A stretch of DNA of 64,000 bases, taken from contig CALVWJ010000013.1 in NCBI GenBank assembly GCA_944366945.1, forward strand, positions 1 to 64,000, in the 5' to 3' direction. Positions 1-64,000 of the stretch are shown here, piece after piece. Made by a program: the position numbers and the translations under genes. The notes beneath the pieces are model-generated. The model was not told the DNA's origin. It saw only the letters and a program-made list of their open reading frames with translations, and did not search any database. The stretch is from an uncultured Clostridia bacterium. GTDB taxonomy: Bacteria > Bacillota > Clostridia > Christensenellales > CAG-138. Positions within the stretch are counted from its first letter, which is position 1. Each line of letters starts with the position of its first letter.

Positions 1-1034
1 ATGCGCTTTCGCTGGCCGATCAGTGCATTTCCTTCTGCGGCGGGAACGTTTCGGCCGAAGACGTTTATGGTGTGCTCGGCAGCATGGAAAGCGATTTCCT
101 GTTCAGCGTGGCCGATGCGCTCCTTTCGGACGACCGTGACCGTGCGCTGCGCCTTCTTGAACGCGTGGTAAACGAAGGACGGGATCTGCCCGTGTTTACG
201 CAGGATCTTGTCCGCCACTTCAGAGCGTTGTTGCTTGCAAAGCTCTGCGGCTCCTGCAGCGACATTCTGGATTGCACGGAAGACGCCATGCGCCGCTATG
301 AGCAGCAGGCTGCGCATGCCAGCGAAAAACGAATCATGCGTGCGATTGACGTGCTGCTTAACGCTGCTTCCAATCTGCGCTATTTGGCGCTGCCCCGCGT
401 GCAGCTGGAATGCGCTTTCGTGCGCATCACAGCACCGGAGGAGGAACCGCAAACCTTAGCGTTGCTCATGGAACGCATAGAGCAACTCGAGATGAAAATG
501 CAACAGGGCCTTGTTCAGACGCGGCCGGTTGCACCAGCGCGGGAAGAAGCTGAAACAAAAGAATCCGCTGCAGAAGCTGACGATGTGCCGCCTTGGGAAG
601 ATGCGCCGGAGCATGCATATGAGGCGGAGTATGTCCCGCCTTCAGATGCTGATGCACCACCTGCGCCACAGACGGAAGAATGCAGGCAAGAACAGGTGTC
701 AAAAGTGCAAGCGCCTGCTATGGACGCAAAAGCATATTGGGATGCTGCGCGCAAGGTGCTTCAGAAAAAGAACCCAACGCTTGCTGTGCTTGCGCTCAAG
801 GCTTCAGATTGGCGGTGTGAAGGGGATTCGCTGGTTGTTTCCTTTGATAAAAAACCGTTTTACGATGCGTTCTCTACGCCACAGAATTTCAAACTGGCAG
901 CAGAATCCGTTTCAAACGTTGCAAACGGATTGCAGTTGCGCCTTGCGCTTGCAGGCCCAAAGGCAGAAAATGCGGCTTCAATTGAAGATGCTGCGCGCAA
1001 AGCATTTGGCGATATGCTGGAAATTGTGGATTGA
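1..1034 (+). CDS. dnaX: DNA polymerase III gamma/tau subunit, C-terminal part
   Basis: This is the 3' part of dnaX; the gene starts before the window and the frame is open from base 3. The first residues read ALSLADQCISFCGG, the end of the AAA+ clamp-loader module, followed by the helical collar domain and an acidic, proline-rich linker (about residues 165-225 of the visible part). A short C-terminal globular region follows, as in tau. Gamma/tau is the motor subunit of the clamp loader that places the beta clamp on DNA. The neighbours ybaB and recR directly downstream are the usual partners in Firmicutes and support the call. No frameshift motif for a short gamma form was seen in the visible part. 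Confidence 0.93.
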   Translation, partial: ALSLADQCISFCGGNVSAEDVYGVLGSMESDFLFSVADALLSDDRDRALRLLERVVNEGRDLPVFTQDLVRHFRALLLAKLCGSCSDILDCTEDAMRRYEQQAAHASEKRIMRAIDVLLNAASNLRYLALPRVQLECAFVRITAPEEEPQTLALLMERIEQLEMKMQQGLVQTRPVAPAREEAETKESAAEADDVPPWEDAPEHAYEAEYVPPSDADAPPAPQTEECRQEQVSKVQAPAMDAKAYWDAARKVLQKKNPTLAVLALKASDWRCEGDSLVVSFDKKPFYDAFSTPQNFKLAAESVSNVANGLQLRLALAGPKAENAASIEDAARKAFGDMLEIVD

Positions 1035-1134
1035 AGGGGACGCCGTTGCGCAACATATTGTGGAACGCTGGAACACATGGTATAATAACATGTTCACATA
1101 TACTTTGGCGCAGGCCATCGCTTAGGAGGTTTTT

Positions 1135-1467
1135 ATGGCACGAGGCGGGTTCCCCGGCATGGGTGGCAATATGCAGCAATTGATGAGACAGGCGCAGAAG
1201 ATGCAGCAGGATGTGCAGCGCCTGCAGCAGGAGATCTCCGAACGCGAGTTTTCAGCGGCTGCGGGCGGCGGCGTGGTAAAAGCCACGGTGCTGGGGAGCA
1301 AGGTTGTAAAAGCGATTGAGATTGACCCCGCGTGCGTGGATCCAGACGATGTGGAAATGTTGCAGGATCTCGTGCTGGCAGCTGTTAACGAGGCGCTGCG
1401 CATGGCGGATGAAACCATGGCAAGTGAGATGAACCGCGTCACAGGCGGTATGAACCTCGGCTTCTAA
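1135..1467 (+). CDS. ybaB: YbaB/EbfC family nucleoid-associated protein
   Basis: A 110-residue protein with the family layout: a Gly/Met-rich start, a Gln-rich amphipathic helix ([19 protein letters not shown]), a central strand region with [14 protein letters not shown], and a closing helix. Members are small dimeric DNA-binding proteins of the nucleoid. The start is supported by a TAGGAGG site about 6 bases upstream. It sits between dnaX and recR, the conserved order in Firmicutes, and is separated from recR by only 10 bases, so the three genes are probably one transcript. No oddities were seen. Confidence 0.95.
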
Positions 1468-1477
1468 GCAGGACGGA

Positions 1478-2071
1478 ATGAGCATCGAGGCAATCAATAC
1501 ACTGACGGCGCAGCTTGCGCGGCTGCCCGGAATTGGTGCGAAAAGCGCGCAGCGGTTGGCATATCATATTCTGGATATGCCGGAGGCAAATGCACGGGAG
1601 CTTGCCGCTGCGATTACACGCGCCCGTGATACGGTGCGTTATTGCCCCATCTGTGGCAACTATACCGACACGGAGCCTTGCGCGATCTGCGCAGATGCAA
1701 CGCGCAAGAGCGATGTGCTCTGCGTGGTGCGGGATGCGCGCGATGTTTTTTCCATGGAGAAACTTCGGGAATTCCGCGGTAAATACCACGTGCTGCACGG
1801 GACGATTTCTCCAATGGATGGCGTAGGGCCGGATGACATCCGCATCAAGGAACTGCTGGCACGCGTTAAGAACGAGGGCGTAAAGGAAGTAATCCTTGCT
1901 ACGAACCCGGACGTGGAAGGGGAAGCGACTGCCTCCTACATCGCGCGGCTAATAAAGCCCATGGGCGTGCGGGTTACGCGGATTGCGCATGGCATCCCCA
2001 TTGGTGGAAACTTGGAGTATGTGGATGAAATGACGCTGCTTAAGGCTGTGGAGGGCAGGCGCGAGATGTGA
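1478..2071 (+). CDS. recR: Recombination protein RecR
   Basis: At 197 residues it is the normal length for RecR. In order it shows the N-terminal helix-hairpin-helix ([20 protein letters not shown]), a four-cysteine zinc finger ([16 protein letters not shown], about residues 54-69), and a Toprim domain with the acidic and glycine motifs near VVRDARD and [12 protein letters not shown]. RecR works with RecF/RecO to load RecA at gaps. It follows ybaB and dnaX directly. The start codon chosen (GAATGAGC region) has no strong Shine-Dalgarno, consistent with coupling to ybaB upstream. Confidence 0.96.
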
Positions 2072-2211
2072 TGCCCAGACATTTCGGAATTAAAACGAGA
2101 ATTTAAGGCGAAATTAATAATAAGTTTACTTTTATGCAACCTTTTGGGATGCAGAATCGTTTATGATAAGAGTAATGAACAAAGTGTGAATTTATCGGGA
2201 GGAGGCACGGC

Positions 2212-3195
2212 ATGAAATCGTTGTGGAAACTGATTGCAATCACGCTGGCGATTGGCTTTTTTGCATGCGCCTGTGCCGCTCCGGTAACCGCGCCGCTTTC
2301 CAGCGCGCGCGCCCTCTCCGATGTGCAACGCATCTATAAGAATGCAACGCTTGTGGTGATGGGAAAATGCATGCAGGCACACATTAACAGCGATGGTGAT
2401 ACCTGCTACGACCTTTGCATTGAAGAGGTGATTGCGGGCACTGCAGAAGTTGGGGATGTGATTCACTGCACGCAGGGCACCATGAAGGATGGCGAAACGT
2501 ATTTGCTCTATTTAGCTGAAGGCGAGGATGCATATCACACGGAAGACATGCCGCATTACAATTTGCTTTCCGATGAGCCATTGCTGGTTTCGGAAAATGG
2601 GACGGTAGCGTTTTCCGGCATGCAGCTTTCGCTTTCCGAGATTCGAAGCGATATGGAGCGGATGAACGCTGTGGTTACCGCGCCTGCATCGACTTATTAT
2701 TACAAGGCGCTTGAAAACTTGATTGATGCTGCGGATGAGATTTTTATTGGCCGTGTAAAATCTGTTCCCGAAATCCAAGATATGGCGTTTCGTGCCCAAA
2801 AAGATGGAACCATTGTGGAAAACACACTGCCCGCGGCTATTGCGCAGGTTGAGGCATATGGCGTGTTGAAGGGGGCGCTCAATTACGGAGATGTTGTAAA
2901 GCTTGTATATTCGCCAGCAATGAGTGCCAATATCGTGGATGCAACAACGCTCCAGGCACTTTCCTATGGCGAGCAGAACGCGCCGGCGTTGGAGGAAGAA
3001 GCGGTGTACCTTTTCTTCTTAACGCAGAGCCCGGATGCAAAGCAGGACTATCGTTTTTCCATCAACCCGATGCAAGGCTATGTGCGCGTGGACCAGGAGG
3101 ATAGAGTGCAGGTTTCTTATGTAAACCGGGCGCTTTTGGGATATAAAACGCTCGATTCACTCGTGGAAGCGATTAGGGCCTTTATGGAAAGCTGA
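2212..3195 (+). CDS. Exported hypothetical protein, probable lipoprotein
   Basis: I do not recognise a family for this 327-residue protein. It has a clear export signal: Lys at position 2, a hydrophobic core (WKLIAITLAIGFFACAC) and cysteines at the end of the core that could serve as a lipobox, so it is probably anchored outside the membrane. The mature part has two similar halves, each with a conserved-looking segment (VVMGKCMQAH near residue 45 and EIFIGRVKSV near residue 180), suggesting an internal duplication of a small beta-rich domain. GGGAGGAGGC precedes the ATG. A hairpin terminator follows, so it is likely monocistronic. Function unknown. Confidence 0.75.
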   Translation: MKSLWKLIAITLAIGFFACACAAPVTAPLSSARALSDVQRIYKNATLVVMGKCMQAHINSDGDTCYDLCIEEVIAGTAEVGDVIHCTQGTMKDGETYLLYLAEGEDAYHTEDMPHYNLLSDEPLLVSENGTVAFSGMQLSLSEIRSDMERMNAVVTAPASTYYYKALENLIDAADEIFIGRVKSVPEIQDMAFRAQKDGTIVENTLPAAIAQVEAYGVLKGALNYGDVVKLVYSPAMSANIVDATTLQALSYGEQNAPALEEEAVYLFFLTQSPDAKQDYRFSINPMQGYVRVDQEDRVQVSYVNRALLGYKTLDSLVEAIRAFMES

Positions 3196-3219
3196 TTTAT
3201 TGCAAACAATGCTGTTTTT

Positions 3220-3245
3220 AAGGAAGCGAATGCTTCCTTTTTTAT
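3220..3245 (+). terminator. Intrinsic terminator after the exported protein gene
   Basis: Inverted repeat AAGGAAGC / GCTTCCTT with a four-base GAAT loop, followed directly by a run of T. It closes the gene ending at 3195 and separates it from the promoter at 3276. Confidence 0.85.
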
Positions 3246-3275
3246 ATTGATGAATATATTTTTCAATTCGGAGGC

Positions 3276-3304
3276 TTGACAAAAAAGCAAAATAAGCGTA
3301 TAAC
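3276..3304 (+). promoter_or_regulatory. Sigma-A type promoter for the PII-like/antiporter pair
   Basis: A TTGACA -35 element at 3276-3281 and a TATAAC -10 element at 3299-3304 with a 17-base spacer, the consensus arrangement. It lies 36 bases upstream of the ATG at 3340, which is preceded by AGGAGG. Confidence 0.8.
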
Positions 3305-3339
3305 AAAGGTCGGCTCTATGAATAGGGAGGAGATCGAGC

Positions 3340-3690
3340 ATGCAGCTGCTGTATTTTATTACGAATCAAGCAGATCAGATCCCGGCTGTTCTTGCACGGC
3401 TTGCGAAAGCAGGCGTGAATGGCGCAACAGTGGTAAACTGCGAAGGCATGGCGCACATGCTGGCAACGAGCGCGGAAGCACCGGCATTTTTTGGTTCACT
3501 GCGCAGCCTGTTCAACACGGAAGAAACGGGCGAAGGCAAGATGGTGCTTGCTGTAATGAAGGATGAAACCATCCTTTCGGCAAAAGAAGCCATCCAATCC
3601 GTCTGCGGCAGCTTTGATGAGCCGAACACCGGCGTAATGTTTTCAGTGCCAGTCATGCATTTTGAAGGAGTAACAAAGAATAAAGCATGA
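3340..3690 (+). CDS. PII-like small regulatory protein
   Basis: A 116-residue protein whose pattern resembles the ferredoxin-like alpha/beta fold of the PII superfamily: an N-terminal strand (QLLYFITN), a helix followed by GVNGATVVNCEGM (like the second strand of PII proteins), a variable loop, then MVLAVMKDETILSAKEAIQSV and a C-terminal strand FSVPVMHFEGV. The classical PII uridylylation tyrosine motif is not present, so it is not GlnB/GlnK. The last 4 bases overlap the antiporter start (ATGA), so translation of the two is coupled. PII-like proteins commonly sit next to the transporter they regulate; here that would be the cation:proton antiporter. The family call is by pattern only. Confidence 0.6.
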   Translation: MQLLYFITNQADQIPAVLARLAKAGVNGATVVNCEGMAHMLATSAEAPAFFGSLRSLFNTEETGEGKMVLAVMKDETILSAKEAIQSVCGSFDEPNTGVMFSVPVMHFEGVTKNKA

Positions 3691-4901
3691 ATATGTTGCT
3701 GAGTATGGCGGCAGCGATCGCCTTAGGGCTTTTGCTGACGCGCATCGCAAAAAAGATAAACCTGCCAAATGTAACGGCATACCTGGTTGCGGGCCTCGCT
3801 GTAGGCCCGTATTGTTTGAATTTGTTTGACCAAGACGCGCTTGCGGGAGTCGCGCAGATTACAAGCGTTGCACTTGGCTTTATCGCTTTTTCCATCGGCG
3901 GAGAATTTAAATGGGAGAGCTTGAAACGCGTAGGTACAAAAGCGGTGATTATCACGCTATTCCAAGCGCTTGCTGCCCTTGCGCTGGTGGATATTGTGCT
4001 GCTGGTGTTTGGATTTGATGTTCCGCTTTCCATTACGCTTGGAGCGATCGCCACCGCAACTGCGCCTGCTGCTACGCTGATGGTCGTGCGGCAATATCGC
4101 GCGCAAGGTACCATGACCAATACGTTGCTTTCCGTTGTGGCGATGGATGACGCCGTCGGACTTGCCGCATTTTCAATCTCCCTTGCAATCGCACAATCGT
4201 TAACGAGTGGCGCAGCGCCTACTTTATATAATATGCTCATCTCCCCTCTGCTCGAGATTATACTTTCCCTTGTAGTGGGAGGGCTTCTTGGCGCGCTGCT
4301 TTCATTTTTAATGCGCTTTTTCCGCTCACGGGCAAACCGCCTTTCGCTGATGCTCGCTGCGGTGCTTGCCGGTGTAGCGCTTGCGGACGGCTATGGCTTG
4401 AGTTCCCTTCTGACCTGCATGGCCATTGGTGCGGCGATGGTGAACCTTCGGGATGATTCTGAAATGCTGGTAGAAATCATAGACCGTTGGACACCGCCGC
4501 TGTTTACGCTGTTCTTCGTAATCTCCGGGGCGGAGCTTGATTTGCACGTATTGAGCACGGTGGGCATTTTGGGGCTGCTGTATATCCTTGCGCGGTCGTT
4601 TGGAAAGTATTTTGGCGCTCGTGCTGGCGCCAGCGTGGTGAAGAGCGAGCCTAAAATTCGAAAATACCTTGGTTTAACGTTGCTCCCGCAGGCCGGTGTG
4701 GCGATTGGCATGGCGCAGGTGGTGATTACAAAGCTGCCGGAGTATGGCGCTGAAATCCGCGCAGTGGTGCTATGCGCAACGCTGGTTTATGAATTGATCG
4801 GCCCCGTGATTACGCGCATCGCACTGGAACGCTCCGGCGAGATTCCGGGATCGGTGCTGGCAGAGCAAAAGCATAGGAAAAACAAAGCGTCCGCGCATTA
4901 G
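3687..4901 (+). CDS. Cation:proton antiporter, CPA2 type
   Basis: A 404-residue, highly hydrophobic protein with about 12 predicted membrane spans. The N-terminal repeat includes INLPNVTAYLVAGLAVGPY, a typical Na+/H+ exchanger (KefB-like) signature, and the core helix carries VVAMDDAVGLAAF with paired aspartates that normally bind the ion and protons. It lacks the C-terminal TrkA-N/TrkA-C domains of KefB/KefC and ends with a short basic tail. It is translationally coupled to the upstream PII-like gene (4-base overlap), which could act as its missing regulatory subunit. Substrate (Na+ or K+) cannot be told from sequence alone. Confidence 0.85.
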   Translation: MNMLLSMAAAIALGLLLTRIAKKINLPNVTAYLVAGLAVGPYCLNLFDQDALAGVAQITSVALGFIAFSIGGEFKWESLKRVGTKAVIITLFQALAALALVDIVLLVFGFDVPLSITLGAIATATAPAATLMVVRQYRAQGTMTNTLLSVVAMDDAVGLAAFSISLAIAQSLTSGAAPTLYNMLISPLLEIILSLVVGGLLGALLSFLMRFFRSRANRLSLMLAAVLAGVALADGYGLSSLLTCMAIGAAMVNLRDDSEMLVEIIDRWTPPLFTLFFVISGAELDLHVLSTVGILGLLYILARSFGKYFGARAGASVVKSEPKIRKYLGLTLLPQAGVAIGMAQVVITKLPEYGAEIRAVVLCATLVYELIGPVITRIALERSGEIPGSVLAEQKHRKNKASAH

Positions 4902-4933
4902 GCGATTTGCGGACGCGCCGAATACGAACGGAG

Positions 4934-4963
4934 AAAGAACGGGTTCTTTGAACCCGTTCTTTT
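4934..4963 (+). terminator. Intrinsic terminator after the antiporter gene
   Basis: Perfect inverted repeat AAGAACGGGTT / AACCCGTTCTT around a five-base loop, followed by TTT. It ends the plus-strand PII-like/antiporter transcript. The A-run on the left arm means it could also act weakly on the opposite strand. Confidence 0.85.
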
Positions 4964-5130
4964 AAACCGCCAAACGATTTACCTTTTATGAATAAACCAT
5001 CTCTCATGAAGCGCTTGCATTGAATCGCACAAGATGGCATGGCATATTGGAACACGTTAGACCGTTGCTCCGGTTATAAGCCCATTTCCTTTATTGGATG
5101 AATTTGCGCAAAGAGGATAACAGGGCCGCA

Positions 5131-5163
5131 AAAAAGAGCGGGCTCAAAGATCCCGCTCTTTTG
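5131..5163 (-). terminator. Intrinsic terminator of gdhA
   Basis: Inverted repeat AAAAGAGCGGG / CCCGCTCTTTT with a nine-base loop, located 30 bases past the end of gdhA on the minus strand and followed there by a T run. Because both arms carry A/T runs it is likely bidirectional. Confidence 0.85.
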
Positions 5164-5192
5164 CTTTGTTGCTTTAAAAGAAGTTCTGCCGA

Positions 5193-6539
5193 TCAGACAA
5201 GGCCCTGTGCCATCATGGCATCCGCAACCTTCTTGAAGCCTGCAATGTTCGCGCCGGCTACAAGGTTGTAACCCAAACCACACTCTTCCGCAGCTTTTAC
5301 GGAGGAAGCATAGATGTTCTTCATGATGCCGCGCAGCTTCGCATCCACTTCTTCAGCAGTCCAAGCAAGACGCTCGGAGTTCTGGCTCATTTCGAGGCCG
5401 GAAACCGCCACGCCGCCAGCGTTGACCGCCTTGGAAGGCGCAACGATGAGGCCCTGCTTCATGAGGTAATAGAGCGCATCGTTGGTGGTGGGCATGTTCG
5501 CAACTTCGATGTAATACTTAATGCCGTTTGCGACGATCTTCTCCGCGGAATCCATATGGACGTCGTTCTGCATCGCGCAGGGCATCACGATATCAACCTT
5601 GCGGCCGAAGGGCTTCTCGCCGGGGAAGAATTCGACGCCAAACTTGTCGGCATAATCCTGCACGCGGTTGCGGCGGCTTGCATTCATCTCGAGCATGTAG
5701 TTGATCTTCTCTTCGGTGACAACGCCGTCGGGATCATAGATGTAACCATCCGGACCGGACAGGGTGACAACTTTGCCGCCCAGCTCAGCAATCTTCTTGG
5801 TTACGCCCCAAGCAACGTTGCCGAAGCCGGAAACCGCAACGGTTTTACCCTGGATGGTATCGTTCTCATGGTTGAGGACTTCGCAGAGGTAATAAACAGC
5901 ACCGAAACCGGTTGCTTCCGGACGGATCAAGGAGCCGCCGAAGGAGAGGCCCTTGCCGGTCAACACGCCGTTTTCATATGCGCCTACGAGACGCTTATAC
6001 TGGCCGAACATATAGCCAATCTCACGGCCGCCTACGCCCAAGTCACCAGCCGGAACGTCCACGCTGGGGCCAATGTGGCGATAGAGCTCGCTCATGAACG
6101 CCTGGCAGAAACGCATGATTTCCATATCGCTCTTGCCGGTGGGATCGAAATCGGAACCGCCTTTGCCGCCGCCCATGGGCAGGGAAGTGAGGCTGTCTTT
6201 GAAGGTCTGCTCAAAGCCGAGGAACTTCACGATGGAAAGGTTCAAGTTGCGCGCAAAACGCAGGCCGCCCTTATAAGGCCCGATAGCGCTGTTGAACTGG
6301 ACGCGATAGCCGCGGTTTACCTGCACGTTGCCGGCATCATCGACCCAGGTTACGCGGAATTCAATGGTGCGCTCCGGCTCAACCAGGCGCTCCAGCAAAC
6401 GCATCTTCTGGTATTCCGGATGCTGTTCAATAACGGGTTCAAGGGAGGTGAGAACCTCTTCTACCGTCTGGATGAATTCTGGTTCATGAGAATCACGCGC
6501 TTTTACCTTGTCAAGTACTTCCTGGATGTAGGCGTTCAT
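5193..6539 (-). CDS. gdhA: Glutamate dehydrogenase, hexameric type
   Basis: At 448 residues this is the usual length of the small hexameric enzyme that converts 2-oxoglutarate and ammonium to glutamate. Visible signatures: FNSAIGPYKGGLRF near residue 82, the catalytic lysine region PMGGGKGGSDFDP near residue 121, PAGDLGVGGREIGYM near residue 162, and a Rossmann motif VAVSGFGNVAWG near residue 235. The sequence resembles the NADP-type enzymes of Clostridia, though cofactor choice is inferred. GGAGGACAA lies just before the ATG. The gene stands alone on the minus strand with its own terminator, and a long gene-free region lies upstream where its promoter must be. Confidence 0.95.
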   Translation of the reverse strand: MNAYIQEVLDKVKARDSHEPEFIQTVEEVLTSLEPVIEQHPEYQKMRLLERLVEPERTIEFRVTWVDDAGNVQVNRGYRVQFNSAIGPYKGGLRFARNLNLSIVKFLGFEQTFKDSLTSLPMGGGKGGSDFDPTGKSDMEIMRFCQAFMSELYRHIGPSVDVPAGDLGVGGREIGYMFGQYKRLVGAYENGVLTGKGLSFGGSLIRPEATGFGAVYYLCEVLNHENDTIQGKTVAVSGFGNVAWGVTKKIAELGGKVVTLSGPDGYIYDPDGVVTEEKINYMLEMNASRRNRVQDYADKFGVEFFPGEKPFGRKVDIVMPCAMQNDVHMDSAEKIVANGIKYYIEVANMPTTNDALYYLMKQGLIVAPSKAVNAGGVAVSGLEMSQNSERLAWTAEEVDAKLRGIMKNIYASSVKAAEECGLGYNLVAGANIAGFKKVADAMMAQGLV

Positions 6540-7120
6540 GGTTTGTCCTCCATATTAATGTTTCGGGAATTGGATAGCGGGGCGGTCAAGGGCGCGTCCA
6601 GCTACCATGCTTATCATAAATCCGTTGCGTTGATATGTCAATATCAATTGCATACTTTGTGTGTGAAATTCTGCTTGGAAGCAACAAAAACGGAAAAATG
6701 AGTTAAGAAAGTTAAGAAAAATCCCGGCTTTTTAGGATGCGGCATGGGTGCATGAATGAAGAAAATATTGAATAAAAATTCAAAAATACTTTATAAATAC
6801 AATGATAAATATGAAGAATGCAGGAAAACAAAATGCAGGATTCCCTGCATACTGCACCGGGTGAGTACGCGGGGAAGAGAATGGCTTAAAATGGGCAAAA
6901 AACCTAAGAAAACAGAGAACAAAGATGCAGGATTTCAAACGCAGCTTGCAGAAAAAACGTATTTAAAATGAAATTTTTGATGCATAAGCTTTTGCGGAGG
7001 AAATTTGGGTGGGATGGATGCAAAACGCCCCATTCAAAACGGCATGCCGTGAGAAAAACGCGGACTGTTTCAGCAAAGCAAAGAGGTTTTGCTACCCCGC
7101 GGCATTGCGGCATTAAGGGG
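6540..7120. other. Gene-free region between gdhA and the cobalamin leader
   Basis: About 580 bases with no convincing gene. It must hold the gdhA promoter near 6550-6650 (AT-rich there). A small open frame at 6756-6971 has no Shine-Dalgarno site and a biased Lys/Asn/Arg composition typical of random AT-rich sequence, so I did not call it. Confidence 0.6.
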
Positions 7121-7149
7121 TTGACAAGCACGGGGACAGGATATAACAT
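7121..7149 (+). promoter_or_regulatory. Promoter of the cobalamin-regulated operon
   Basis: TTGACA at 7121-7126 with an AT-rich -10 region (TATAACAT, 7142-7149); the best 17-base spacing gives TAACAT at 7144-7149. It lies just upstream of the cobalamin riboswitch and would start the leader near 7156. Confidence 0.65.
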
Positions 7150-7189
7150 AATGCGTGGAAATAGAATATCGTTTCATAGCGTGGCAGTA

Positions 7190-7350
7190 AAGTGTTTGAT
7201 CGCTTGATCGGCTCTTTTAATAGGGAATACGGTGCAAATCCGTAACAGCCCCCGCTACTGTAATACGGACGGCCGCAGCTGCATGCCACTGGGTCCTTAC
7301 CTGGGAAGGCTTTGCGTGCCGGATGATGTTAAGTCAGGAGACCTGCTGCC
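7190..7350 (+). promoter_or_regulatory. Cobalamin riboswitch
   Basis: Several conserved blocks of the adenosylcobalamin aptamer occur in order: GGGAATACGGTGCAAATCCG from 7222, CAGCCCCCGCTACTGTAA from 7244, GCCACTG with CTGGGAAGGC from about 7285 to 7311, and the B12 box AAGTCAGGAGACCTGC at 7331-7346. The downstream 240 bases before btuF would be the expression platform; I could not settle its exact terminator or sequestrator hairpin by eye. Binding of cobalamin normally lowers expression of the genes that follow, here importer plus biosynthesis. Confidence 0.95.
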
Positions 7351-7591
7351 TTGCTTTGCAATCACTTTCGGTGGGAAAGTAAGAAACAGTTGCTGCTTGA
7401 ACGCTTTTTGCGCTTTTTACCGACAGTGGAAACAATTCCCTGTCGATTTTTTTATAAAGAGCTTCAATTCTGCAAAATGCTTTCCCTTTATGCTGAACGG
7501 CGTGCGTGCCTTCGGGAGAACCATGCTGCATATGATTGGTGAACGAGCGGGTTTTCCAAACACATGGAGTAGAAAGGGGAAAGAATCGGCC

Positions 7592-8812
7592 ATGAAAACC
7601 ACGAACAAACGAATCCTTGCAACGCTGCTTGCGCTTCTTTTAGCGCTGGGGCTTACCGCGTGCGCAAAGCAGACGCCCACCCAGAACGAGCCTACACAAG
7701 CACCAACCGAAACGCCCAATGAAACACCCGAGGCGCTGGAGCCTACTCCGGATTCAGCTGAGGAAGACGTGGACGGAGAACTGATCCTGGATCATGAAGA
7801 GGAACTGCAATATGCCAATCAGTTTACTTTGACCCATTATAAGGGCGGGTATAAGAAATTCACTGTCGCAAGCGCTGCGGATAAGGAATTCCTGCTGGTG
7901 CCGGAAGGAAAGAGCGTGCCAGAAGGCCTTGCGGAAAACGTGGTGGTTTTGCAGCAGCCTCTCACCAAAATCTGCATGTGCAGCACGGGCATGGTTTCCC
8001 TTGTGGACGCGATCGGCGGCCTTGACAGCGTAGCGACTGTTGGTACGGAAGCAAGTGGGTGGTATATCGAAAACGTTGTAGAGCGAATGGAGTCCGGTGC
8101 GATTCAGTTTTCCGGGAAATACAGCGAGCCGGATTATGAGATGCTTACCGCGGCGGGAATCCAGCTTGAAGTAGATACAACCATGCTCAACAATTGCCCC
8201 GAAGTAATGGAAAAATACGATGAGTTGGGCATCCCTTATTTTGTGGAATCCTCTTCGAAGGAAGGGCATCCGCTTGGGCGCGTGGAATGGGTGAAGCTCT
8301 TTGGCGCGATCCTTGGCCTTGAGGACGAGGCAAACGCGTATTTCGCTGCGCAGGCTGAAAAGGTTGAGGCGGTTGTGGCATCGGAAAAAGCGGGCAAAAC
8401 GGTTGCCATGTGCTATATCAGCTCCAGTTCGGACAAGGTTTATGCACGTAACGGCGGTGACTATATGGCTGCCATGATCGGCATGGCGGGTGGCGACTAT
8501 ATCATGGCGGATGTCGAACCGGAAAAAACCGGCAACAGCGCAATTACATTTGAAGAGTTTTATGCGCGCTGCATCGATGCGGATTACATTTTCTATGTAA
8601 ACTTTGCGCTGAAGTTTTCTTCCATTGAGGAACTCATAGCCTATAACCCGCTCTTTGGGGACTTCCAAGCAGTTCAAAACGGGAACTTTTATATCACCGC
8701 GCCAGATTTCACCCAATCCACTGCGGCCATTGGCGGCATCATCGAGGATATGCACACCGTGCTGAACGATGCTTCCATTGAAACGACGGATAGCCTCATC
8801 AAGCTCAAATAA
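7592..8812 (+). CDS. btuF: Cobalamin-type ABC transporter substrate-binding lipoprotein
   Basis: A 406-residue exported binding protein. The start at 7592 is chosen because it begins a classic lipoprotein signal (MKTTNKRILATLLALLL, lipobox LTAC), whereas the open frame extends upstream into the riboswitch. After the cysteine comes a low-complexity Thr/Pro/Glu linker (about residues 28-60), then a bilobal periplasmic-binding-protein fold of the BtuF/FepB class with a GMVSLVDAIGGLDSVATVG segment typical of these proteins. It is first in an operon with a FecCD permease and ATPase and sits directly behind a cobalamin riboswitch, so corrinoid is the likely ligand. Confidence 0.88.
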   Translation: MKTTNKRILATLLALLLALGLTACAKQTPTQNEPTQAPTETPNETPEALEPTPDSAEEDVDGELILDHEEELQYANQFTLTHYKGGYKKFTVASAADKEFLLVPEGKSVPEGLAENVVVLQQPLTKICMCSTGMVSLVDAIGGLDSVATVGTEASGWYIENVVERMESGAIQFSGKYSEPDYEMLTAAGIQLEVDTTMLNNCPEVMEKYDELGIPYFVESSSKEGHPLGRVEWVKLFGAILGLEDEANAYFAAQAEKVEAVVASEKAGKTVAMCYISSSSDKVYARNGGDYMAAMIGMAGGDYIMADVEPEKTGNSAITFEEFYARCIDADYIFYVNFALKFSSIEELIAYNPLFGDFQAVQNGNFYITAPDFTQSTAAIGGIIEDMHTVLNDASIETTDSLIKLK

Positions 8813-8901
8813 AACAGATGGGACAATAAAACGTTTCGGATTCCTCAAATGCCGCTGAACATTGGCGGGCGGCGCGCAAGCGCCGCCCGATGGAGTAAAG
8901 G

Positions 8902-9933
8902 ATGGAGAAAAAAAGGTTCGCAATTCGGCTGCGGTATCAGCTGGTATTCCTGGCATTGCTGGCGCTTGTTGCGCTTGGAATCGTGCTCAATGTAAACACG
9001 GGCTCGGTCAATATCCCGGTGGTAAAAATATTTAAGATTATCTTCCTGCGCATAGAAGAGGGCAGCGTAGACAGCAAGATCATTTGGAGCATTCGCCTGC
9101 CGCGCCTTTTAACGGCAGCGGTGCTGGGGGGCGCGCTCGCGGTTTCCGGTTTCCTGCTGCAAACGTTTTTCCGCAACCCCATCGCAGGCCCGTTTGTGCT
9201 GGGCATTTCCTCGGGCGCAAAGATGTGCGTTGGCTTTGTTATCATATTTATTATAGGTTCTTATGGAAATATACCGCCCTATCTTCTGGTCCTTGCTGCG
9301 TTTGTAGGTTCGCTGATCATCATGGGGTTCGTGCTGCTGTTTTCCCAAAGGGCAAAGAATATGTCCATGCTGCTTGTGATCGGCATTATGATCGGCTATA
9401 TCTGCTCCGCGATTACGGATTTTTGCATCGCGTTTGCCAAGGATAGCGATATTGCGCATCTCACATCCTGGTCCATGGGGAGCTTTTCCGGCGCCGCATG
9501 GGATACGCTTGGCATTATCTGCGCAATCGTAGGATCTGCGCTTGTGCTTTCTATGCTCATTTCAAAGCCAATGGACGCTTATCAGCTTGGCGAAGGCTAT
9601 GCAAAAAGCATGGGCATCAACATACGCCTGTTCCGCGTAGTGCTCATCGCGCTTTCAAGCATCCTTTCCGCATGTGTTACAGCGTTTGCGGGGCCGATTT
9701 CATTCGTCGGCATCGCGGTGCCGCAGATCGCAAAGTTTTTGATGAAAACCGCAAAGCCTATCGTGATCATCCCAACGTCGTTCCTTTGCGGGGCGGTCTT
9801 CTGCATGTTCTGCGATTTGATCGCGCGCACCGCGTTTGCGCCTACTGAGCTTGCGATCGGAACGGTCACGGCCTTTTTTGGAGCTCCGGTGGTGATCAGC
9901 CTCATGATTCAGCGCCGCAGCCGCCAGCAATGA
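8902..9933 (+). CDS. btuC: Cobalamin-type ABC transporter permease (FecCD family)
   Basis: A 343-residue membrane protein of the BtuC/FecCD family with about ten spans. Recognisable family stretches include SIRLPRLLTAAVLGGALAVSG near residue 63, RNPIAGPFVLGISSGA near residue 91, and AFAGPISFVGIAVPQIAK near residue 257. The dimer forms the channel for corrinoid import across the inner membrane with the BtuD-like ATPase encoded 12 bases downstream. A GC-rich inverted repeat (GGGCGGCGCGC / AGCGCCGCCCG, about 8867-8890) lies in the 89-base gap after btuF and may stabilise or tune the btuF part of the transcript. Confidence 0.9.
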   Translation: MEKKRFAIRLRYQLVFLALLALVALGIVLNVNTGSVNIPVVKIFKIIFLRIEEGSVDSKIIWSIRLPRLLTAAVLGGALAVSGFLLQTFFRNPIAGPFVLGISSGAKMCVGFVIIFIIGSYGNIPPYLLVLAAFVGSLIIMGFVLLFSQRAKNMSMLLVIGIMIGYICSAITDFCIAFAKDSDIAHLTSWSMGSFSGAAWDTLGIICAIVGSALVLSMLISKPMDAYQLGEGYAKSMGINIRLFRVVLIALSSILSACVTAFAGPISFVGIAVPQIAKFLMKTAKPIVIIPTSFLCGAVFCMFCDLIARTAFAPTELAIGTVTAFFGAPVVISLMIQRRSRQQ

Positions 9934-9945
9934 GAGGAGCACAGC

Positions 9946-11064
9946 ATGTATTTTGAAACGCATGAACTTTCCGTGGGCTATGCCGGCCGCCCGTTGATCG
10001 AGGGGATCAACCTTTCCGTGGAAAAGGGAAGCATTTTGACACTGATCGGCCCCAATGGGTCCGGCAAATCCACGATCCTTAAAACCATTACAAAGCATCT
10101 GGAAAAGGTTGCCGGTGTAGTGGAGATTGAAAACAGCAACATTTTTAAATGGAGCAATCGGGAACTTGCCAAGCGCCTTTCCGTAATGCTCACCGAGCGC
10201 ATTGACCCGGAGCTGATGACCTGCGAGCAGGTGGTCGCAATGGGGCGCTATCCCTATACCAACCATTTTGGCGCGCTTACGCCACAGGACCGCGCCGTTG
10301 TAAAGGAATCGCTCTGCCTCGTGCGGGCGGAAGAACTGGCCGAACGGCCGTTTACGGATATCAGCGACGGGCAGCGCCAGCGCATCATGCTTGCGCGGGC
10401 AATCTGCCAGCAGCCGGAGATCATTGTGCTGGATGAGCCCACTTCCTATCTGGATATTCGGCATAAAATTGAACTGCTCGACATCCTGCGCAAAATGGCG
10501 GCGGAAAAAAATGTTGCAGTGGTAATGTCCCTGCATGAGATTGACCTTGCAGCAAAGGTATCGGATCAGATCATTTGCGTCAAGGGGGATCGCATCCGCC
10601 TGTTCGGCCCGCCGGAAACGGTGTTTACGGATGAAAAAATCAAGGCGTTGTACGAACTGGAGAGCGGTTCGTTTAATACGCTGTTTGGCAGCGTTGAGTT
10701 GATGGCGCCGCAGGGGCAGCCGGAAGCGTTTGTGCTGGCGGGCGGGGGAAAGGGCATCCCGGTTTACAGGCTGCTGCAAAAACACAAACGCGCGTTTTCC
10801 ACGGGTATTCTTTTTGAAAACGATGTTGATTATGCGGTGGCAACCGCGCTTGCGGCGCATGTGGTCACTGCGCCCGCTTTCAGCGCACTCTGCGATGCAC
10901 AGATCGCAGAAGCCAAGCGGCAAATCGACCGCGTGCCCTGCATCATCGATGCGGGAACGCCCGTTGGCGTGCAGAACCAGCGCAGCCAAGAGCTGCTCAA
11001 TTATGCAAAGGCACAGGGAAAACGGGTTTTAACAGGCACGGAAGCTGCGGAGCAAATGGCATGA
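9946..11064 (+). CDS. btuD: Cobalamin-type ABC transporter ATPase with extra C-terminal domain
   Basis: The first roughly 250 residues are a complete BtuD/FecE ATPase: Walker A GPNGSGKST (about residues 36-44), signature ISDGQRQR (about residue 140), Walker B IIVLDEPTS, and the switch histidine in MSLHEIDLA. It would power the BtuC channel. Residues about 258-372 form an additional domain not found in standard BtuD, starting near FVLAGGGKGIPVYRLLQ and containing FENDVDYAVATALAAHVV; it looks like a small alpha/beta domain. The role of this tail is unknown. GAGGAGC precedes the ATG and the gene lies 12 bases after btuC. Confidence 0.88.
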   Translation: MYFETHELSVGYAGRPLIEGINLSVEKGSILTLIGPNGSGKSTILKTITKHLEKVAGVVEIENSNIFKWSNRELAKRLSVMLTERIDPELMTCEQVVAMGRYPYTNHFGALTPQDRAVVKESLCLVRAEELAERPFTDISDGQRQRIMLARAICQQPEIIVLDEPTSYLDIRHKIELLDILRKMAAEKNVAVVMSLHEIDLAAKVSDQIICVKGDRIRLFGPPETVFTDEKIKALYELESGSFNTLFGSVELMAPQGQPEAFVLAGGGKGIPVYRLLQKHKRAFSTGILFENDVDYAVATALAAHVVTAPAFSALCDAQIAEAKRQIDRVPCIIDAGTPVGVQNQRSQELLNYAKAQGKRVLTGTEAAEQMA

Positions 11065-11128
11065 TGGCTGCATGCGGCGAAGGGCTGCTTCCTGCGCATG
11101 CAAGGCATGGATCTAGGAGAAACGAAAA

Positions 11129-12541
11129 ATGGAGCTTAATACCGATTTTGGGCGCGGTGCGCCTCAAACTGAAACAAAAGAAGCGGTTGTGCCGCGCATC
11201 CTTTTCGCCGGCACTGCAAGCGGGTGCGGCAAAACCACGGTTACCTGCGCCGTGCTGCAGGCGCTTGCAAACAGGGGGATGCGGCTGCATGCGTTCAAGT
11301 GCGGGCCAGACTATATTGACCCTATGTTCCATGAGCGCGCCATTGGCGCAAAGGGGTCAAACCTCGATCTGTTCTTTTATTCACCCAATACGGCACGCTA
11401 TCTGCTTGCAAAAAACGCGGAGGATGCGGATGTTTCCATTCTGGAAGGCGTGATGGGATATTATGATGGCCTTGGTATTCGCTCGCTTGAAAAAAGCACA
11501 TATGAAGTGGCGCGTGAAACCGGAACCCCCGCCGTACTGGTCATAAACGGCCATGGCATGGCATTTTCAGTTACGGCGTTGCTGCGCGGATTCCGGGATG
11601 CCGTAGCGGAAAGCGGCATCCGGGGTGTGATTTTAAATAATGTGAGCTGGAAGACGTATCCTCTTTTAAAAGAAGCAATCCTAGAGGAGCTTGGAGGTAC
11701 GGTAAAACCGCTTGGATATTTGCCGCCCATGCGCGACTGCGCGTTTGAAAGCAGGCACCTTGGGCTCGTAACGGCAGAGGAGATCGTGGACATCCGCGCA
11801 AAGCTCAACCGCCTTGCAGCGCAGGCCGAACAAAGCATTGACCTCGATGGGATCCTCGACCTTGCGAGGAAAAGCGCGCCGATCCGCTATGCGCCGGTTC
11901 CCGTGCGGAGATTTGAAAGGCAAGCGCGCATTGCGGTAGCAATGGATCGGGCATTCTGCTTTTATTATCGCGACAATCTCGAATTGCTGCGCGAAATGGG
12001 CGCAACGCTTTGCCCATTCAGCCCGCTTTCCGATGCGGCGCTTCCCGCATGCGATGCGCTCTATTTGGGGGGCGGATATCCGGAATTATACCTGGATGCG
12101 CTTTCTGAGAACGCCTCCATGCGCACGCATATCCGCACGGCGCTTGCAAACGGCATGCCATGCATTGCAGAATGCGGCGGCTTTATGTACTTGACCGAGG
12201 CGATCGAAGGGCATCCCATGGTGGGAGCGCTGCCGGGCGATTGCACCAACCAGGGCAGGCTTACCCGCTTTGGTTACATAACGCTTACTGCAAGGCACAA
12301 CTCGCTGCTTTGCAATGCGGGAGAGCGGATCAACGCCCATGAATTTCACCATTACGACGCAACCCACCTGGGGAATGGATTCGAGGCGCGCAAAAGCAAC
12401 GGTGCGGCATGGGATTGCGGCTTTGCAACGGAGCGGCTGTATGCGGGTTACCCGCATCTGCCGTTTTATGCAAACCCGCGCTTTGCAGAGCGCTTTTATG
12501 AAGCTGCGCTTGCATATCAGTCGGAAAACAAGGAGGGATAA
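11129..12541 (+). CDS. cbiA: Cobyrinate a,c-diamide synthase
   Basis: At 470 residues this matches CbiA, the glutamine-dependent ligase that amidates the a and c side chains of cobyrinate. The N-terminal ATP-binding domain has FAGTASGCGKTTVTCAV (about residue 26) and the substrate motif KCGPDYIDPMFH. The C-terminal glutaminase domain carries GGGYPELYL and the nucleophile in CIAECGGFMYL (about residue 347), with a late His in HEFHHYDA. An AGGAG site lies upstream of the ATG. It is the first biosynthetic gene after the importer genes and runs with 2 bases spacing into cbiF. Confidence 0.95.
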   Translation: MELNTDFGRGAPQTETKEAVVPRILFAGTASGCGKTTVTCAVLQALANRGMRLHAFKCGPDYIDPMFHERAIGAKGSNLDLFFYSPNTARYLLAKNAEDADVSILEGVMGYYDGLGIRSLEKSTYEVARETGTPAVLVINGHGMAFSVTALLRGFRDAVAESGIRGVILNNVSWKTYPLLKEAILEELGGTVKPLGYLPPMRDCAFESRHLGLVTAEEIVDIRAKLNRLAAQAEQSIDLDGILDLARKSAPIRYAPVPVRRFERQARIAVAMDRAFCFYYRDNLELLREMGATLCPFSPLSDAALPACDALYLGGGYPELYLDALSENASMRTHIRTALANGMPCIAECGGFMYLTEAIEGHPMVGALPGDCTNQGRLTRFGYITLTARHNSLLCNAGERINAHEFHHYDATHLGNGFEARKSNGAAWDCGFATERLYAGYPHLPFYANPRFAERFYEAALAYQSENKEG

Positions 12542-12543
12542 GC

Positions 12544-13299
12544 ATGGTTCATTTTGTAGGAGCAGGAAGCGGCGCGGTGGACTTGATTACCGTGCGCGGG
12601 GCAAGGCTTCTTGGGGAAGCGGATGTGATTATTTACGCGGGTTCCCTTGTAAATCCCGGGCTGCTTGCTTACGCAAACAAGGACGCCGAACTTTATAACA
12701 GCGCAACCATGACGCTTGAAGAGGTCATGGCGATAATCCGCGCTGCGGAGGCTGAAGGAAAAACCACCGTGCGCCTGCATACGGGCGATTCCAGCATCTA
12801 TGGCGCGGTGCGCGAACAATTCGACCTTCTGGAAGCTGCGGGGATCGCATATGACGTATGCCCCGGCGTAAGCTCCTTCTGCGGGGCTGCGGCAGCTTTG
12901 AAAGCGGAATATACGCTGCCCGGCGTTTCGCAGACGGTGATCATCTCCCGCATGGCCGGAAAAACGCAGATGCCGGAGCGCGAATCCATCCGCGCGCTTG
13001 CCGGCCATAACGCCACGATGATCCTTTTTTTAAGCATGGGGGTAATCGGAAAGCTTCAAGCGGAGCTTCTTGCAGGCGGTGTCGCTCAAGATACGCCCGC
13101 CGCCATCGTTTATAAAGCCACATGGCCAGATGAGCAGGTTTATCGCTGCACAGTGGGGACGCTTGCAGAAACCGCTCAGCAAAACGGAATCACGCGGCTT
13201 GCGCTCGTGCTCGTGGGCGGATTCCTCGGGCATTCCTACAGCCGCTCCAGGCTGTACAGCCCGGATTTTTCCACGGCATTCCGGGGCGCTGAACCATGA
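12544..13299 (+). CDS. cbiF: Cobalt-precorrin-4 C11-methyltransferase
   Basis: A 251-residue tetrapyrrole methylase. The start MVHFVGAGSGAVDLITVRG and the following DVIIYAGSLVNPGLL are characteristic of CbiF/CobM; GDSSIYGA and CPGVSSFCGAAAAL belong to the SAM-binding core. The enzyme methylates C11 of the corrin ring during the anaerobic pathway. Its stop overlaps the cbiG start by 4 bases (ATGA), so the two are translationally coupled. CbiF makes the substrate opened by CbiG. Confidence 0.95.
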   Translation: MVHFVGAGSGAVDLITVRGARLLGEADVIIYAGSLVNPGLLAYANKDAELYNSATMTLEEVMAIIRAAEAEGKTTVRLHTGDSSIYGAVREQFDLLEAAGIAYDVCPGVSSFCGAAAALKAEYTLPGVSQTVIISRMAGKTQMPERESIRALAGHNATMILFLSMGVIGKLQAELLAGGVAQDTPAAIVYKATWPDEQVYRCTVGTLAETAQQNGITRLALVLVGGFLGHSYSRSRLYSPDFSTAFRGAEP

Positions 13300-14321
13300 T
13301 GCGTGCTGCGGTGTTCTATTTCAGCCAGCAGGGCGGAAACACGGCGCGGCGTATTGCATCATGCTTGCGCGAAACGTATACGTGTCGCTTGTTTGCGCCG
13401 GCAAAATATGCTGGAGCAGGGGCGACACCCATCACGGGCGGGTTAAGCGCATGCACGGGGCCACTGATGCAAACGGAAGATGCGCTGATTTTCGTGGGCG
13501 CCTGCGGCATTGCCGTGCGGGCGGTTGCGCCGCATCTGCGCAGCAAGGCGGAAGACCCTGCGGTTCTCTGCATAGATGAATGCGGCAGGTTTGTAATCGC
13601 GCTCGTTTCCGGGCATATCGGCGGTGCGAACCGCTTGGCGAACGCTTTGGCGGCTGCAATTGGCGCAACGCCGGTCATCACGACGGCAACGGATGTAAAC
13701 GGCAGGTTTTCGGTGGATGCGTGGGCGGCGGAGCATGGGTTTGCGCTGGGAAGCCTGGCGGCTGCAAAGAAGGTTTCTGCTGCGATCCTTGTGCGGGATA
13801 TCCCAATCTGCGCGGATGCCCCTATCCGCGGTCCGCTTCCGGCTGGCCTTTATCCAGGGCAGGAAGGCGCGCTTGGGATTTCCGTTTCCGTGCATACGAA
13901 AAAACCGTTTCAAGAAACGCTCTCGCTTATTCCCCGCGCTTTAACGCTGGGGCTTGGGTGCAGGCGCGGCACCTCGCAGGAGGCGATTGAGCAGGCCGTG
14001 CAGCTGGTGTTTGCAGCGCATGCACTCGACCTGCGCGCCGTGCGCTGCGCGGCATCCATCCGCCTAAAGGCGGATGAAACGGGCTTGCTGGCATTCTGCA
14101 CGGCACACGGGTATCCGGCCAAGTTCTATGCACCGGAAACGCTTGCTGCACTTGCGGGTGAATTTACTCCGTCCGCTTTCGTGCAAAAAACAACCGGCGT
14201 AGACAATGTGTGCGAGCGCAGTGCGGTGGCGGATGGCGGGATGCTGATTGTGAAAAAAACGGCGTGCAACGGCGTGACTGTAGCGGTTGCAGAAACCCCG
14301 TGGGAGGTGCAATTTGGATAA
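13296..14321 (+). CDS. cbiG: Cobalt-precorrin-5A hydrolase
   Basis: A 341-residue CbiG, which opens the delta-lactone of cobalt-precorrin-5A and releases acetaldehyde. This gene is diagnostic of the anaerobic route. The N-terminal domain has FVGACGIAVRAVAPHL and VLCIDECGRFVIALVSGHIGGANRLA, both typical; the C-terminal domain begins near LTLGLGCRRGTSQEAIE and ends with NGVTVAVAETPW. It is coupled to cbiF upstream (ATGA overlap) and overlaps the TTG-initiated cbiH by 8 bases. Confidence 0.94.
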   Translation: MMRAAVFYFSQQGGNTARRIASCLRETYTCRLFAPAKYAGAGATPITGGLSACTGPLMQTEDALIFVGACGIAVRAVAPHLRSKAEDPAVLCIDECGRFVIALVSGHIGGANRLANALAAAIGATPVITTATDVNGRFSVDAWAAEHGFALGSLAAAKKVSAAILVRDIPICADAPIRGPLPAGLYPGQEGALGISVSVHTKKPFQETLSLIPRALTLGLGCRRGTSQEAIEQAVQLVFAAHALDLRAVRCAASIRLKADETGLLAFCTAHGYPAKFYAPETLAALAGEFTPSAFVQKTTGVDNVCERSAVADGGMLIVKKTACNGVTVAVAETPWEVQFG

Positions 14322-15048
14322 AAAGCTCTATGTTGTGGGCATTGGGCCTGGCGGCTATGAAGAGATGACCCTGCGCGCCGCAAAGGTGTTGCAGGAGTGC
14401 GAACAAATTGTGGGCTATAGCGTATATCTTGACTTAATTCGGCAGTATTTCCCGGGAAAAGCGTTTTACGCAACGCCGATGCGGGAGGAAGTGCAGCGCT
14501 GCCAGCATGCGCTTGCGATGGCGGGCGCGGGAAAGCGCACGGCAATCCTGTGCAGCGGCGATGCAGGAGTATACGGCATGGCAGGGCTTGTGTATGCATT
14601 GCGCGGGGAGGCAAAAACGCCCGAGATCGAAGTGGTGGGTGGCTTGACTGCAGCTCTGAGCGGCGCAGCGCTGCTGGGCGCGCCGTTGACGCACGATTTC
14701 GCCGTGATCAGCCTCAGCGACCTGCTTACGGAATGGGAAACGATTGCGGCGCGGCTGGATCACGCTGCCCAAGCAGGGCTTTCCATCGTGCTGTATAACC
14801 CGGCCAGCAAAAAACGGCGCGATCATCTGCGCCGCGCCTGTGAGATCGTGCTACGGCACGCGGAACCGGGGCGCGTTTGCGGTGTAACGCGCAACATCGG
14901 CCGGGCGGGCGAGCATTTTGAAGTGATGACGCTTTTAGAGCTATGCGATTATGAAGCGGATATGTTTACCACGGTTTTCATCGGCAACCCGCAAACGCAG
15001 GTGATCGGCGGGAAAATGGTTACGCCTCGGGGGTATCGCAATGTTTAG
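14314..15048 (+). CDS. cbiH: Cobalt-precorrin-3B C17-methyltransferase
   Basis: A 244-residue tetrapyrrole methylase of the CbiH/CobJ group: KLYVVGIGPGGYEEMT at the start, IVGYSVYLDLI, CSGDAGVYGMAGL, and the C-terminal RNIGRAGEHFEVMTL typical of CobJ. The start is a TTG at 14314, chosen because it follows GGGAGG by 6-7 bases and gives the exact family N-terminus; an in-frame ATG at 14287 would add nine unlike residues inside cbiG. The enzyme methylates C17 with ring contraction. It overlaps both cbiG (8 bases) and the next gene (8 bases). Confidence 0.93.
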   Translation: MDKKLYVVGIGPGGYEEMTLRAAKVLQECEQIVGYSVYLDLIRQYFPGKAFYATPMREEVQRCQHALAMAGAGKRTAILCSGDAGVYGMAGLVYALRGEAKTPEIEVVGGLTAALSGAALLGAPLTHDFAVISLSDLLTEWETIAARLDHAAQAGLSIVLYNPASKKRRDHLRRACEIVLRHAEPGRVCGVTRNIGRAGEHFEVMTLLELCDYEADMFTTVFIGNPQTQVIGGKMVTPRGYRNV

Positions 15049-17032
15049 AATTTGCCTGTTCGCAGGGACAACCGAAGGAAGAAGGCTCGTGGAATTCTTG
15101 CGCAAAACGCAGCTTTCGGTTTACGTTTCGGTTGCAACGGAATATGGGGAAACGCTTGTCCCAAAGGGCGAAAACATCGAGGTGCATGCGGGACGGCTGA
15201 ACCAGGCTGAGATGGAAGCGCTGTTTGCGGGCGCTCGCTTCTCCCTTGTGGTGGATGCTACGCATCCTTTTGCAAAGGAAGTAACGCAGAATATCGCAGC
15301 GGCGGCCCGTGCAACCGGAACGGAGATGGTGCGGCTTGTGCGGGAGGCGGAGGACATGGCGCAGGACGCCACATATGTCGCATCCATTTTAGAGGCGGCG
15401 GAATGCTTGAAAGGCACGGCCGGAAACATCCTTTTGACGACGGGAAGCAAGGAACTTCTGCCTTTTACGGGCATTCCAAATTATCAAGAACGAGTCTATG
15501 CCCGCGTGCTTCCGATGAAAAGCTCCCTCGATGCATGTGCAGCGGCGGGGATACCGCCTGCGCACATCATCGCAATGCAGGGGCCGTTCACCGAAGAAAT
15601 GAACCGCGCGATTTTGCGCATGGCGGAAGCAAAGTACCTCGTTACAAAGGATGCGGGCCCGAGCGGGGGGTTCGCGGAAAAGCTTGAAGCTGCGCGCAAA
15701 GAGCGCGTTAAACTCATCATTATCGGCCGCCCGCAGGAACAGGGTGGCATAGGGTTTGCAGCGCTTGTGCAGCTTTTGCAAGCGCGCTTTGGTGTGGCGG
15801 TGCAGCAGCGCGTGAGCGTGATCGGAATCGGCATGGGGGCGCCTAACCAGCTTACCGGCGCAGCGCAGCAGGCTCTGGCTGAGGCCGAATGCGTCATCGG
15901 CGCAAAGCGGATGGTGGAGGCTTTTGCCGGGAATCGGCCATCCTTTGCTTCTATGGAAAACGCGAAGATCGCGGCGTTTATCCGCGCGCATCCAGAATAC
16001 CAAAACATCGCCGTGCTCATGTCGGGAGATGTGGGCTTTTACAGCGGCGCCAAAAAGCTCCTGCCGATGCTTTCGGAGTTTGCGCCCTGCGTGTATCCCG
16101 GCATCAGCTCCCTGCAATATTTTTGCGCAAAGCTTCAAACGGCATGGGATGATGCGTTTGTCCTTTCCCTGCATGGGCGGGACGGGAGCGCAGTGCCGGC
16201 GGTCCTGGAGCATCGGAAGGTGTTTGCGCTCGTGGGCGGCGCGGGCGGCGCACGGCGCGTATGCGAAGAGCTCATGCGAGCTGGCCTGGGGCAGGTTGCG
16301 GTTGCAGTAGGCGAGCAGCTTTCCTATCCGGATGAAAGGATTACGGAAGGCACGGCAGAAACGCTCAGCGCACAACCGTTTTCTCCGCTTTGCGTGCTAT
16401 TGATCCAAAACAAAAACGCCCGGCCGCGGCGCCGCTGTGCATGTCTGCCGGATGAGGCATTCCTTCGCCGAACGGGCGTGGACGGGAATGTTCCGATGAC
16501 AAAAGCCGAGGTGCGCGCAGTTTCCATCGCAAAGCTGGGGCTTGAAGCGGATTCCATCGTTTATGACATCGGCGCGGGTACGGGATCCGTTTCGGTGGAG
16601 ATGGCGGGCATCTGCACGCAGGGGCATGTTTATGCCATCGAATGCAAAGCGGAAGCGGCTGCGCTGGTGGAGCGGAATAAGCAGCGCTTCGGCCTTGCCA
16701 ACCTCACGGTCATAAAAGGCGCTGCACCGGAAGCATGCGCCCCGCTGCCGCCGCCTACACATGCGTTTATCGGGGGCACATCCGGGAATTTATCCGAGGT
16801 GCTGGAACTGCTGCTTGCAAAGAACCCTTCTGTGCGTATCGTTATGAACTTGATTGCCCTTGAGTCCATTGCAGAGGCGGTGCGCTGCGTTGAAGCGTTC
16901 GGGTTTGAACATGTGGAGATGGTGCAGGTAAGCATAGCAAAGGCGAAAAAACTGGGGCGGTATCATCTGATGAATGGGCAGAATCCCATTCTGGTTCTCA
17001 CCTGTGAGAAGCATACCGCAAACCGAGAATAA
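15041..17032 (+). CDS. Fused CbiJ-CbiE-CbiT: precorrin-6A reductase and C5,C15-methyltransferase
   Basis: A single 663-residue frame with three enzymes. Residues 1 to about 250 are CbiJ/CobK (start LFAGTTEGRRLVEFL; DATHPFAKEVTQNI near residue 72; the NAD(P)H-dependent reductase of cobalt-precorrin-6A). Residues about 257-460 are CbiE (VSVIGIGMGAPNQLTGAA; LMSGDVGFYSGA; YPGISSLQYFCAKL), the C5 methyltransferase. Residues about 485-663 are CbiT (VYDIGAGTGSVSVEMA SAM motif; FIGGTSGNLSEVLELLL), which methylates C15 and decarboxylates. CbiE-CbiT fusion alone is CobL; adding CbiJ in front is less usual. No stop or strong internal start separates the parts. Confidence 0.93.
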   Translation: MFRICLFAGTTEGRRLVEFLRKTQLSVYVSVATEYGETLVPKGENIEVHAGRLNQAEMEALFAGARFSLVVDATHPFAKEVTQNIAAAARATGTEMVRLVREAEDMAQDATYVASILEAAECLKGTAGNILLTTGSKELLPFTGIPNYQERVYARVLPMKSSLDACAAAGIPPAHIIAMQGPFTEEMNRAILRMAEAKYLVTKDAGPSGGFAEKLEAARKERVKLIIIGRPQEQGGIGFAALVQLLQARFGVAVQQRVSVIGIGMGAPNQLTGAAQQALAEAECVIGAKRMVEAFAGNRPSFASMENAKIAAFIRAHPEYQNIAVLMSGDVGFYSGAKKLLPMLSEFAPCVYPGISSLQYFCAKLQTAWDDAFVLSLHGRDGSAVPAVLEHRKVFALVGGAGGARRVCEELMRAGLGQVAVAVGEQLSYPDERITEGTAETLSAQPFSPLCVLLIQNKNARPRRRCACLPDEAFLRRTGVDGNVPMTKAEVRAVSIAKLGLEADSIVYDIGAGTGSVSVEMAGICTQGHVYAIECKAEAAALVERNKQRFGLANLTVIKGAAPEACAPLPPPTHAFIGGTSGNLSEVLELLLAKNPSVRIVMNLIALESIAEAVRCVEAFGFEHVEMVQVSIAKAKKLGRYHLMNGQNPILVLTCEKHTANRE

Positions 17033-17049
17033 CAAGGAGGATTGAAAGC

Positions 17050-17682
17050 ATGAAAACGGAATTGGAACGCGTAGCGCCCATGGACATTGAGCGGCGCAGC
17101 TTTGAGATCATTGCATCGGAGCTGCAGCATCCAGTCGATGCGCGGCTTGCGCCGATTATCCTGCGCGTAATCCATGCCACGGCGGATTTTGACTTTGCGG
17201 ACACCCTCTGCTTTTCAAACGATGCCCTGGAAAAAGGGCTTGCGGCCATACGCGATGGCGCAACGATTATAACGGATACCACCATGGCGCAGGCAGGCAT
17301 CAACAAGCGCTTGCTGGCAAAGCACGGCGGCAGTGCGCGTTGCTTTGTTGCGGATGAGGATGTCGCCGAAGCGGCAAGGCGCAATGGGACAACGCGCTCT
17401 GTAGAGGCGATGAAAAAAGCGGCTACACTCCCGGGAAAAAAGATTTTTGCAATTGGAAATGCCCCTACCGCACTTGTGCAGCTTTATGATATGATGCAGG
17501 AAGGCCGCGTCCAACCGGAGCTCGTGATCGGCGTTCCTGTGGGATTTGTGAACGTGGTGCAGGCAAAGGAACTCATCTTGCAGACGGACGCGCCGTATAT
17601 CGTGGCGCGGGGGCGCAAGGGCGGGAGCAACGTTGCGGCAGCAATCTGCAACGCTTTGATTTATCTGCTTGGGCGTGCATGA
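17050..17682 (+). CDS. cbiC: Cobalt-precorrin-8 methylmutase
   Basis: A 210-residue CbiC/CobH, which moves the methyl group from C11 to C12 to give cobyrinate. Family features are the N-terminal IERRSFEIIASEL, RVIHATADFDFADTL with the catalytic histidine, ITDTTMAQAGINK, and the C-terminal PVGFVNVVQAKE followed by ARGRKGGSNVAAAICNAL. AAGGAGG precedes the ATG by 8 bases. Its end overlaps the start of cbiD by 4 bases (ATGA). Confidence 0.96.
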   Translation: MKTELERVAPMDIERRSFEIIASELQHPVDARLAPIILRVIHATADFDFADTLCFSNDALEKGLAAIRDGATIITDTTMAQAGINKRLLAKHGGSARCFVADEDVAEAARRNGTTRSVEAMKKAATLPGKKIFAIGNAPTALVQLYDMMQEGRVQPELVIGVPVGFVNVVQAKELILQTDAPYIVARGRKGGSNVAAAICNALIYLLGRA

Positions 17683-18815
17683 TGCTGGAACGCTATGTGG
17701 AAAAAGGCGGGAAACGCCTGCGCTGCGGCTATACAACAGGTGCCTGCGCCGCAGCTGCCGCAAAAGCGGCGGCAACGCTGCTACTTTGTGGCGATGCGCC
17801 TAAAACGGTTGCAATCGATACGCCCAAAGGTGTGCCGCTTACGCTTGATGTGCTTGCGCCAAGGCTTGAGGAAGGGCGTGCGTGCTGCGCTGTGCAGAAG
17901 GATAGCGGCGACGACCCGGATGTAACCAACGGGGTGCTTGTGTATGCCACCGTTGCGCGGTGCAGCACGGGCATCGAAATCGAAGGCGGCGAAGGCGTGG
18001 GGAGGGTGACCCAGCCTGGGCTTGATCAGCCCGTTGGCGCTGCTGCAATCAACACGGTGCCGCGCAACATGATTCGTTCGGCATGCCGGGATGTTGCGCA
18101 AAAATATGGCTATTCGGGTGGATTTTCCGTTTTGATTTCCATCCCGGAAGGCGTGGCGCTTGCAAAGCGCACATTTAATCCACGCCTTGGAATCGAAGGC
18201 GGCATTTCGGTGATCGGCACCACGGGGATCGTGGAACCGATGAGCAATGCAGCGCTTGTGGATACCATTCAGCTTGAATTGAGCGTGCGCGCCGCAGCAG
18301 GGGATAAGGCTGCACTTCTTGCCCCGGGAAACTATGGCGAAGCGTTTTCCCGCGAAGTGCTGGGGCTCGATACAACAAAGCAGGTATGTTGCAGCAATTT
18401 CATTGGCGACGCGCTTGATGCAGCGGTGCGCAGCGGGTTTGTAAAGATCCTGCTCATCGGGCATGTCGGAAAGCTGGTCAAGCTCGGCATCGGCATGCTG
18501 AATACGCACTCGGCGTATGGGGACGGCCGCGCGGAAACGCTGGCCGCCTGTGCGGTTTCAGCGGGTGCAGGTCTAAGCGCCGTCAAGGCGGTGCTCTCCT
18601 GCATTTCTACGGATGCGGCGCTTGCGGCGCTGCAAAAGGAGGGCATCCTTGCGGAGACGATGGCTGTGTTGGGCGAACGCATTGGCGCTACCCTTAGCCG
18701 GCATGTGCCGGAAGGGATTCAAGTGGGCTTCGTATGCTTTACCAATGCGCCGGGCTTGTGCGGTGTGCTCACAAAAAGCGCGAATGCAGAAGAATTGATG
18801 GAGCTTTGGAAATGA
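17679..18815 (+). CDS. cbiD: Cobalt-precorrin-5B C1-methyltransferase
   Basis: A 378-residue CbiD, the SAM-dependent C1 methyltransferase of the anaerobic pathway. Typical stretches are RCGYTTGACAAAAAKAA near the start, VQKDSGDDPDVTNG, GRVTQPGLDQPVGAAAIN, GGISVIGTTGIVEPMS near residue 169, and the glycine-rich GHVGKLVKLGIGMLNTHS region near residue 266. It overlaps cbiC by 4 bases and cbiB by 4 bases, so the three are translationally linked. The order C-D is widespread in Clostridia. Confidence 0.96.
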   Translation: MMLERYVEKGGKRLRCGYTTGACAAAAAKAAATLLLCGDAPKTVAIDTPKGVPLTLDVLAPRLEEGRACCAVQKDSGDDPDVTNGVLVYATVARCSTGIEIEGGEGVGRVTQPGLDQPVGAAAINTVPRNMIRSACRDVAQKYGYSGGFSVLISIPEGVALAKRTFNPRLGIEGGISVIGTTGIVEPMSNAALVDTIQLELSVRAAAGDKAALLAPGNYGEAFSREVLGLDTTKQVCCSNFIGDALDAAVRSGFVKILLIGHVGKLVKLGIGMLNTHSAYGDGRAETLAACAVSAGAGLSAVKAVLSCISTDAALAALQKEGILAETMAVLGERIGATLSRHVPEGIQVGFVCFTNAPGLCGVLTKSANAEELMELWK

Positions 18816-19780
18816 TGAAGGAATGGGTGTTATTTGCAACGGGCGCGCTCGTGATGGGATTTGTTGTGGATCTCATCGTGGGCGATCCGCACGGCTGGCC
18901 ACATTTGATCTGCGGTTTCGGGCGCTTGATTGCAGCGCTTGAGCATGCGCTTTATCCCATGCAAAACAAGCGCTTCGCGGGCACGCTGCTTGTGATGTTT
19001 GTGCTACTTGTTGCCTTTGGGGTGCCGGCGCTGCTGCTTTTGCTTGCATGGCGGATTTCCCCCTGGCTTTATTTTGCGTTTGAAACGCTTTTGTGTTGGC
19101 AACTCTTGGCTACGAAAAGCCTTCGGGTGGAAAGCCGCGTGGTATACGACGCGCTTGCAGAAGGCAATCTTTCGGGCGCGCGGCGAGCGGTATCCATGAT
19201 CGTTGGCCGTGACACTGCGGCGCTCGATGCGGCTGGCGTAACGCGCGCTGCAGTCGAGACCGTTGCAGAAAACACATCCGATGGTATAGCTGCTCCGCTG
19301 TTTTATATGATGCTAGGCGGCGCGGCGCTTGGCTGCTTTTATAAGGCGGCAAACACCATGGATTCCATGGTGGGTTATAAAAACGAACGGTATCTGGAAT
19401 TTGGCCGCGCAGCTGCAAAGCTGGATGATGTGCTGAATTATATCCCGGCGCGCCTCTGCGCGGCGTTCATGCTTTGTGCTACATGGCTCTGCGGCTTGGA
19501 CGTTGGGAACGCCTGGCGCATTTATCGAAGGGATCGGCGCAAGCATGCAAGCCCGAACTCGGCGCATACTGAGGCCGTGATGGCGGGCGCGCTCCGCGTG
19601 CGCCTGGCGGGCGATGCATATTATTTCGGTGTGCTGTGCAAAAAGCCATACATTGGCGACGCCCTGCGTCCTATTGAAACGGAAGATATCCTGCGCGCCC
19701 ACAAGGTCCTTTATGCAACGGCATATTTGTTGCTTTTGCTTGCGCTTTTGCTTCGGGGGGTTCTCTATGTTGCGTTATGA
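18812..19780 (+). CDS. cbiB: Adenosylcobinamide-phosphate synthase
   Basis: A 322-residue membrane protein (CbiB/CobD family) that attaches aminopropanol phosphate to adenosylcobyric acid. It shows several hydrophobic spans and the motifs VVDLIVGDPHGWPHLICGFGR near the start, TVAENTSDGIAAPLFYMMLGGA near residue 150, KAANTMDSMVGYKNERY and RRDRRKHASPNSAHTEAVMAGAL. The ATG at 18812 overlaps the cbiD stop and fits the family N-terminus; an open frame continues 26 codons upstream inside cbiD but with no family match. A second ATG follows immediately at 18815. Confidence 0.93.
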   Translation: MMKEWVLFATGALVMGFVVDLIVGDPHGWPHLICGFGRLIAALEHALYPMQNKRFAGTLLVMFVLLVAFGVPALLLLLAWRISPWLYFAFETLLCWQLLATKSLRVESRVVYDALAEGNLSGARRAVSMIVGRDTAALDAAGVTRAAVETVAENTSDGIAAPLFYMMLGGAALGCFYKAANTMDSMVGYKNERYLEFGRAAAKLDDVLNYIPARLCAAFMLCATWLCGLDVGNAWRIYRRDRRKHASPNSAHTEAVMAGALRVRLAGDAYYFGVLCKKPYIGDALRPIETEDILRAHKVLYATAYLLLLLALLLRGVLYVAL

Positions 19781-20804
19781 ACATGGCGGCGATGTGTATG
19801 GTAACCCGCATATTGCGCTCGATTTTTCCGTGAATGTGAATCCGCTCGGCATGCCGGATGGCGTAAAGCGCGCGCTCGTTTCCCATCTTGAGGAATACAC
19901 GCGCTATCCGGATCCGCAATGCCGTGCGCTGCGCGCCGCGCTTGCCGCGCGCTACGGCCTTGCACCGGAGCAGGTGCTTTGCGGCAATGGGGCGGCGGAT
20001 CTTATCTTTCGGATTGCGGCCTGCTTGAAGCCCCGCCGTGCGCTTGCGCCGGCGCCCACGTTTTCCGAATATGAGCGCGCGGTGCGCGCATTCGGCGGCG
20101 CAATGGAGATGCATCCGCTTTCCGCAGAGAACGAATTCATCCTTGGCGAGGATTTTTCCGCCTCGATTGCGCCCGGAATCGAGCTGGTATTTCTTTGCAC
20201 GCCCAACAATCCTACGGGGCAGATCATTCCTTTTCAGCGCATCTGCCACATCGTGGAAGCCTGCCGGGCGCAGGGGACTTTTGTCGTTCTGGATGAATGT
20301 TTCCTCGGGTTTACGGAAGGAGCTTCCATGGCAGGAATGCTGCAGGCATATCCAAACTTGATCATCCTTTCAGCGTTTACCAAGCTGTATGCAATGGCGG
20401 GGCTCCGGCTCGGGTACCTGCTTGCAGGCGACCCAAACCTTTGCACGCGCATTGCGGGCTTCGGGGCGCCCTGGAGCGTTTCCGGCCCAGCCCAGGCGGC
20501 GGGATGCGCCGCGCTCGCGGAGGTGGGCTGGGAAGAGCGATCGAGAGCGCTTATAAAAAAGGAGCGGGCTTATTTGCAGGCAGAACTTGCAGCGCTCGGG
20601 ATCCGGGTATTTAAGAGCGATGCGAACTTTTTGCTGCTGCAATGCGATGCACCGCTTTTCGCTTTGCTGCGCGCGCAGGGGATCCTTGTGCGGGATTGCA
20701 GCAATTTTATCGGGCTGGATACCCGCTTTATCCGCATTGGGGTGAAAACGCATGCGGAGAATCAAATGCTGATTAACGCGATTACGGAGGTGCTTCATGG
20801 CTAA
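19767..20804 (+). CDS. cobD: Threonine-phosphate decarboxylase
   Basis: A 345-residue PLP enzyme of the histidinol-phosphate aminotransferase fold that makes (R)-1-amino-2-propanol phosphate for the nucleotide loop. Visible features: [25 protein letters not shown] at the start (family hallmark, N-terminal half), [12 protein letters not shown] near residue 132, and the PLP lysine in [17 protein letters not shown] near residue 200. The start at 19767 overlaps cbiB by 14 bases and gives the family N-terminus; an upstream in-frame ATG would add 51 cysteine-rich residues from the cbiB shadow. Its product is used by CbiB encoded just upstream. Confidence 0.92.
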
Positions 20805-22290
20805 GGCGATCATGGTACAGGGGACGATGTCCAACGCGGGAAAAAGCTTGCTCTGCGCAGGGCTTTGCCGCATATTCCGGCAGGATGGATATCGTGTCGC
20901 CCCGTTTAAAAGCCAGAATATGGCGCTGAACTCTTTTATTACGCGCGATGGCCTTGAAATGGGCCGCGCCCAGGTGGTGCAGGCGGAAGCCGCAGGCGTT
21001 GAACCGGATGTGCGCATGAACCCGATCCTGCTCAAACCGGTCACCAACGAGGGCTCCCAGGTAATCGTAAACGGGGAAGTGCGCGGCAATATGCATGCAG
21101 CAGAGTATTTTTCCATCAAGCGCACGCTGATCCCGGATATCCTCCGCGCGTATGAATCCCTTTCCGAGGAAAACGACATTATCGTGCTTGAAGGGGCGGG
21201 GAGCCCGGCGGAAATCAATCTGCGCGAGAACGATATTGTGAATATGGGTATGGCCCGGCTCGCAAAGGCGCCCGTGCTGCTTGTGGGGGATATCGACCGC
21301 GGCGGCGTCTTTGCCCAGCTTTACGGGACGATCGCGCTTTTAACGGAAGAGGAACGCGCCCTTGTGCGGGCGACGGTCATCAACAAATTCCGGGGGGATG
21401 TGAGCTTGCTCAAAAACGGCATTTCCATGCTCGAATCGCTTACCGGCAAGCCCGTTGCAGGCGTACTGCCCATGCTTGCGGTGGACATTGAAGATGAGGA
21501 CAGCCTATCCAGCCGTTTCAGCCGGAAAAAAGCGGATTCCGTGCTGGATATTGCGGTGATCCGCCTGCCGCGCATCTCCAATTTCACGGATTTTGCTGCG
21601 CTTGAGGCAACGCCCGGCGTAGGGGTACGCTATGTGGATTGGGTGGATTCCCTCGGCACGCCGGACCTTGTGATTTTGCCGGGAACGAAAAGCACGATCA
21701 GCGACTTACAATGGCTGCGGCAAAGCGGGCTTGAGGCGGCGGTGAAAAAATGTGCTGCATCCGGCGTGGCCATCATGGGCATTTGCGGCGGATATCAGAT
21801 GCTCGGCCTGCGCATTTCGGACCCAAGCGGCGTGGAAGGCGGCGGCGAGATCAGTGGGCTTGGCCTTTTGCCTGTGGAGACTGAATTTGCAAGCGAAAAG
21901 CACCGCACGCGCATGCGTGGCACCGTGCTGCAAGCCGGCGGGGTGCTTGCGCCGCTTTCTGGGGCAGAGCTTGAAGGCTACGAGATCCACATGGGGCGGA
22001 CGGAGCGCGCAAACGGCGCAAAACCGCTTGTGCGTTTGGAAAACGGGCTCTTGGACGGCTGCCAGCAGGGGAACGTTTATGGAAGCTATCTCCATGGATT
22101 TTTTGATACGGAAGCCTGCAGGCAGGCTGTGCTTGCAGCACTCGCGGCGCAAAAGGGCGTTTCGCTCACAGCCGATGTGCCGGACCGCCGGGCATACAAG
22201 GAGTCGCAATACGATTTGCTTGCCAAGGCAGTGCGCGAGAACCTTGATATGCAGAGGATCTACCGAATTCTGGAAGAAGGCGTGTCATAA
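20797..22290 (+). CDS. cbiP: Cobyric acid synthase
   Basis: At 497 residues this is CbiP/CobQ, the glutamine amidotransferase that adds the b, d, e and g amides. N-terminal ATP domain: [22 protein letters not shown] and [13 protein letters not shown]; then [15 protein letters not shown] near residue 163. C-terminal glutaminase: [14 protein letters not shown] and the nucleophile in [12 protein letters not shown] near residue 328, with HGFFD late. Overlaps cobD by 8 bases. It is the last gene of the cobalamin operon. cbiL, the cobaltochelatase, cobU and cobS are not in the window. Confidence 0.96.
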
Positions 22291-23173
22291 GAATGGATAC
22301 GGATTGAAACGCAAAGCGGAATAACGGAGATGGGAGACTGCCTTACGCATCCTGTTCTCAAAACGGAACGAAGCGATACGCAATGCAGCGTGGCATGCCT
22401 TTTCCCTCTAGCTGGCCCGTTTTGCATGAAACCGCATCTTGCATGTGTGCACGCAGAAAAGGCCTCGTTTGGGCAGCCCAGATCTGCCAATGCCAGCAAT
22501 CGGTGCTGTCGGTTAAGCGCCTTTTGATGCCCAAAATGTTCTTGCGGCTTTGGATGAGCCCCTCTGCTTCGCGCAGCATGAATGCATGGGGCTGACCGGG
22601 GCAAAAGCATCGGCTTGTTTGATTGGATTCGACGGAAGCGATACGCATTAAGGGAAAACGAAAACCGGGAAGCAGAAACACGGCGCAAATGCGCAGAAAA
22701 ACCAATCGCGCCTTAACGAAAACTGAGAAAACGGCTTTTGATAGAACCCTATCCATGGCGCCTGTGCAGTTTTAAAAAAGCATATCCGAGTGTCTCCCCA
22801 AGGCGTTGGTTACTCCAATATACGCCGCCCCAAAAGCATGAAATCGCATAGTGGAGCGCTTTTGCGTTAGCGCAAATCTGTCCTGTTTCACAAAAATGCA
22901 TATGGCAGTGCCTTAAAGGCTGAGAAAGGCAAAGGATAAGGATAAGGATAAGAAAAGCAGCTCATCCATGCTGCTCTCATAACGTCCATCCCAAATCAAA
23001 CGCTGCAATTGCAGTTTTTTTCATATGGGAACAGGAAAACGTTTAAAAGAGCAGAAATAGATAATTCCAGGCAAAAAGAACAGAAAAGCGGCGCTGCATT
23101 TTATAAAAATAGCAGCGCTTGGATTCTTTTTGCCGCAAATCAAACTTACAGATCAAAAAGGAGGGCCCCTGCA
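22291..23173. other. Long gene-free region after the cobalamin operon
   Basis: About 880 bases of backbone-like GC content with no convincing gene on either strand. A 13-base word GAAGCGATACGCA occurs twice (22371 and 22635 areas), and a short tandem repeat of AAGGAT (three copies plus) lies at 22932-22952. A weak hairpin AGCAGC/GCTGCT at 22957-22976 is followed on the minus strand by a short T-rich run. The promoter of the next gene must lie near its right end. Confidence 0.5.
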
Positions 23174-24982
23174 ATGCAACAAAGCATAAAGACTGGCAAA
23201 CTTGTGGTTGGCTTGTTAAAAAAGCACTGGATTATCCTCGTTGGGCTGTTCGCGTCGATTGTATTAAGCTCTGCGCTTTCCGCCATTACCCCGATGATCT
23301 TCCAAAAGGTCATCGACGGCATTGCAACATTGGATTTTCAAGTACTGCTCCTTTATGTGCTTGCGATCGTAGCAATTCCATTTTTGGTTACGCTGCTGGA
23401 TGTTGGAAAAACCAAGCTTTCCTTCACGCTTACCAACCATGTGAGCAGACGCTTGCGCAGGGATCTGTATGAGCACATGCTCAACATAAAGATGCGGGAA
23501 TTCTCGCGGGATAGCGTGCAGGGCTTCCTGTACAGCATCACGCGGTATGTGGGCAAACTCTGCGATGTGTTCCTCGGCGGGGATGTGCTCAATTTCCTTG
23601 CCAACACCGTGCAGATTTTGACCGCATTTGCTTTTTTGCTGCTGCTGGATTGGATGGTGGCGATCGGGTGCATCGTGGTGATTCCACTGCTGTTTTTGCT
23701 GATTAAATCCCAGCGCAGCAGGGTAGACAAAAAGGAATCCGCGTTCAATGATGTGATGCGAGAAGGGGAGAACACCATCTCGGAAACGCTTCGAAACATG
23801 AAGATCGTGCGGATGTTTGGCGGAAAGGAATATGAACAGGAACGTTTTGCATCCTGGCAGCAGCGCAACATAAGCGCCGGCTGGAGCGTGCGCTTCACCC
23901 ACGCTTTGGCGGTGAAGATCCTGCCAAACTCTGTGGAACAGATGATGTATGGCGTGGTATTTGTGTTCTGTATTGTTTCGGTGCTGCGCGGCACGATGAC
24001 AGCGGGAACGCTTGTGGCGGTGCTTTCTTATGTGCCGCTGTTTTATCGATCCATGAGCGGGCTCCTTTCCGTGCAAATTGGGCTGAGCGCTGTAGCAAAG
24101 CCGGTGCGCGAGCTGGATAAGATTTTTGCAATGGAGCGGGAAACGGGTGTGGAAACCCTGGAAGCGGATGAAGCAGCGCGCTTCAAAGACCCGGTGTTGC
24201 TGCGCTTTTCCCAGGTATTCTTTACGTATGGGCGCGTTGCATGCAACGTTGCAATTCCGGAACTTTCCATCCGGCGCGGCGAATTGATTGCGATTGTGGG
24301 CGAAAGCGGAGGGGGAAAAACAACGATTTTCGATTTGATCTGCAAATTCTTCGATCCGAATGAAGGGGAGCTATACTTTATGGGCAGAAGGATCCGATCT
24401 ATAGCTCCAGATGCATTGCGCCGCTACATCACTTTGATGCCGCAGGAATCGCTTTTATGGAACGGGGACCTGGCGTGCAACATTGCCTATCCGGAGCAGG
24501 CAGCGGATGAAGAAAAACTGGAAAGGACAATGCATGCTGCCGCGCTCTGCGAGCTGCATAAACGCCTTGCCGCATCGGATGATACGGCGATAGGGGAATA
24601 TGGCAACCGCATTTCTGGCGGGGAAAAGCAGAGGCTTTCTTTGGCACGGGCGTTGTATAAGGATGCTTTGCTGTACCTGTTGGATGAGCCGACGTCCCTT
24701 ATGGACAGCATTACAGCAGAACGGGTATTCCAAAACATTCGGACGCTTACAAAAGAAAACAAAACCGTTCTTATGGTGACCCACAACCTATCCCACGCAA
24801 GATATGCGGACAGGGTGCTCGTGTGCAAGGACAGCAGGATTGAAGGATTTGATACGTATGAAAACCTTATGGCATCCTGCGAATACTTCGCATCGCTCGT
24901 AAAAAGCTATTCAAGCGGGGACGGCAAGATGGAAGCTGTTCAAAGTGAGAAGGCTGGTTTTTCGAGCGATGGTAAGGCGTAA
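23174..24982 (+). CDS. ABC exporter, fused membrane and ATPase domains
   Basis: A 602-residue half-transporter. The start at 23174 follows AAGGAGGG and begins just before the first membrane span (KKHWIILVGLFASIVLSSAL); the open frame extends 55 codons further upstream without a start signal. Residues 1 to about 320 are a type I exporter membrane domain with about six spans. The ATPase domain has Walker A GESGGGKTT (about residue 378), a Q-loop MPQESLLWNG, signature ISGGEKQRLSLARAL and Walker B LLYLLDEPTS, then the H-loop MVTHNLSHA. It would act as a homodimer. Substrate unknown; it stands alone. Confidence 0.87.
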   Translation: MQQSIKTGKLVVGLLKKHWIILVGLFASIVLSSALSAITPMIFQKVIDGIATLDFQVLLLYVLAIVAIPFLVTLLDVGKTKLSFTLTNHVSRRLRRDLYEHMLNIKMREFSRDSVQGFLYSITRYVGKLCDVFLGGDVLNFLANTVQILTAFAFLLLLDWMVAIGCIVVIPLLFLLIKSQRSRVDKKESAFNDVMREGENTISETLRNMKIVRMFGGKEYEQERFASWQQRNISAGWSVRFTHALAVKILPNSVEQMMYGVVFVFCIVSVLRGTMTAGTLVAVLSYVPLFYRSMSGLLSVQIGLSAVAKPVRELDKIFAMERETGVETLEADEAARFKDPVLLRFSQVFFTYGRVACNVAIPELSIRRGELIAIVGESGGGKTTIFDLICKFFDPNEGELYFMGRRIRSIAPDALRRYITLMPQESLLWNGDLACNIAYPEQAADEEKLERTMHAAALCELHKRLAASDDTAIGEYGNRISGGEKQRLSLARALYKDALLYLLDEPTSLMDSITAERVFQNIRTLTKENKTVLMVTHNLSHARYADRVLVCKDSRIEGFDTYENLMASCEYFASLVKSYSSGDGKMEAVQSEKAGFSSDGKA

Positions 24983-25478
24983 ACAAATAATGCTTGCAGA
25001 ATAATGCAATAAGGACAAAGCATGCAGGCGTGTGCTGCATGGAACTTTAAATGCAGATTCCTGCCAGCTGAAAAGCAATTCCGCTTTAGCCGCAAAACGC
25101 CAGTGCTTATTTTGTGGCAAACCGGAGCCGACGCTATGGCGGAAAGAGCCATCGCAGCCGGGAGACGAAACGCGCAACATATCCTCTGTGGCGGCGTTGC
25201 CTGCAAACCAAGAAAACAGGCATTGCGGTTTAAAGGGCTTTCGCTGGCATGCTTGCTTTAGGCATTCGGTGGTTCCTTTATCCCTGCGCGTTCCGTGGCG
25301 CAAAGCGTTTTGACCTGCATGGAACTTGAGAAAGTGGATGCTGCAAAAGCCGGAGCAAGGGCGTGCCCTTGCTCCGGAACTATATTGGGTAACGGCATCA
25401 AACGCTTTTAGGCGCAATCTGCCGCATCTGAGGGGGATCACGCGGCTGTGCGCGATGACCAAAGGCCCGCTGCGCATT
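24983..25478. other. Gene-free region with a strong inverted repeat
   Basis: About 500 bases without a convincing gene. At 25350-25377 there is a perfect 13-base inverted repeat (CCGGAGCAAGGGC and its complement, two bases apart). On the minus strand it is followed by CTTTTG, so it may serve as the terminator of the minus-strand gene that ends at 25479. Confidence 0.55.
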
Positions 25479-26332
25479 TTATTGCGCCAGCTTGGCCTTT
25501 ACCAGATAGTTCCCTCCGGTCACGCCGCCGAAGAGATATTTTCCAGCATCGTTGGTCTTGGTTACAGCCACTAGATTTTCCTGCGTAATGCCGGCCACCG
25601 TGGTTACCTGGTAAAGCCCCACGAAGCATCCGGCGACTGCCTGCCCTGCGCTGTTGCGGATAATGCCGCTGACCGTACCGTTGTACGTCCGGGAATCCGC
25701 TACCATGGACATAGCGATGTTGACGATGGCTCCGTTTGCGACTACAACCGTCATGCTGGAGGTGGACAGGTACCCATCCGCCGAAGAGAGCAGCATATAC
25801 ATGCCGTCCGCCAGGTCGTAAAATGCGAACTCACCGTCATCGGCAGTATAAGTAACGGCGAGAATATCGCCAGTAAGGTTCTTTAGGGTAATTTTCCCGC
25901 CGCCCAAAGGCACGGGAAGGCCCTGCGGATCGTTAACCGTCAAAACGCCCGCGATCGTGCCCAAAGCCAGTGCAGCATCCGCGACGCAGACGAGGTCTGC
26001 CTGCATTGTCGTGCCGGGCGATAGCGTTACACCGGCGGCTGGACTCAAACGATAACCATCCGCAACGGCGGCCAAACTGTAGGTTCCTGCGGGGATGTCG
26101 GTCAGCGAGAATGCACCCGTGCTGTCGGTGAGCACATGCTTGTAGGGCATGCCCGTGCTATCGAAGAGCTTTACGGTTGCATTGGGGATGGGGGCCGTGC
26201 CATCACTTACAACGCCATAGACCGTTGCAGTAGCCACCGGGGCGGGGGGAGCACAAGGTCAACATTTGCCTCCTGGATCCCTTGAATTTCGAAATTTTGG
26301 CTATATTGCAGGCTCAAAAGGTCCTGTATCAT
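25479..26332 (-). pseudogene. Carboxypeptidase-regulatory-like beta-sandwich protein, frameshifted
   Basis: The intact frame from a GTG at 26237 gives 252 residues made of three similar beta-sandwich repeats of the carboxypeptidase regulatory-like/CnaB type (GVVSDGTAPIPNATVKLF; GVLTVNDPQGLPVPLGGGK; GIIRNSAGQAVAGCFVGLY), each ending with a Y/F-x-L-Ala/Gly turn. Upstream, in another frame, the sequence reads on sensibly from an ATG at 26332 (MIQDLLSLQYSQNFEIQG ... EANVDLVLP). Adding one C to the C-run (plus-strand G-run at 26245-26250) joins the two frames as LPPAPVATATVYG. So the gene is most likely frameshifted in a homopolymer, and it still lacks a signal peptide, so the 5' end may also be lost. 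Such repeats occur in surface or secreted proteins. A sequencing slip is possible. Confidence 0.6.
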
Positions 26333-27387
26333 ATTGCAAGAATAGAATTTAAAAGCATTTAGGCGGCAGGTGAGAAGCAGAATGGTTCATAAACATGCCC
26401 GGCAACTTGAAGCTTTATAATGATCCTGGCAATGTCCGCTCGCCGTAGCAAGAAGGTTTGTATGCCAGCATCAACAGGTGCTCCGGTACTGCGGACGGCG
26501 GTAAGAGCCTCTCGCAATCCGGCATAAATGGCAGATTCTGCGGCGGCGTCGGAACCATTCCGTGGCCGTAGTCCACCCGCTTCTATAATATCCAGATGGG
26601 TGTGGGAAGGTGCATGTCCAGCGCGAAAACTGTTTTAAGATGAACTTGAAAGCAAAGAAAGCCCCTATGCTGGAATGGAGTACCCTTGCGGCTACATGGC
26701 AAAACAGAAGATTGCTTCTGTTGAAAGGCTGTGCATTCTGCAAAAAACCGGTCGCAAGCTTGAATAAAACGCAAAGCATTTTGTAGAGAGTAAAATTATA
26801 TAGGATGGTCTTAAGAATCCTCGAATACTCTCACCAGCAAAGTCGATGGAAGAAAGTTTCAGCATGCATTTTTATAAACGCGCCTCTGTGAAGGAGGAAA
26901 AACCATCTTTTATGCTCGAAGAAGGGCAGACGGAAAGCCGTTGGGGCTTTAACTAGTTGAGCAAGGAGCGCCTTAAAAAGAGGAGCGGCATTTCATGGAA
27001 GGGTTTCATAGTGATGGGATGCGAATTAGAAAAACGGAGGATTATAGGAAGCATTTTGTGCAATCCGCATGTGAAATGGCTGTATGCTGGCTTAAAAAAT
27101 GGAAGTATTTTCCGCTGCCCCTGCGGCAAGGTGGAACGGCAAGCAAAAAACATCCGTGCGGCTGAAGCTGCATGGGTACCGCAGCCTGCTAAACGCCAAA
27201 AAGCCGCTTCTTTAAAGTCTCTATGGGCTCCTTATCCCTTTGGAACGGTTAGAAAACCATGCGAAGGCATAGTTGGCGGGATGCGGTGCATCCCCAAAGC
27301 CATCCCTTGTCTCTTGGAAGCAATGCGCGATACACAGCTAAAATTGAAACCTTCGTCCGCGCCTTGGATTTCCCAAGGCTTTTTCGA
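26333..27387. other. Long gene-free region
   Basis: About 1 kb with no convincing gene. A plus-strand open frame from 26957 overlaps the superoxide reductase gene antisense and has no family look or good start, so it was not called. The 5' remnant of the frameshifted gene to the left may have decayed into this region. Confidence 0.5.
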
Positions 27388-27424
27388 TAAAACAAAACAA
27401 CCGTGCAGCTGTGGCCGCACGGTT
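27388..27424 (-). terminator. Terminator of the superoxide reductase/rubrerythrin operon
   Basis: Inverted repeat AACCGTGC / GCACGGTT (27399-27406 and 27417-27424) with a ten-base loop, followed on the minus strand by GTTTTGTTTT. It lies 40 bases past the stop of the superoxide reductase gene. Confidence 0.8.
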
Positions 27425-27463
27425 GCCGCCCGCCGATTGCTTCGGCAGGTGCTTTGTTATCAA

Positions 27464-27841
27464 TTACAGCGTTGTCATCCACAAGCCGTGGAGATTGCAA
27501 TACGCATATACAGCCACGGGCTTGTCCTCCCCTACGCAGAAGGTAGCGATGGGTTTATCGCCGGGCTTGAGCGCTCTGCGCATGCCGCCGTTTTCCGTTT
27601 CCACATAGATCCATTGAATGAAGTGTTCCGGCAGCATGGGGTGCTCTACAGAACCTACGTTTACGGTCAGAACACCGTTTTCCAGCGTTGCCACTGGCAG
27701 ATGCTTTTCGCCGCTTGCTTCCACCGTGTTGGGCACAAGCGCTTCCATTTTTTCGCCACAGCAGATCATGGGAACGCCGGAATTGTGGACCATGCCCACG
27801 AGGTTGCCGCAATGGCGGCAAATGTAGAATTTTGCGTTCAT
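27464..27841 (-). CDS. Superoxide reductase (desulfoferrodoxin)
   Basis: A 125-residue protein that reduces superoxide to peroxide without making oxygen. The N-terminal desulforedoxin-like iron site is visible as CRHCG and CCGEKM (about residues 7-33). The catalytic Fe(His)4Cys centre is represented by EKHLP, EHPMLPEHFIQW and the C-terminal CNLHGLW. The start at 27841 follows AAGGAGG and gives the normal desulfoferrodoxin N-terminus; an open frame upstream adds 13 residues with no support. It is last in an operon with rubrerythrin and rubredoxin, its usual partners, 13 bases after the previous gene. Confidence 0.93.
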   Translation of the reverse strand: MNAKFYICRHCGNLVGMVHNSGVPMICCGEKMEALVPNTVEASGEKHLPVATLENGVLTVNVGSVEHPMLPEHFIQWIYVETENGGMRRALKPGDKPIATFCVGEDKPVAVYAYCNLHGLWMTTL

Positions 27842-27854
27842 TTGAAAGACCTCC

Positions 27855-29009
27855 TTAATAGTTTTCTTTTCGAACTTCAAAGAATGCTTGCGGGTGTTTG
27901 CAAACGGGGCAAACTTCGGGCGCTGCGGTACCCATTACCAGATGGCCACAGTTGCGGCATTCCCACATCGTCACGCCGCTCTTTTCAAATACGGCTTTCG
28001 TTTCCACGTTCTTAAGCAGTGCGCGGTAACGCTCCTCATGGGATTTTTCAATGGCAGCTACGCCGCGGAACTGTTCGGCAAGCTCGTGGAACCCTTCTTC
28101 GTCAGCTTCTTTGGCCATGCGGTCATACATATCCGTCCATTCGTAGTTTTCGCCCTGCGCTGCATGCAGCAGATTCTCGGCGGTGTCGCCAAGCTCTCCA
28201 AGCGCCTTGAACCACAGTTTGGCGTGCTCTTTTTCGTTTTCGGCAGTCTGAAGGAAGAGCGCTGCGATCTGCTCAAAGCCGGCTTTCTTTGCAACGGAAG
28301 CAAAATACGTATATTTATTGCGCGCCTGGGATTCGCCAGCAAAAGCTTCCCACAGGTTTTTTTCGGTTTTGGTGCCGGCATAAGGATTTTTGGCAGGGGC
28401 GGCAGGTGCTTCCTCGATTTTCACAAACACGGAAGCGGGCTGCTTGCAGACAGGGCACTTGAAATCCTGCGGCAGGGGGCCCTCATGAATGTAGCCGCAG
28501 ACAGAGCATTTCCATTTTTCCATTTTGCTTTCCTCCTTTTTTTCGTTGAATTGGATCGTGTTGCACAATTGTTCCACAACCTCCGCCGGAATGCCGGGGT
28601 AGGTGCGGATTGTTTCTAAAAACCGTTGGGCGTTGCCGCTTTGCGGAAGCATAAACCCTGCCTCGCGGCACAGATCTTCAGCCATCAAGCGGGAAGACTT
28701 TTCTACCGCTGCGCCTAAAGCGCCGGGAAGTTGCGCGGCGATCTGCTCCGCGCGAGCCTTGCTTTGAATCAGCCCCCGCAGAGCATCTACCACAGCGGCT
28801 TGCTTGAGCTGCTGCGGCGGATACGCCTTGGGCACCATGGAAATGGCAGCAGAGGGGCAGGCGTTTGCGCATGCGCCGCAGCCGATGCACTTTGCAACGT
28901 CAATGATGCTATCCTCTGTATCGGTCGCGCCAGTGGGGCAGACATACAGGCACAGGCAATCCTTGGTGCATAGCCGCAGGTTTCGTACCGCATATGTTTC
29001 AGCCATCAT
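27855..29009 (-). CDS. Ferredoxin-like domain fused to rubrerythrin
   Basis: One 384-residue frame. Residues about 12-57 hold two iron-sulfur motifs, a degenerate [12 protein letters not shown] and a canonical [13 protein letters not shown] helical linker domain spans about 60-155. From residue 163 a complete rubrerythrin follows: a rubredoxin-like zinc/iron ribbon (CSVCGYIH ... CPVC), a ferritin-like diiron domain with [23 protein letters not shown] and IEKSHEERY, and a second ribbon (CRNCGHLV ... CPVCKHP). Rubrerythrin reduces hydrogen peroxide using electrons from rubredoxin or ferredoxin. The join is in frame but has a strong Shine-Dalgarno before Met163, so a separate rubrerythrin may also be made. 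Overlaps the upstream rubredoxin gene by ATGA. Confidence 0.88.
28521..28537 (-). promoter_or_regulatory. Internal ribosome binding site and start in the ferredoxin-rubrerythrin gene
   Basis: On the minus strand AAAGGAGGAAAGCAAAATGG places a strong Shine-Dalgarno 7 bases ahead of an in-frame ATG at 28523, exactly where the rubrerythrin domain begins. This would let the ribosome start a free 222-residue rubrerythrin as well as the fusion, or it may be the leftover start of two genes that were joined by loss of a stop. Confidence 0.65.
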
Positions 29010-29659
29010 TTTGCCCTCCCTTCCATTTTTTCAAACTTCCAAGCCGGAACCTTGCATACGGGGCAAAGTGCCGGCAAGCTTTCCCCTACATAAATAAACC
29101 CGCAAATGGTACAGACGTAGACTCCAGTGTTTTCGAGCATCTGCTCGCCTTCCTTCAAGTAACGGTTGACGAGGGATTGCAGCATCCGGGTCACCTTTTC
29201 GCTCCAGACCAGGCAGCGCAGGGCGCCACGGTCTTGATATTGCGCAGCAACAGAGCTTCCATAAGGAAAACCGGAGGATAGGTCCTTCTCAATCAGCTCC
29301 AGAAGCTGCTCCATGCCGGATTGCGCAACAGGCTCCGCTTTCTGCTTGAAAAACGCAGCAAGCTTTTCAAACGCTGCTGCCTGCTCCGGCAGATACTGCT
29401 TTTCGCATCCTCGAGCCAGGTTGGAGCAGACGATGCTCATTTCCATGGGAGACATTTCCCGCTCCACATGTGGCTTTTCCGCCACAGCGGCAGCCGCGGC
29501 GCCTTTTTCCTTGAATGCTTCTTTGCCTGCTCCGCACCAGGGACATTTCCAATCGGATGGGAGGTCTTCCCACTTGGTGCCCGGGGCAATGCCGGCTTCC
29601 GGGATCCCTTTGCTCTCATCGTATGTATAAGAACAAACCGAACATACATACTGTTTCAT
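29006..29659 (-). CDS. Double rubredoxin-type electron carrier
   Basis: A 217-residue protein with a true rubredoxin at the N-terminus ([13 protein letters not shown] ... WKCPWCG, residues about 6-42), an Ala-rich hinge, a helical domain of about 110 residues that I do not recognise, and a C-terminal rubredoxin-like ribbon ([20 protein letters not shown]). It is first in the operon and would carry electrons to the rubrerythrin and superoxide reductase encoded downstream. Its stop overlaps the start of the ferredoxin-rubrerythrin gene (ATGA). A GGAGG site lies just upstream of the ATG. Confidence 0.85.
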
Positions 29660-29711
29660 GGTGCCTATCGCCTCCTTTATGCGTAGTATATCAAATTGGG
29701 AAAAAAGTTCT

Positions 29712-29724
29712 GTGATATTATCAC
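29712..29724. promoter_or_regulatory. Palindrome between rubredoxin operon and CRP/FNR gene, candidate operator
   Basis: GTGATATTATCAC, a perfect palindrome around one central base, lies in the 157-base region between the divergent rubredoxin operon and the CRP/FNR-type regulator gene. It resembles CRP/FNR half sites (GTGA / TCAC) but the spacing is one base shorter than the classical site. Autoregulation and control of both directions are plausible inferences. Confidence 0.55.
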
Positions 29725-29765
29725 GCTTGCTCTCGGTTTCAAACCATGCATATAAAATAGCGTTC

Positions 29766-29794
29766 TTGCTCTGGACTATAAACTATTTTATACT
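29766..29794 (+). promoter_or_regulatory. Promoter of the CRP/FNR-type regulator gene
   Basis: TTGCTC at 29766-29771 and TATACT at 29789-29794 with a 17-base spacer. The region also contains repeated ACTATA words. It lies 22 bases upstream of the chosen ATG. Confidence 0.6.
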
Positions 29795-29816
29795 ATAAAT
29801 GGCTGGAGGTAAATCT

Positions 29817-30470
29817 ATGGAATTCTCTTTTTATTTTCCAATTTGGAATCAATTAGATGATGCGCAGAAAAAGCTTTTGCAGCAAAGTGCCGTTTTCCGC
29901 CAAGTCCGCAAAGGGACGGTGATCCACAACGGAAGCGAAAACTGCACCGGGCTTTTGCTATTGGGGAGCGGCCAGCTGCGCGCCTATATCCTTTCGGATG
30001 AAGGCCGGGAAATTACGATCTACCGCCTGCTTGCGCATGACATCTGCTTGTTTTCCGCGTCCTGCATGATGAACAGCATCCAGTTTGAGATCAGCGTTGA
30101 AGCGGAAAAAGATACCGCGTTTTGGATTATTCCTGCGGATATCTATAAAAAGCTCATGTTGGAGTCCGCAGCCGTTTCCAATTACACGAACGAGGTTATG
30201 GCTACGCGGTTTTCGGATGTGATGTGGCTGATGGAGCAGGTTTTGTGGAAAAGCTTTGACAAGCGGCTTGCGGAATTTCTGTTGGAGGAAAGCAACCTCG
30301 AAGGAAGCCTTGTTTTGAAAACGACGCATGAAGCTATCGGCAATCATCTCGGAAATCCTAGGGAGGTCGTAACGCGGATGCTGCGTTATTTCCAAAGCGA
30401 AGGCATGGTGCGCCTTGCACGCGGCACCATCGAGATCACGGATAAAGGAAAACTGGAAAGCCTTGTTTAA
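29817..30470 (+). CDS. CRP/FNR family transcriptional regulator
   Basis: A 217-residue regulator: an N-terminal cyclic-nucleotide-binding-like beta-barrel (about 20-120, with GLLLLGSGQLRAYILSDEGREITIY), a long dimer helix, and a C-terminal winged helix with HEAIGNHLGNPREVVTRMLRYFQSEG (about 167-192). The start at 29817 follows GGAGGT by 6 bases; an ATG 18 bases upstream lacks a site. It lacks the N-terminal cysteine cluster of FNR but has scattered cysteines (CTG, CLF, SCM). Divergent to the rubredoxin/rubrerythrin/superoxide reductase operon, it probably regulates oxygen or redox stress genes. The actual signal is unknown. Confidence 0.88.
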   Translation: MEFSFYFPIWNQLDDAQKKLLQQSAVFRQVRKGTVIHNGSENCTGLLLLGSGQLRAYILSDEGREITIYRLLAHDICLFSASCMMNSIQFEISVEAEKDTAFWIIPADIYKKLMLESAAVSNYTNEVMATRFSDVMWLMEQVLWKSFDKRLAEFLLEESNLEGSLVLKTTHEAIGNHLGNPREVVTRMLRYFQSEGMVRLARGTIEITDKGKLESLV

Positions 30471-30475
30471 ATGCA

Positions 30476-30502
30476 AAGCGGGATGGTAACATCCCGCTTA
30501 TG
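30476..30502 (+). terminator. Terminator after the CRP/FNR-type gene
   Basis: Stem AGCGGGATG / CATCCCGCT with a GTAA loop, followed by a weak T-rich stretch (TATGTTTATG). It lies directly after the stop at 30470. Confidence 0.7.
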
Positions 30503-30820
30503 TTTATGTATGTGGCTGCTTATAGCTTGAACCTCCGATGCAGACGCGCTGCACATGGCCAATACAGATAGAAAAGCCATGCACCGCAGCATCTGCTTTT
30601 CATGCACGATGGTATGCCGACGAACATGAAAAGTCTGCGGCAAAGGGAACGGCATGGGAAGCGCTGCACTTATATGTTTTGGCGTTGCGCCGGAGCCGCC
30701 CATTATCCATTCCGGGGCCGCACCGCTATTTGCTTCGCTTTGCCTATGCGGATAAGATCATGCGATATCGCTGGTGCCGCAGCAAATAAGGCTTAAATGA
30801 TTGCTTCTAGCTTGAACAGC
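30503..30820. other. Gene-free gap between convergent genes
   Basis: About 320 bases between the CRP/FNR gene and the convergent CoA-disulfide reductase gene. An 83-codon plus-strand frame (30538-30789) has no Shine-Dalgarno and an Arg/Cys/His-rich composition typical of noncoding sequence, so nothing is called here. Confidence 0.5.
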
Positions 30821-32524
30821 CTAACGAGATGTCCCCTTTTCCATCCCGCAGGGATAGCTTTGCTGCGCGGTTAAAACCTCTTCCGCCTGGGCGCGATAGA
30901 ACCCATACCCGCCGGAGAAATTGTAGCATGTAAAGCCGTTTTGCGTTAGAATGCGGCAGGCCAAATAGCTCCGTATCCCGCTTTGGCAGATCACATAAAC
31001 CGGTTTGCCCTTTGCAAGTTCACTGATATGCTGCCGCAGCTCATCCACAGGAATGTTGGAAAAACCGTTAATGTGCCCCATTTCGAACTCTTCCGGCGTG
31101 CGGACGTCAAGCAGGGTTACGCTTCCATCCTTTGGGAGCCCTGCCACATCCTCGTAGAAAAACTGTTTCAAAAGCCCATGAAGCACGTTTTCGATTAAGA
31201 ACCCCGCCATGTTCACGGGATCTTTTGCGGAGGAATAGGGCGGCGCGTAGGCCAGATCGAGCTCCTTTAAGTCAAATGCGGTCATGCGGGCGTGGATGGC
31301 CGTAGCAAGAACATCAATCCGCTTATCCACCCCGGCATAACCCACGATCTGCGCCCCCAGGATGCGTCCACTGCCTTTTTCAAACACGACTTTGATGACC
31401 ATGTTCTGCGCGCCGGGGTAGTAGCCGGCGTGGTTCGCGGGGGAAAGATAAACCTTATCGCAAGCGATACCTGCTTTTTCTGCGGTCTGCTCGTTGATGC
31501 CCGTGGTGGCGGCAGTCATATCGAACACTTTGATGATCGAGCTTCCCTGCCCTCCATGATAGCGGCTGTCTCCGCCACAGATGTTGTCTGCGGCAATACG
31601 CCCTTGCTTGTTTGCAGGCCCCGCAAGAGCCAGGAGGGTATCGAGCCCCGTGACGCTATGCTTGATCTGCACGGCATCCCCGACTGCATAGATATCCGGC
31701 ATAGAGGTCTCCATCCGCTCATTGACCACGATGCTGCCTTTGAGCCCCAATTGCAGCCCGGCGGATTTTGCAAGCTCCGATTCAGGCGTAACGCCGATTG
31801 CGAGAACTACCATATCGGCCTCCAAAGCGGGGTTACCTTCCAGAAGAACGCTCACACTTCCAGCGGTTGCCTCAAACCCTTCTACGGAATATCCCAGCAT
31901 GAGTTTGACGCCCTTTTCCCGCATTTTAGCGTGAATGAATACCGCCATGTCCGGGTCAAAAGGATTCATCAGCTGCTTGAGCCGCTGCACGATGGTTACA
32001 TCCATTCCAAGCTCGCGCAGGTTCTCCGCAAGCTCTAGGCCTATAAAGCCGCCCCCCGCCAACACTACGGATTTAGGGTGTTCCCGGTCGATGAATTCCC
32101 GAATTTTGAACGTGTCTTCTACAGTGCGCAGGGTAAATAGCCTGTCGATGCCCGCTCCGGGGAGGTTTGGCTGGGTTGGCTTTGCGCCGGGGGAAAGGAG
32201 CAGCTTGTCATAACTTTCCTCAAATTCTTCGAGCGTCTCCAGATTCTTTACCGAAACGGTTTTTCGCTCGGGATGAATGGCTGTGACCGCATGGTGCACC
32301 TTCATGGTGATGCGGAACCGTTCCAGAAAGCTTTCCGGGGTTTGCAGAGTCAAGTCTTCCGGATCCTCGATCACTCCGCCAATATAATAAGGCAACCCGC
32401 AATTGGCATAGGAAACATAGCCGCTGCGCTCAAATACAACGATCTCTGCCTTCTCATCCAGCCTGCGAATGCGTGCGGCGGCGGATGCACCGCCTGCAAC
32501 GCCACCTACGATCACAACTTTCAT
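30821..32524 (-). CDS. CoA-disulfide reductase with C-terminal rhodanese domain
   Basis: A 567-residue flavoprotein of the CoADR-Rhd group. The N-terminal FAD motif is VVIVGGVAGGASAAARIRR, the redox cysteine sits in YANCGLPYYIGG (Cys42), and the second nucleotide site is VVLAGGGFIGLELAENL. FAD contact VYAVGDAVQ lies near residue 275. Residues about 465-555 are a rhodanese with the loop YVICQSGIRSYLACRIL carrying the catalytic Cys. Such enzymes reduce CoA persulfides or polysulfides, or CoA disulfide, with NAD(P)H. It is third in a minus-strand operon after thioredoxin and a single-domain rhodanese, matching a role in sulfur or thiol redox handling. Confidence 0.9.
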   Translation of the reverse strand: MKVVIVGGVAGGASAAARIRRLDEKAEIVVFERSGYVSYANCGLPYYIGGVIEDPEDLTLQTPESFLERFRITMKVHHAVTAIHPERKTVSVKNLETLEEFEESYDKLLLSPGAKPTQPNLPGAGIDRLFTLRTVEDTFKIREFIDREHPKSVVLAGGGFIGLELAENLRELGMDVTIVQRLKQLMNPFDPDMAVFIHAKMREKGVKLMLGYSVEGFEATAGSVSVLLEGNPALEADMVVLAIGVTPESELAKSAGLQLGLKGSIVVNERMETSMPDIYAVGDAVQIKHSVTGLDTLLALAGPANKQGRIAADNICGGDSRYHGGQGSSIIKVFDMTAATTGINEQTAEKAGIACDKVYLSPANHAGYYPGAQNMVIKVVFEKGSGRILGAQIVGYAGVDKRIDVLATAIHARMTAFDLKELDLAYAPPYSSAKDPVNMAGFLIENVLHGLLKQFFYEDVAGLPKDGSVTLLDVRTPEEFEMGHINGFSNIPVDELRQHISELAKGKPVYVICQSGIRSYLACRILTQNGFTCYNFSGGYGFYRAQAEEVLTAQQSYPCGMEKGTSR

Positions 32525-32845
32525 TTATTGTTCCACCTTTCCATGCCATGCGGCAATGCCGCCAATGTTCTTTGCATTTCGATACCCCATCCTCTGCAAG
32601 ACCCGCACGGCCTGCTGGCTGCGTGCGCCGCTATAACAGTAAACATACAGGGGTGTATCTTGATTGTCCGCCACTTCTCGGATTTTGTCAATGGAAGGGA
32701 GCGGAATGTTCTTGCTGCCCGGAATGTGGCCGGCTTGATATTCCTCCGGCATACGTACATCCACAAGCACGCTTCCTTTTTGCGCTGCCTGTTCTTCTAC
32801 GCCCTGTTGGATGCTAGGGGTGCGCAGAAAATCGAAAAACCCCAT
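32525..32845 (-). CDS. Single-domain rhodanese
   Basis: A 106-residue rhodanese (PspE/GlpE-like). Family features: VLVDVRMPEEYQAGHIPGSKNIPL (about 27-50) and the catalytic loop VYCYSGARSQQAVRVLQRMGY (about 68-88) with the active cysteine in CYSGARS. It would transfer sulfane sulfur between small molecules or proteins. Its stop touches the start of the CoADR gene directly, and it lies 9 bases after trxA, so all three are likely one transcript. It duplicates the function of the rhodanese domain at the end of the next gene. Confidence 0.92.
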   Translation of the reverse strand: MGFFDFLRTPSIQQGVEEQAAQKGSVLVDVRMPEEYQAGHIPGSKNIPLPSIDKIREVADNQDTPLYVYCYSGARSQQAVRVLQRMGYRNAKNIGGIAAWHGKVEQ

Positions 32846-32854
32846 GGCGCCACC

Positions 32855-33160
32855 TCACAGCATTGCAAGAATCTGGCTCTTAGGCCTTGCACCAACAGCC
32901 GAGCTGGTGACCTTGCCGTTCTTGATTACCATAAGGGTGGGGATGCTCATAATGCGGAACTCAGCGGCAAGCTCCTGCTCTTCGTCCACGTTGATTTTAG
33001 CCACCTTGATGTCGGAACGTTCCTCTGCGATCTCTTCTATAAGCGGAACTACGCGGCGGCAGGGGCCGCACCAAGGCGCCCAGAAATCCAAGAGAACGGG
33101 CTTGTCAGACTGGAGTACTTCCTTTTGAAAATTGTTTTTATTCACATGAACAGCAGACAT
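32855..33160 (-). CDS. trxA: Thioredoxin
   Basis: A 101-residue thioredoxin with the active site WAPWCGPCRR and the conserved FRIMSIPTLMVIKNGK loop with cis-proline. The start at 33160 follows AAGGAGGAC and gives the normal length; an open frame extends 23 codons upstream without a site. First gene of the thioredoxin/rhodanese/CoADR operon, which suggests it recycles protein thiols or persulfides with those enzymes. One residue of note: WCGPC is intact. Confidence 0.95.
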   Translation of the reverse strand: MSAVHVNKNNFQKEVLQSDKPVLLDFWAPWCGPCRRVVPLIEEIAEERSDIKVAKINVDEEQELAAEFRIMSIPTLMVIKNGKVTSSAVGARPKSQILAML

Positions 33161-33941
33161 CTTTCGGTCCTCCTTGCTTTTCTTTTGTACCCTTATCATA
33201 TCAGATGGAAAACGTATGTTCCGTGACATTGTTACATAGAAAAAATAGCCATCTGCAGCGCGCTGCTATGCTAGAAGGTGAAAAGCTGGCGAAAACATGC
33301 GGAGGATAATGTGCTCAGCATTTCGACCTGCGCGAAACTGCAAGGATGCGCTGCTTCATGGATAGCCTATATGCGGATGCAAACGCAAACGGTTTGAAGC
33401 AATGCATGGTTTATCCATCTCGCAACAAGGATGTGTGCTTGATTGCTGCACTGCATGTTTCGGCTTTTTTCTGCGGCAAACGCCTGTGCTGTAGCCGTTC
33501 GGCACTTTGTTTACCCCTTTTACAGCCTGCATAGGCGCAAAGGATAAACGGATGAGCTGGATCTGACTGGTTGCTGCTTGAGGAGAAGAGAGGAAACGCT
33601 GATCGATTTTAGCATATTCATGCGCCTAAGGTACACTCCGAAAAATAGCCTCGTTTTTCTATGTGGCGCTCGGCCCGTTTGCGGCATGCTCCCTCCTTTT
33701 GCTTTGCATGAGCTGCTGCCGCTGCTATGGTGAAATTTACTGCTGCAGTGCCGGATGCGGGGGGATTACAGAAAATACGGCAAAAACCGAATGGGATGAT
33801 GCGAAACAAACCTAAGAAAACCCTATTTGTTTAAATGAAAAGCATTGGGCGCAGCCGTTTGCCGAAGGGGAGAGGGCCTTCGCTAAGAACGTGCACCGCA
33901 TCGCGAGAAAGCTGAGGCAACCGCTCTTAAAGCTTGCAGTG
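33161..33941. other. Gene-free region upstream of trxA and hydE
   Basis: About 780 bases between the divergent trxA operon and the hydE promoter. The trxA promoter should lie near 33190-33260 (AT-rich, minus strand). Nothing else in it looks coding; short frames are low-quality. Confidence 0.5.
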
Positions 33942-33970
33942 TTGACACAGGCTGATTCCGATTGTATACT
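33942..33970 (+). promoter_or_regulatory. Strong sigma-A promoter upstream of hydE
   Basis: TTGACA at 33942-33947 and TATACT at 33965-33970 with a 17-base spacer. It is 245 bases upstream of the hydE start, leaving room for a structured leader. Confidence 0.85.
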
Positions 33971-33976
33971 AAATTT

Positions 33977-34110
33977 TGTGAGCGGATGGATGCTTCCTAC
34001 CGCGAACGGTTTCCCGTTTTCTGACGGCCAAGAGATTGTCTAAGCCGCAAGTGCAGCAAGGTGCAAGCGTATCCTGCTCTATGCTTATGCGGCATAGAGC
34101 TTTTTTATTG
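33977..34110 (+). ncRNA. Structured leader upstream of hydE, possible attenuator or small RNA
   Basis: Between the promoter at 33942 and an intrinsic terminator at 34076-34106 lies about 100 bases with several possible stems: GCGG/CCGC near 33982-34002, AACGG/CCGTT near 34004-34018, and CGGC/GCCG near 34024-34048. The terminator stands 110 bases before hydE, so most transcripts from this promoter would end here unless read-through is controlled. I compared it by eye with the common riboswitch classes and found no convincing match. It could be a metabolite- or protein-responsive attenuator, or an independent small RNA. Confidence 0.5.
34076..34106 (+). terminator. Intrinsic terminator in the hydE leader
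   Basis: Perfect stem GCTCTATGC / GCATAGAGC with a seven-base loop, followed by TTTTTT. It precedes rather than follows the hyd genes, hence the attenuator suggestion. Confidence 0.88.
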
Positions 34111-34214
34111 GGAAACTACCTAGCGGAACCGGATGGCCGCGGTGCTTGATTATCTGCGAAAGGAGCGCGGGGACTGCGCAGGGTTTGCCATGCTGGTTCC
34201 CAGGTGGATTGCAT

Positions 34215-35258
34215 ATGCAGGATGTATATGGGCTGATTGATAAATTGCAGGAAACGCACGCGCTGTCCAAAGAGGAGTGGGTGCAGGTGCTGGAAAGTCG
34301 GAATGCGGCAGCTGCTTCCTATTTATTCGAAAAAGCCAGGAAGATTCGGGAAACGATTTATGGCAAGGATGTCTATATCCGCGGGCTCATTGAAATTTCC
34401 AGCTATTGCAAAAATAATTGCTATTACTGCGGCATCCGGCGGGATAACCGGAATGCGGAGCGCTATCGGCTGATGCCGGAGGATATCCTTGACTGCACCG
34501 ATGAAGGGTGGCGCCTTGGCTTTCGAACCTTTGTGCTGCAGGGAGGCGAGGATGGATATTATACCGATGACCTCCTGTGCGATTTGCTTGGCAAGATTAA
34601 GAGCCGGCATCCCCGCTGTGCCGTTACGCTGTCCCTAGGAGAACGGGGGGAAGCCAGCTTCCGCCGCCTGTTCGAGGCCGGGGCAGATCGCTATCTGCTG
34701 CGGCATGAAACGGCAAATTCGGAACATTATGCGGAGCTGCACCCATCTGAACAGCAGCTGGAAACCCGAAAGGCGTGTTTGGCTGCGCTAAAACGCATTG
34801 GCTACCAGGTAGGAAGCGGATTTATGGTGGGTTCTCCGGGCCAAACCACCTCCCATTTGGCGGAAGACTTGCTGTATTTAAAGCAGTTGGATCCCCAGAT
34901 GGTGGGCATCGGCCCCTTTATCCCGCACCATGAGACTCCATTTGGCACTTATCCTGCGGGCAGCGTGGAGCTGACGGTGTATCTCTTGGGGCTTATTCGC
35001 TTGATGTTGCCCCACGTGCTTCTGCCGGCAACCACGGCGCTTAGCACGCTGGATCCTCAAGGGCGGGAGAAGGGAATTCTAGCCGGCGCCAATGTGGTGA
35101 TGCCCAATCTGTCCCCAGCCGCAGTGCGGGAAAAATACAGTTTATACGATAACAAGCTTTGCACGGGCGAGGAGGCCGCAGAAAGCTTGCAGGCTCTGCG
35201 TGAACGCGTTGAGCGCATTGGATATACCGTCGTGGTAGACCGCGGCGATTATCGATAA
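34215..35258 (+). CDS. hydE: [FeFe]-hydrogenase maturase HydE, radical SAM
   Basis: A 347-residue radical SAM enzyme that helps build the diiron subcluster of the hydrogenase active site. The cluster motif is CKNNCYYCGIRRDN near residue 63, followed by VLQGGEDGYYTD and LSLGERGEASF, then GSGFMVGSPGQTT near residue 200 and GPFIPHHETPFG. The start at 34215 follows AGGTGG and gives the family N-terminus; upstream in-frame codons are not supported. It is followed by hydG and hydF, the other two maturases. The hydrogenase structural genes are not in the window. Confidence 0.93.
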   Translation: MQDVYGLIDKLQETHALSKEEWVQVLESRNAAAASYLFEKARKIRETIYGKDVYIRGLIEISSYCKNNCYYCGIRRDNRNAERYRLMPEDILDCTDEGWRLGFRTFVLQGGEDGYYTDDLLCDLLGKIKSRHPRCAVTLSLGERGEASFRRLFEAGADRYLLRHETANSEHYAELHPSEQQLETRKACLAALKRIGYQVGSGFMVGSPGQTTSHLAEDLLYLKQLDPQMVGIGPFIPHHETPFGTYPAGSVELTVYLLGLIRLMLPHVLLPATTALSTLDPQGREKGILAGANVVMPNLSPAAVREKYSLYDNKLCTGEEAAESLQALRERVERIGYTVVVDRGDYR

Positions 35259-35324
35259 ACCTAACGGGGAAGGCAGCGGTCGGCCGCTGCGCTTACCCGA
35301 AAGAAAAAAGAAAGGACTTTTGCT

Positions 35325-36779
35325 ATGCAGACTACGTATTCGTATGACCCGAAATCCTTGTGCGCGGATGAATTCATCAACCATGAGGAGATCCTGGAAA
35401 CCCTGCGCTATGCAGATGAAAACAAAAACAACGCTGCGCTGATTGATGCGATCCTGGAAAAAGCGCGGCCCCGCGTCACGGACAAGGGAACCTTTTGCTC
35501 CGGTTTGACCCACCGGGAGGCCTCGGTGCTGCTGGCTTGCGATATGCCGGAAAAAATTGAGAAGATGTATGCGCTCGCGGAGGAAATCAAAAAAGCGTTT
35601 TACGGCAACCGGATCGTGATTTTTGCACCGCTGTACCTTTCCAACTACTGCGTCAACGGCTGCGTATATTGCCCTTACCACCAGAAGAACAAGCATATCC
35701 CACGCAAGAAACTGACGCAAGAAGAGGTAGCTAAGGAGGTCATCGCGCTCCAGGACATGGGCCACAAGCGGCTTGCCATCGAATCGGGTGAGGATCCGGT
35801 GATGAACCCCATCGAGTACATACTCGAATGCATCCACACCATCTATTCCATCAAGCACAAAAATGGGGCGATCCGCCGCGTTAACGTCAATATCGCCGCA
35901 ACCACGGTGGAAAATTACCGCAAGCTCAAGGAGGCCGGGATCGGCACCTATATCCTGTTCCAGGAAACCTATCACAAGGAGAGCTATCTGAAGCTTCATC
36001 CCACCGGGCCCAAGCACGATTATAATTACCACACCGAGGCTATGGACCGCGCTATGGAAGGCGGAATCGACGATGTTGGGCTGGGGGTTCTGTTTGGGCT
36101 TGAACTGTACCGATATGAATTCGCTGGGCTTTTGATGCACGCGGAGCACCTGGAAGCGGTGCACGGTGTCGGGCCGCACACCATCAGCGTTCCCCGCATC
36201 AAGCATGCCGACGATATCGACCCGAGCGCGTTCGACAATGGCATCAGCGATGACATCTTCGCTAAGATCTGCGCGCTGATTCGCATTGCAGTGCCATACA
36301 CGGGCATGATCATCTCCACGCGGGAAAGCCAGGCAGTCCGTGAGAAAGTGATCCGCCTCGGCGTGTCCCAGATAAGCGGAGGTTCCCGCACGTCGGTGGG
36401 CGGCTATGCGGAAGAGGAACGTCCCACCGATACGGAGCAGTTTGACGTTTCGGATCAGCGCACGCTGGATGAGGTGGTGCGCTGGCTGATGGAGATGGGA
36501 TATATTCCATCGTTCTGCACCGCATGCTATCGCGAAGGGCGCACGGGGGATCGGTTTATGTCCTTGTGCAAGTCCGGGCAAATTCAAAACTGCTGCCATC
36601 CCAACGCCCTCATGACCCTTAAGGAGTATCTGATGGACTATGCCAGCGAGGAAACCAAAGCCGTCGGCGAGGCGCTGATTCAAGCGGAGCTCCAGAATAT
36701 TCCCAAGGAAAAAGTGCGTGAAATCTGCAGCGATCATCTGGAAAAGATCGAACAGGGAATCCGCGATTTCCGCTTCTAA
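35325..36779 (+). CDS. hydG: [FeFe]-hydrogenase maturase HydG, radical SAM tyrosine lyase
   Basis: At 484 residues this is HydG, which cleaves tyrosine to supply CO and cyanide ligands. The N-terminal cluster motif is CVNGCVYCPYH near residue 107, and the typical GEDPVMNPIEYI follows. The C-terminal second-cluster motif is CTACYREGRTGDRFMSLC (about residue 397) followed by CCHPNAL. Strong Shine-Dalgarno GAAAGGA upstream. It lies 66 bases after hydE and 70 before hydF. Confidence 0.95.
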   Translation: MQTTYSYDPKSLCADEFINHEEILETLRYADENKNNAALIDAILEKARPRVTDKGTFCSGLTHREASVLLACDMPEKIEKMYALAEEIKKAFYGNRIVIFAPLYLSNYCVNGCVYCPYHQKNKHIPRKKLTQEEVAKEVIALQDMGHKRLAIESGEDPVMNPIEYILECIHTIYSIKHKNGAIRRVNVNIAATTVENYRKLKEAGIGTYILFQETYHKESYLKLHPTGPKHDYNYHTEAMDRAMEGGIDDVGLGVLFGLELYRYEFAGLLMHAEHLEAVHGVGPHTISVPRIKHADDIDPSAFDNGISDDIFAKICALIRIAVPYTGMIISTRESQAVREKVIRLGVSQISGGSRTSVGGYAEEERPTDTEQFDVSDQRTLDEVVRWLMEMGYIPSFCTACYREGRTGDRFMSLCKSGQIQNCCHPNALMTLKEYLMDYASEETKAVGEALIQAELQNIPKEKVREICSDHLEKIEQGIRDFRF

Positions 36780-36849
36780 GGCAAGGAAAAAGGCAGGCTA
36801 TGGCGCTCTGCGCTGTGGCCTGCTACTTTAAAGAAAGGAAAGATACCGC

Positions 36850-38061
36850 ATGGGACTCAACGAAACCCCTTCGGCCAACCGGTTGCATATTGGCTTTTTT
36901 GGTGGACGCAACGCGGGCAAATCCAGCCTTGTCAATGCTGTGACGGGGCAGGATCTTGCAGTAGTGTCCGACACAAAAGGGACCACGACCGATCCGGTAT
37001 ACAAGGCTATGGAACTATTACCCCTGGGGCCGGTGATGATCATCGATACGCCGGGCTTTGACGACGAGGGCGAACTCGGCGCGCTGCGCGTACGCAAGGC
37101 GCAGCAGGTGCTAAATAAAACAGACATCGCTGTTCTTGTAATCGACGCCGAAGTGGGGCAAACCGCGGCTGACGAGGACCTATATGCCCGCATCCTCCAA
37201 AAAGAGATCCCCTGCCTCAAGGTGTACAACAAGGCGGACAGCCCTGCGGCCCGCATTCCGGAGAATGCCTTTGCCGTCAGTGCAAAAACAGGGCAGGGAA
37301 TCGAAGCGCTCAAGGAAAGGCTTGGCGCCTTTGCCAAGCAAGCCGGGCAGTCCCGCTGCTTGATACGGGATCTTCTGCAACCGCAAGATGTGGTGGTGCT
37401 GGTGACCCCCATCGACGAATCTGCACCCAAGGGCAGGCTGATTTTGCCGCAGCAGCAGACGATTCGAGATATTCTTGATGCCGGCGCCATCGCAGTTGTG
37501 GCCAAGGAGACTGAGCTGAAAACGGCGTTGGAAAAATTAAGAATACCTCCGGCAATGGTCGTTACGGATAGCCAAGTGTTCGCAAAGGCCGCGGCGGACA
37601 CCCCGCCGGAGGTGCCGCTAACTTCGTTTTCCATTCTTATGGCGCGCTACAAAGGCTTTTTGGAAACTGCCGTTCACGGTGTAAGCTGCATCGATGCGCT
37701 GAAGGACGGCGATACTGTGCTGATCGCGGAAGGGTGCACCCATCACCGGCAATGCAACGATATCGGTACTGTGAAGATCCCGCGCTGGCTTAAGCAGTAT
37801 ACGCGAAAAGAGCTGCGGATAGAAACTGTTTCGGGAACGGAATTCCCCGAGGACCTCTCACGCTATGCCCTAATCCTTCACTGTGGCGGCTGCATGCTCA
37901 ATGAACGGGAGGTCCGTTTCCGCATGAAGTGCGCGGTAGAAAGCGGGATCCCGTTTACCAACTATGGAATTACCATCGCCTATATGCAGGGGATTCTCCG
38001 CCGGAGCCTCGCGGTGTTTCCCGCGTTATTGGCTATGCTTGATGCGGGAAGAAAGGAGTAA
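36850..38061 (+). CDS. hydF: [FeFe]-hydrogenase maturation GTPase HydF
   Basis: A 403-residue HydF scaffold. The N-terminal GTPase domain has the P-loop FFGGRNAGKSSLVNAV (about 15-30), TKGTTTDPV, DTPGFDDEG and NKAD. The C-terminal cluster-binding domain carries CTHHRQCNDIG near residue 297 and the HCGGCMLN motif near residue 343, which together ligate the [4Fe-4S] cluster. HydF collects the diiron unit made by HydE/HydG and hands it to the hydrogenase. AAAGGAAAG precedes the ATG. Confidence 0.95.
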   Translation: MGLNETPSANRLHIGFFGGRNAGKSSLVNAVTGQDLAVVSDTKGTTTDPVYKAMELLPLGPVMIIDTPGFDDEGELGALRVRKAQQVLNKTDIAVLVIDAEVGQTAADEDLYARILQKEIPCLKVYNKADSPAARIPENAFAVSAKTGQGIEALKERLGAFAKQAGQSRCLIRDLLQPQDVVVLVTPIDESAPKGRLILPQQQTIRDILDAGAIAVVAKETELKTALEKLRIPPAMVVTDSQVFAKAAADTPPEVPLTSFSILMARYKGFLETAVHGVSCIDALKDGDTVLIAEGCTHHRQCNDIGTVKIPRWLKQYTRKELRIETVSGTEFPEDLSRYALILHCGGCMLNEREVRFRMKCAVESGIPFTNYGITIAYMQGILRRSLAVFPALLAMLDAGRKE

Positions 38062-38067
38062 CGCGTT

Positions 38068-38313
38068 ATGGAAACAAGGGTGGCAGTTGCGGCTATTATC
38101 GTAGAAGATCCGGCATCGGTAACGCCTTTAAACGATCTGCTGCACCAATACAGCGCCTATATTATCGGGCGCATGGGCATCCCCTATAAGGAGAAAGATA
38201 TCGCCATAATCAGCATTGCAATGGACGCGCCCCAAGACGTGATCAGCGCTTTAACCGGGAAAATCGGACGCCTTAAAGGGGTAACGGTCAAAACGACCTA
38301 TTCCAGCTTTTAA
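38068..38313 (+). CDS. TM1266-type iron-only hydrogenase system putative regulator
   Basis: An 81-residue protein with a ferredoxin-like ACT/NikR-C fold pattern: RVAVAAIIVEDPASVTPLNDLLHQY, then IIGRMGIPY and IAIISIAMDAPQDVISALTGKIGRLKGVTVK. Small proteins of this type are regularly encoded with the HydEFG maturases and are called putative hydrogenase-system regulators; the molecular role is not established. It begins 6 bases after hydF and ends the cluster, followed by a terminator. Confidence 0.85.
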   Translation: METRVAVAAIIVEDPASVTPLNDLLHQYSAYIIGRMGIPYKEKDIAIISIAMDAPQDVISALTGKIGRLKGVTVKTTYSSF

Positions 38314-38361
38314 AATCGCTTGAGCCTAAGCAGCGTTCCTAAATTACGAAAATAGGTGCGG

Positions 38362-38404
38362 AAAAAGAACGGACTCCAGTCGCAACGGATGCCCGTTCTT
38401 TTTC
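38362..38404 (+). terminator. Terminator of the hyd maturase operon
   Basis: Inverted repeat AAAAAGAACGG / CCGTTCTTTTT with a 20-base loop and a T run. It lies about 50 bases after the small TM1266-type gene. Confidence 0.8.
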
Positions 38405-38670
38405 TATCACTAGGAGACGATGGATAAAGTCACAAAATGCCATCGCGTCTCTTAACTTAGAAAAAAGCTCTGAATTCAGTACTCTAGGAGAATCTGGAAC
38501 AGAAAAGACGATAGCAGAAGCCAGTTGCAGAGATAACACTTGCAGCCAAACAAAAAGAAAGCACAAAAAGGGCATACATTCTGCCTTTTATGAAAATTTG
38601 GAGCAAGCGATAGGACACCTGCTCCAAATTGCCCTTCGCATTTGAGCTTGAATTCACGCAAAAGCATTCA
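38405..38670. other. Gene-free stretch with a second long hairpin
   Basis: About 265 bases before the minus-strand Nudix gene. A near-perfect inverted repeat, GAGACGATGG (38413-38422) with CCATCGCGTCTC (38440-38451), follows the hyd terminator. Otherwise AT-richer sequence with no gene. The boundary between backbone and foreign-looking DNA seems to lie here. Confidence 0.5.
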
Positions 38671-39102
38671 TTAGATCAAATGAAGCTTTACTACCTGTTC
38701 TACCAGTAATGGCTGGATCAGCGGGTAAGTCCAATCTGTGGGAAGTTGATCGAAAAATTCGATTTTTTCTATTTCGTGGGGAGGCAATTTTTCAAATTCT
38801 AGTATATCTGCAAAATATAACATTCCATAGGTTTCTCCCATTTCATTTTTAACAGAGTAGGCACAAACCGGCTCCAAACGGTATTTTTTAGCACCGGTTT
38901 CTTCCCAAAGCTCTCTTTTTGCTGTTTCAAGGATCGCTTCACCTGGTTCTCTATGGCCGCCCGGGCATTCATATGTGCTGCGATTCCTATGTTTACAAAA
39001 CACCCATTTCCCGTTATGTACCGCAACAATTACCGCGAATTTGAACAATTCGTCATGTGCGAATTCGTAAAAATTAACTTTCAGAATGCATGCCCCCTTC
39101 AT
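38671..39102 (-). CDS. Nudix hydrolase
   Basis: A 143-residue Nudix protein. The Nudix box is clear: GGHREPGEAILETAKRELWE followed by ETGA (about residues 48-71), matching the G-x5-E-x7-REUXEE pattern. Such enzymes hydrolyse nucleoside diphosphates linked to other groups; the substrate cannot be predicted here. The coding sequence is distinctly AT-richer than the backbone, as is its neighbour, suggesting transfer. The start codon is uncertain: the ATG at 39102 has only a weak site upstream. Confidence 0.88.
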   Translation of the reverse strand: MKGACILKVNFYEFAHDELFKFAVIVAVHNGKWVFCKHRNRSTYECPGGHREPGEAILETAKRELWEETGAKKYRLEPVCAYSVKNEMGETYGMLYFADILEFEKLPPHEIEKIEFFDQLPTDWTYPLIQPLLVEQVVKLHLI

Positions 39103-39258
39103 TTGTCCGTAGTATTATGCAAAATGAAAGCACAATACTAAGTATCACGCCCTACATAGTGTGCTTTCTTATAACCAAGGACTAAAAAGATACTTTGCCC
39201 TTTTTCCGTTGGGCTTGAACCCGCACCGGCAATCGGGTTCAAGGGTTTAAGGAATAAA

Positions 39259-40035
39259 TCACATTTTTCTTGCCCAGATTATAGCCCTATTTGTCGTTTC
39301 GCGAATAGGGTTTCTGCGATAATCACCATATTCTTCTTCTACGATGAAGCCGGCATCTTCAAGCCATTGATGGATTTGCTCAAGCGTTGCAAAGTGCTTA
39401 GTAGAAGGTATATCTTGCCTTATTTCAGTGCCGTCGGATAATAATAATTCAAACCTGCGGATAAACTTGTTTAGCCCCGTCTTAGAGTCGAAGGAGCTGT
39501 CCAACAAAGCCATTTTCCCTGTATTACCATTGCTGTCAGTTCCTTGCCAAACAACAGTTTCATTCGCATTCGCAAACCAATTTTCGGGGTGTAATGTGTA
39601 TCCATAATCAATATAAATATGGCCGCCAGAAACCAGAGCATCAGACGATTTTTTAATTACAAGCATCTGCGCTTTTTCATAATCAATATCTGCGATAATA
39701 TTAAACAGGAAATTGGCCGCCAGCATTACAACATCATATTCTTTGCCCCAATCATCTTTTATAACATCGGATTTCTGCCAAGCAATATTTTTCATCCCTT
39801 TAGCTTTTGCAGGTATTTTTTCAAGCATATACGCATCAAAATCAAGACCTTTTACAGTATGCCCAGCTTTTCCAAATGGCACAAGAATGCGGCCACTGCC
39901 GCAGGCGACTTCAAGAACACGTTTTGGCTTTTCTCCGACAATCGACAACGCAAATTCTACATCGCTCATATCCGTTTGATCCATGTCATACATATCAGAA
40001 ACCCATTTTGAAAGAATGATTTCTTCATTAAACAA
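39259..40035 (-). CDS. Class I SAM-dependent methyltransferase
   Basis: A 258-residue methyltransferase with the SAM motif I VLEVACGSGRILVPFGKAG (about 40-58), the acidic residue of motif II in KGLDFDAYML, and motif IV in YDVVMLAANFLFNI. Later residues (SGGHIYIDYGY) fit the family. Target (small molecule or other) is not evident. AAAGGAGGATAACG precedes the ATG. AT-rich like the Nudix gene on the same strand, and separated from it by 156 bases. Confidence 0.88.
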   Translation of the reverse strand: MFNEEIILSKWVSDMYDMDQTDMSDVEFALSIVGEKPKRVLEVACGSGRILVPFGKAGHTVKGLDFDAYMLEKIPAKAKGMKNIAWQKSDVIKDDWGKEYDVVMLAANFLFNIIADIDYEKAQMLVIKKSSDALVSGGHIYIDYGYTLHPENWFANANETVVWQGTDSNGNTGKMALLDSSFDSKTGLNKFIRRFELLLSDGTEIRQDIPSTKHFATLEQIHQWLEDAGFIVEEEYGDYRRNPIRETTNRAIIWARKM

Positions 40036-40053
40036 TGCGTTATCCTCCTTTTG

Positions 40054-40884
40054 TTATTAGAAAGGTTAAACTATAGTTGCCTCTCCGGTGTATACTTGGA
40101 TGAAAACTACAATAAATTTCATAAAAATCATTCCTTTCTATAAAATATTTAATATTACGATGACGCTTAAACAACATAAACAAGATGGCATGAACAAATT
40201 CAATCCAAGCATACCATATCAAAAGAAAAGAATATAGTCCCAAAAAGTTCTTAACCAATGCTTTTTCTGCTAAAGGCTAGGCTAGAATGCTTTTAACGTT
40301 TCAGCAAAGGAATTTGAACGCTTTTGCAAAACAAGACAGCTAAAGGACAAGAGGGACAACATCCGCAATCAAGCGCTTTGGAGAATATCTGAAATTAGAC
40401 AAAGGGGGTTCAGACAGCGGAGTTTTTGTTTTTGATTTCCGTTTTCTGCTATTTTGATTTTCCTAGCCAGTTTGAATTTAAAACCGAATAGCCTGAGAAT
40501 CCAAATGAAATACTGGGCTATAACAAAAACACCATTGTTATCTAAACCTTAGGGTTTAAAATTTCAATAGTGTTTTCTTATGGTACGAGTGCCGATACAG
40601 AACTTTTTGAAAAGCACAGTAATATCAAGGACTTGCAGGCATCCGAACAGAAAAATATCTTGTATATCCCCCCCACATTAGGGCGACTGTTTTGAAGCAG
40701 CCGTCCTTTTTCTGTTCCTAAATCCAGTGTGCGTTTTAGGGTGGGCCCCTCTGCTTTTTCGCCTGTGGGCGGCAAAAGCGAAACCTCCCATATCCTTTCC
40801 CCCATGGGAGGCGGGGCGGTGATACAGAGGCAAAAATCCGCCGAAACGAACACTTTTCAAAACCGAAGGAAGGAGGTATCCAAC
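40054..40884. other. AT-rich gene-poor region at the edge of the degraded mobile element
   Basis: About 830 bases with no convincing gene. It contains a long imperfect hairpin around 40524-40580 (AAACACCATTG and CAATAGTGTTT arms with an inner TAAACC/GGTTTA stem), which may be a terminator. The sequence from about 40720 onward, with GGCGGGGCGGTGATACAGAG, looks like the leader region of Tn1549-like elements ahead of the HTH gene at 40885. Confidence 0.5.
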
Positions 40885-41140
40885 ATGGCGGTATTCCGCA
40901 TTGAGAAAACCCGCGACTATACGGTGATGTCCAACTATCACCTGCGGGACAAGTCGCTCTCGCTTAAAGCGAAGGACCTTCTCTCCCTGCCGGAGAAATG
41001 GAACTATACCACCAAGGGGCTGGCCTGGATCTGCAAGGATGGCGTTGACAGCATCTACGCCGGAGTGCGGGAGCTGGAGGAACACGGCTATGTGATCAGC
41101 CAGTGGGTCCGCAATCCTAACGGTCAGCTCGGTGCCAAGG
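40885..41140 (+). pseudogene. HTH replication/regulatory protein of a conjugative element, truncated
   Basis: The frame from the ATG at 40885 (AGGAGG upstream) begins MAVFRIEKTRDYTVMSNYHL and continues LKAKDLLSLPEKWNYTTKGL and VDSIYAGVRELEEHGYV, a winged-helix N-terminal domain seen in Tn1549-like elements near the replication genes. Family recognition stops at about 41140 (after GQLG), where the sequence runs into the opposite-strand mobC fragment. The usual family sequence has a few more residues between the two Leu-Leu-Ser blocks, so a small in-frame deletion is also likely. The remainder of the protein is lost. Confidence 0.65.
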
Positions 41141-41395
41141 GTTTTGAGGCGAGTAAATCGCTCTTGGTCCGGCGCTCTGGCAGAAATATACTTTACTGGA
41201 GGACACAGGGATCAGCTGGTCAATGGAGGCAAGGGCCTTCGTCATCTCATTGGTGTGGATGGTGTCCACCTGGATGATATATCCGTCAATCGCCATCTTG
41301 CGCAGATACGCCCCATACCTCTTTGCGGAGAGCTGGCTTATCTTCTCATCAATTTTTGATTTGCCATTCTTAGGAATAGGGGTTCCGCTAAACAC
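41117..41395 (-). pseudogene. MobC-like relaxosome protein fragment
   Basis: The minus-strand frame contains SAKRYGAYLRKMAIDGYIIQ and VDTIHTNEMTKALASIDQLI, the ribbon-helix-helix and following helix region of MobC proteins of Firmicute mobilisable and conjugative elements. Both ends look wrong: no proper start is visible upstream and the C-terminus (from about 41190 leftwards) is non-family sequence overlapping the truncated HTH gene. So it is a remnant joined tail-to-tail with the HTH remnant by a deletion. The relaxase gene that should follow mobC is absent. Confidence 0.6.
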
Positions 41396-41775
41396 AAAAT
41401 CCGCCAGGGGTACTGGCTGGCTGTGCTTGCTATCGTAACCCTTCCATCGTTTCCTCCCTCAGCTAATACTACAATTTTGGAGGTTGAAAATGGCCCGATT
41501 GATAATAAAAAAGCGGTGCCATACACATCTAATATTGTGTTTTTCAGTATTCCGTCGGCAACACACGTGCCGCATACTTGAGTGCTTTAGAGAAGTTTTC
41601 CTTGGTCGCATATCCCGCTTAGGCGACAAAGTCGGCGCCGGTGCGTCATTTCTCTGGTAATCTGCATGCTATCTCAAGAAAGAAAATGATGTAAGCTGTT
41701 TTTGCTGAAGACGATTTAGAATTTGCGAAGCTGTAAAAAAGGATACTGTTTCCCAGAGCCGTTGACCTAATGAAT
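41396..41775. other. Remnant region between mobC fragment and LysR gene
   Basis: About 380 bases with no intact gene. In a minus-strand frame near 41560-41620 the residues GYATKENFSKALKYAARVLP read sensibly and then hit a stop, suggesting another decayed element gene. A possible short plus-strand frame at 41490 with GGAGG upstream encodes an Arg/Cys-rich peptide and is probably chance. Confidence 0.45.
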
Positions 41776-42675
41776 TCACAAGCGGTGTTCATCAGAGATC
41801 ATCTCCCGAACGGCTTGAAGGAAACGCCCCGCAGCCTTGGAAAAGATCTGGTATTTTTTCCAGACGATATAGCCCGGCGCCTCCAGCGGCGGGGAGAACG
41901 GGCGGAAGCACAGGTTGGTCCCCTCTGTGTGGATCAGCTTGTCAAAGCACAGGGCATAGCCCAGACCCTCGTCCACCAAGAGGGAGGCGTTGAACACCAG
42001 ATTATAGGTTGCCACTACATTCAGCTCGGTGATCTCCCGTCCCATCCACTGGGCCAGACGGTGGTCATCCCCCTTCTGATGGGAGATAATGAGCGGCAGC
42101 TCCCACAGGTCCTCGGGGTACACGGCGGTGTGCCCGGCCAGTGGGACGTCCCTTCGCATCAGTACGCCCCAGACATCTCCTGCGGGCAGGGCCAGCCACT
42201 CATATTTCTTTGCGTCGGGCTCCCTAAACAGCAGGCCGAAATCGATCAGCCCCTTATCCAGATATTCCAACACGTACTCCGCGTTGCCGCTGGAGATGTG
42301 GTAGTGAATATCTGGATATTGTTTCTGCAGGCCCTTTGCGGCCTGGGCCAGCAGGCGCACGTTGTCAGTCTCCCCAGCGCCAATCACCACATCGCCCACG
42401 ATGGTCTCGTCAGAACGGGTGATTTCCTCCTCTGCCTTTTGAACCAGGGAGAGGATCTCCTCTGCTCGGCGGCGCAAAATCATGCCCTCCTCTGTGAGCA
42501 CAACTTTCCGGGAACCCTTGGTCCCACGGATCAGCAGTTGTTTCCCCAGTTCTTCTTCCATCGCTTTTAGTTGGGTGGACAAGGCAGGCTGGGAGATGTG
42601 CAGGGACTCTGCCGCTGCGGAGATGCTCTGTTCCCGGGCTACGGTAAGAAAATAGTGCAAGGTGCGCAGTTCCAT
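41776..42675 (-). CDS. LysR family transcriptional regulator
   Basis: A 299-residue LysR-type regulator. The N-terminal winged helix is MELRTLHYFLTVAREQSISA and AESLHISQPALSTQLKAMEEELG (residues 1-60); the C-terminal two-lobed effector domain follows (VIGAGETDNVRLLAQAAKGL; DVWGVLMRRDVPLAGH). The start at 42675 follows AAGGAGGGG and gives the standard LysR N-terminus; 28 upstream codons are unsupported. It is divergent from the SDR gene cluster and probably controls it, as LysR proteins usually do, in response to an unknown ligand. Confidence 0.93.
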   Translation of the reverse strand: MELRTLHYFLTVAREQSISAAAESLHISQPALSTQLKAMEEELGKQLLIRGTKGSRKVVLTEEGMILRRRAEEILSLVQKAEEEITRSDETIVGDVVIGAGETDNVRLLAQAAKGLQKQYPDIHYHISSGNAEYVLEYLDKGLIDFGLLFREPDAKKYEWLALPAGDVWGVLMRRDVPLAGHTAVYPEDLWELPLIISHQKGDDHRLAQWMGREITELNVVATYNLVFNASLLVDEGLGYALCFDKLIHTEGTNLCFRPFSPPLEAPGYIVWKKYQIFSKAAGRFLQAVREMISDEHRL

Positions 42676-42692
42676 AGACCACCCCTCCTTGA

Positions 42693-42733
42693 AGACAGTA
42701 TATTGTCTTATTCCATAACTGTCAATTATGGAA
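42693..42733. promoter_or_regulatory. Palindromes in the LysR/SDR divergent region, candidate operators
   Basis: Two inverted repeats: AGACA/TGTCT arms at 42693-42708 and TTCCATAA/TTATGGAA arms at 42711-42733 (seven bases apart). The second has the T-N11-A character of LysR sites. They sit between the divergent LysR and SDR genes, just upstream of the LysR gene. Confidence 0.6.
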
Positions 42734-42830
42734 TTACATTGTATATAAGTATTTGCCAACTGTAGAAATTGGACCTACACTATAGACAGAAAAAGATGGC
42801 AGATAACCATTCAGAAAAGGAGTTTGGAAC

Positions 42831-43601
42831 ATGGAACAACAGATGCTGAAAGACAAAGTTGCCATCATCACCGGAGCCAGCTACGGCATGGGCCGTACTA
42901 TGGCGGAGCTCTTCGCCGACGAGGGTGCGGCGGTGGTCATCACTGCGCGCCACGCCGAGCAGCTCAATGAAGTGGTAGACGGCATCCGCGCCAAAGGCGA
43001 AAAAGCTGTTGGGGTTGTGGCCGATGTTTGCTCCACTGAGGACACCAAAAAGGTCTTTGAGACCGCCATGAAGGAGTTCGGTGACGTGGACATCCTCATC
43101 AACAACGCTGGCATAGGGGAACAGAAGATGATCGACGAGACCGACGACGAGTGGATGATGTATGTGATGAACACCAACCTGGGCGGTCCCATGCGGTACA
43201 TCCGGGAGGCATTGAAGATCTTCCTGCCCAAAAACGACGGCGTGATCATCAACATTTCCTCGGTGAACGGCACCCGCCCCTTCTGCGGAGCCACCTACGC
43301 CTCCACCAAGGGGGCGATAAACACTCTCACCAAGAATGTAGCCATGCGGCTAATCGACACCAATATCCGCTGCAACGCCGTGGCTCCCGGAGCCACCGTC
43401 ACCCCGGCGCATCTGGCCAACAAAGCCGGGGAGCAGCCTGGCGGAGCTGAGATGCTGAAATACAGCGGCCACTTCGTCTACTTCCCCGGCCCGGAGTGCT
43501 ACCCCATGGATCAGGCTTACGCCTGCCTGTACCTGGCCAGCAAGATGGGCAGGGCGGTTCGGGGCCAGGTCATCCAGGTGTGCAACGGTGCTTTTCTGTA
43601 A
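42831..43601 (+). CDS. Short-chain dehydrogenase/reductase (SDR)
   Basis: A 256-residue classical SDR. NAD(P) motif TGASYGMGR at residues 14-22, NNAG motif in DILINNAGIG, catalytic Ser in NISSVNGTRP and the YASTK active site near residue 157. Substrate is unknown. AAAGGAG precedes the ATG. It is the first gene of a plus-strand cluster of seven cargo genes and is divergent from a LysR regulator; such SDR/FMN-reductase/hydrolase sets occur in gut Clostridia. The base composition is GC-rich with C/G-ending codons, differing from the surrounding AT-rich DNA. Confidence 0.92.
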   Translation: MEQQMLKDKVAIITGASYGMGRTMAELFADEGAAVVITARHAEQLNEVVDGIRAKGEKAVGVVADVCSTEDTKKVFETAMKEFGDVDILINNAGIGEQKMIDETDDEWMMYVMNTNLGGPMRYIREALKIFLPKNDGVIINISSVNGTRPFCGATYASTKGAINTLTKNVAMRLIDTNIRCNAVAPGATVTPAHLANKAGEQPGGAEMLKYSGHFVYFPGPECYPMDQAYACLYLASKMGRAVRGQVIQVCNGAFL

Positions 43602-43611
43602 GCAAAAGGCC

Positions 43612-43869
43612 ATGAAACGACAGGAGATACTGGCAGTGCCTTTGACAGCCCCGGCCCTGCTGGAGAATTTAGAGGATGCGGGCTGTGATTCCAAATTTGC
43701 GGAGCTTTTTATGGCGCTGGAACAATCCGGTCAATATCGTGAGCAGTTACGGCTGCTGTCTGACCACCGGCGGCAGCTTCTGGACCGCCTGCACCGGGAG
43801 GAAAGGCGGATCGACTGCTTAGACTATCTGGCATATCAGATTGAGAAGCACCACGCAGGGGAACACTGA
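43612..43869 (+). CDS. Small helical hypothetical protein
   Basis: An 85-residue protein I do not recognise. It is mostly helical and charged: EQSGQYREQLRLLSDHRRQL and LDRLHREERRIDCLDYLAYQ suggest a coiled coil or helix hairpin. It begins 10 bases after the SDR gene and ends 27 bases before the DUF3737 gene, so it is part of the same transcript. An upstream in-frame ATG at 43588 would overlap the SDR stop; the ATG at 43612 is preferred because the preceding residues look like SDR shadow. Confidence 0.65.
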   Translation: MKRQEILAVPLTAPALLENLEDAGCDSKFAELFMALEQSGQYREQLRLLSDHRRQLLDRLHREERRIDCLDYLAYQIEKHHAGEH

Positions 43870-43896
43870 AACCCCATAGACATTGGAGGACTTACC

Positions 43897-44799
43897 ATGA
43901 CCACAATTCAGAATCAGACCTTTGACCAGGAGCGGGCCCTATACGGCAGCCGGGATCTGCTGGTACGGAACTGCTCCTTCAACGGCCCCGCCGACGGAGA
44001 GAGCGCCTTTAAGGAATGTGTTGCCATCCAGGTGGAGCACTGCTTTTTCAACCTGCGCTACCCCTTCTGGCACGACCACGGCCTTGTGATCCGTAATAGC
44101 GAGATGACGGACAAATGCCGGGCGGCCCTGTGGTACTCGGACGGCATCACCATCGAGGACACCAAACTCCACGGCATCAAGGCTCTGCGGGAGTGCTCCG
44201 ATACGATGCTAAAGAACTGCTGCATTATTTCCCCGGAGTTCGGCTGGAACTCCCACAACGTGACCATGGAGTGCTGCGCCGCACAGAGTGAGTACTTCAT
44301 GATGCGAGGGACAGACCTGCGCTTCCGTAATGTCACCTTCCAGGGGAAATATTCCTTCCAATACATTGAGGACTCGGTGTTTGAGCACTGCTCCTTCGAC
44401 ACCAAGGATGCCTTCTGGCACGCGAAAAATGTGGTGGTACGCAACTGCATCGTGAAGGGAGAGTACCTCGCTTGGTACTGCGAGAACGTGACCTTTGACC
44501 ACTGTACCATCATCGGTACTCAGCCTCTTTGTTACTGCAAGGGGCTGAAGCTCATCGACTGCCGAATGGTGGACTGCGATTTGGCCTTTGAACGCAGCGA
44601 AGTGCAGGCCACCGTCACCACTCCTGTGGTGAGTATCAAGAATCCCCTTGCCGGCAGCCACATCACCTTGCCGGAGGTTGGAACGGTCATCCGGGACATC
44701 CCGGAGGCCGTCGGGGAGATCGTGATGGCAGCCCAAAATCAAGTGATCTGTGCGCAAACGAATGCACGGGAAAGCAGAGGCGGTGATGCGGTTGAGTAA
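43897..44799 (+). CDS. DUF3737 right-handed beta-helix protein
   Basis: A 300-residue protein of the DUF3737 family. It shows a repeating pattern of short strands such as LLVRNCSFNGPAD, IQVEHCFFN, VIRNSEM, ITIEDTKLHG, MLKNCCIISP and VVVRNCIV, typical of a right-handed parallel beta-helix, rich in Cys and aromatic residues. No signal peptide is visible, so it is cytoplasmic. Function is unknown; members are often near flavin or SDR genes. GGAGG precedes the ATG. Its end overlaps the next gene by 14 bases. Confidence 0.85.
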   Translation: MTTIQNQTFDQERALYGSRDLLVRNCSFNGPADGESAFKECVAIQVEHCFFNLRYPFWHDHGLVIRNSEMTDKCRAALWYSDGITIEDTKLHGIKALRECSDTMLKNCCIISPEFGWNSHNVTMECCAAQSEYFMMRGTDLRFRNVTFQGKYSFQYIEDSVFEHCSFDTKDAFWHAKNVVVRNCIVKGEYLAWYCENVTFDHCTIIGTQPLCYCKGLKLIDCRMVDCDLAFERSEVQATVTTPVVSIKNPLAGSHITLPEVGTVIRDIPEAVGEIVMAAQNQVICAQTNARESRGGDAVE

Positions 44800-45568
44800 A
44801 AAGACGATATTTTTTTTGCTGTGTTGCCTGTTGGCCTTGGCGCTGTTGCCCGGGTGCGGCAGCGGACAGCAGGCAGCTGGACACTCTTCTGATGGCTTAG
44901 AGGTCAGCCCACCTAAGCAATTCATGGAAGAAGCGCATCAGGGGGAAGAGCCGATACAGAGGGAAGTTCCGGCTCAGAAACCGAATGATTATGACAGCGG
45001 TGAAGCAGACCTCGTTCCAGTGGTTCCGCAGCTGCCCAGCATGTCTGTGGGGCAAACGGAGGAAACCATTCAACCGGAAAACGAGACGACAAGACCAAAC
45101 ATTGAACCCGCTGCGCCGCCGGTGCCGAAAACACCCAGCGGGGCTTCAGAACCCACGGAGCCGGCACCCGGAAATACGGCAGAGGAAAACACCGGGAGTG
45201 AGGAGGAAATCACAGAGATGAAGATGACTGTGCAAGTCGGAACCAGTACCTTTACCGCCACCCTGGAGGACAACGCCGCCGTGGGGGCGCTGGTGGAGAT
45301 GATGGAAAATGGGCCGGTGACCATCCAGATGAGCGACTATGCCGGCTTTGAAAAGGTTGGGGCCCTGGGAACCAACCTGCCCACCAGCAACAGCCAGATC
45401 ACCACCCAGGCGGGGGACATCGTTCTCTACCAGGGCAACCAGATCGTCATGTTCTATGGCTCCAACAGCTGGAGTTATACCCGGCTGGGTAGGATAGACG
45501 ACCTTACCGGCTGGACAGAGGCCTTGGGCGGTGGGGACATGTCGGTGACCTTTTCCTTGGGAGGGTGA
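44786..45568 (+). CDS. Lipoprotein with cyclophilin-like domain
   Basis: A 260-residue exported protein. Signal RLSKKTIFFLLCCLLALAL with lipobox LLPGC gives a membrane-anchored lipoprotein; a Pro/Glu/Thr-rich linker runs to about residue 145, and the C-terminal about 110 residues (VQVGTSTFTATLEDNAAVG; MSDYAGFEKVGALGTNLP; DIVLYQGNQIVMFYGSNSWSY) form a cyclophilin-like fold. These domains are not known to have proline isomerase activity. The start at 44786 overlaps the DUF3737 gene and removes a 12-residue non-signal extension. Stop is 3 bases before the flavin reductase start, so coupled. Confidence 0.85.
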   Translation: MRLSKKTIFFLLCCLLALALLPGCGSGQQAAGHSSDGLEVSPPKQFMEEAHQGEEPIQREVPAQKPNDYDSGEADLVPVVPQLPSMSVGQTEETIQPENETTRPNIEPAAPPVPKTPSGASEPTEPAPGNTAEENTGSEEEITEMKMTVQVGTSTFTATLEDNAAVGALVEMMENGPVTIQMSDYAGFEKVGALGTNLPTSNSQITTQAGDIVLYQGNQIVMFYGSNSWSYTRLGRIDDLTGWTEALGGGDMSVTFSLGG

Positions 45569-45571
45569 GCG

Positions 45572-46132
45572 ATGCAGATTCTTGTGCTAAACGGTAGCCC
45601 CCGCCCCCACGGCAACACCGCCGCCATGGTGGAAGCATTTCGGAGAGGTGCGGCGGAGAATGGTCACACCGTCGCAGTGGTGAACGTCTGCAAGAAGATT
45701 GCCGGATGCCTGGCCTGTGAGTACTGCCATCAGAAGGGTAGTGGCCATGAGCGGCAGTGCGTCCAAAAAGATGATATGCAGGAGATCTACCCTCTGCTGG
45801 ACGAGGCGGAGATGATCGTCTTGGCCTCTCCTGTTTATTATCACGGCTTTTCCGGCCAGCTCCAGTGCGCCATCAACCGCATCTATGCCCTAGACAAGCC
45901 CCAAAAGCTCAAAAAGGCAGCATTGATCCTATCCTCCGGCAGCGACCATGTGTATAGTGGTGCTATCTACGAGTATCAGAATTCCTTCCTCAACTACCTC
46001 CGCCTGGAGGATATGGGCATTTTTACAGCCTATGACAAGCAGAACAAGTCACCGGAGAAGCTGGAGGAACTCTATCAGTTTGGAAAGAGTTTGGCATTAG
46101 GTGTGCCGGCCAAGGTAGTTCGCACTTTATAA
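45572..46132 (+). CDS. NAD(P)H-dependent FMN reductase / flavodoxin-fold protein
   Basis: A 186-residue flavodoxin-fold protein. FMN-binding loop LNGSPRPHGNTAAMVEAF at the start, a CLACEYCHQKG cysteine pair near residue 46 typical of the iron-sulfur-less NADPH-FMN reductase group in Clostridia, and the second FMN loop VLASPVYYHGFSGQ near residue 89. It probably reduces FMN or quinone-like substrates for the other cargo enzymes. Begins 3 bases after the lipoprotein stop. Confidence 0.88.
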   Translation: MQILVLNGSPRPHGNTAAMVEAFRRGAAENGHTVAVVNVCKKIAGCLACEYCHQKGSGHERQCVQKDDMQEIYPLLDEAEMIVLASPVYYHGFSGQLQCAINRIYALDKPQKLKKAALILSSGSDHVYSGAIYEYQNSFLNYLRLEDMGIFTAYDKQNKSPEKLEELYQFGKSLALGVPAKVVRTL

Positions 46133-46213
46133 ATTAAGAAATTGCAGCGGAAAATCTCATCGATTTAAAGTAGCATTGTTGCGAAAAATATTGAAATCTG
46201 GAGGTAATGAAAC

Positions 46214-47209
46214 ATGTTGAAACCGGAAGAACTCCGTATGACCCAAGAGTGGGACAAAACCTTTTCCAAGAGTGACCGTGTGAACCACAAAAAGGTCACC
46301 TTTATCAACCGATATGGCATCACTCTGGCCGCGGACCAGTACACGCCGAAGCGCGCCCAGGGCAGGCTGCCCGCCGTGGCCGTCTGCGGACCCTTTGGGG
46401 CGGTGAAGGAGCAGTGCTCCGGCCTGTACGCCCAGACGCTGGCTGAGCGGGGTTTCGTAACCGTCGCCTTCGACCCCTCCTTTACCGGCGAGAGCGGTGG
46501 AAATCCCCGGTACACTGCTTCCCCGGACATCAATACCGAGGACTTCCAAGCGGCGGTTGATTTTCTCTCCGTTCAAGACAATGTGGACCCAGGGCGCATC
46601 GGTATCCTGGGTATCTGCGGCTGGGGTGGTCTGGCCCTAAACACGGCGGCCATCGACACCCGGATCAAGGCCACCGTGGTCTCCACCATGTACGACATGA
46701 GCCGCGTTGCTGCCAAAGGCTACTTTGACGAGGCGGACAGCGAGGAGGCCCGTCATCAAGCTCGGGAGGCTTACAATGCCGCTCGAACCACCATCTACCG
46801 CAGCGGCGACTATGGCCGGGTGGGCGGATGTATGCCCCTGCCTGTGCCGGAGGATGCTCCCTTCTTCGTGAAAGACTACAGCGAGTACTACAAGGGCCGG
46901 GCCTATCACGCCCGCTCTCTCAACTCCAACGAGGGCTGGAACACTATTGGCACTATGTCCTTCCTAAACCAGCCAATCCTCCAGTACACCAACGAGATCC
47001 GCTCCGCTGTGCTCATCATTCACGGGGAGAAGGCCCATTCCTGCTACATGGGCCGGGATGCTTATGCCCACATGATGGAGGGAAACTCGAACCCGGAGAA
47101 CAAGGAGCTGATGATCATCGCTGGTGCCGTGCATACGGATCTGTACGACAATCTGGAGGTCATCCCCTTCGATAAGATCCAGAACTTTTTCCGGACCTAT
47201 CTGAAGTGA
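46214..47209 (+). CDS. Alpha/beta hydrolase (dienelactone hydrolase-like)
   Basis: A 331-residue hydrolase. The nucleophile elbow reads ILGICGWGGLAL (about residues 135-146) with cysteine at the usual serine position, as in dienelactone hydrolases; the acid and histidine would be in AVLIIHGEKAHSCY and IAGAVHTDLYDN near the end. An early strand-turn (RLPAVAVCGPFGAVKEQ) forms the oxyanion region. The cytoplasmic enzyme acts on an unknown ester, lactone or peptide bond. GGAGG precedes the ATG. Confidence 0.85.
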   Translation: MLKPEELRMTQEWDKTFSKSDRVNHKKVTFINRYGITLAADQYTPKRAQGRLPAVAVCGPFGAVKEQCSGLYAQTLAERGFVTVAFDPSFTGESGGNPRYTASPDINTEDFQAAVDFLSVQDNVDPGRIGILGICGWGGLALNTAAIDTRIKATVVSTMYDMSRVAAKGYFDEADSEEARHQAREAYNAARTTIYRSGDYGRVGGCMPLPVPEDAPFFVKDYSEYYKGRAYHARSLNSNEGWNTIGTMSFLNQPILQYTNEIRSAVLIIHGEKAHSCYMGRDAYAHMMEGNSNPENKELMIIAGAVHTDLYDNLEVIPFDKIQNFFRTYLK

Positions 47210-47247
47210 TCCTGCAAAGAGCAAGCTGACAAGGAGGAAGAACAGCC

Positions 47248-47928
47248 GTGAAGAAACCCTATATCGTCTGCCACATGATGACCTCCCTGGACGGACGCAT
47301 CGACTGCGCCATGACAGAGCAGCTGCCTGGGGTGCAGGAGTACTACCAGACCCTTGAGGCGCTGCAAGCGCCTACCACCATTAGCGGCCGGGTGACCGCC
47401 CAGTTGGAGATGGCCCTGCCTGGAGAATTCCAGACCAGCGATCCCACCCCGGTGAGCAAGGAAGCCTTCTCCAAGAAAGCTGATGCACCCGGCTATGAGG
47501 TGGTGGTGGATACCCACGGCAAGCTCCTGTGGCCAGGTGACGGAGAGCAGGAAAAACCTCTCCTAATCCTCACCAGTGAGCAGGTGCCTCAAGAGTATCT
47601 GTCCTACCTGGACGGCCGGAATATCTCCTGGATCGTCACGGGAAAAGAACAGATCGATCTGGCTCGCGCCGTTGAGATCCTGGCGGCGGAGTTCGGGGTG
47701 GAGCGCATGGCAATTGTGGGCGGCTCCGCCATCAATACCAGCTTCCTGGACGCCGGCCTGCTGGATGAGGTCAGCATCCTCATCGGCGCCGGCATCGACG
47801 GTCGGGACGGCATGCCGGCGGTGTTCGACGGCCTGCCCAAGGCCCATTCGGTAATCCCCCTGCGTCTGACCGACGTCCAAAAATTTGACAGCGGCGCCGT
47901 ATGGATCAAGTACCGCATTCAGCAATAA
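47248..47928 (+). CDS. Dihydrofolate reductase-like (RibD C-terminal) protein
   Basis: A 226-residue protein of the RibD-C/DHFR superfamily. N-terminal VCHMMTSLDGRIDCAM is the family start, with RNISWIVTGKEQIDLARAVEIL and the NADP-binding IVGGSAINTSFLDAGLLDE near residue 152. Members reduce pteridine- or flavin-precursor-like substrates; it is not a canonical dihydrofolate reductase. Last gene of the cargo cluster, followed by remnant sequence and a terminator. AAGGAGGAAG precedes the ATG. Confidence 0.88.
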   Translation: MKKPYIVCHMMTSLDGRIDCAMTEQLPGVQEYYQTLEALQAPTTISGRVTAQLEMALPGEFQTSDPTPVSKEAFSKKADAPGYEVVVDTHGKLLWPGDGEQEKPLLILTSEQVPQEYLSYLDGRNISWIVTGKEQIDLARAVEILAAEFGVERMAIVGGSAINTSFLDAGLLDEVSILIGAGIDGRDGMPAVFDGLPKAHSVIPLRLTDVQKFDSGAVWIKYRIQQ

Positions 47929-48066
47929 CGCCGAATATAACAAAACATATCAGAAATAGGTGACGATATTGATGAGAGCTCCAACACAAAAAAGGCTAGG
48001 ATAAGGCGGGTTTTACCGCTTGTGCGGCGGACGCCCATGTCACTAAAAATGTTCCAACAACGCAGC

Positions 48067-48106
48067 AGCGAGCCATGCTCACAGAAGTGAGTTATGGCTC
48101 GCTTTT
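48067..48106 (+). terminator. Terminator after the cargo cluster
   Basis: Stem AGCGAGCCAT / ATGGCTCGCT with a 17-base loop followed by TTTTAATT. It lies about 140 bases after the last cargo gene. Confidence 0.75.
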
Positions 48107-48298
48107 AATTGGATTCATATCCCGTAAAGCCCGTTCTCTTGAACGCCCCGTTTCGTTCCGACTTGCTGCCAACCCGAACGAAACGAAAGGAGCCAATTAT
48201 GAACGGCAAATTATATTTTCATATAGCCACTGAAAGCCGGCCAGACCGAACCATTAGTGAACGAGCGGTGAGCGAAAGGGGAAGAAAAGAACTGCTCT

Positions 48299-48550
48299 CT
48301 GGTACGCAAATACACCCGCGCCCGCAAGCTCACGCCCCGGATGCTCAACGAGTTGGTTGAGAAGATCGAGGTTTACCATGCGGAGAAAATTGATGGAGTG
48401 TGGGAGCAGAGGCTTCTCATCCATTATAACTGCGTGGGAGAGATCACAATCCCCTAAACGCTGCCCCTGCCAATTCTTGATGTGACCGTCAATACCCGAA
48501 AGGGCGTGTTCGTCAACTACGCCCCAGCAGAGACGCCGGGTGAAAGCAAA
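48299..48550 (+). pseudogene. Large serine recombinase, C-terminal stump
   Basis: The frame reads LVRKYTRARKLTPRMLNELV, then EKIEVYHAEKIDGVWEQRL and IHYNCVGEITIP, which is the C-terminal DUF4368-like tail of the serine recombinases of Tn4451/Tn1549-related elements. It is interrupted by a TAA at 48455, then continues in the same frame with LDVTVNTRKGVFVNYAP, the usual end. No N-terminal resolvase domain or start is present. So only the last part survives; the stump would mark the right end of a former element whose left remnants are at 40.9-41.4 kb. Confidence 0.72.
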
Positions 48551-48554
48551 AAGA

Positions 48555-48599
48555 GACGAGTGTTCTTACAGCTTTTCAAATGCTATAAGAACACTCGTC
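48555..48599 (+). terminator. Hairpin after the recombinase stump
   Basis: Perfect 14-base inverted repeat, GACGAGTGTTCTTA and its complement, 17 bases apart. It is followed by ATGGG rather than T, so it may be a terminator on the opposite strand, or a structured element end. It lies inside the end of the stump's frame. Confidence 0.5.
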
Positions 48600-48764
48600 A
48601 TGGGATATCGCAACACTATAGATGTGCTCAACATTAGGATTCACATCCAAGACCAGACCGAATCCCGGCGAAGCGGAGCCAATTTGGAAAAGGGGGGATC
48701 ATAGCAGGGGGATGTTGCCTCCAAAATGTAAAAAATGCCGAAGAAAGGATAGCTCAATATGCCG

Positions 48765-49235
48765 TTATTGTCCATGCTTTCCTGTAATTAGAATAGGCTC
48801 GATTTTTACAACAGATAATCCGGATGTTTTTGGATCGCATTTTTCAAATCCGGCATTTATCATTTCTGGTGCCAGACCTCTCATAAAAAACATCATTGCT
48901 TCCAGCTTTTCTTTTTCGGATTCCACTATTGTAGCAGTCCCAAAAACAATTACGCTTTCATAGTTGCATGCCAGATTTTTTGGATCTAATTGGTGTTGGG
49001 AAACAACCGTAAAGCATACTTTGTTACATCTTCGAATGCCATCCAATTTATGACTCGTGGCTGATGAACAATGCAAATAAAGTGCTCCTGCCCAATACGC
49101 ATAATTAATTGGTACTCCGTACGGAAAACCATCATCTCCGCATACAGATAAGACTCCCCAGTTTTCTGATGCCAATACTTGCTTGACGGCAATGTCTGTC
49201 ATTTGACGTTCGCTTCGACGCATATTTCTTAGCAT
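48765..49235 (-). CDS. Pyridoxamine 5'-phosphate oxidase-like (NimA-type) flavin protein
   Basis: A 156-residue split-barrel flavin-binding protein. The start LRNMRRSERQMTDIAVKQVL and GVLSVCGDDGFPYGVPINYA are typical of the NimA/pyridoxamine-oxidase-like group in anaerobes; SHKLDGIRRCNKVCFTVV and CNYESVIVFGTATIV follow. Some relatives reduce nitroimidazoles, but resistance cannot be assumed. AGGAGGAAAG precedes the ATG. Located between the degraded element and the tRNA-Leu half, so probably original chromosomal or associated cargo. Confidence 0.85.
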   Translation of the reverse strand: MLRNMRRSERQMTDIAVKQVLASENWGVLSVCGDDGFPYGVPINYAYWAGALYLHCSSATSHKLDGIRRCNKVCFTVVSQHQLDPKNLACNYESVIVFGTATIVESEKEKLEAMMFFMRGLAPEMINAGFEKCDPKTSGLSVVKIEPILITGKHGQ

Positions 49236-49333
49236 ATTCTTTCCTCCTCTATGTCCAAATTATATCCACACAAATTATAAATGATAGATGCCACTGGTAA
49301 AACACCAGTGGCATCTACACCGTTTTGCTATTA

Positions 49334-49388
49334 TGGTGCCGAAGGTGGGACTCGAACCCACACGGTATCGCTACCAACGGATTTTGAG
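49334..49388 (-). tRNA. 3' half of tRNA-Leu, attachment-site type
   Basis: On the minus strand the sequence from CTCAAAATCCG through TTCGAGTCC to CTTCGGCACCA matches the 3' half of a class II tRNA-Leu with CAA anticodon (variable arm, T loop, acceptor, CCA). The 5' side does not continue as tRNA: the anticodon stem cannot pair and the D arm is missing. The break is at the anticodon loop, as expected for an element integrated into tRNA-Leu whose other end keeps the intact gene. So this is a probable att repeat and the left boundary of the element running to the right. Confidence 0.8.
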
Positions 49389-49769
49389 TTTTTGCCTCCG
49401 CTATGCATCTATTGGTTTGCATAGGTATCGAGTGGAATCAAAAGTCCATCATCAAATCGCAAAACCGCCCGACTTTAGGGCGTTTCCTCCGAAAATCCGA
49501 GACGTTATCGGGCGTTTTCGTTCCAATGTACTGCGCCACATTTTGTAAGCGTTTTTAGCATGTTGGAGGGATATTGGAGGGATGTCGGAGAAGTCCATCG
49601 AGGAAGTAAACGTAGTGAATAACCACTAGATTATGAATCTAGCAAGGAGGCAGACAAGAAAACACATGCCAAGCAAGCCAAATCATCCGTTGTTGACAAT
49701 AAAACATTTGTCTGCTGAGTGGATGCAAATCAGTATCATCCAGTTGGAAGAATACAGGAGGGATGCTCT
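49389..49769. other. Left end of the integrated element, noncoding
   Basis: About 380 bases with no convincing gene. It holds a GCCC/GGGC hairpin near 49469-49485, two nearly identical TTGGAGGGAT words at 49564 and 49574, and a possible -35 TTGACA at 49695. No integrase gene is found next to the att site, so the integrase is expected at the far end beyond the window. Confidence 0.5.
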
Positions 49770-50015
49770 TTGGCAAGCAAGAGAGATTATTACAATAAGC
49801 TGTTTGAGAATTACCCAGACGTTGTGAACACAAAACAATTTAGAGAGATGCTTGGCGGCATCAATGAGAAGACAGCCGTAGGCCTTTTACGCCAAGATCA
49901 TGTCAAACACTTTCGTATACGGAATGCCTATATAATCCCAAAGGTTTGGGTTATAGACTATGTGCTGAGCGAGCATTATGCGAAATATAAAAATGAGCTG
50001 TCAGTGAAGATTTAA
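49770..50015 (+). CDS. Element-encoded DNA-binding protein, Xis-like
   Basis: An 81-residue protein with a helix-turn-helix pattern: YPDVVNTKQFREMLGGINEKTAVGLLRQ (about residues 15-42) then VKHFRIRNAYIIPKVWVIDYVLSEHY. Proteins of this type sit at the end of Tn1549-like elements and probably act as excisionase-like or regulatory factors. The TTG start at 49770 is chosen because AGGAGGG lies 7 bases upstream; an ATG at 49719 would add 17 residues with no family look. It lies 66 bases before parA. Confidence 0.72.
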   Translation: MASKRDYYNKLFENYPDVVNTKQFREMLGGINEKTAVGLLRQDHVKHFRIRNAYIIPKVWVIDYVLSEHYAKYKNELSVKI

Positions 50016-50080
50016 CACGATAAGAGCCACACAAGTTGGCTCTTTCCTTTCAAGTATATTTCACAAAGGAGGACAACCAC

Positions 50081-50899
50081 ATGACCAAAGTAATCGCCCT
50101 GGCCAACCAGAAGGGAGGAGTGGGTAAAACGACAACAGCCGTCAATCTCGGCATCGGGCTTGCAAGGCAAGGAAAGAAGGTATTGCTCATTGACGCAGAC
50201 GCACAGGGCAATCTTACAGATTCTCTCGGTTGGAACGAGCCGGATAAGCTTCCGGTTTCCCTGGCTACCATTATGAGCAAGGTTATCATGGAGGAGTCTA
50301 TCGTGCCGGATGAAGGGATCTTGCACCATGCAGAGGGCGTTGATCTTATGCCCGCAAATATCGAGCTTTCCGCTTTGGAGGTATCGCTCGTAAACGCCAT
50401 GAGCCGAGAAAGCGTACTGCGGAACTATCTGAAAGAGGTAAAGGGCAAGTATGATTATGTTCTCATTGACTGTATGCCCTCCCTTGGTATGATAACCGTC
50501 AATGCCCTTGCGGCGGCGGATAGCATCATTATTCCAGTACAAAGCCACTATCTCCCCGCGAAGGGGATGAGCCAGCTTTTGCAGACCATCAACCGGGTCA
50601 AAAAGAACATCAATCCCAACCTCAAAATCGAGGGCGTTTTGCTCACAATGGTAGATAACCGCACGAACTTTGCAAAGGATATCGCATATATGCTCCGAAA
50701 CAATTATGGCGATAAACTCCATGTATTCAAAACGGAGATACCCCTTGCTATCAAAGCAGCGGAAACCAGCGCGGAGGGCAAGAGTATCTATATCCACGAT
50801 GCTCACGGCAAAGCGGCGACAGCATACGAGGCTTTGACAAAGGAGGTTTTAAGCGATGGCAGAAAACAGAAGAAACATAAAGCTGACCTCGCTCGATGA
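50081..50899 (+). CDS. parA: ParA family partition ATPase
   Basis: A 272-residue ParA/Soj ATPase. The deviant Walker motif VIALANQKGGVGKTTTAVNLG is at residues 4-24; Walker A' IDADAQGNLTDSLG and a Walker B-like YDYVLIDCMPSLGMITVN follow. AAAGGAGGACAACC precedes the ATG at 50081, so 15 upstream codons are not used. ParA moves DNA with ParB; on integrative elements it is thought to help the excised circle persist. ParB overlaps its end by 44 bases. Confidence 0.95.
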   Translation: MTKVIALANQKGGVGKTTTAVNLGIGLARQGKKVLLIDADAQGNLTDSLGWNEPDKLPVSLATIMSKVIMEESIVPDEGILHHAEGVDLMPANIELSALEVSLVNAMSRESVLRNYLKEVKGKYDYVLIDCMPSLGMITVNALAAADSIIIPVQSHYLPAKGMSQLLQTINRVKKNINPNLKIEGVLLTMVDNRTNFAKDIAYMLRNNYGDKLHVFKTEIPLAIKAAETSAEGKSIYIHDAHGKAATAYEALTKEVLSDGRKQKKHKADLAR

Positions 50900-51788
50900 C
50901 CTGTTTTCCACGGAGGAAAGCCGTGCCGAAGAGGAAAAGGAGCGCATACAGGAGATTCCTATAGCGGAGATAGACGGGTTCCCCGAGCATCCCTTCCATG
51001 TGGATGTGGACGACGCTATGCGCGAGATGGTGGAGAGTATCAAGCGATTTGGTGTGCTATCACCCGCTGTGGCACGGCAAAAGGAGGACGGGCGATATGA
51101 GCTGATCAGCGGGCATCGGCGCAAAAAGGCGTGCGAGCTTGCGGGCATTGAGAAAATGCCTGTCATCGTCCGCAATATGGATCGAGATGAAGCCATCATC
51201 TTTATGGTTGATTCCAACCTGCAACGGGAACGCCTTCTTCCGAGCGAGAAGGCGTTTTCATATAAAATGAAACTCGACGCAATGAAGCGAAAACAAGGTG
51301 AAAGAACGGATTTAACCTCTGCACCAATGGTGCAGAAGTTGACTTCCCGTGAAGTGCTTGCAGAAAAAAGCGGGGATAGCCATGAGCAAGTGCGCCGCTA
51401 TATTCGCCTCACCGAGCTTACGTCCGACCTGCTGCAAATGGTGGATGAAGGCAAAATTGCGTTTCGGCCTGCTGTGGAGTTGTCGTATCTGTCCAAAGAG
51501 GAGCAGGCTTCCCTGCTCATGACGATGGAAAGCGAAATCTGCACTCCGTCGCTTGCGCAAGCTATCAAAATCAAGAAGTTCAGTCAAGAGGGCAGGCTGA
51601 ACGACGATGTAATACTCTCTATACTTTCCGAGGAAAAACCGAATCAAAAGGAGGTCTACAAGCTGCCGAAGGAGCGCCTCGATAAATACTTTCCAAGGGG
51701 GACGCCGCCCGAAAAAATAGAAGAAATCATATTCAAGGCGCTGGAGCTTTACCGAAAACGGGAGCGCAGCAGAGAAAAGGAACGCTGA
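50856..51788 (+). CDS. parB: ParB family partition protein
   Basis: A 310-residue ParB. The ParB/Srx nuclease-like domain shows IPIAEIDGFPEHPFHVDVDD, LSPAVARQKEDGRYELISGHRRKKACELAG near residue 68 (the GHRR motif), and a following helix-turn-helix region (SREVLAEKSGDSHEQVRRYIRLTEL near 168). The start overlaps parA by 44 bases with AAAGGAGG within parA. The binding site (parS) was not found by eye. The pair belongs to the conjugative element maintenance module. Confidence 0.93.
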   Translation: MAENRRNIKLTSLDDLFSTEESRAEEEKERIQEIPIAEIDGFPEHPFHVDVDDAMREMVESIKRFGVLSPAVARQKEDGRYELISGHRRKKACELAGIEKMPVIVRNMDRDEAIIFMVDSNLQRERLLPSEKAFSYKMKLDAMKRKQGERTDLTSAPMVQKLTSREVLAEKSGDSHEQVRRYIRLTELTSDLLQMVDEGKIAFRPAVELSYLSKEEQASLLMTMESEICTPSLAQAIKIKKFSQEGRLNDDVILSILSEEKPNQKEVYKLPKERLDKYFPRGTPPEKIEEIIFKALELYRKRERSREKER

Positions 51789-51849
51789 GCGTCCGTGCTG
51801 ACGAGCATGGACGCTTTTTCTGTGTACTGAAGTAAAAGGAGGTGCGTGT

Positions 51850-52035
51850 ATGCTGTTCACCGAGGGCAAAGACAGAAACTACGAGCGCATGATGCAGGGA
51901 AAACCGGGCTTTCAGCGCAACAGGCGCAGAACGGTTTTACCAAATGCTAAGCAGAGGGATTGCCCCCATTGCCTTTACTACAATGAAACGCTGAAAAAGT
52001 GCAATCTTGAAACGTGCATTGTGTTCCCAAAATGA
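51850..52035 (+). CDS. Small Cys-rich element protein
   Basis: A 61-residue protein starting MLFTEGKDRNYERMMQGKPG with a four-cysteine patch CPHCLYYNETLKKCNLETC near the end that could bind zinc. AAAGGAGGTGCG precedes the ATG. It follows parB by 61 bases and precedes the CnaB protein. Small proteins of this kind recur in Tn1549-like elements; function unknown. Confidence 0.6.
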   Translation: MLFTEGKDRNYERMMQGKPGFQRNRRRTVLPNAKQRDCPHCLYYNETLKKCNLETCIVFPK

Positions 52036-52196
52036 ATCTTATGCCAAGGGGGTGGTCTGTCCATTTACCGGAATTGCATCGGCTGTGCCTGGAACAAGTC
52101 CCTTCCCCCGTACCCCCAACCCTTGATACTCCCCGGTAAACTTACTAACCGAAAAGAGAAATGCAGAAGGCTTATTCGAGTTTAAGCCAATATTCA

Positions 52197-52220
52197 AGCG
52201 CCATAAGGTGCTTTTTATAT
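52197..52220 (+). terminator. Short terminator upstream of the CnaB surface protein gene
   Basis: Stem GCGCC / GGTGC with an ATAA loop followed by TTTTTAT. It separates parB/small-protein transcription from the surface protein gene. Weak stem, so confidence is moderate. Confidence 0.5.
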
Positions 52221-52249
52221 ACACAAAATACTATTTGGAGGCAATCAAC

Positions 52250-55200
52250 ATGACAACCAAACGCATCATGGCGTTGCTTATGTGTCTGCTGACCATCACC
52301 GGGCTAATACCCGGCGCAGCCTTTGCAGCGCAAAGCACCGTCACCATCGAATCCCAGACCAACAGCGCCTTTGACTATCTGGAATATTACAAAGACGGAG
52401 CATGGAAAGACCTAAACACGCCCCGCCATTGGATCGAGCAGACCGGCGAGGTTGTCTACTGTGTGGAACACGCGGCGGACAACCCCCATGGCGACACCTA
52501 CACAGCAACCTTACCCTCGTCCGTCTTTTCGGCCAGTACCCTCTCGGGATTGAACTCCATTCTCATGTACGGCTACCCCAACAACCGTCCCTCCGGTTTC
52601 ACCGATGACGAAGCGCGGCAGGCCACCGCCAATGCCATCCGTTTCTGGCTATCGGAACAAGGCGAAGTCGAATCCTACAGTTTTACCAACCGAAAAACCA
52701 ATCCTAACGCCATCCGAGCCAAGAAGGGATATGAACACGTCCTGGAATACGCCGACGAGCTGCTGGCAAAGGCCCGGGCAAGGCAGGAGCTACCCCACAG
52801 TATTGACTTCTCACCCTCCACTGTGCAGCTTACCGCAAGCGGCAGTAACTTTTCCGGGCAGGTTTCTGTGCGGCTTACAAACATCAACAGCGGGTATACC
52901 CTCGATACTTCTGCTCTGCCTGCAGGCGCGAGTGTGTCCGGATATACTGGTAGCAGGAGTGAAACGCTGACTGTTACCGTCCCTGCATCTGCAGCAGGAC
53001 GGAGCTTTTCCATCTCTGCCGAGGGCAAGGACACGAGAAGCGTGGATAACATCACGGCGTATATTCCCGCAAATGGTAGCTTGCAAAAAGTTTTCCTTTG
53101 CGCAACCACTGCACAGGTCGTTGCAACCGCCACCTTCAACGTGGGGGTTCCCGCTTACGGTAAGGTGCAGGTGGTCAAGACCGATGAGAGTAGTACGGCG
53201 CTTGCGGGCGTAAAGTTCGGTGTTTACTCCGATTCCGACTGTAAGAACAAGATGGAAGAGGTTACCACGGGCGAGGACGGCATGGGGATCTCCGGCGATA
53301 TTCCCGTAGGTACGGTGTATTTGAAAGAACTTTCCACCGTAAGCCCGTATATCATCTCTGCGGAGGTCAAAAGCGCGACAATCACCGCGAATACCGTGAC
53401 AAAGGTTCCATTCACCAATGTGGCGGCAAAGGGTAAAATCCGCATTGAAAAGGTTGGCAATGTGCTTACGAGCAGCAAGTCTGAGGAAACCGAGCACGGC
53501 AATGTCACCGTTCCCTCCTATACACAGAAAGGGCTGAAAGGTGTTGTATATGAGGTTAGGGACAGCGTGGGCAAGGTTGTGGCAACACTGACCACCAATG
53601 ACTCCGGCATTGCTGAGACGGAGCTGCTGCCGCTTGGCAGCTATGCTGTGCAGGAAAAGAGCGCGCCTGCGGCGTATGTCGTGGACGAGACAATCCATGA
53701 AGTGACGCTTGCTTACAGGGATCAGAATACGCCCGTCGTGACCGCTACCGTCAAGGCAGATAACGGGCTTCGCACAGGCGGCGTAAAAATTCGTAAGCTC
53801 ACTCAAGACTTTGATCTTGAAAAGCTCAACTTCTACAACAAACTTGCGGAGGGCTATGTGTTCGGGCTTTACACCGCTGAAGACATTGGCGATGTCCCCG
53901 CTGATGTGCTCCTCGAGGTGCTGACTACGGACGCTCAAGGCGTTGCCCAGACCACCGTAGCACTTCCTTACGGCAATTATTATCTTAAAGAGCTTGCCGT
54001 TCCTTTGGAAACCATTGAAATGCAGACGGACAAGCTGCCGCTGATCATCGACAGTGAACTGAACGTGCAGCATTACGACAGCCCTATCTACAACAACATG
54101 TTTAAGGCGAAAATCGGCGTATATAAGCTGGATGCAGCTGACAGAGAGCGCGGACTTGCGGGCGCGGTATTCGAGGTGCGGGATGTTTCCGGCAGGCTGT
54201 TTGATACCATTACAACCAATGAGGACGGCTATGCGGAAACCATCGATATGCCCGTAGGTGCCTACAAGGTAAAGGAAGTCGTGCCACCTGCGGGCTTTAT
54301 TCTCTCCAATGAGGTCAAGACCGTGACGCTCACTACCGAGGACAAGGAAACAGCCGTGTTTGAGCGGATGAACAAAGCGAACGAGGTCGTGCTGACAAAG
54401 ACCGACTTCACAACAGGAAAGCCCGTATCTGGGGCGACCGTGGAAATTTACGATAAAGAGGGCAAGCTGTTTTACGAAGACGTGACGGATGAAAACGGAA
54501 AAATCACCGTAAAAGAACTTCCTGCCGGGGCGTATACCTTTAGGGAAACGATCTCTCCTAACGGCTATGCCGTTAATGCCAATACCTTCTCCTTTGAGAT
54601 GGACACATACGGCAAGGTGACGGGAACAACGGCATTTACGAACGAGCCCATCACGCTGACCGTCAAGAAGATGGATAGCTTTTCGGGCAAACCCATGGCG
54701 GATATTCCCTTTACCTTGAAGGACAGCGCAGGAAATACCGTAAAGACCAGGATGACCGATCAAGGATACCGCATTGCGGCCGTGGATGGTGAGGAAACCT
54801 TTCAAGTGGATGATAATGGTTATGCGGAGTTCCGTTATCTGAAAACGGGCAAATACACCCTCGTTGAAACCGTTCCAACGGGCTATATTGCGGAGGATAG
54901 CGTTCCTTTCGAACTTACTTCATCCCATTCCATCAGTGAACCCTTTGAACTCACCGTGAACAACTGCCCTACGGGAGTAAAGATCATTAAGCTGGACGCA
55001 TCTACGAATCAGCCTCTTTCGGATGCGGGTTTTCGTATTAAGGTCAAGGACGGAACGGACTTTGCAACGCTATCCTTCACTAAACAGGAGGACGGAAAGT
55101 ATTTCTTTGATGGGAACGGCAAAGAAACGGATCTGATGGTAGACAAGAATGGTGAGGTGGTCATACTCGGATTGCCTATGGGCGCTGTATGGATCGAAGA

Positions 55201-55432
55201 ATCCGTCGTGCCGAAGGGATATTTCCCTGTTACTGCCCGAAAAGCGGAAGTCACAAAGGAGGCCTCAGCGTTGTCGCCCATAGTAATCAAAGTGCCAAAC
55301 AGTAAGAGCGTCAAGTTGGGGCTGGATAACGACTGGTGGGAAATCCCTGCCATGATCGCGAGTACGGCGATGCTGCTTTGCGGGGCGGCATTTTTCATTA
55401 TCAAACGCAAAAAGAAAAGATTGGAGAATTAA
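52250..55432 (+). CDS. Multi-repeat CnaB/SpaA-type surface protein
   Basis: A 1060-residue exported protein. Signal peptide RIMALLMCLLTITGLIPGAAFA. Residues about 25-150 resemble a thioester domain (VVYCVEHA cysteine), but at the place of the expected TQxA motif the residues are ATANAIRFW, so the thioester Gln may be missing. Seven CnaB-like repeats follow (for example KVQVVKTDESSTALAGVKFG, KIGVYKLDAADRERGLAGAV, EVVLTKTDFTTGKPVSGATV), each with YxxxExxxP-type ends that form internal isopeptide bonds. The C-terminus is a membrane span (IPAMIASTAMLLCGAAFFII) and basic tail; no LPxTG sortase motif is seen. GGAGGC precedes the ATG. Likely a cell-surface adhesin or mating-related protein. Confidence 0.85.
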   Translation: MTTKRIMALLMCLLTITGLIPGAAFAAQSTVTIESQTNSAFDYLEYYKDGAWKDLNTPRHWIEQTGEVVYCVEHAADNPHGDTYTATLPSSVFSASTLSGLNSILMYGYPNNRPSGFTDDEARQATANAIRFWLSEQGEVESYSFTNRKTNPNAIRAKKGYEHVLEYADELLAKARARQELPHSIDFSPSTVQLTASGSNFSGQVSVRLTNINSGYTLDTSALPAGASVSGYTGSRSETLTVTVPASAAGRSFSISAEGKDTRSVDNITAYIPANGSLQKVFLCATTAQVVATATFNVGVPAYGKVQVVKTDESSTALAGVKFGVYSDSDCKNKMEEVTTGEDGMGISGDIPVGTVYLKELSTVSPYIISAEVKSATITANTVTKVPFTNVAAKGKIRIEKVGNVLTSSKSEETEHGNVTVPSYTQKGLKGVVYEVRDSVGKVVATLTTNDSGIAETELLPLGSYAVQEKSAPAAYVVDETIHEVTLAYRDQNTPVVTATVKADNGLRTGGVKIRKLTQDFDLEKLNFYNKLAEGYVFGLYTAEDIGDVPADVLLEVLTTDAQGVAQTTVALPYGNYYLKELAVPLETIEMQTDKLPLIIDSELNVQHYDSPIYNNMFKAKIGVYKLDAADRERGLAGAVFEVRDVSGRLFDTITTNEDGYAETIDMPVGAYKVKEVVPPAGFILSNEVKTVTLTTEDKETAVFERMNKANEVVLTKTDFTTGKPVSGATVEIYDKEGKLFYEDVTDENGKITVKELPAGAYTFRETISPNGYAVNANTFSFEMDTYGKVTGTTAFTNEPITLTVKKMDSFSGKPMADIPFTLKDSAGNTVKTRMTDQGYRIAAVDGEETFQVDDNGYAEFRYLKTGKYTLVETVPTGYIAEDSVPFELTSSHSISEPFELTVNNCPTGVKIIKLDASTNQPLSDAGFRIKVKDGTDFATLSFTKQEDGKYFFDGNGKETDLMVDKNGEVVILGLPMGAVWIEESVVPKGYFPVTARKAEVTKEASALSPIVIKVPNSKSVKLGLDNDWWEIPAMIASTAMLLCGAAFFIIKRKKKRLEN

Positions 55433-55634
55433 TCGATGGAGTTGAACACCATTCTGGCAAGTGCTGCGCCTCGCCGCTGTAGGGGATGCAAGGTTTTTGT
55501 ATGTGCGGAGAAAGAATAAATAGAAAATAGCAAAAACACGCAGGAGGGCGGGAAACGCCCTCCTATCCATGAATATCGGTTTACTTTGTTGGTGAATATG
55601 ATACAATAATTTTAGAAATGCGAGGTGCGAAACG

Positions 55635-55799
55635 ATGGTAAAGAGCGAAAAAATCACGAAACAAATTGCCGGGACAATGGATACCGAGGGTATGCGGCTT
55701 AATAATAAGGAGCTTACTCCGATACGAGAATGTGCCAGCGGCAAAAAATCATCATCGGTCGCAATTAAAGAGATTGTGAATCAATACCCCGTAAAGTAG
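55635..55799 (+). CDS. VbhA-like Fic antitoxin
   Basis: A 54-residue protein with the Fic-inhibitory motif [S/T]xxxE[G/N], here TMDTEG at residues 14-19, followed by LNNKELTPIRECASGK and AIKEIVNQY as in VbhA family antitoxins. GAGGTGCG lies upstream. It immediately precedes a broken fic gene. It was not obvious as a gene by length alone; the motif and position decide it. It would block the ATP-binding site of its Fic partner. Confidence 0.6.
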   Translation: MVKSEKITKQIAGTMDTEGMRLNNKELTPIRECASGKKSSSVAIKEIVNQYPVK

Positions 55800-55812
55800 G
55801 TGGTGTTTTGTC

Positions 55813-56310
55813 CGACTTGAGGCGGAAAGAAGTATAACGGCTCTGCGGATATTGGAGCTGAAACAATCCTTTCCTAATGGCAAGCTGGATTTTTCTTACT
55901 TTAAGCACTTGCATTTTCATATTTTCCAAGACATATACGAGTGGGCAGGCAAACCGCGTACTGTCAATATTTCGAAAGGCAGCCAGTTTTGTTTGTGTCA
56001 GTTTATAGACGATTAGGCGATTAAGCTGTTTCACATGCTTGAAAGGGAAAACTATATTATGTGGACTGGAAATATAGCGGAAAGGCTTTCATTTTGCCTG
56101 CCTAAATTGAATGCAATTCACCCATTTAGAGAGGGCAATGGCAGAACGCAACGCATGTTTATAGAAATACTTGCAGACAGAGCCGGATATGAAGTGAATT
56201 TTTCCGAAGTTACTGCTGAAAAAATGATAGAAGCAAGGCATCAGTCTTTTAACAAGAATTATGAACCTATGAACGTTATCATGCGGCGTATTACAACACC
56301 AAAGGCATAG
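55813..56310 (+). pseudogene. Fic-domain toxin, disrupted
   Basis: One reading frame shows a Fic protein: LEAERSITALRILELKQSFP, HFHIFQDIYEWAGKPRTVNI (the flap region) and, after an in-frame TAG at 56014, ENYIMWTGNIAERLSFCLPK followed by the Fic motif HPFREGNGRTQR (about 56123). The normal start and the first roughly 20 residues are absent. Fic enzymes transfer AMP to target proteins. The catalytic core sequence survives, so inactivation is by the stop and the lost 5' end. The antitoxin next to it is intact. Confidence 0.75.
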
Positions 56311-56414
56311 CGGTTATTTCAGTACCATGCTGCATAATGGCGAAAACACAGGAGCGCATGAAAAGTCATGCGTTCTTTTGCCATATACAAATACAGGAAA
56401 AGGGGAATGCTAAT

Positions 56415-56579
56415 ATGGCGGATAAACTGATAAATACCATCATAGAACGGTTTACCATAGGCGAACAGGGCTTTGCGCTTGCACATGTTCGGATGGCACA
56501 CCAAAGCCGCAGATCCAAGCAGCTATGATGAGAATGGACAACCGAAGCTCGTGGAAAAGTGCGACGGATTGGAACGATA
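56415..56579 (+). pseudogene. Small element gene, probably frameshifted
   Basis: A frame from the ATG at 56415 reads MADKLINTIIERFTIGEQGF and ALAHVR, then becomes Ser/Arg/Gln-rich and stops at 56525. In another frame the next bases read GWHTKAADPSSYDENGQPKL and VEKCDGLER before a stop at 56579, which also looks coding. One indel near 56490 would join them. I do not recognise a family; the call rests on frame quality only. Confidence 0.4.
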
Positions 56580-56585
56580 ATATGG

Positions 56586-56591
56586 TATAAT
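56586..56591 (+). promoter_or_regulatory. Promoter -10 element for the HEPN gene
   Basis: TATAAT at 56586-56591 with a TGG just upstream, in an AT-rich stretch 27 bases before the ATG at 56618. A clear -35 was not found at 17 bases; an extended -10 may be used. CTGGAGAG serves as ribosome site. Confidence 0.55.
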
Positions 56592-56617
56592 ACTAAAAAC
56601 TACCCTGGAGAGTACAC

Positions 56618-57997
56618 ATGAAACCAAATCGTATTATTTATGGGAAACTTAGAATCAAAGACACCGTATATCCATTCTTCATGCAAGACCAATTAGTAAC
56701 TATTACGCAAACGCCTTACGAACATAATAACGATTTTTCTGATCTTACAGTCGTAGAAAAGATTGTTGGCTTAACGAACGGAAATAAGATTATTGCGCTT
56801 ATGAATTGCCGTTTTCCAAACCATCCATGGAGAGTTCTATGCTCAAGTATAACGTTTTCGGTTTCTTGGTTCGTTGAATATGATACAGAGGAACAATCTT
56901 TTGATAAAATATGCTTTAAATCAACTGCCCTAAACGCCTTTTTCCCAACTGTCCGAGCAATAGACGGCAGTTCGTTTGATAATCAAGCTGCTGCAGATGG
57001 TTCATACAGGTTCAGCATAAGGCCTATTAAAGATCGGACACGAAAATTCGTAAGTACTATTGGCGATGATAGTGTCACCGTGTTATTGACTGTAGCGTGG
57101 AGCATCAGTGCGAGACTTGAAGATCCTCAAATCGGTCAGAAATTTACGGAATGTAGCTTTATATTTGATTCCGAAAGAAATGCTGACTGCTTAGGAAAGT
57201 ATTATTTATGGCTTTATAATTTTTTGGTATTTGTAACGTTCCGTCAATGTGTCGATATTGATGAAGTTGATTTGCTGAAAAATGATAGCAGTGGGAGAAA
57301 CCATAAGATAGGCTCTGCATATTTTTTCGCACCTTACCGAGGTTTTGTGGCGGATGCTCGAAAAACAATCACCTTTGAAGATATAGGAGAAGATAGGGTT
57401 GGAACGCTATTTTCAAATGTAGCAATGCGCAGGAATGACCATCGGTTTAATCCACTTTATATACCTGAGAATGATGAAGATGCTAGAACTGTTGACATCG
57501 TAAAATGGATTAGCGCGGCGCTCGCCTTTGAAGGGGAATTTAATGCAAACTATCCAAACTATAAATACCAAAGCGATGAAGACTTCCGAAATGCAAAAAA
57601 TAAACTTATGGAAACTATCGAAGAGCAGATCAAACTTTCCGGTAGGGGCAAAAATAACAAAGTCAATTCCGGGTATAAGCGTTTTAGAGATTTAATTGAT
57701 AAGGCAGATACAACTTTAGAAGAAAAAATCATTTTCATGTTCGACCAGTACGCAACTGTTATCGACGCTGTACAGCAACGATATATGGAGGCCAATAATG
57801 TGGAGGCTACTAATAGAGAGCTTGCATTCAGATGGGCAGCGTATCGAAACAGTATTGCGCATGGCTCGTTAGAGCCGATTAAAGGAATGGACATTGTTAA
57901 CTATGCTATTACTAAAATGTTTATTTATGTATTGGTGTTAGAATCATCGGGCATTAGCAAAGAAGCACAACAGTCAATAATTGAAAAGATGTTTTGA
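56618..57997 (+). CDS. HEPN-domain protein, candidate abortive-infection factor
   Basis: A 459-residue cytoplasmic protein. The first about 270 residues form a beta-rich domain of no clear family, reminiscent of the N-terminal domain of ApeA-type defence proteins. The C-terminal about 170 residues are helical and end with the HEPN ribonuclease motif RNSIAH (R410 to H415) inside RWAAYRNSIAHG, the R-x4-H signature of HEPN RNases. The gene is much more AT-rich than the element genes on either side, has its own -10 box, and interrupts the module between the Fic remnant and the helicase gene, so it looks like acquired cargo. By motif it could cleave RNA on phage infection. Defence is an inference. 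Confidence 0.7.
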   Translation: MKPNRIIYGKLRIKDTVYPFFMQDQLVTITQTPYEHNNDFSDLTVVEKIVGLTNGNKIIALMNCRFPNHPWRVLCSSITFSVSWFVEYDTEEQSFDKICFKSTALNAFFPTVRAIDGSSFDNQAAADGSYRFSIRPIKDRTRKFVSTIGDDSVTVLLTVAWSISARLEDPQIGQKFTECSFIFDSERNADCLGKYYLWLYNFLVFVTFRQCVDIDEVDLLKNDSSGRNHKIGSAYFFAPYRGFVADARKTITFEDIGEDRVGTLFSNVAMRRNDHRFNPLYIPENDEDARTVDIVKWISAALAFEGEFNANYPNYKYQSDEDFRNAKNKLMETIEEQIKLSGRGKNNKVNSGYKRFRDLIDKADTTLEEKIIFMFDQYATVIDAVQQRYMEANNVEATNRELAFRWAAYRNSIAHGSLEPIKGMDIVNYAITKMFIYVLVLESSGISKEAQQSIIEKMF

Positions 57998-58072
57998 TTG
58001 GCAATTAGGATAGTGTACTTAGCAGCTTCGGCTGCTTTTTCTCTTGCCAAAAATCAAAGAAGGAGGGTCAGA

Positions 58073-61000
58073 ATGGCAACAAGACTGCAAGTTATATCCG
58101 AGCTTGCGGCGCAGGCGATGGAACAGCTCACGCGGTCCGTTGACAGCTGGAGGAGCTTTCTCAACTCCGCCGCATGGCTTTATAAGTACCCGTTCCATGA
58201 ACAGGTCTTGATCTATGCCCAGAGACCGGATGCAAAAGCCTGTGCTCCCATCGAGCTTTGGAACAGTAGATTTAAGCGTTGGGTGAACAGGGGCGCAAGG
58301 GGCATCGCGCTAATCGATGATAGCGGGCAGAAGCCCGCACTGCGGTATGTATTCGATGTTTCTGACACCAACACCCGCTACGATATTCCCTTCCGGCTCT
58401 GGCAGGCAAAGCCTGAATACGAGATTCAGATTATTGAGGAGTTGGAGAATCAATTCGGAGAAACGGGCACTGATGGCTCGGATCTCACTACTACCGTGCT
58501 GGGCATATCTATTAATGTCGTATCAGACAACTACCGCGATTATTATGAGGAGCTTCTCAAAACGGCAGATGACAGCGCACTTGCTGATTTGAGTAAAGAG
58601 GAGATAAGCGCTACCTTTATGCTTCAGCTAATGACCAGCGTTTCCCATACAGTCCTGGTGCGTCTGGGCATCGATCCAGCCGAAGTATTTCACGACGATG
58701 AATACGAGGGCATAACGCTGTTCAACTCGCCGGATACCATAGCCCAATTTGGCGCGGCGACCAGCGACATTTCAGAAATGATCCTGCGGCAGATAGAACA
58801 GAGCGTCAGAAACAGGGAACGGCAGGAGCGCGGCACGCTTGCAAACGTAGAGCTGGTATTGCAGAATAAAGACAGAAACAGCGAAAGGGGCGATGAATAT
58901 GGAACTCAGCTACAGGCAGAGTGGGGACTACTTGATTCCCAATATCAAAATGGACGATCAGCCGGCGGGAATGATCGGGAAATACGGGAGAATGCGGAAG
59001 ACGTTTCTAAAGGAGCAGCGGAGCGGGACTTACAACTCCCTGCTGCTTCAGAACAGGCTGACAGAGCATCTGTTGGAGATCGACAGGACGGCACGGGAAC
59101 AGGTCGAACAGATCGTGGAACGCATGGCGAAAGCCGAGGGCGTGACAGAGGAACTGAAAGCTCGCGATCAGATGAAATGGGTGGGGCTGATGAACAATCT
59201 GCTGCACACGGCGGAGGAGATCGTTCTCCAAGAGGTGATCTACAGCTAACCCCGCGCTTTCCCACAGAAAAAGAACAGCTTTCCCTTCTTGAACAGGCGG
59301 AGGACGAAATATCCTCCGTCTTTTCTGTCTCTCAAGCGGATTTTGATAACGAATTGTGCTCAGGGAGTGGGATTTTTCATGGCAAGTATCGTATCTATGC
59401 TTTCTATCAAACGCAGCCGAGCAAAGAGAGCGCCATTCAATTTTTGAAAAAAGAATACGGAATCGGTGGTCATTCCCATACCTATCTGGACGGCAGCAGC
59501 GGTTTTGTTGGTCACGACGGAAAAGGGATTGAGTTTTCGGATAGTGGATTTCATCATAAAAAGCTGTTTCGGTGGAACGCCGTACACTCCCGCCTTTCAG
59601 AACTGATTGCACTTGACCGTTACTTGTCCGAAAAAGAAAAGGCAGATTTGCCCGCTTATGAACAGGAAGAAGCGCAGCGCCGTACTGTCATGCGCGAGGA
59701 AGCAGCAGCACGGGAAGCCTTGCAGTCTGCCGCCGCTGCCATGGACGAGAAGCGCAAAGACGCGCAATACCGCTATTCCCTTGGCGACGAAGTGCAGCTT
59801 GGCACACAAAGTTATACCGTACTCGGATACGACGAGAATATCGTCACGCTATCCGACCCGAAATACCCCCTGCTGTCGGAGAATATACCGCGGGACGTGT
59901 TCGAGCGTCGTTTGCGGGAAAATCCACAGAACGACCATCTGATCGTGGAAAGCGGCGAAGCTGCCCGGGAAAGTCAAGAAGGCGCTCCCCAATATCAAGT
60001 GGTGGTCTATCATCATATCGAAAATGGTTTTGATGAAAAACTGGAGTATGCGACGCTTGAAGAAGCGAATCATGTGGCGCAGGGCTATGTGGACGGCACG
60101 ATGGAACCGGACGGTTTTGCCTACGATGGCGCGGCTGTCTATGACTTGCAGGAGCACCGGTATCTCAGCATTTTCGGAAAGTACCCGGACGAAGAAGCAC
60201 AGGAACAGGTAAAAGCGCAGGACGAATCCCCATATATCTATGACGTGGGCGACGTCGTATATATCGACGATATCGCGTTTCGCATTACAGAAATACGGGA
60301 ATCTTCGGTAGAGCTTTTAGACCCCACGCTTGTCTATCCCATTTTCCGCGCTGAGAACAGAGATACCTTCCATCATCTCTTAGAGCAGGACGAGCGCAAC
60401 GCATCGTACCTGCCTTCCATGACCCATCGAACCGTTACAGAGGCAAATGTAAGAGAGGATGTTCCCGCGGAGCGTTCAGAACAGCCGTTTGCGATTGAAC
60501 CCACAGCTTTTTACCCCGCCGAAAGGAACAAGATTCCTGTTGATATTGAAGTTAGAAAACTGAAGCCGGTGGCTGAGCAGGAAAAACCAATCAAACACGA
60601 TTTCCATATCACGGACGACAACCTCGGTCACGGCGGCGCAAAAGCCAAGTTCCGCATGAACATGGACGCCATCAACACCTTGCAGACCATTGAACTGGAA
60701 AACCGCCTTGCCACCCTTGAGGAACAGGAGGTTTTATCCCGCTATGTGGGCTGGGGCGGCATTCCCCAGGCCTTTGAAGAAGGAAATGACGCGTGGGCGT
60801 CTGAGTTTGCGGAGCTATACACAGCGCTATCCCCAGAAGAATACGAAGCAGCAAGAGCTTCCACGCTCAACGCGCATTATACCAGTCCCACGGTCATCAA
60901 GGCGATTTACAGGTGCATTGAGAATATGGGCTTCACCACGGGCAATGTGCTGGAGCCGTCCTGCGGGATCGGCAATTTCTTTGGCTTACTGCCCGAAAGC

Positions 61001-61223
61001 ATGAAGAACAGTAAGCTCTACGGTGTGGAACTCGACCCCATCACGGGCAGAATCGCAAGGCAGCTTTATCAGACGGCAAACATTGCAATTGAAGGTTTTG
61101 AAAAAACCAGCCTGCCCGACAGCTTTTTCGATATCGCCATCGGCAATGTTCCGTTCGGAGATTATGGCGTCGCAGACAAACGATATGACAAACACCACTT
61201 CCTGATCCACGATTATTTCTTTG
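58073..61223 (+). CDS. Element helicase/N6-methylase fusion, exon 1
   Basis: The first about 1050 residues of the very large protein of Tn1549-like elements, cut by a group II intron at 61223/61224. It starts MATRLQVISELAAQAMEQLT after AAGGAGGG. N-terminal part: LNSAAWLYKYPFHEQVLIYA and WVNRGARGIALID. A charged, Gly/Arg/Asp-rich linker lies at about residues 290-400. The C-terminal section carries a methylase core: VLSRYVGWGGIPQAF, VLEPSCGIGNFFGLLP (SAM motif) and IAIGNVPFGDYGV (NPPF-like catalytic motif). The reading frame ends 17 bases into the intron if unspliced. The linker overlaps tnpV in another frame. Role: DNA processing or protection during transfer. Confidence 0.85.
58899..59249 (+). 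CDS. TnpV-like protein in an alternative frame of the helicase gene
   Basis: A 116-residue frame starting MELSYRQSGDYLIPNIKMDD, continuing MIGKYGRMRKTFLKEQRSGT and VTEELKARDQMKWVGLMNNL, and ending EEIVLQEVIYS, which matches the TnpV proteins of Firmicute transposons well. It lies wholly inside the helicase gene in the +1 frame, over the stretch where the helicase product is a low-complexity charged linker. AAAGGGG lies upstream. So two proteins are encoded by the same bases, or one frame is a relic. TnpV has no proven function. Both frames read well. Confidence 0.65.
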   Translation: MELSYRQSGDYLIPNIKMDDQPAGMIGKYGRMRKTFLKEQRSGTYNSLLLQNRLTEHLLEIDRTAREQVEQIVERMAKAEGVTEELKARDQMKWVGLMNNLLHTAEEIVLQEVIYS

Positions 61224-62583
61224 GTGCGACTCGTTCCTAAGTGAAAAGCTTAGGTGCAAATTTGAAAGTGAGGTGAGACAGAATATTTGCAAACTAACAA
61301 TTCGATTGGTGGAATGATGGAGTAACGCCCTGAAACGCCAACCTTAATACTCCGACTGGCTCTGCTCAAAAAGCAGATGTTCAGAAGCTCGGTGAAGTCG
61401 GCAGAGAGCTACCGTCTTACAGTCATGAAAACAACTGTAACGAAAGCTGTCCAGAGGTGGATGGTGTAGCCTATATGCCGGAGGTCTACAAAGTATCTAT
61501 GGTGAGAATGACTGTAAAAGGTCTGACGAATCCTCGAATGTAAGGGTCTATAAGTAGGCTGTATAGAAATGTGCAGTTATCCAAACGGATAGTATGTGGG
61601 GAAAAGTAAGAATCGAAGATATGAAATTCCCTATGCCGTAACAGGCGGTATCAAGCATACAGGCTCAGAGAGGACACCTACGGGTATATGTACAGATAGA
61701 ATTGTTGGAACGAGGAAAGCAGAAAGGCTAACCAAAGGTTAGTTAGCGCAGGAAATCATAACTGCGTGAGTTTTCTGTGAGAGCGATGGCACGACCGTTG
61801 ATGTTCCTGTAATGGGAACGGAGGAACAGCCATTAGCCGTTTATGATTTTCAAATAATAACAAAGTAAACATTCACAGCTTCGAGTATGACAAAGAAAAT
61901 CAAATCCGAAAGGAGGAGATGCCTGTGACAACTACGAAGCAGAAAAAGAACTCAAAAATACGCCATTTGGAGTATTATGACTTGCAAAATATGTTAAGCA
62001 CAAAAATCCAATGTGGAAGAAAAAATCGGTATGCAAATACACGCCAGAGGGCAGACGAGAAATTCATAAAAATCTTGGCATAGAGACCAGAACAATGCTT
62101 CTCCTTATGAGAGCAAAGGAAGTTGGTCGAAGTGTTGAGTATATGGACAACCGAATTTCTCTCTATGTGGCACAGTATGGGAAATGTGCAATTACAGGGC
62201 AAATACTGGAATTACACGAAATTCATTGTCACCACAAAAAGCCTGTCAGTCAAGGTGGAAACGATAGATACGAAAACTTGATTATTTTGCACAAGGATAT
62301 ACACCGATTGCTACACGCAACAAAAGAAGAAACAATCAAGGCTTACCTCTCACAACTACAGCTCACCTACAAACAGAAGACGAAGCTGAACAAGCTACGC
62401 CAACTGGCAAATATGCAAGCCATCTAATATTAAAATGAGTTTCTTTACTGCTCGAAAATTGTAAGTTTACTTTAGTTAATACCGAATCATAAACGGTGGA
62501 ACGCCGTGTGCGGTGAAAGTCGCACGCACGGTGTGGAGCGGGGGAAAATCCGAAGATAACTTCAAAGGATTACCTATCGCTAT
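61224..62583 (+). mobile_element. Group II intron with deleted reverse transcriptase
   Basis: The 5' end GTGCGAC matches the group II GUGYG consensus right after TTTCTTTG of the helicase exon. Domain V is seen as the stem GCCGTGTGCG with GTGAAAGT loop region and CGCACGCACGG (about 62503-62532), followed by a domain VI-like hairpin and an AT end at 62583. Joining 61223 to 62584 restores the helicase frame as DYFF-A-KTLDKVRPGG, which fixes the boundaries. Length 1360 bases. It encodes only the ends of the intron protein (see separate entry), so it cannot move by itself and would need help from another copy or splice unaided. Confidence 0.85.
61919..62427 (+). pseudogene. ltrA: Group II intron-encoded protein, internally deleted
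   Basis: The N-terminus (MPVTTTKQKKNSKIRHLEYY, DLQNM, from 61919) is the usual start of this protein, preceded by AGGAGG. After about 25 codons it jumps to the C-terminal part in another frame: NPMWKKKSVCKYTPEGRREI then YGKCAITGQILELHEIHCHH and NLIILHKDIHRLLHATKEE, which is the DNA-binding/HNH endonuclease tail (residues from 62011 on). The whole reverse transcriptase and most of the maturase domain is missing. The tail frame from 62011 is intact with an HNH motif, but has no good start of its own. Confidence 0.8.
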
Positions 62584-64000
62584 CCAAAACTCTGGACAAA
62601 GTGCGTCCCGGCGGCGTGGTGGCGTTCATTACCTCGTCGGGTACGATGGACAAAAAGAATCCTGCGGTTCGCAAGTACATTGCAGAACGGGCGGAGCTCC
62701 TGGGGGCAATCCGCCTGCCGAACAATGCCTTTCTTGCCAACGCGGGTACGGGCGTGGTCACCGACATTCTGTTTCTGCAAAAGCGCGACCGTCCCGTTGC
62801 TATCGAGCCTGCATGGGTACACCTTGGGAAAACGGAGCAGGGATACACCATCAACCAATATTTTGTTGATAATCCCGACATGGTGCTGGGTGAACTGACC
62901 GAGGAAAGCACGCAGTACGGCAAACAGGAATGTACTGTGAAACCTCTTGCCGGCGCAGAACTTTCCGACCAGCTTGCGGACGCCATTTCCAATATACATG
63001 GCAGCATCACGGAATACGACCGTGACCAGCAGGAAGAATTCGCCGAAGAAACGGAAGAAAGCATCCCCGCCGATCCGTCTGTGCGGAACTTTTCCTTTAC
63101 GCTTGTGGACGGCAATATCTATTACCGAGAAAACAGCCGCATGAAAAGGATAGAAATGTCGCTCACTGCCGAGAACCGTGTGAAAGGCATGATGGAGATC
63201 CGCGACTGTACAAGGCGCTTGATCGAATACCAGCTGGAAGGCTTTCCCGATGAATTGATAGAACGCGAACAGCAAAAATTAAACGCGCTATATGACGAGT
63301 ATACGAGCAAGTATGGGCTTCTTAACTCCCGCGCTAACAGGCTGGCTTTTTCAGACGACAGCAGCTATCCGCTGCTCTGTTCTCTCGAGGAACTGGACGA
63401 GTATGGCAATCTGAAGCGCAAAGCGGATATGTTTACAAAGCGCACGATCCGGCAGCAAAGCAGCATTACATCGGTCGATACGGCTTCGGAAGCACTTGCC
63501 CTGTCCATTGGTGAAAAGGCTAAAGTGGATATGGCATATATGATTGAGCTTACCGGAAAGACGGAAAAACAGCTTTTCGATGAGTTAAAAGGCATTATTT
63601 TCTTAAATCCCATGCATGGGTACGGCAATAACGAGCAGGAGAAATATCTGCCAGCAGATGAATACCTTTCGGGCAATGTCCGCGAAAAGCTGGAATGGGC
63701 AAAGCGCAGTATGGCGCTAAACCCAGAAGATTACACCGCCAATGTGGAAGCCCTTACAAGCGTGCAGCCGAAAGACCTTAGCGCCAGCGAGATCGACGTG
63801 CGGCTTGGCGCAACCTGGCTTCCCGTGGAGACGGTTCAGCAATTTATATTTAATCTCCTGTCTCCCTCTTATTACGCCAGAAACAAGATCAAAGTACATT
63901 ATTCCAAACCGACGGCAATCTGGAATATCGAGAACAAAAACGCCGACTACGAAAATGTCGCGGTCAATATCACCTATGCGACAAAACGGGTAAATGCCTA
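62584..64000 (+). CDS. Element helicase/N6-methylase fusion, exon 2 (partial)
   Basis: The continuation of the large element protein after the intron, open to the end of the window. It begins (A)KTLDKVRPGGVVAFITSSGT, the rest of the methylase domain after the NPPF-like motif, and continues NPAVRKYIAERAELLGAIRL and NAFLANAGTGVVTDILFLQK (helper region of the domain). Then a long helical segment follows (CTRRLIEYQLEGFPDELIER; LALSIGEKAKVDMAYMIELT). The SNF2-like helicase motifs expected further on lie outside the window. The frame is set by base 62586 and has no stop up to 64000. Confidence 0.82.

Follow-up and report, generated by a model that had tools for sequence, protein, structure and literature searches.

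A likely far-diverged ApeA-type HEPN gene among conjugative-element genes of an uncultured Clostridia bacterium

Why should an intact, AT-rich gene with a HEPN motif lie among the genes of a conjugative-type element? The question is raised by the window analysed here, a stretch of 64,000 nucleotides from an uncultured Clostridia bacterium (contig CALVWJ010000013.1). Its element, which we take to be of the Tn1549 type, has genes for ParA, ParB, a SpaA-domain protein and a large protein, presumably of the helicase/methylase type. Between the upstream SpaA-domain surface protein gene (52208..55432, + strand, assigned by Pfam) and the large downstream gene (58073..61240, + strand, from the ORF list and an intron match) lies a 459-codon ORF at 56618..57997 (+ strand), without internal stops in the ORF list and translation. 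An earlier note, made from the sequence alone, had described a 459-residue gene with the motif RNSIAH at R410, and both the intact ORF and residues 410-415 are confirmed. The gene is real, well preserved and cargo-like, likely for defence, and of a known kind.

The gene was also said to have its own -10 box, and an extended -10 box (TGGTATAAT) can be read directly at 56583..56591 (+ strand). The TATAAT box begins at position 56586, where the earlier note began the gene; that position thus marks the -10 box rather than the start of the ORF. A plausible ribosome-binding-site-like GGAGAG, likewise read directly, precedes the ATG by 5 nt (56607..56612, + strand), and a hairpin scan places a terminator-like hairpin, then a T run, at 58021..58036 (+ strand). 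The promoter scan returned 11 sites against 7.2 +/- 2.8 expected and omits the box at 56583-56591 from its list, and terminator-like hairpins are no commoner than in shuffles (2 against 2.3). Because neither scan clearly exceeds shuffles and the promoter scan passes over the box, we treat box and hairpin as direct readings only.

Base composition had been described as unlike that of the flanking genes, and so it is. GC and GC3 are 37.9% and 33.9% in the gene, compared with 48.8% and 57.6% in ParA, 50.9% and 59.5% in ParB, 51.9% and 61.0% in SpaA, and 51.4% and 54.1% in the downstream gene, that is, 37.9% GC against 49-52% in its neighbours. When all window positions are counted, its AT-richness is equalled in 4 of 1044 sliding windows of its size. 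The 1.2 kb upstream is also AT-rich (GC 42.4%) and includes the Fic remnant that the earlier note had placed beside the gene. This remnant (56035..56310, + strand) comes from the C-terminal end of a VbhT-like Fic gene that is broken, with an in-frame stop at 56014; it matches Pfam Fic at 34.2 bits (cut-off 24) and NCBIfam VbhT at 62.3 bits, far under the cut-off of 800.

Several further features were observed. Within 55635-56310, the Fic piece is preceded by a small ORF with no Pfam match that we assume to be VbhA-like, and a related Fic ORF of 229 aa occurs elsewhere (L039 958-1647). A small, presumably TnpW-like ORF at 56415-56528 is apparently frameshifted. The large downstream gene contains, wholly within it and in another frame, a 118-aa ORF (58893-59249, + strand) that we take to be TnpV-like. 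The two form an overlapping gene pair, of which four other loci (L040, L041, L042 and L043) keep both frames, with 53-57% identity in the TnpV frame. The large gene is split by two group II introns, one at 61289-62583 of the window and one beyond it (L048 4453-7160, contig 64453-67160), on a contig that stops at 67,998. All that the first retains is a 138-aa ORF matching HNH, and the second carries a 627-aa ORF, by eye of the reverse-transcriptase type, that might serve both introns. Far upstream, at 7168-7364, there is a cobalamin riboswitch (116.5 bits).

To what family does the protein belong? The window protein passes no Pfam cut-off and no NCBIfam cut-off: its match to Pfam HEPN_Apea is sub-threshold (17.8 bits, cut-off 24.4), it has no ApeA_NTD1 match, and PADLOC gives it a weak line for CARF-HEPN (E 0.04) and nothing more. 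Clusters numbered 3 in a protein search and 11 in a profile search, with its own cluster, which represents 25 member sequences on 37 contigs, counted in each. Precomputed annotation places ApeA_NTD1 in 4 of the 11 profile-search clusters (P0002-P0005). The ApeA_NTD1 cut-off of 25.5 bits is passed by P0002 (28.2 bits), which is 61% identical to the window protein over its full length, by P0003 (29.3), and by the relatives at L007 (29.1) and L044 (25.9), while the distant relative L046 passes HEPN_Apea at 24.8 bits. For three of six relatives scanned (L045, L047 and L008), no family reached E<=0.01. The N-terminal domain had seemed unfamiliar enough to suggest a new subtype; because relatives pass the ApeA_NTD1 cut-off, we read it as a diverged ApeA rather than as a new domain.

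The branch was examined through 15 aligned proteins chosen by their similarity to the window protein, namely the window protein itself, P0002-P0011 and L044-L047. At E<=0.1, HEPN_Apea is matched by 11 of the 15, ApeA_NTD1 by 8 and the next family by 4. Five residues, E305, R410, N411, H415 and G416, are invariant in all 15, beyond chance. The motif R410-N-S-I-A-H415 (57845..57862, + strand) thus keeps its R, N and H throughout the homologues, as does the acidic E305 (57530..57532, + strand). These results uphold the claim of an ApeA-type HEPN C-terminus. In known HEPN domains the motif is located at a helix end and a further conserved acidic residue is present, and the RNase action is metal-independent, leaving 2',3'-cyclic phosphate ends (PMC3710099, in part).

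Structure prediction agrees with a two-part protein. An AlphaFold2 model (pLDDT 79.3, pTM 0.78) is rich in beta strands from the N-terminus to about residue 236, apart from a single long helix at 189-207, and is helical from about residue 253. The last turns of helix 399-414 hold R410, with H415 just behind, a placement like that described for HEPN motifs. We therefore divide the protein into a mostly beta-strand N-terminal region (residues 1-287, 56618..57478, + strand), called ApeA_NTD1-like from the predicted strands and from relatives' Pfam matches rather than its own, and a helical HEPN region (residues 288-459, 57479..57994, + strand), assigned from the sub-threshold Pfam match and predicted helices. 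A model of the HEPN part alone is poor (pLDDT 62.6). Structure prediction, proposed earlier as a check, thus bears out the strand-rich and helical halves, but fold searches with the whole model and with the HEPN-domain model recognised no HEPN structure among the matches listed.

How far does this branch stand from typical ApeA? We compared its 15-member alignment, profile against profile, with 29 typical ApeA proteins (28 of 120 listed, plus L050). The global score is 32.3, against 3.7 +/- 2.3 in 40 column shuffles, none of which scored as high, with a probability of 71%. The local score for the whole protein does not rise above column shuffles (1/40 as high, probability 0.8%); by part, 4 of 40 shuffles score as high for the N-terminal part and 0 of 40 for the HEPN part. 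An 11-row alignment gave probabilities of 0.2 to 1.3% against a single typical ApeA or all 29, and 99.5% for the distant relative L046. At the sequence level, hmmsearch between branch and typical ApeA was not above decoys in either direction. The branch is best described as far-diverged ApeA, and the window gene's protein is likely to be one; we use this label because relatives pass Pfam cut-offs and the profiles are globally similar, and not on account of strong direct similarity.

The branch is missed by at least one current defence catalogue. PADLOC's Cas13-ApeA models matched none of 11 branch proteins (the window protein, P0001-P0003, P0007, P0010, P0011 and L044-L047) and both of two control ApeA proteins, L049 and L050, which come from genomes of the same host family and score 73.8 and 66.9 bits against ApeA_NTD1. 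Such a match reflects the reach of one model library and does not define ApeA. In another genome of the host family, a typical ApeA gene adjoins a TnpV-like ORF and a type I restriction gene (L075 8270-13948).

We think it probable that the gene encodes a far-diverged ApeA acting as a single-protein abortive-infection system, in which the beta-rich N-terminus would sense phage infection and the HEPN part is predicted to cut RNA. Two sources count ApeA among anti-phage systems (PMC10952713 and PMC7699616, both in part).

The distribution of the gene is in keeping with cargo. There is a single copy in its own genome, which is the only one of five listed genus genomes to have it, and relatives occur in 3 of 101 kin genomes; across the 396 genomes of the order the count is again 3, and both counts include the window genome. 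Occurrence is patchy, and by its distribution the gene is not a housekeeping one. ApeA_NTD1 was found in 3 of 151 genomes, the window genome not among them, and HEPN_Apea at E<=0.001 in 11 of 396 and 13 of 250 genomes, with 8 and 11 above the cut-off. The phages, plasmids and viral contigs searched gave no match.

In Enterocloster alcoholdehydrogenati, the relaxase gene and the NikA/MobC gene of a conjugative-type element are separated by a 36%-identical relative on the opposite strand (L007; GC 36.0%, flanks 57%), and NikA/MobC is followed by DarA_C, CD1107-like, NlpC/P60 and TraG-type genes. The relaxase label comes from annotated plasmid records (1209 matches), and in 8 of the 10 matches listed relaxase and mobC adjoin with no gap. 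A sibling element in the same Enterocloster genome (L055), with flanks 78-89% identical in DNA, has no copy of the ApeA gene of L007; its corresponding gap holds a DUF5699 gene along with a gene for another HEPN_Apea protein, of 311 aa. This one homologue, at L007, therefore occupies a variable cargo position. Two elements related to that of the window, L040 and L041, are alignable on both flanks, and there the gap between the SpaA and helicase genes holds DUF3846-type genes and other small ORFs; a homologue at the same spot, which the earlier note had proposed to look for, is absent from both. That note's idea of a toxin/defence hot spot has some support at the relaxase-mobC gap, in two related elements of one genome, but is not supported at the window's own gap, nor by 12 further HEPN_Apea loci, where no transfer genes were found.

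Three distant relatives keep other company. One (L044) lies inside a type I R-M operon, another (L045) adjoins the HsdR gene of a second such operon in the same genome, and the third (L047) is beside a type III R-M system, near AbiTii. None of the queried R-M or transfer genes was found at the L046 and L008 loci. The mobile cargo status proposed for the window gene is supported by its position as an AT-rich stand-alone unit, by gap content that varies among related elements, and by its patchy occurrence.

Could such cargo serve the element in some other way? It might encode an addiction-module toxin that retains the element, held in check by an antitoxin (a small gene or RNA nearby) until loss of the element releases HEPN activity. 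The small ORF upstream, VbhA-like by our assumption and without a Pfam match, and the broken Fic piece would suit such a module. HEPN toxins with antitoxins are known (PMC3710099 and PMC5512222, both in part), and toxin-antitoxin genes are often associated with the genes of such elements (PMC5512222, in part). However, the ORFs at 55.4-58.1 kb include none recognised as a HEPN antitoxin, the gene comes with a promoter-like box and a terminator-like hairpin of its own, and the ORF lists of L007, L008 and L044-L047 contain, by eye, no common partner gene. We consider an addiction module unlikely.

Alternatively, the protein may defend against competing mobile DNA, such as conjugative elements and plasmids, rather than phages, with breakdown of foreign DNA as the trigger. 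Its place among conjugative-type element genes is consistent with this, as are the different HEPN_Apea-type genes that the Enterocloster siblings hold in the same gap. Since ApeA is listed as anti-phage in the two sources cited above, such a role seems quite improbable.

A functionless passenger, decaying like the adjacent Fic gene, would fit the broken Fic neighbour, the apparent frameshift in the ORF that we presume to be TnpW-like and the 2 stops in one relative (L009), but the 459 codons are intact, every invariant residue is present and the gene's own cluster has 25 member sequences on 37 contigs, so we regard this as very unlikely. Some HEPN proteins process RNA, yet a chromosomal RNA-processing gene of the species is scarcely credible for an AT-rich gene in a variable gap that occurs in one of five listed genus genomes and 3 of 101 kin genomes (window genome included in both).

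If the protein is an ApeA-type abortive-infection system, as we favour, its action might proceed as follows. The protein would dimerise, and its N-terminal domain would bind a small ligand derived from infection, possibly released as phage or host nucleases degrade DNA; the title of a 2026 preprint reportedly names deoxydinucleotides for ApeA. Bound ligand would open the HEPN active site, and host RNA would be cut, the new ends carrying 2',3'-cyclic phosphates. Translation would cease and phage yield would drop, allowing the conjugative element to survive in sister cells. The RNA is likely to be tRNA, since tRNA anticodon stem loops are a frequent target of defence-system HEPN RNases, according to a part of one cited paper.

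We speculate, tentatively and with more doubt than conviction, that conjugative elements of the Tn1549 type have fixed gaps between genes that serve as slots for exchanging HEPN immunity genes of the ApeA type, and that the branch forms a separate ApeA subtype, specific for a ligand of its own and unseen by current defence catalogues. If so, conjugative elements of Clostridia-type bacteria both carry ApeA-type immunity and exchange it, and this branch escapes at least one defence catalogue. The branch would also provide compact ApeA proteins, unusually constant in their RN-x3-HG active site, for probing the ligand of the N-terminal sensor. Among the titles and abstract openings searched, a literature outside which subscription papers and preprints mostly fall, none dealt with ApeA in conjugative elements. 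One paper found, PMC5512222, mentions both Tn1549-like elements and HEPN, though not together, and the word ApeA does not occur in it.

Among named systems, the PrrC/RloC anticodon nucleases and the HEPN toxins of toxin-antitoxin pairs share the predicted HEPN RNase chemistry (PMC3710099, in part). Unlike PrrC/RloC, the window protein matched no ABC ATPase domain, and unlike the paired toxins, it has no recognised antitoxin gene beside it. A further comparison is with other HEPN_Apea proteins of about 300 aa, such as that of L055 (4103-5038, 311 aa). It passes HEPN_Apea at 27.7 bits and fills the relaxase-mobC gap that in L007 holds a relative of the window protein, but it is shorter, has the motif R-V-R-I-M-H and lacks an ApeA_NTD1 match. 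ApeA itself is a single-gene anti-phage protein that joins ApeA_NTD1 (PF18862) to HEPN_Apea (PF18739). As described, a largely beta-stranded N-terminal domain of about 300 aa is joined to HEPN, and in epsilonproteobacteria ApeA has been found embedded in R-M operons (PMC3710099, in part). The window protein differs in lying below both Pfam cut-offs, and its branch in having no PADLOC Cas13-ApeA matches and in the constant R-N and A/T-H-G around its motif. It nonetheless shares the two-part layout of ApeA, and its branch resembles ApeA in its length of about 450-475 aa, its predicted mostly beta N-terminus, its R-x4-H HEPN motif near the C-terminus and, in distant relatives of the window protein, its links to R-M operons.
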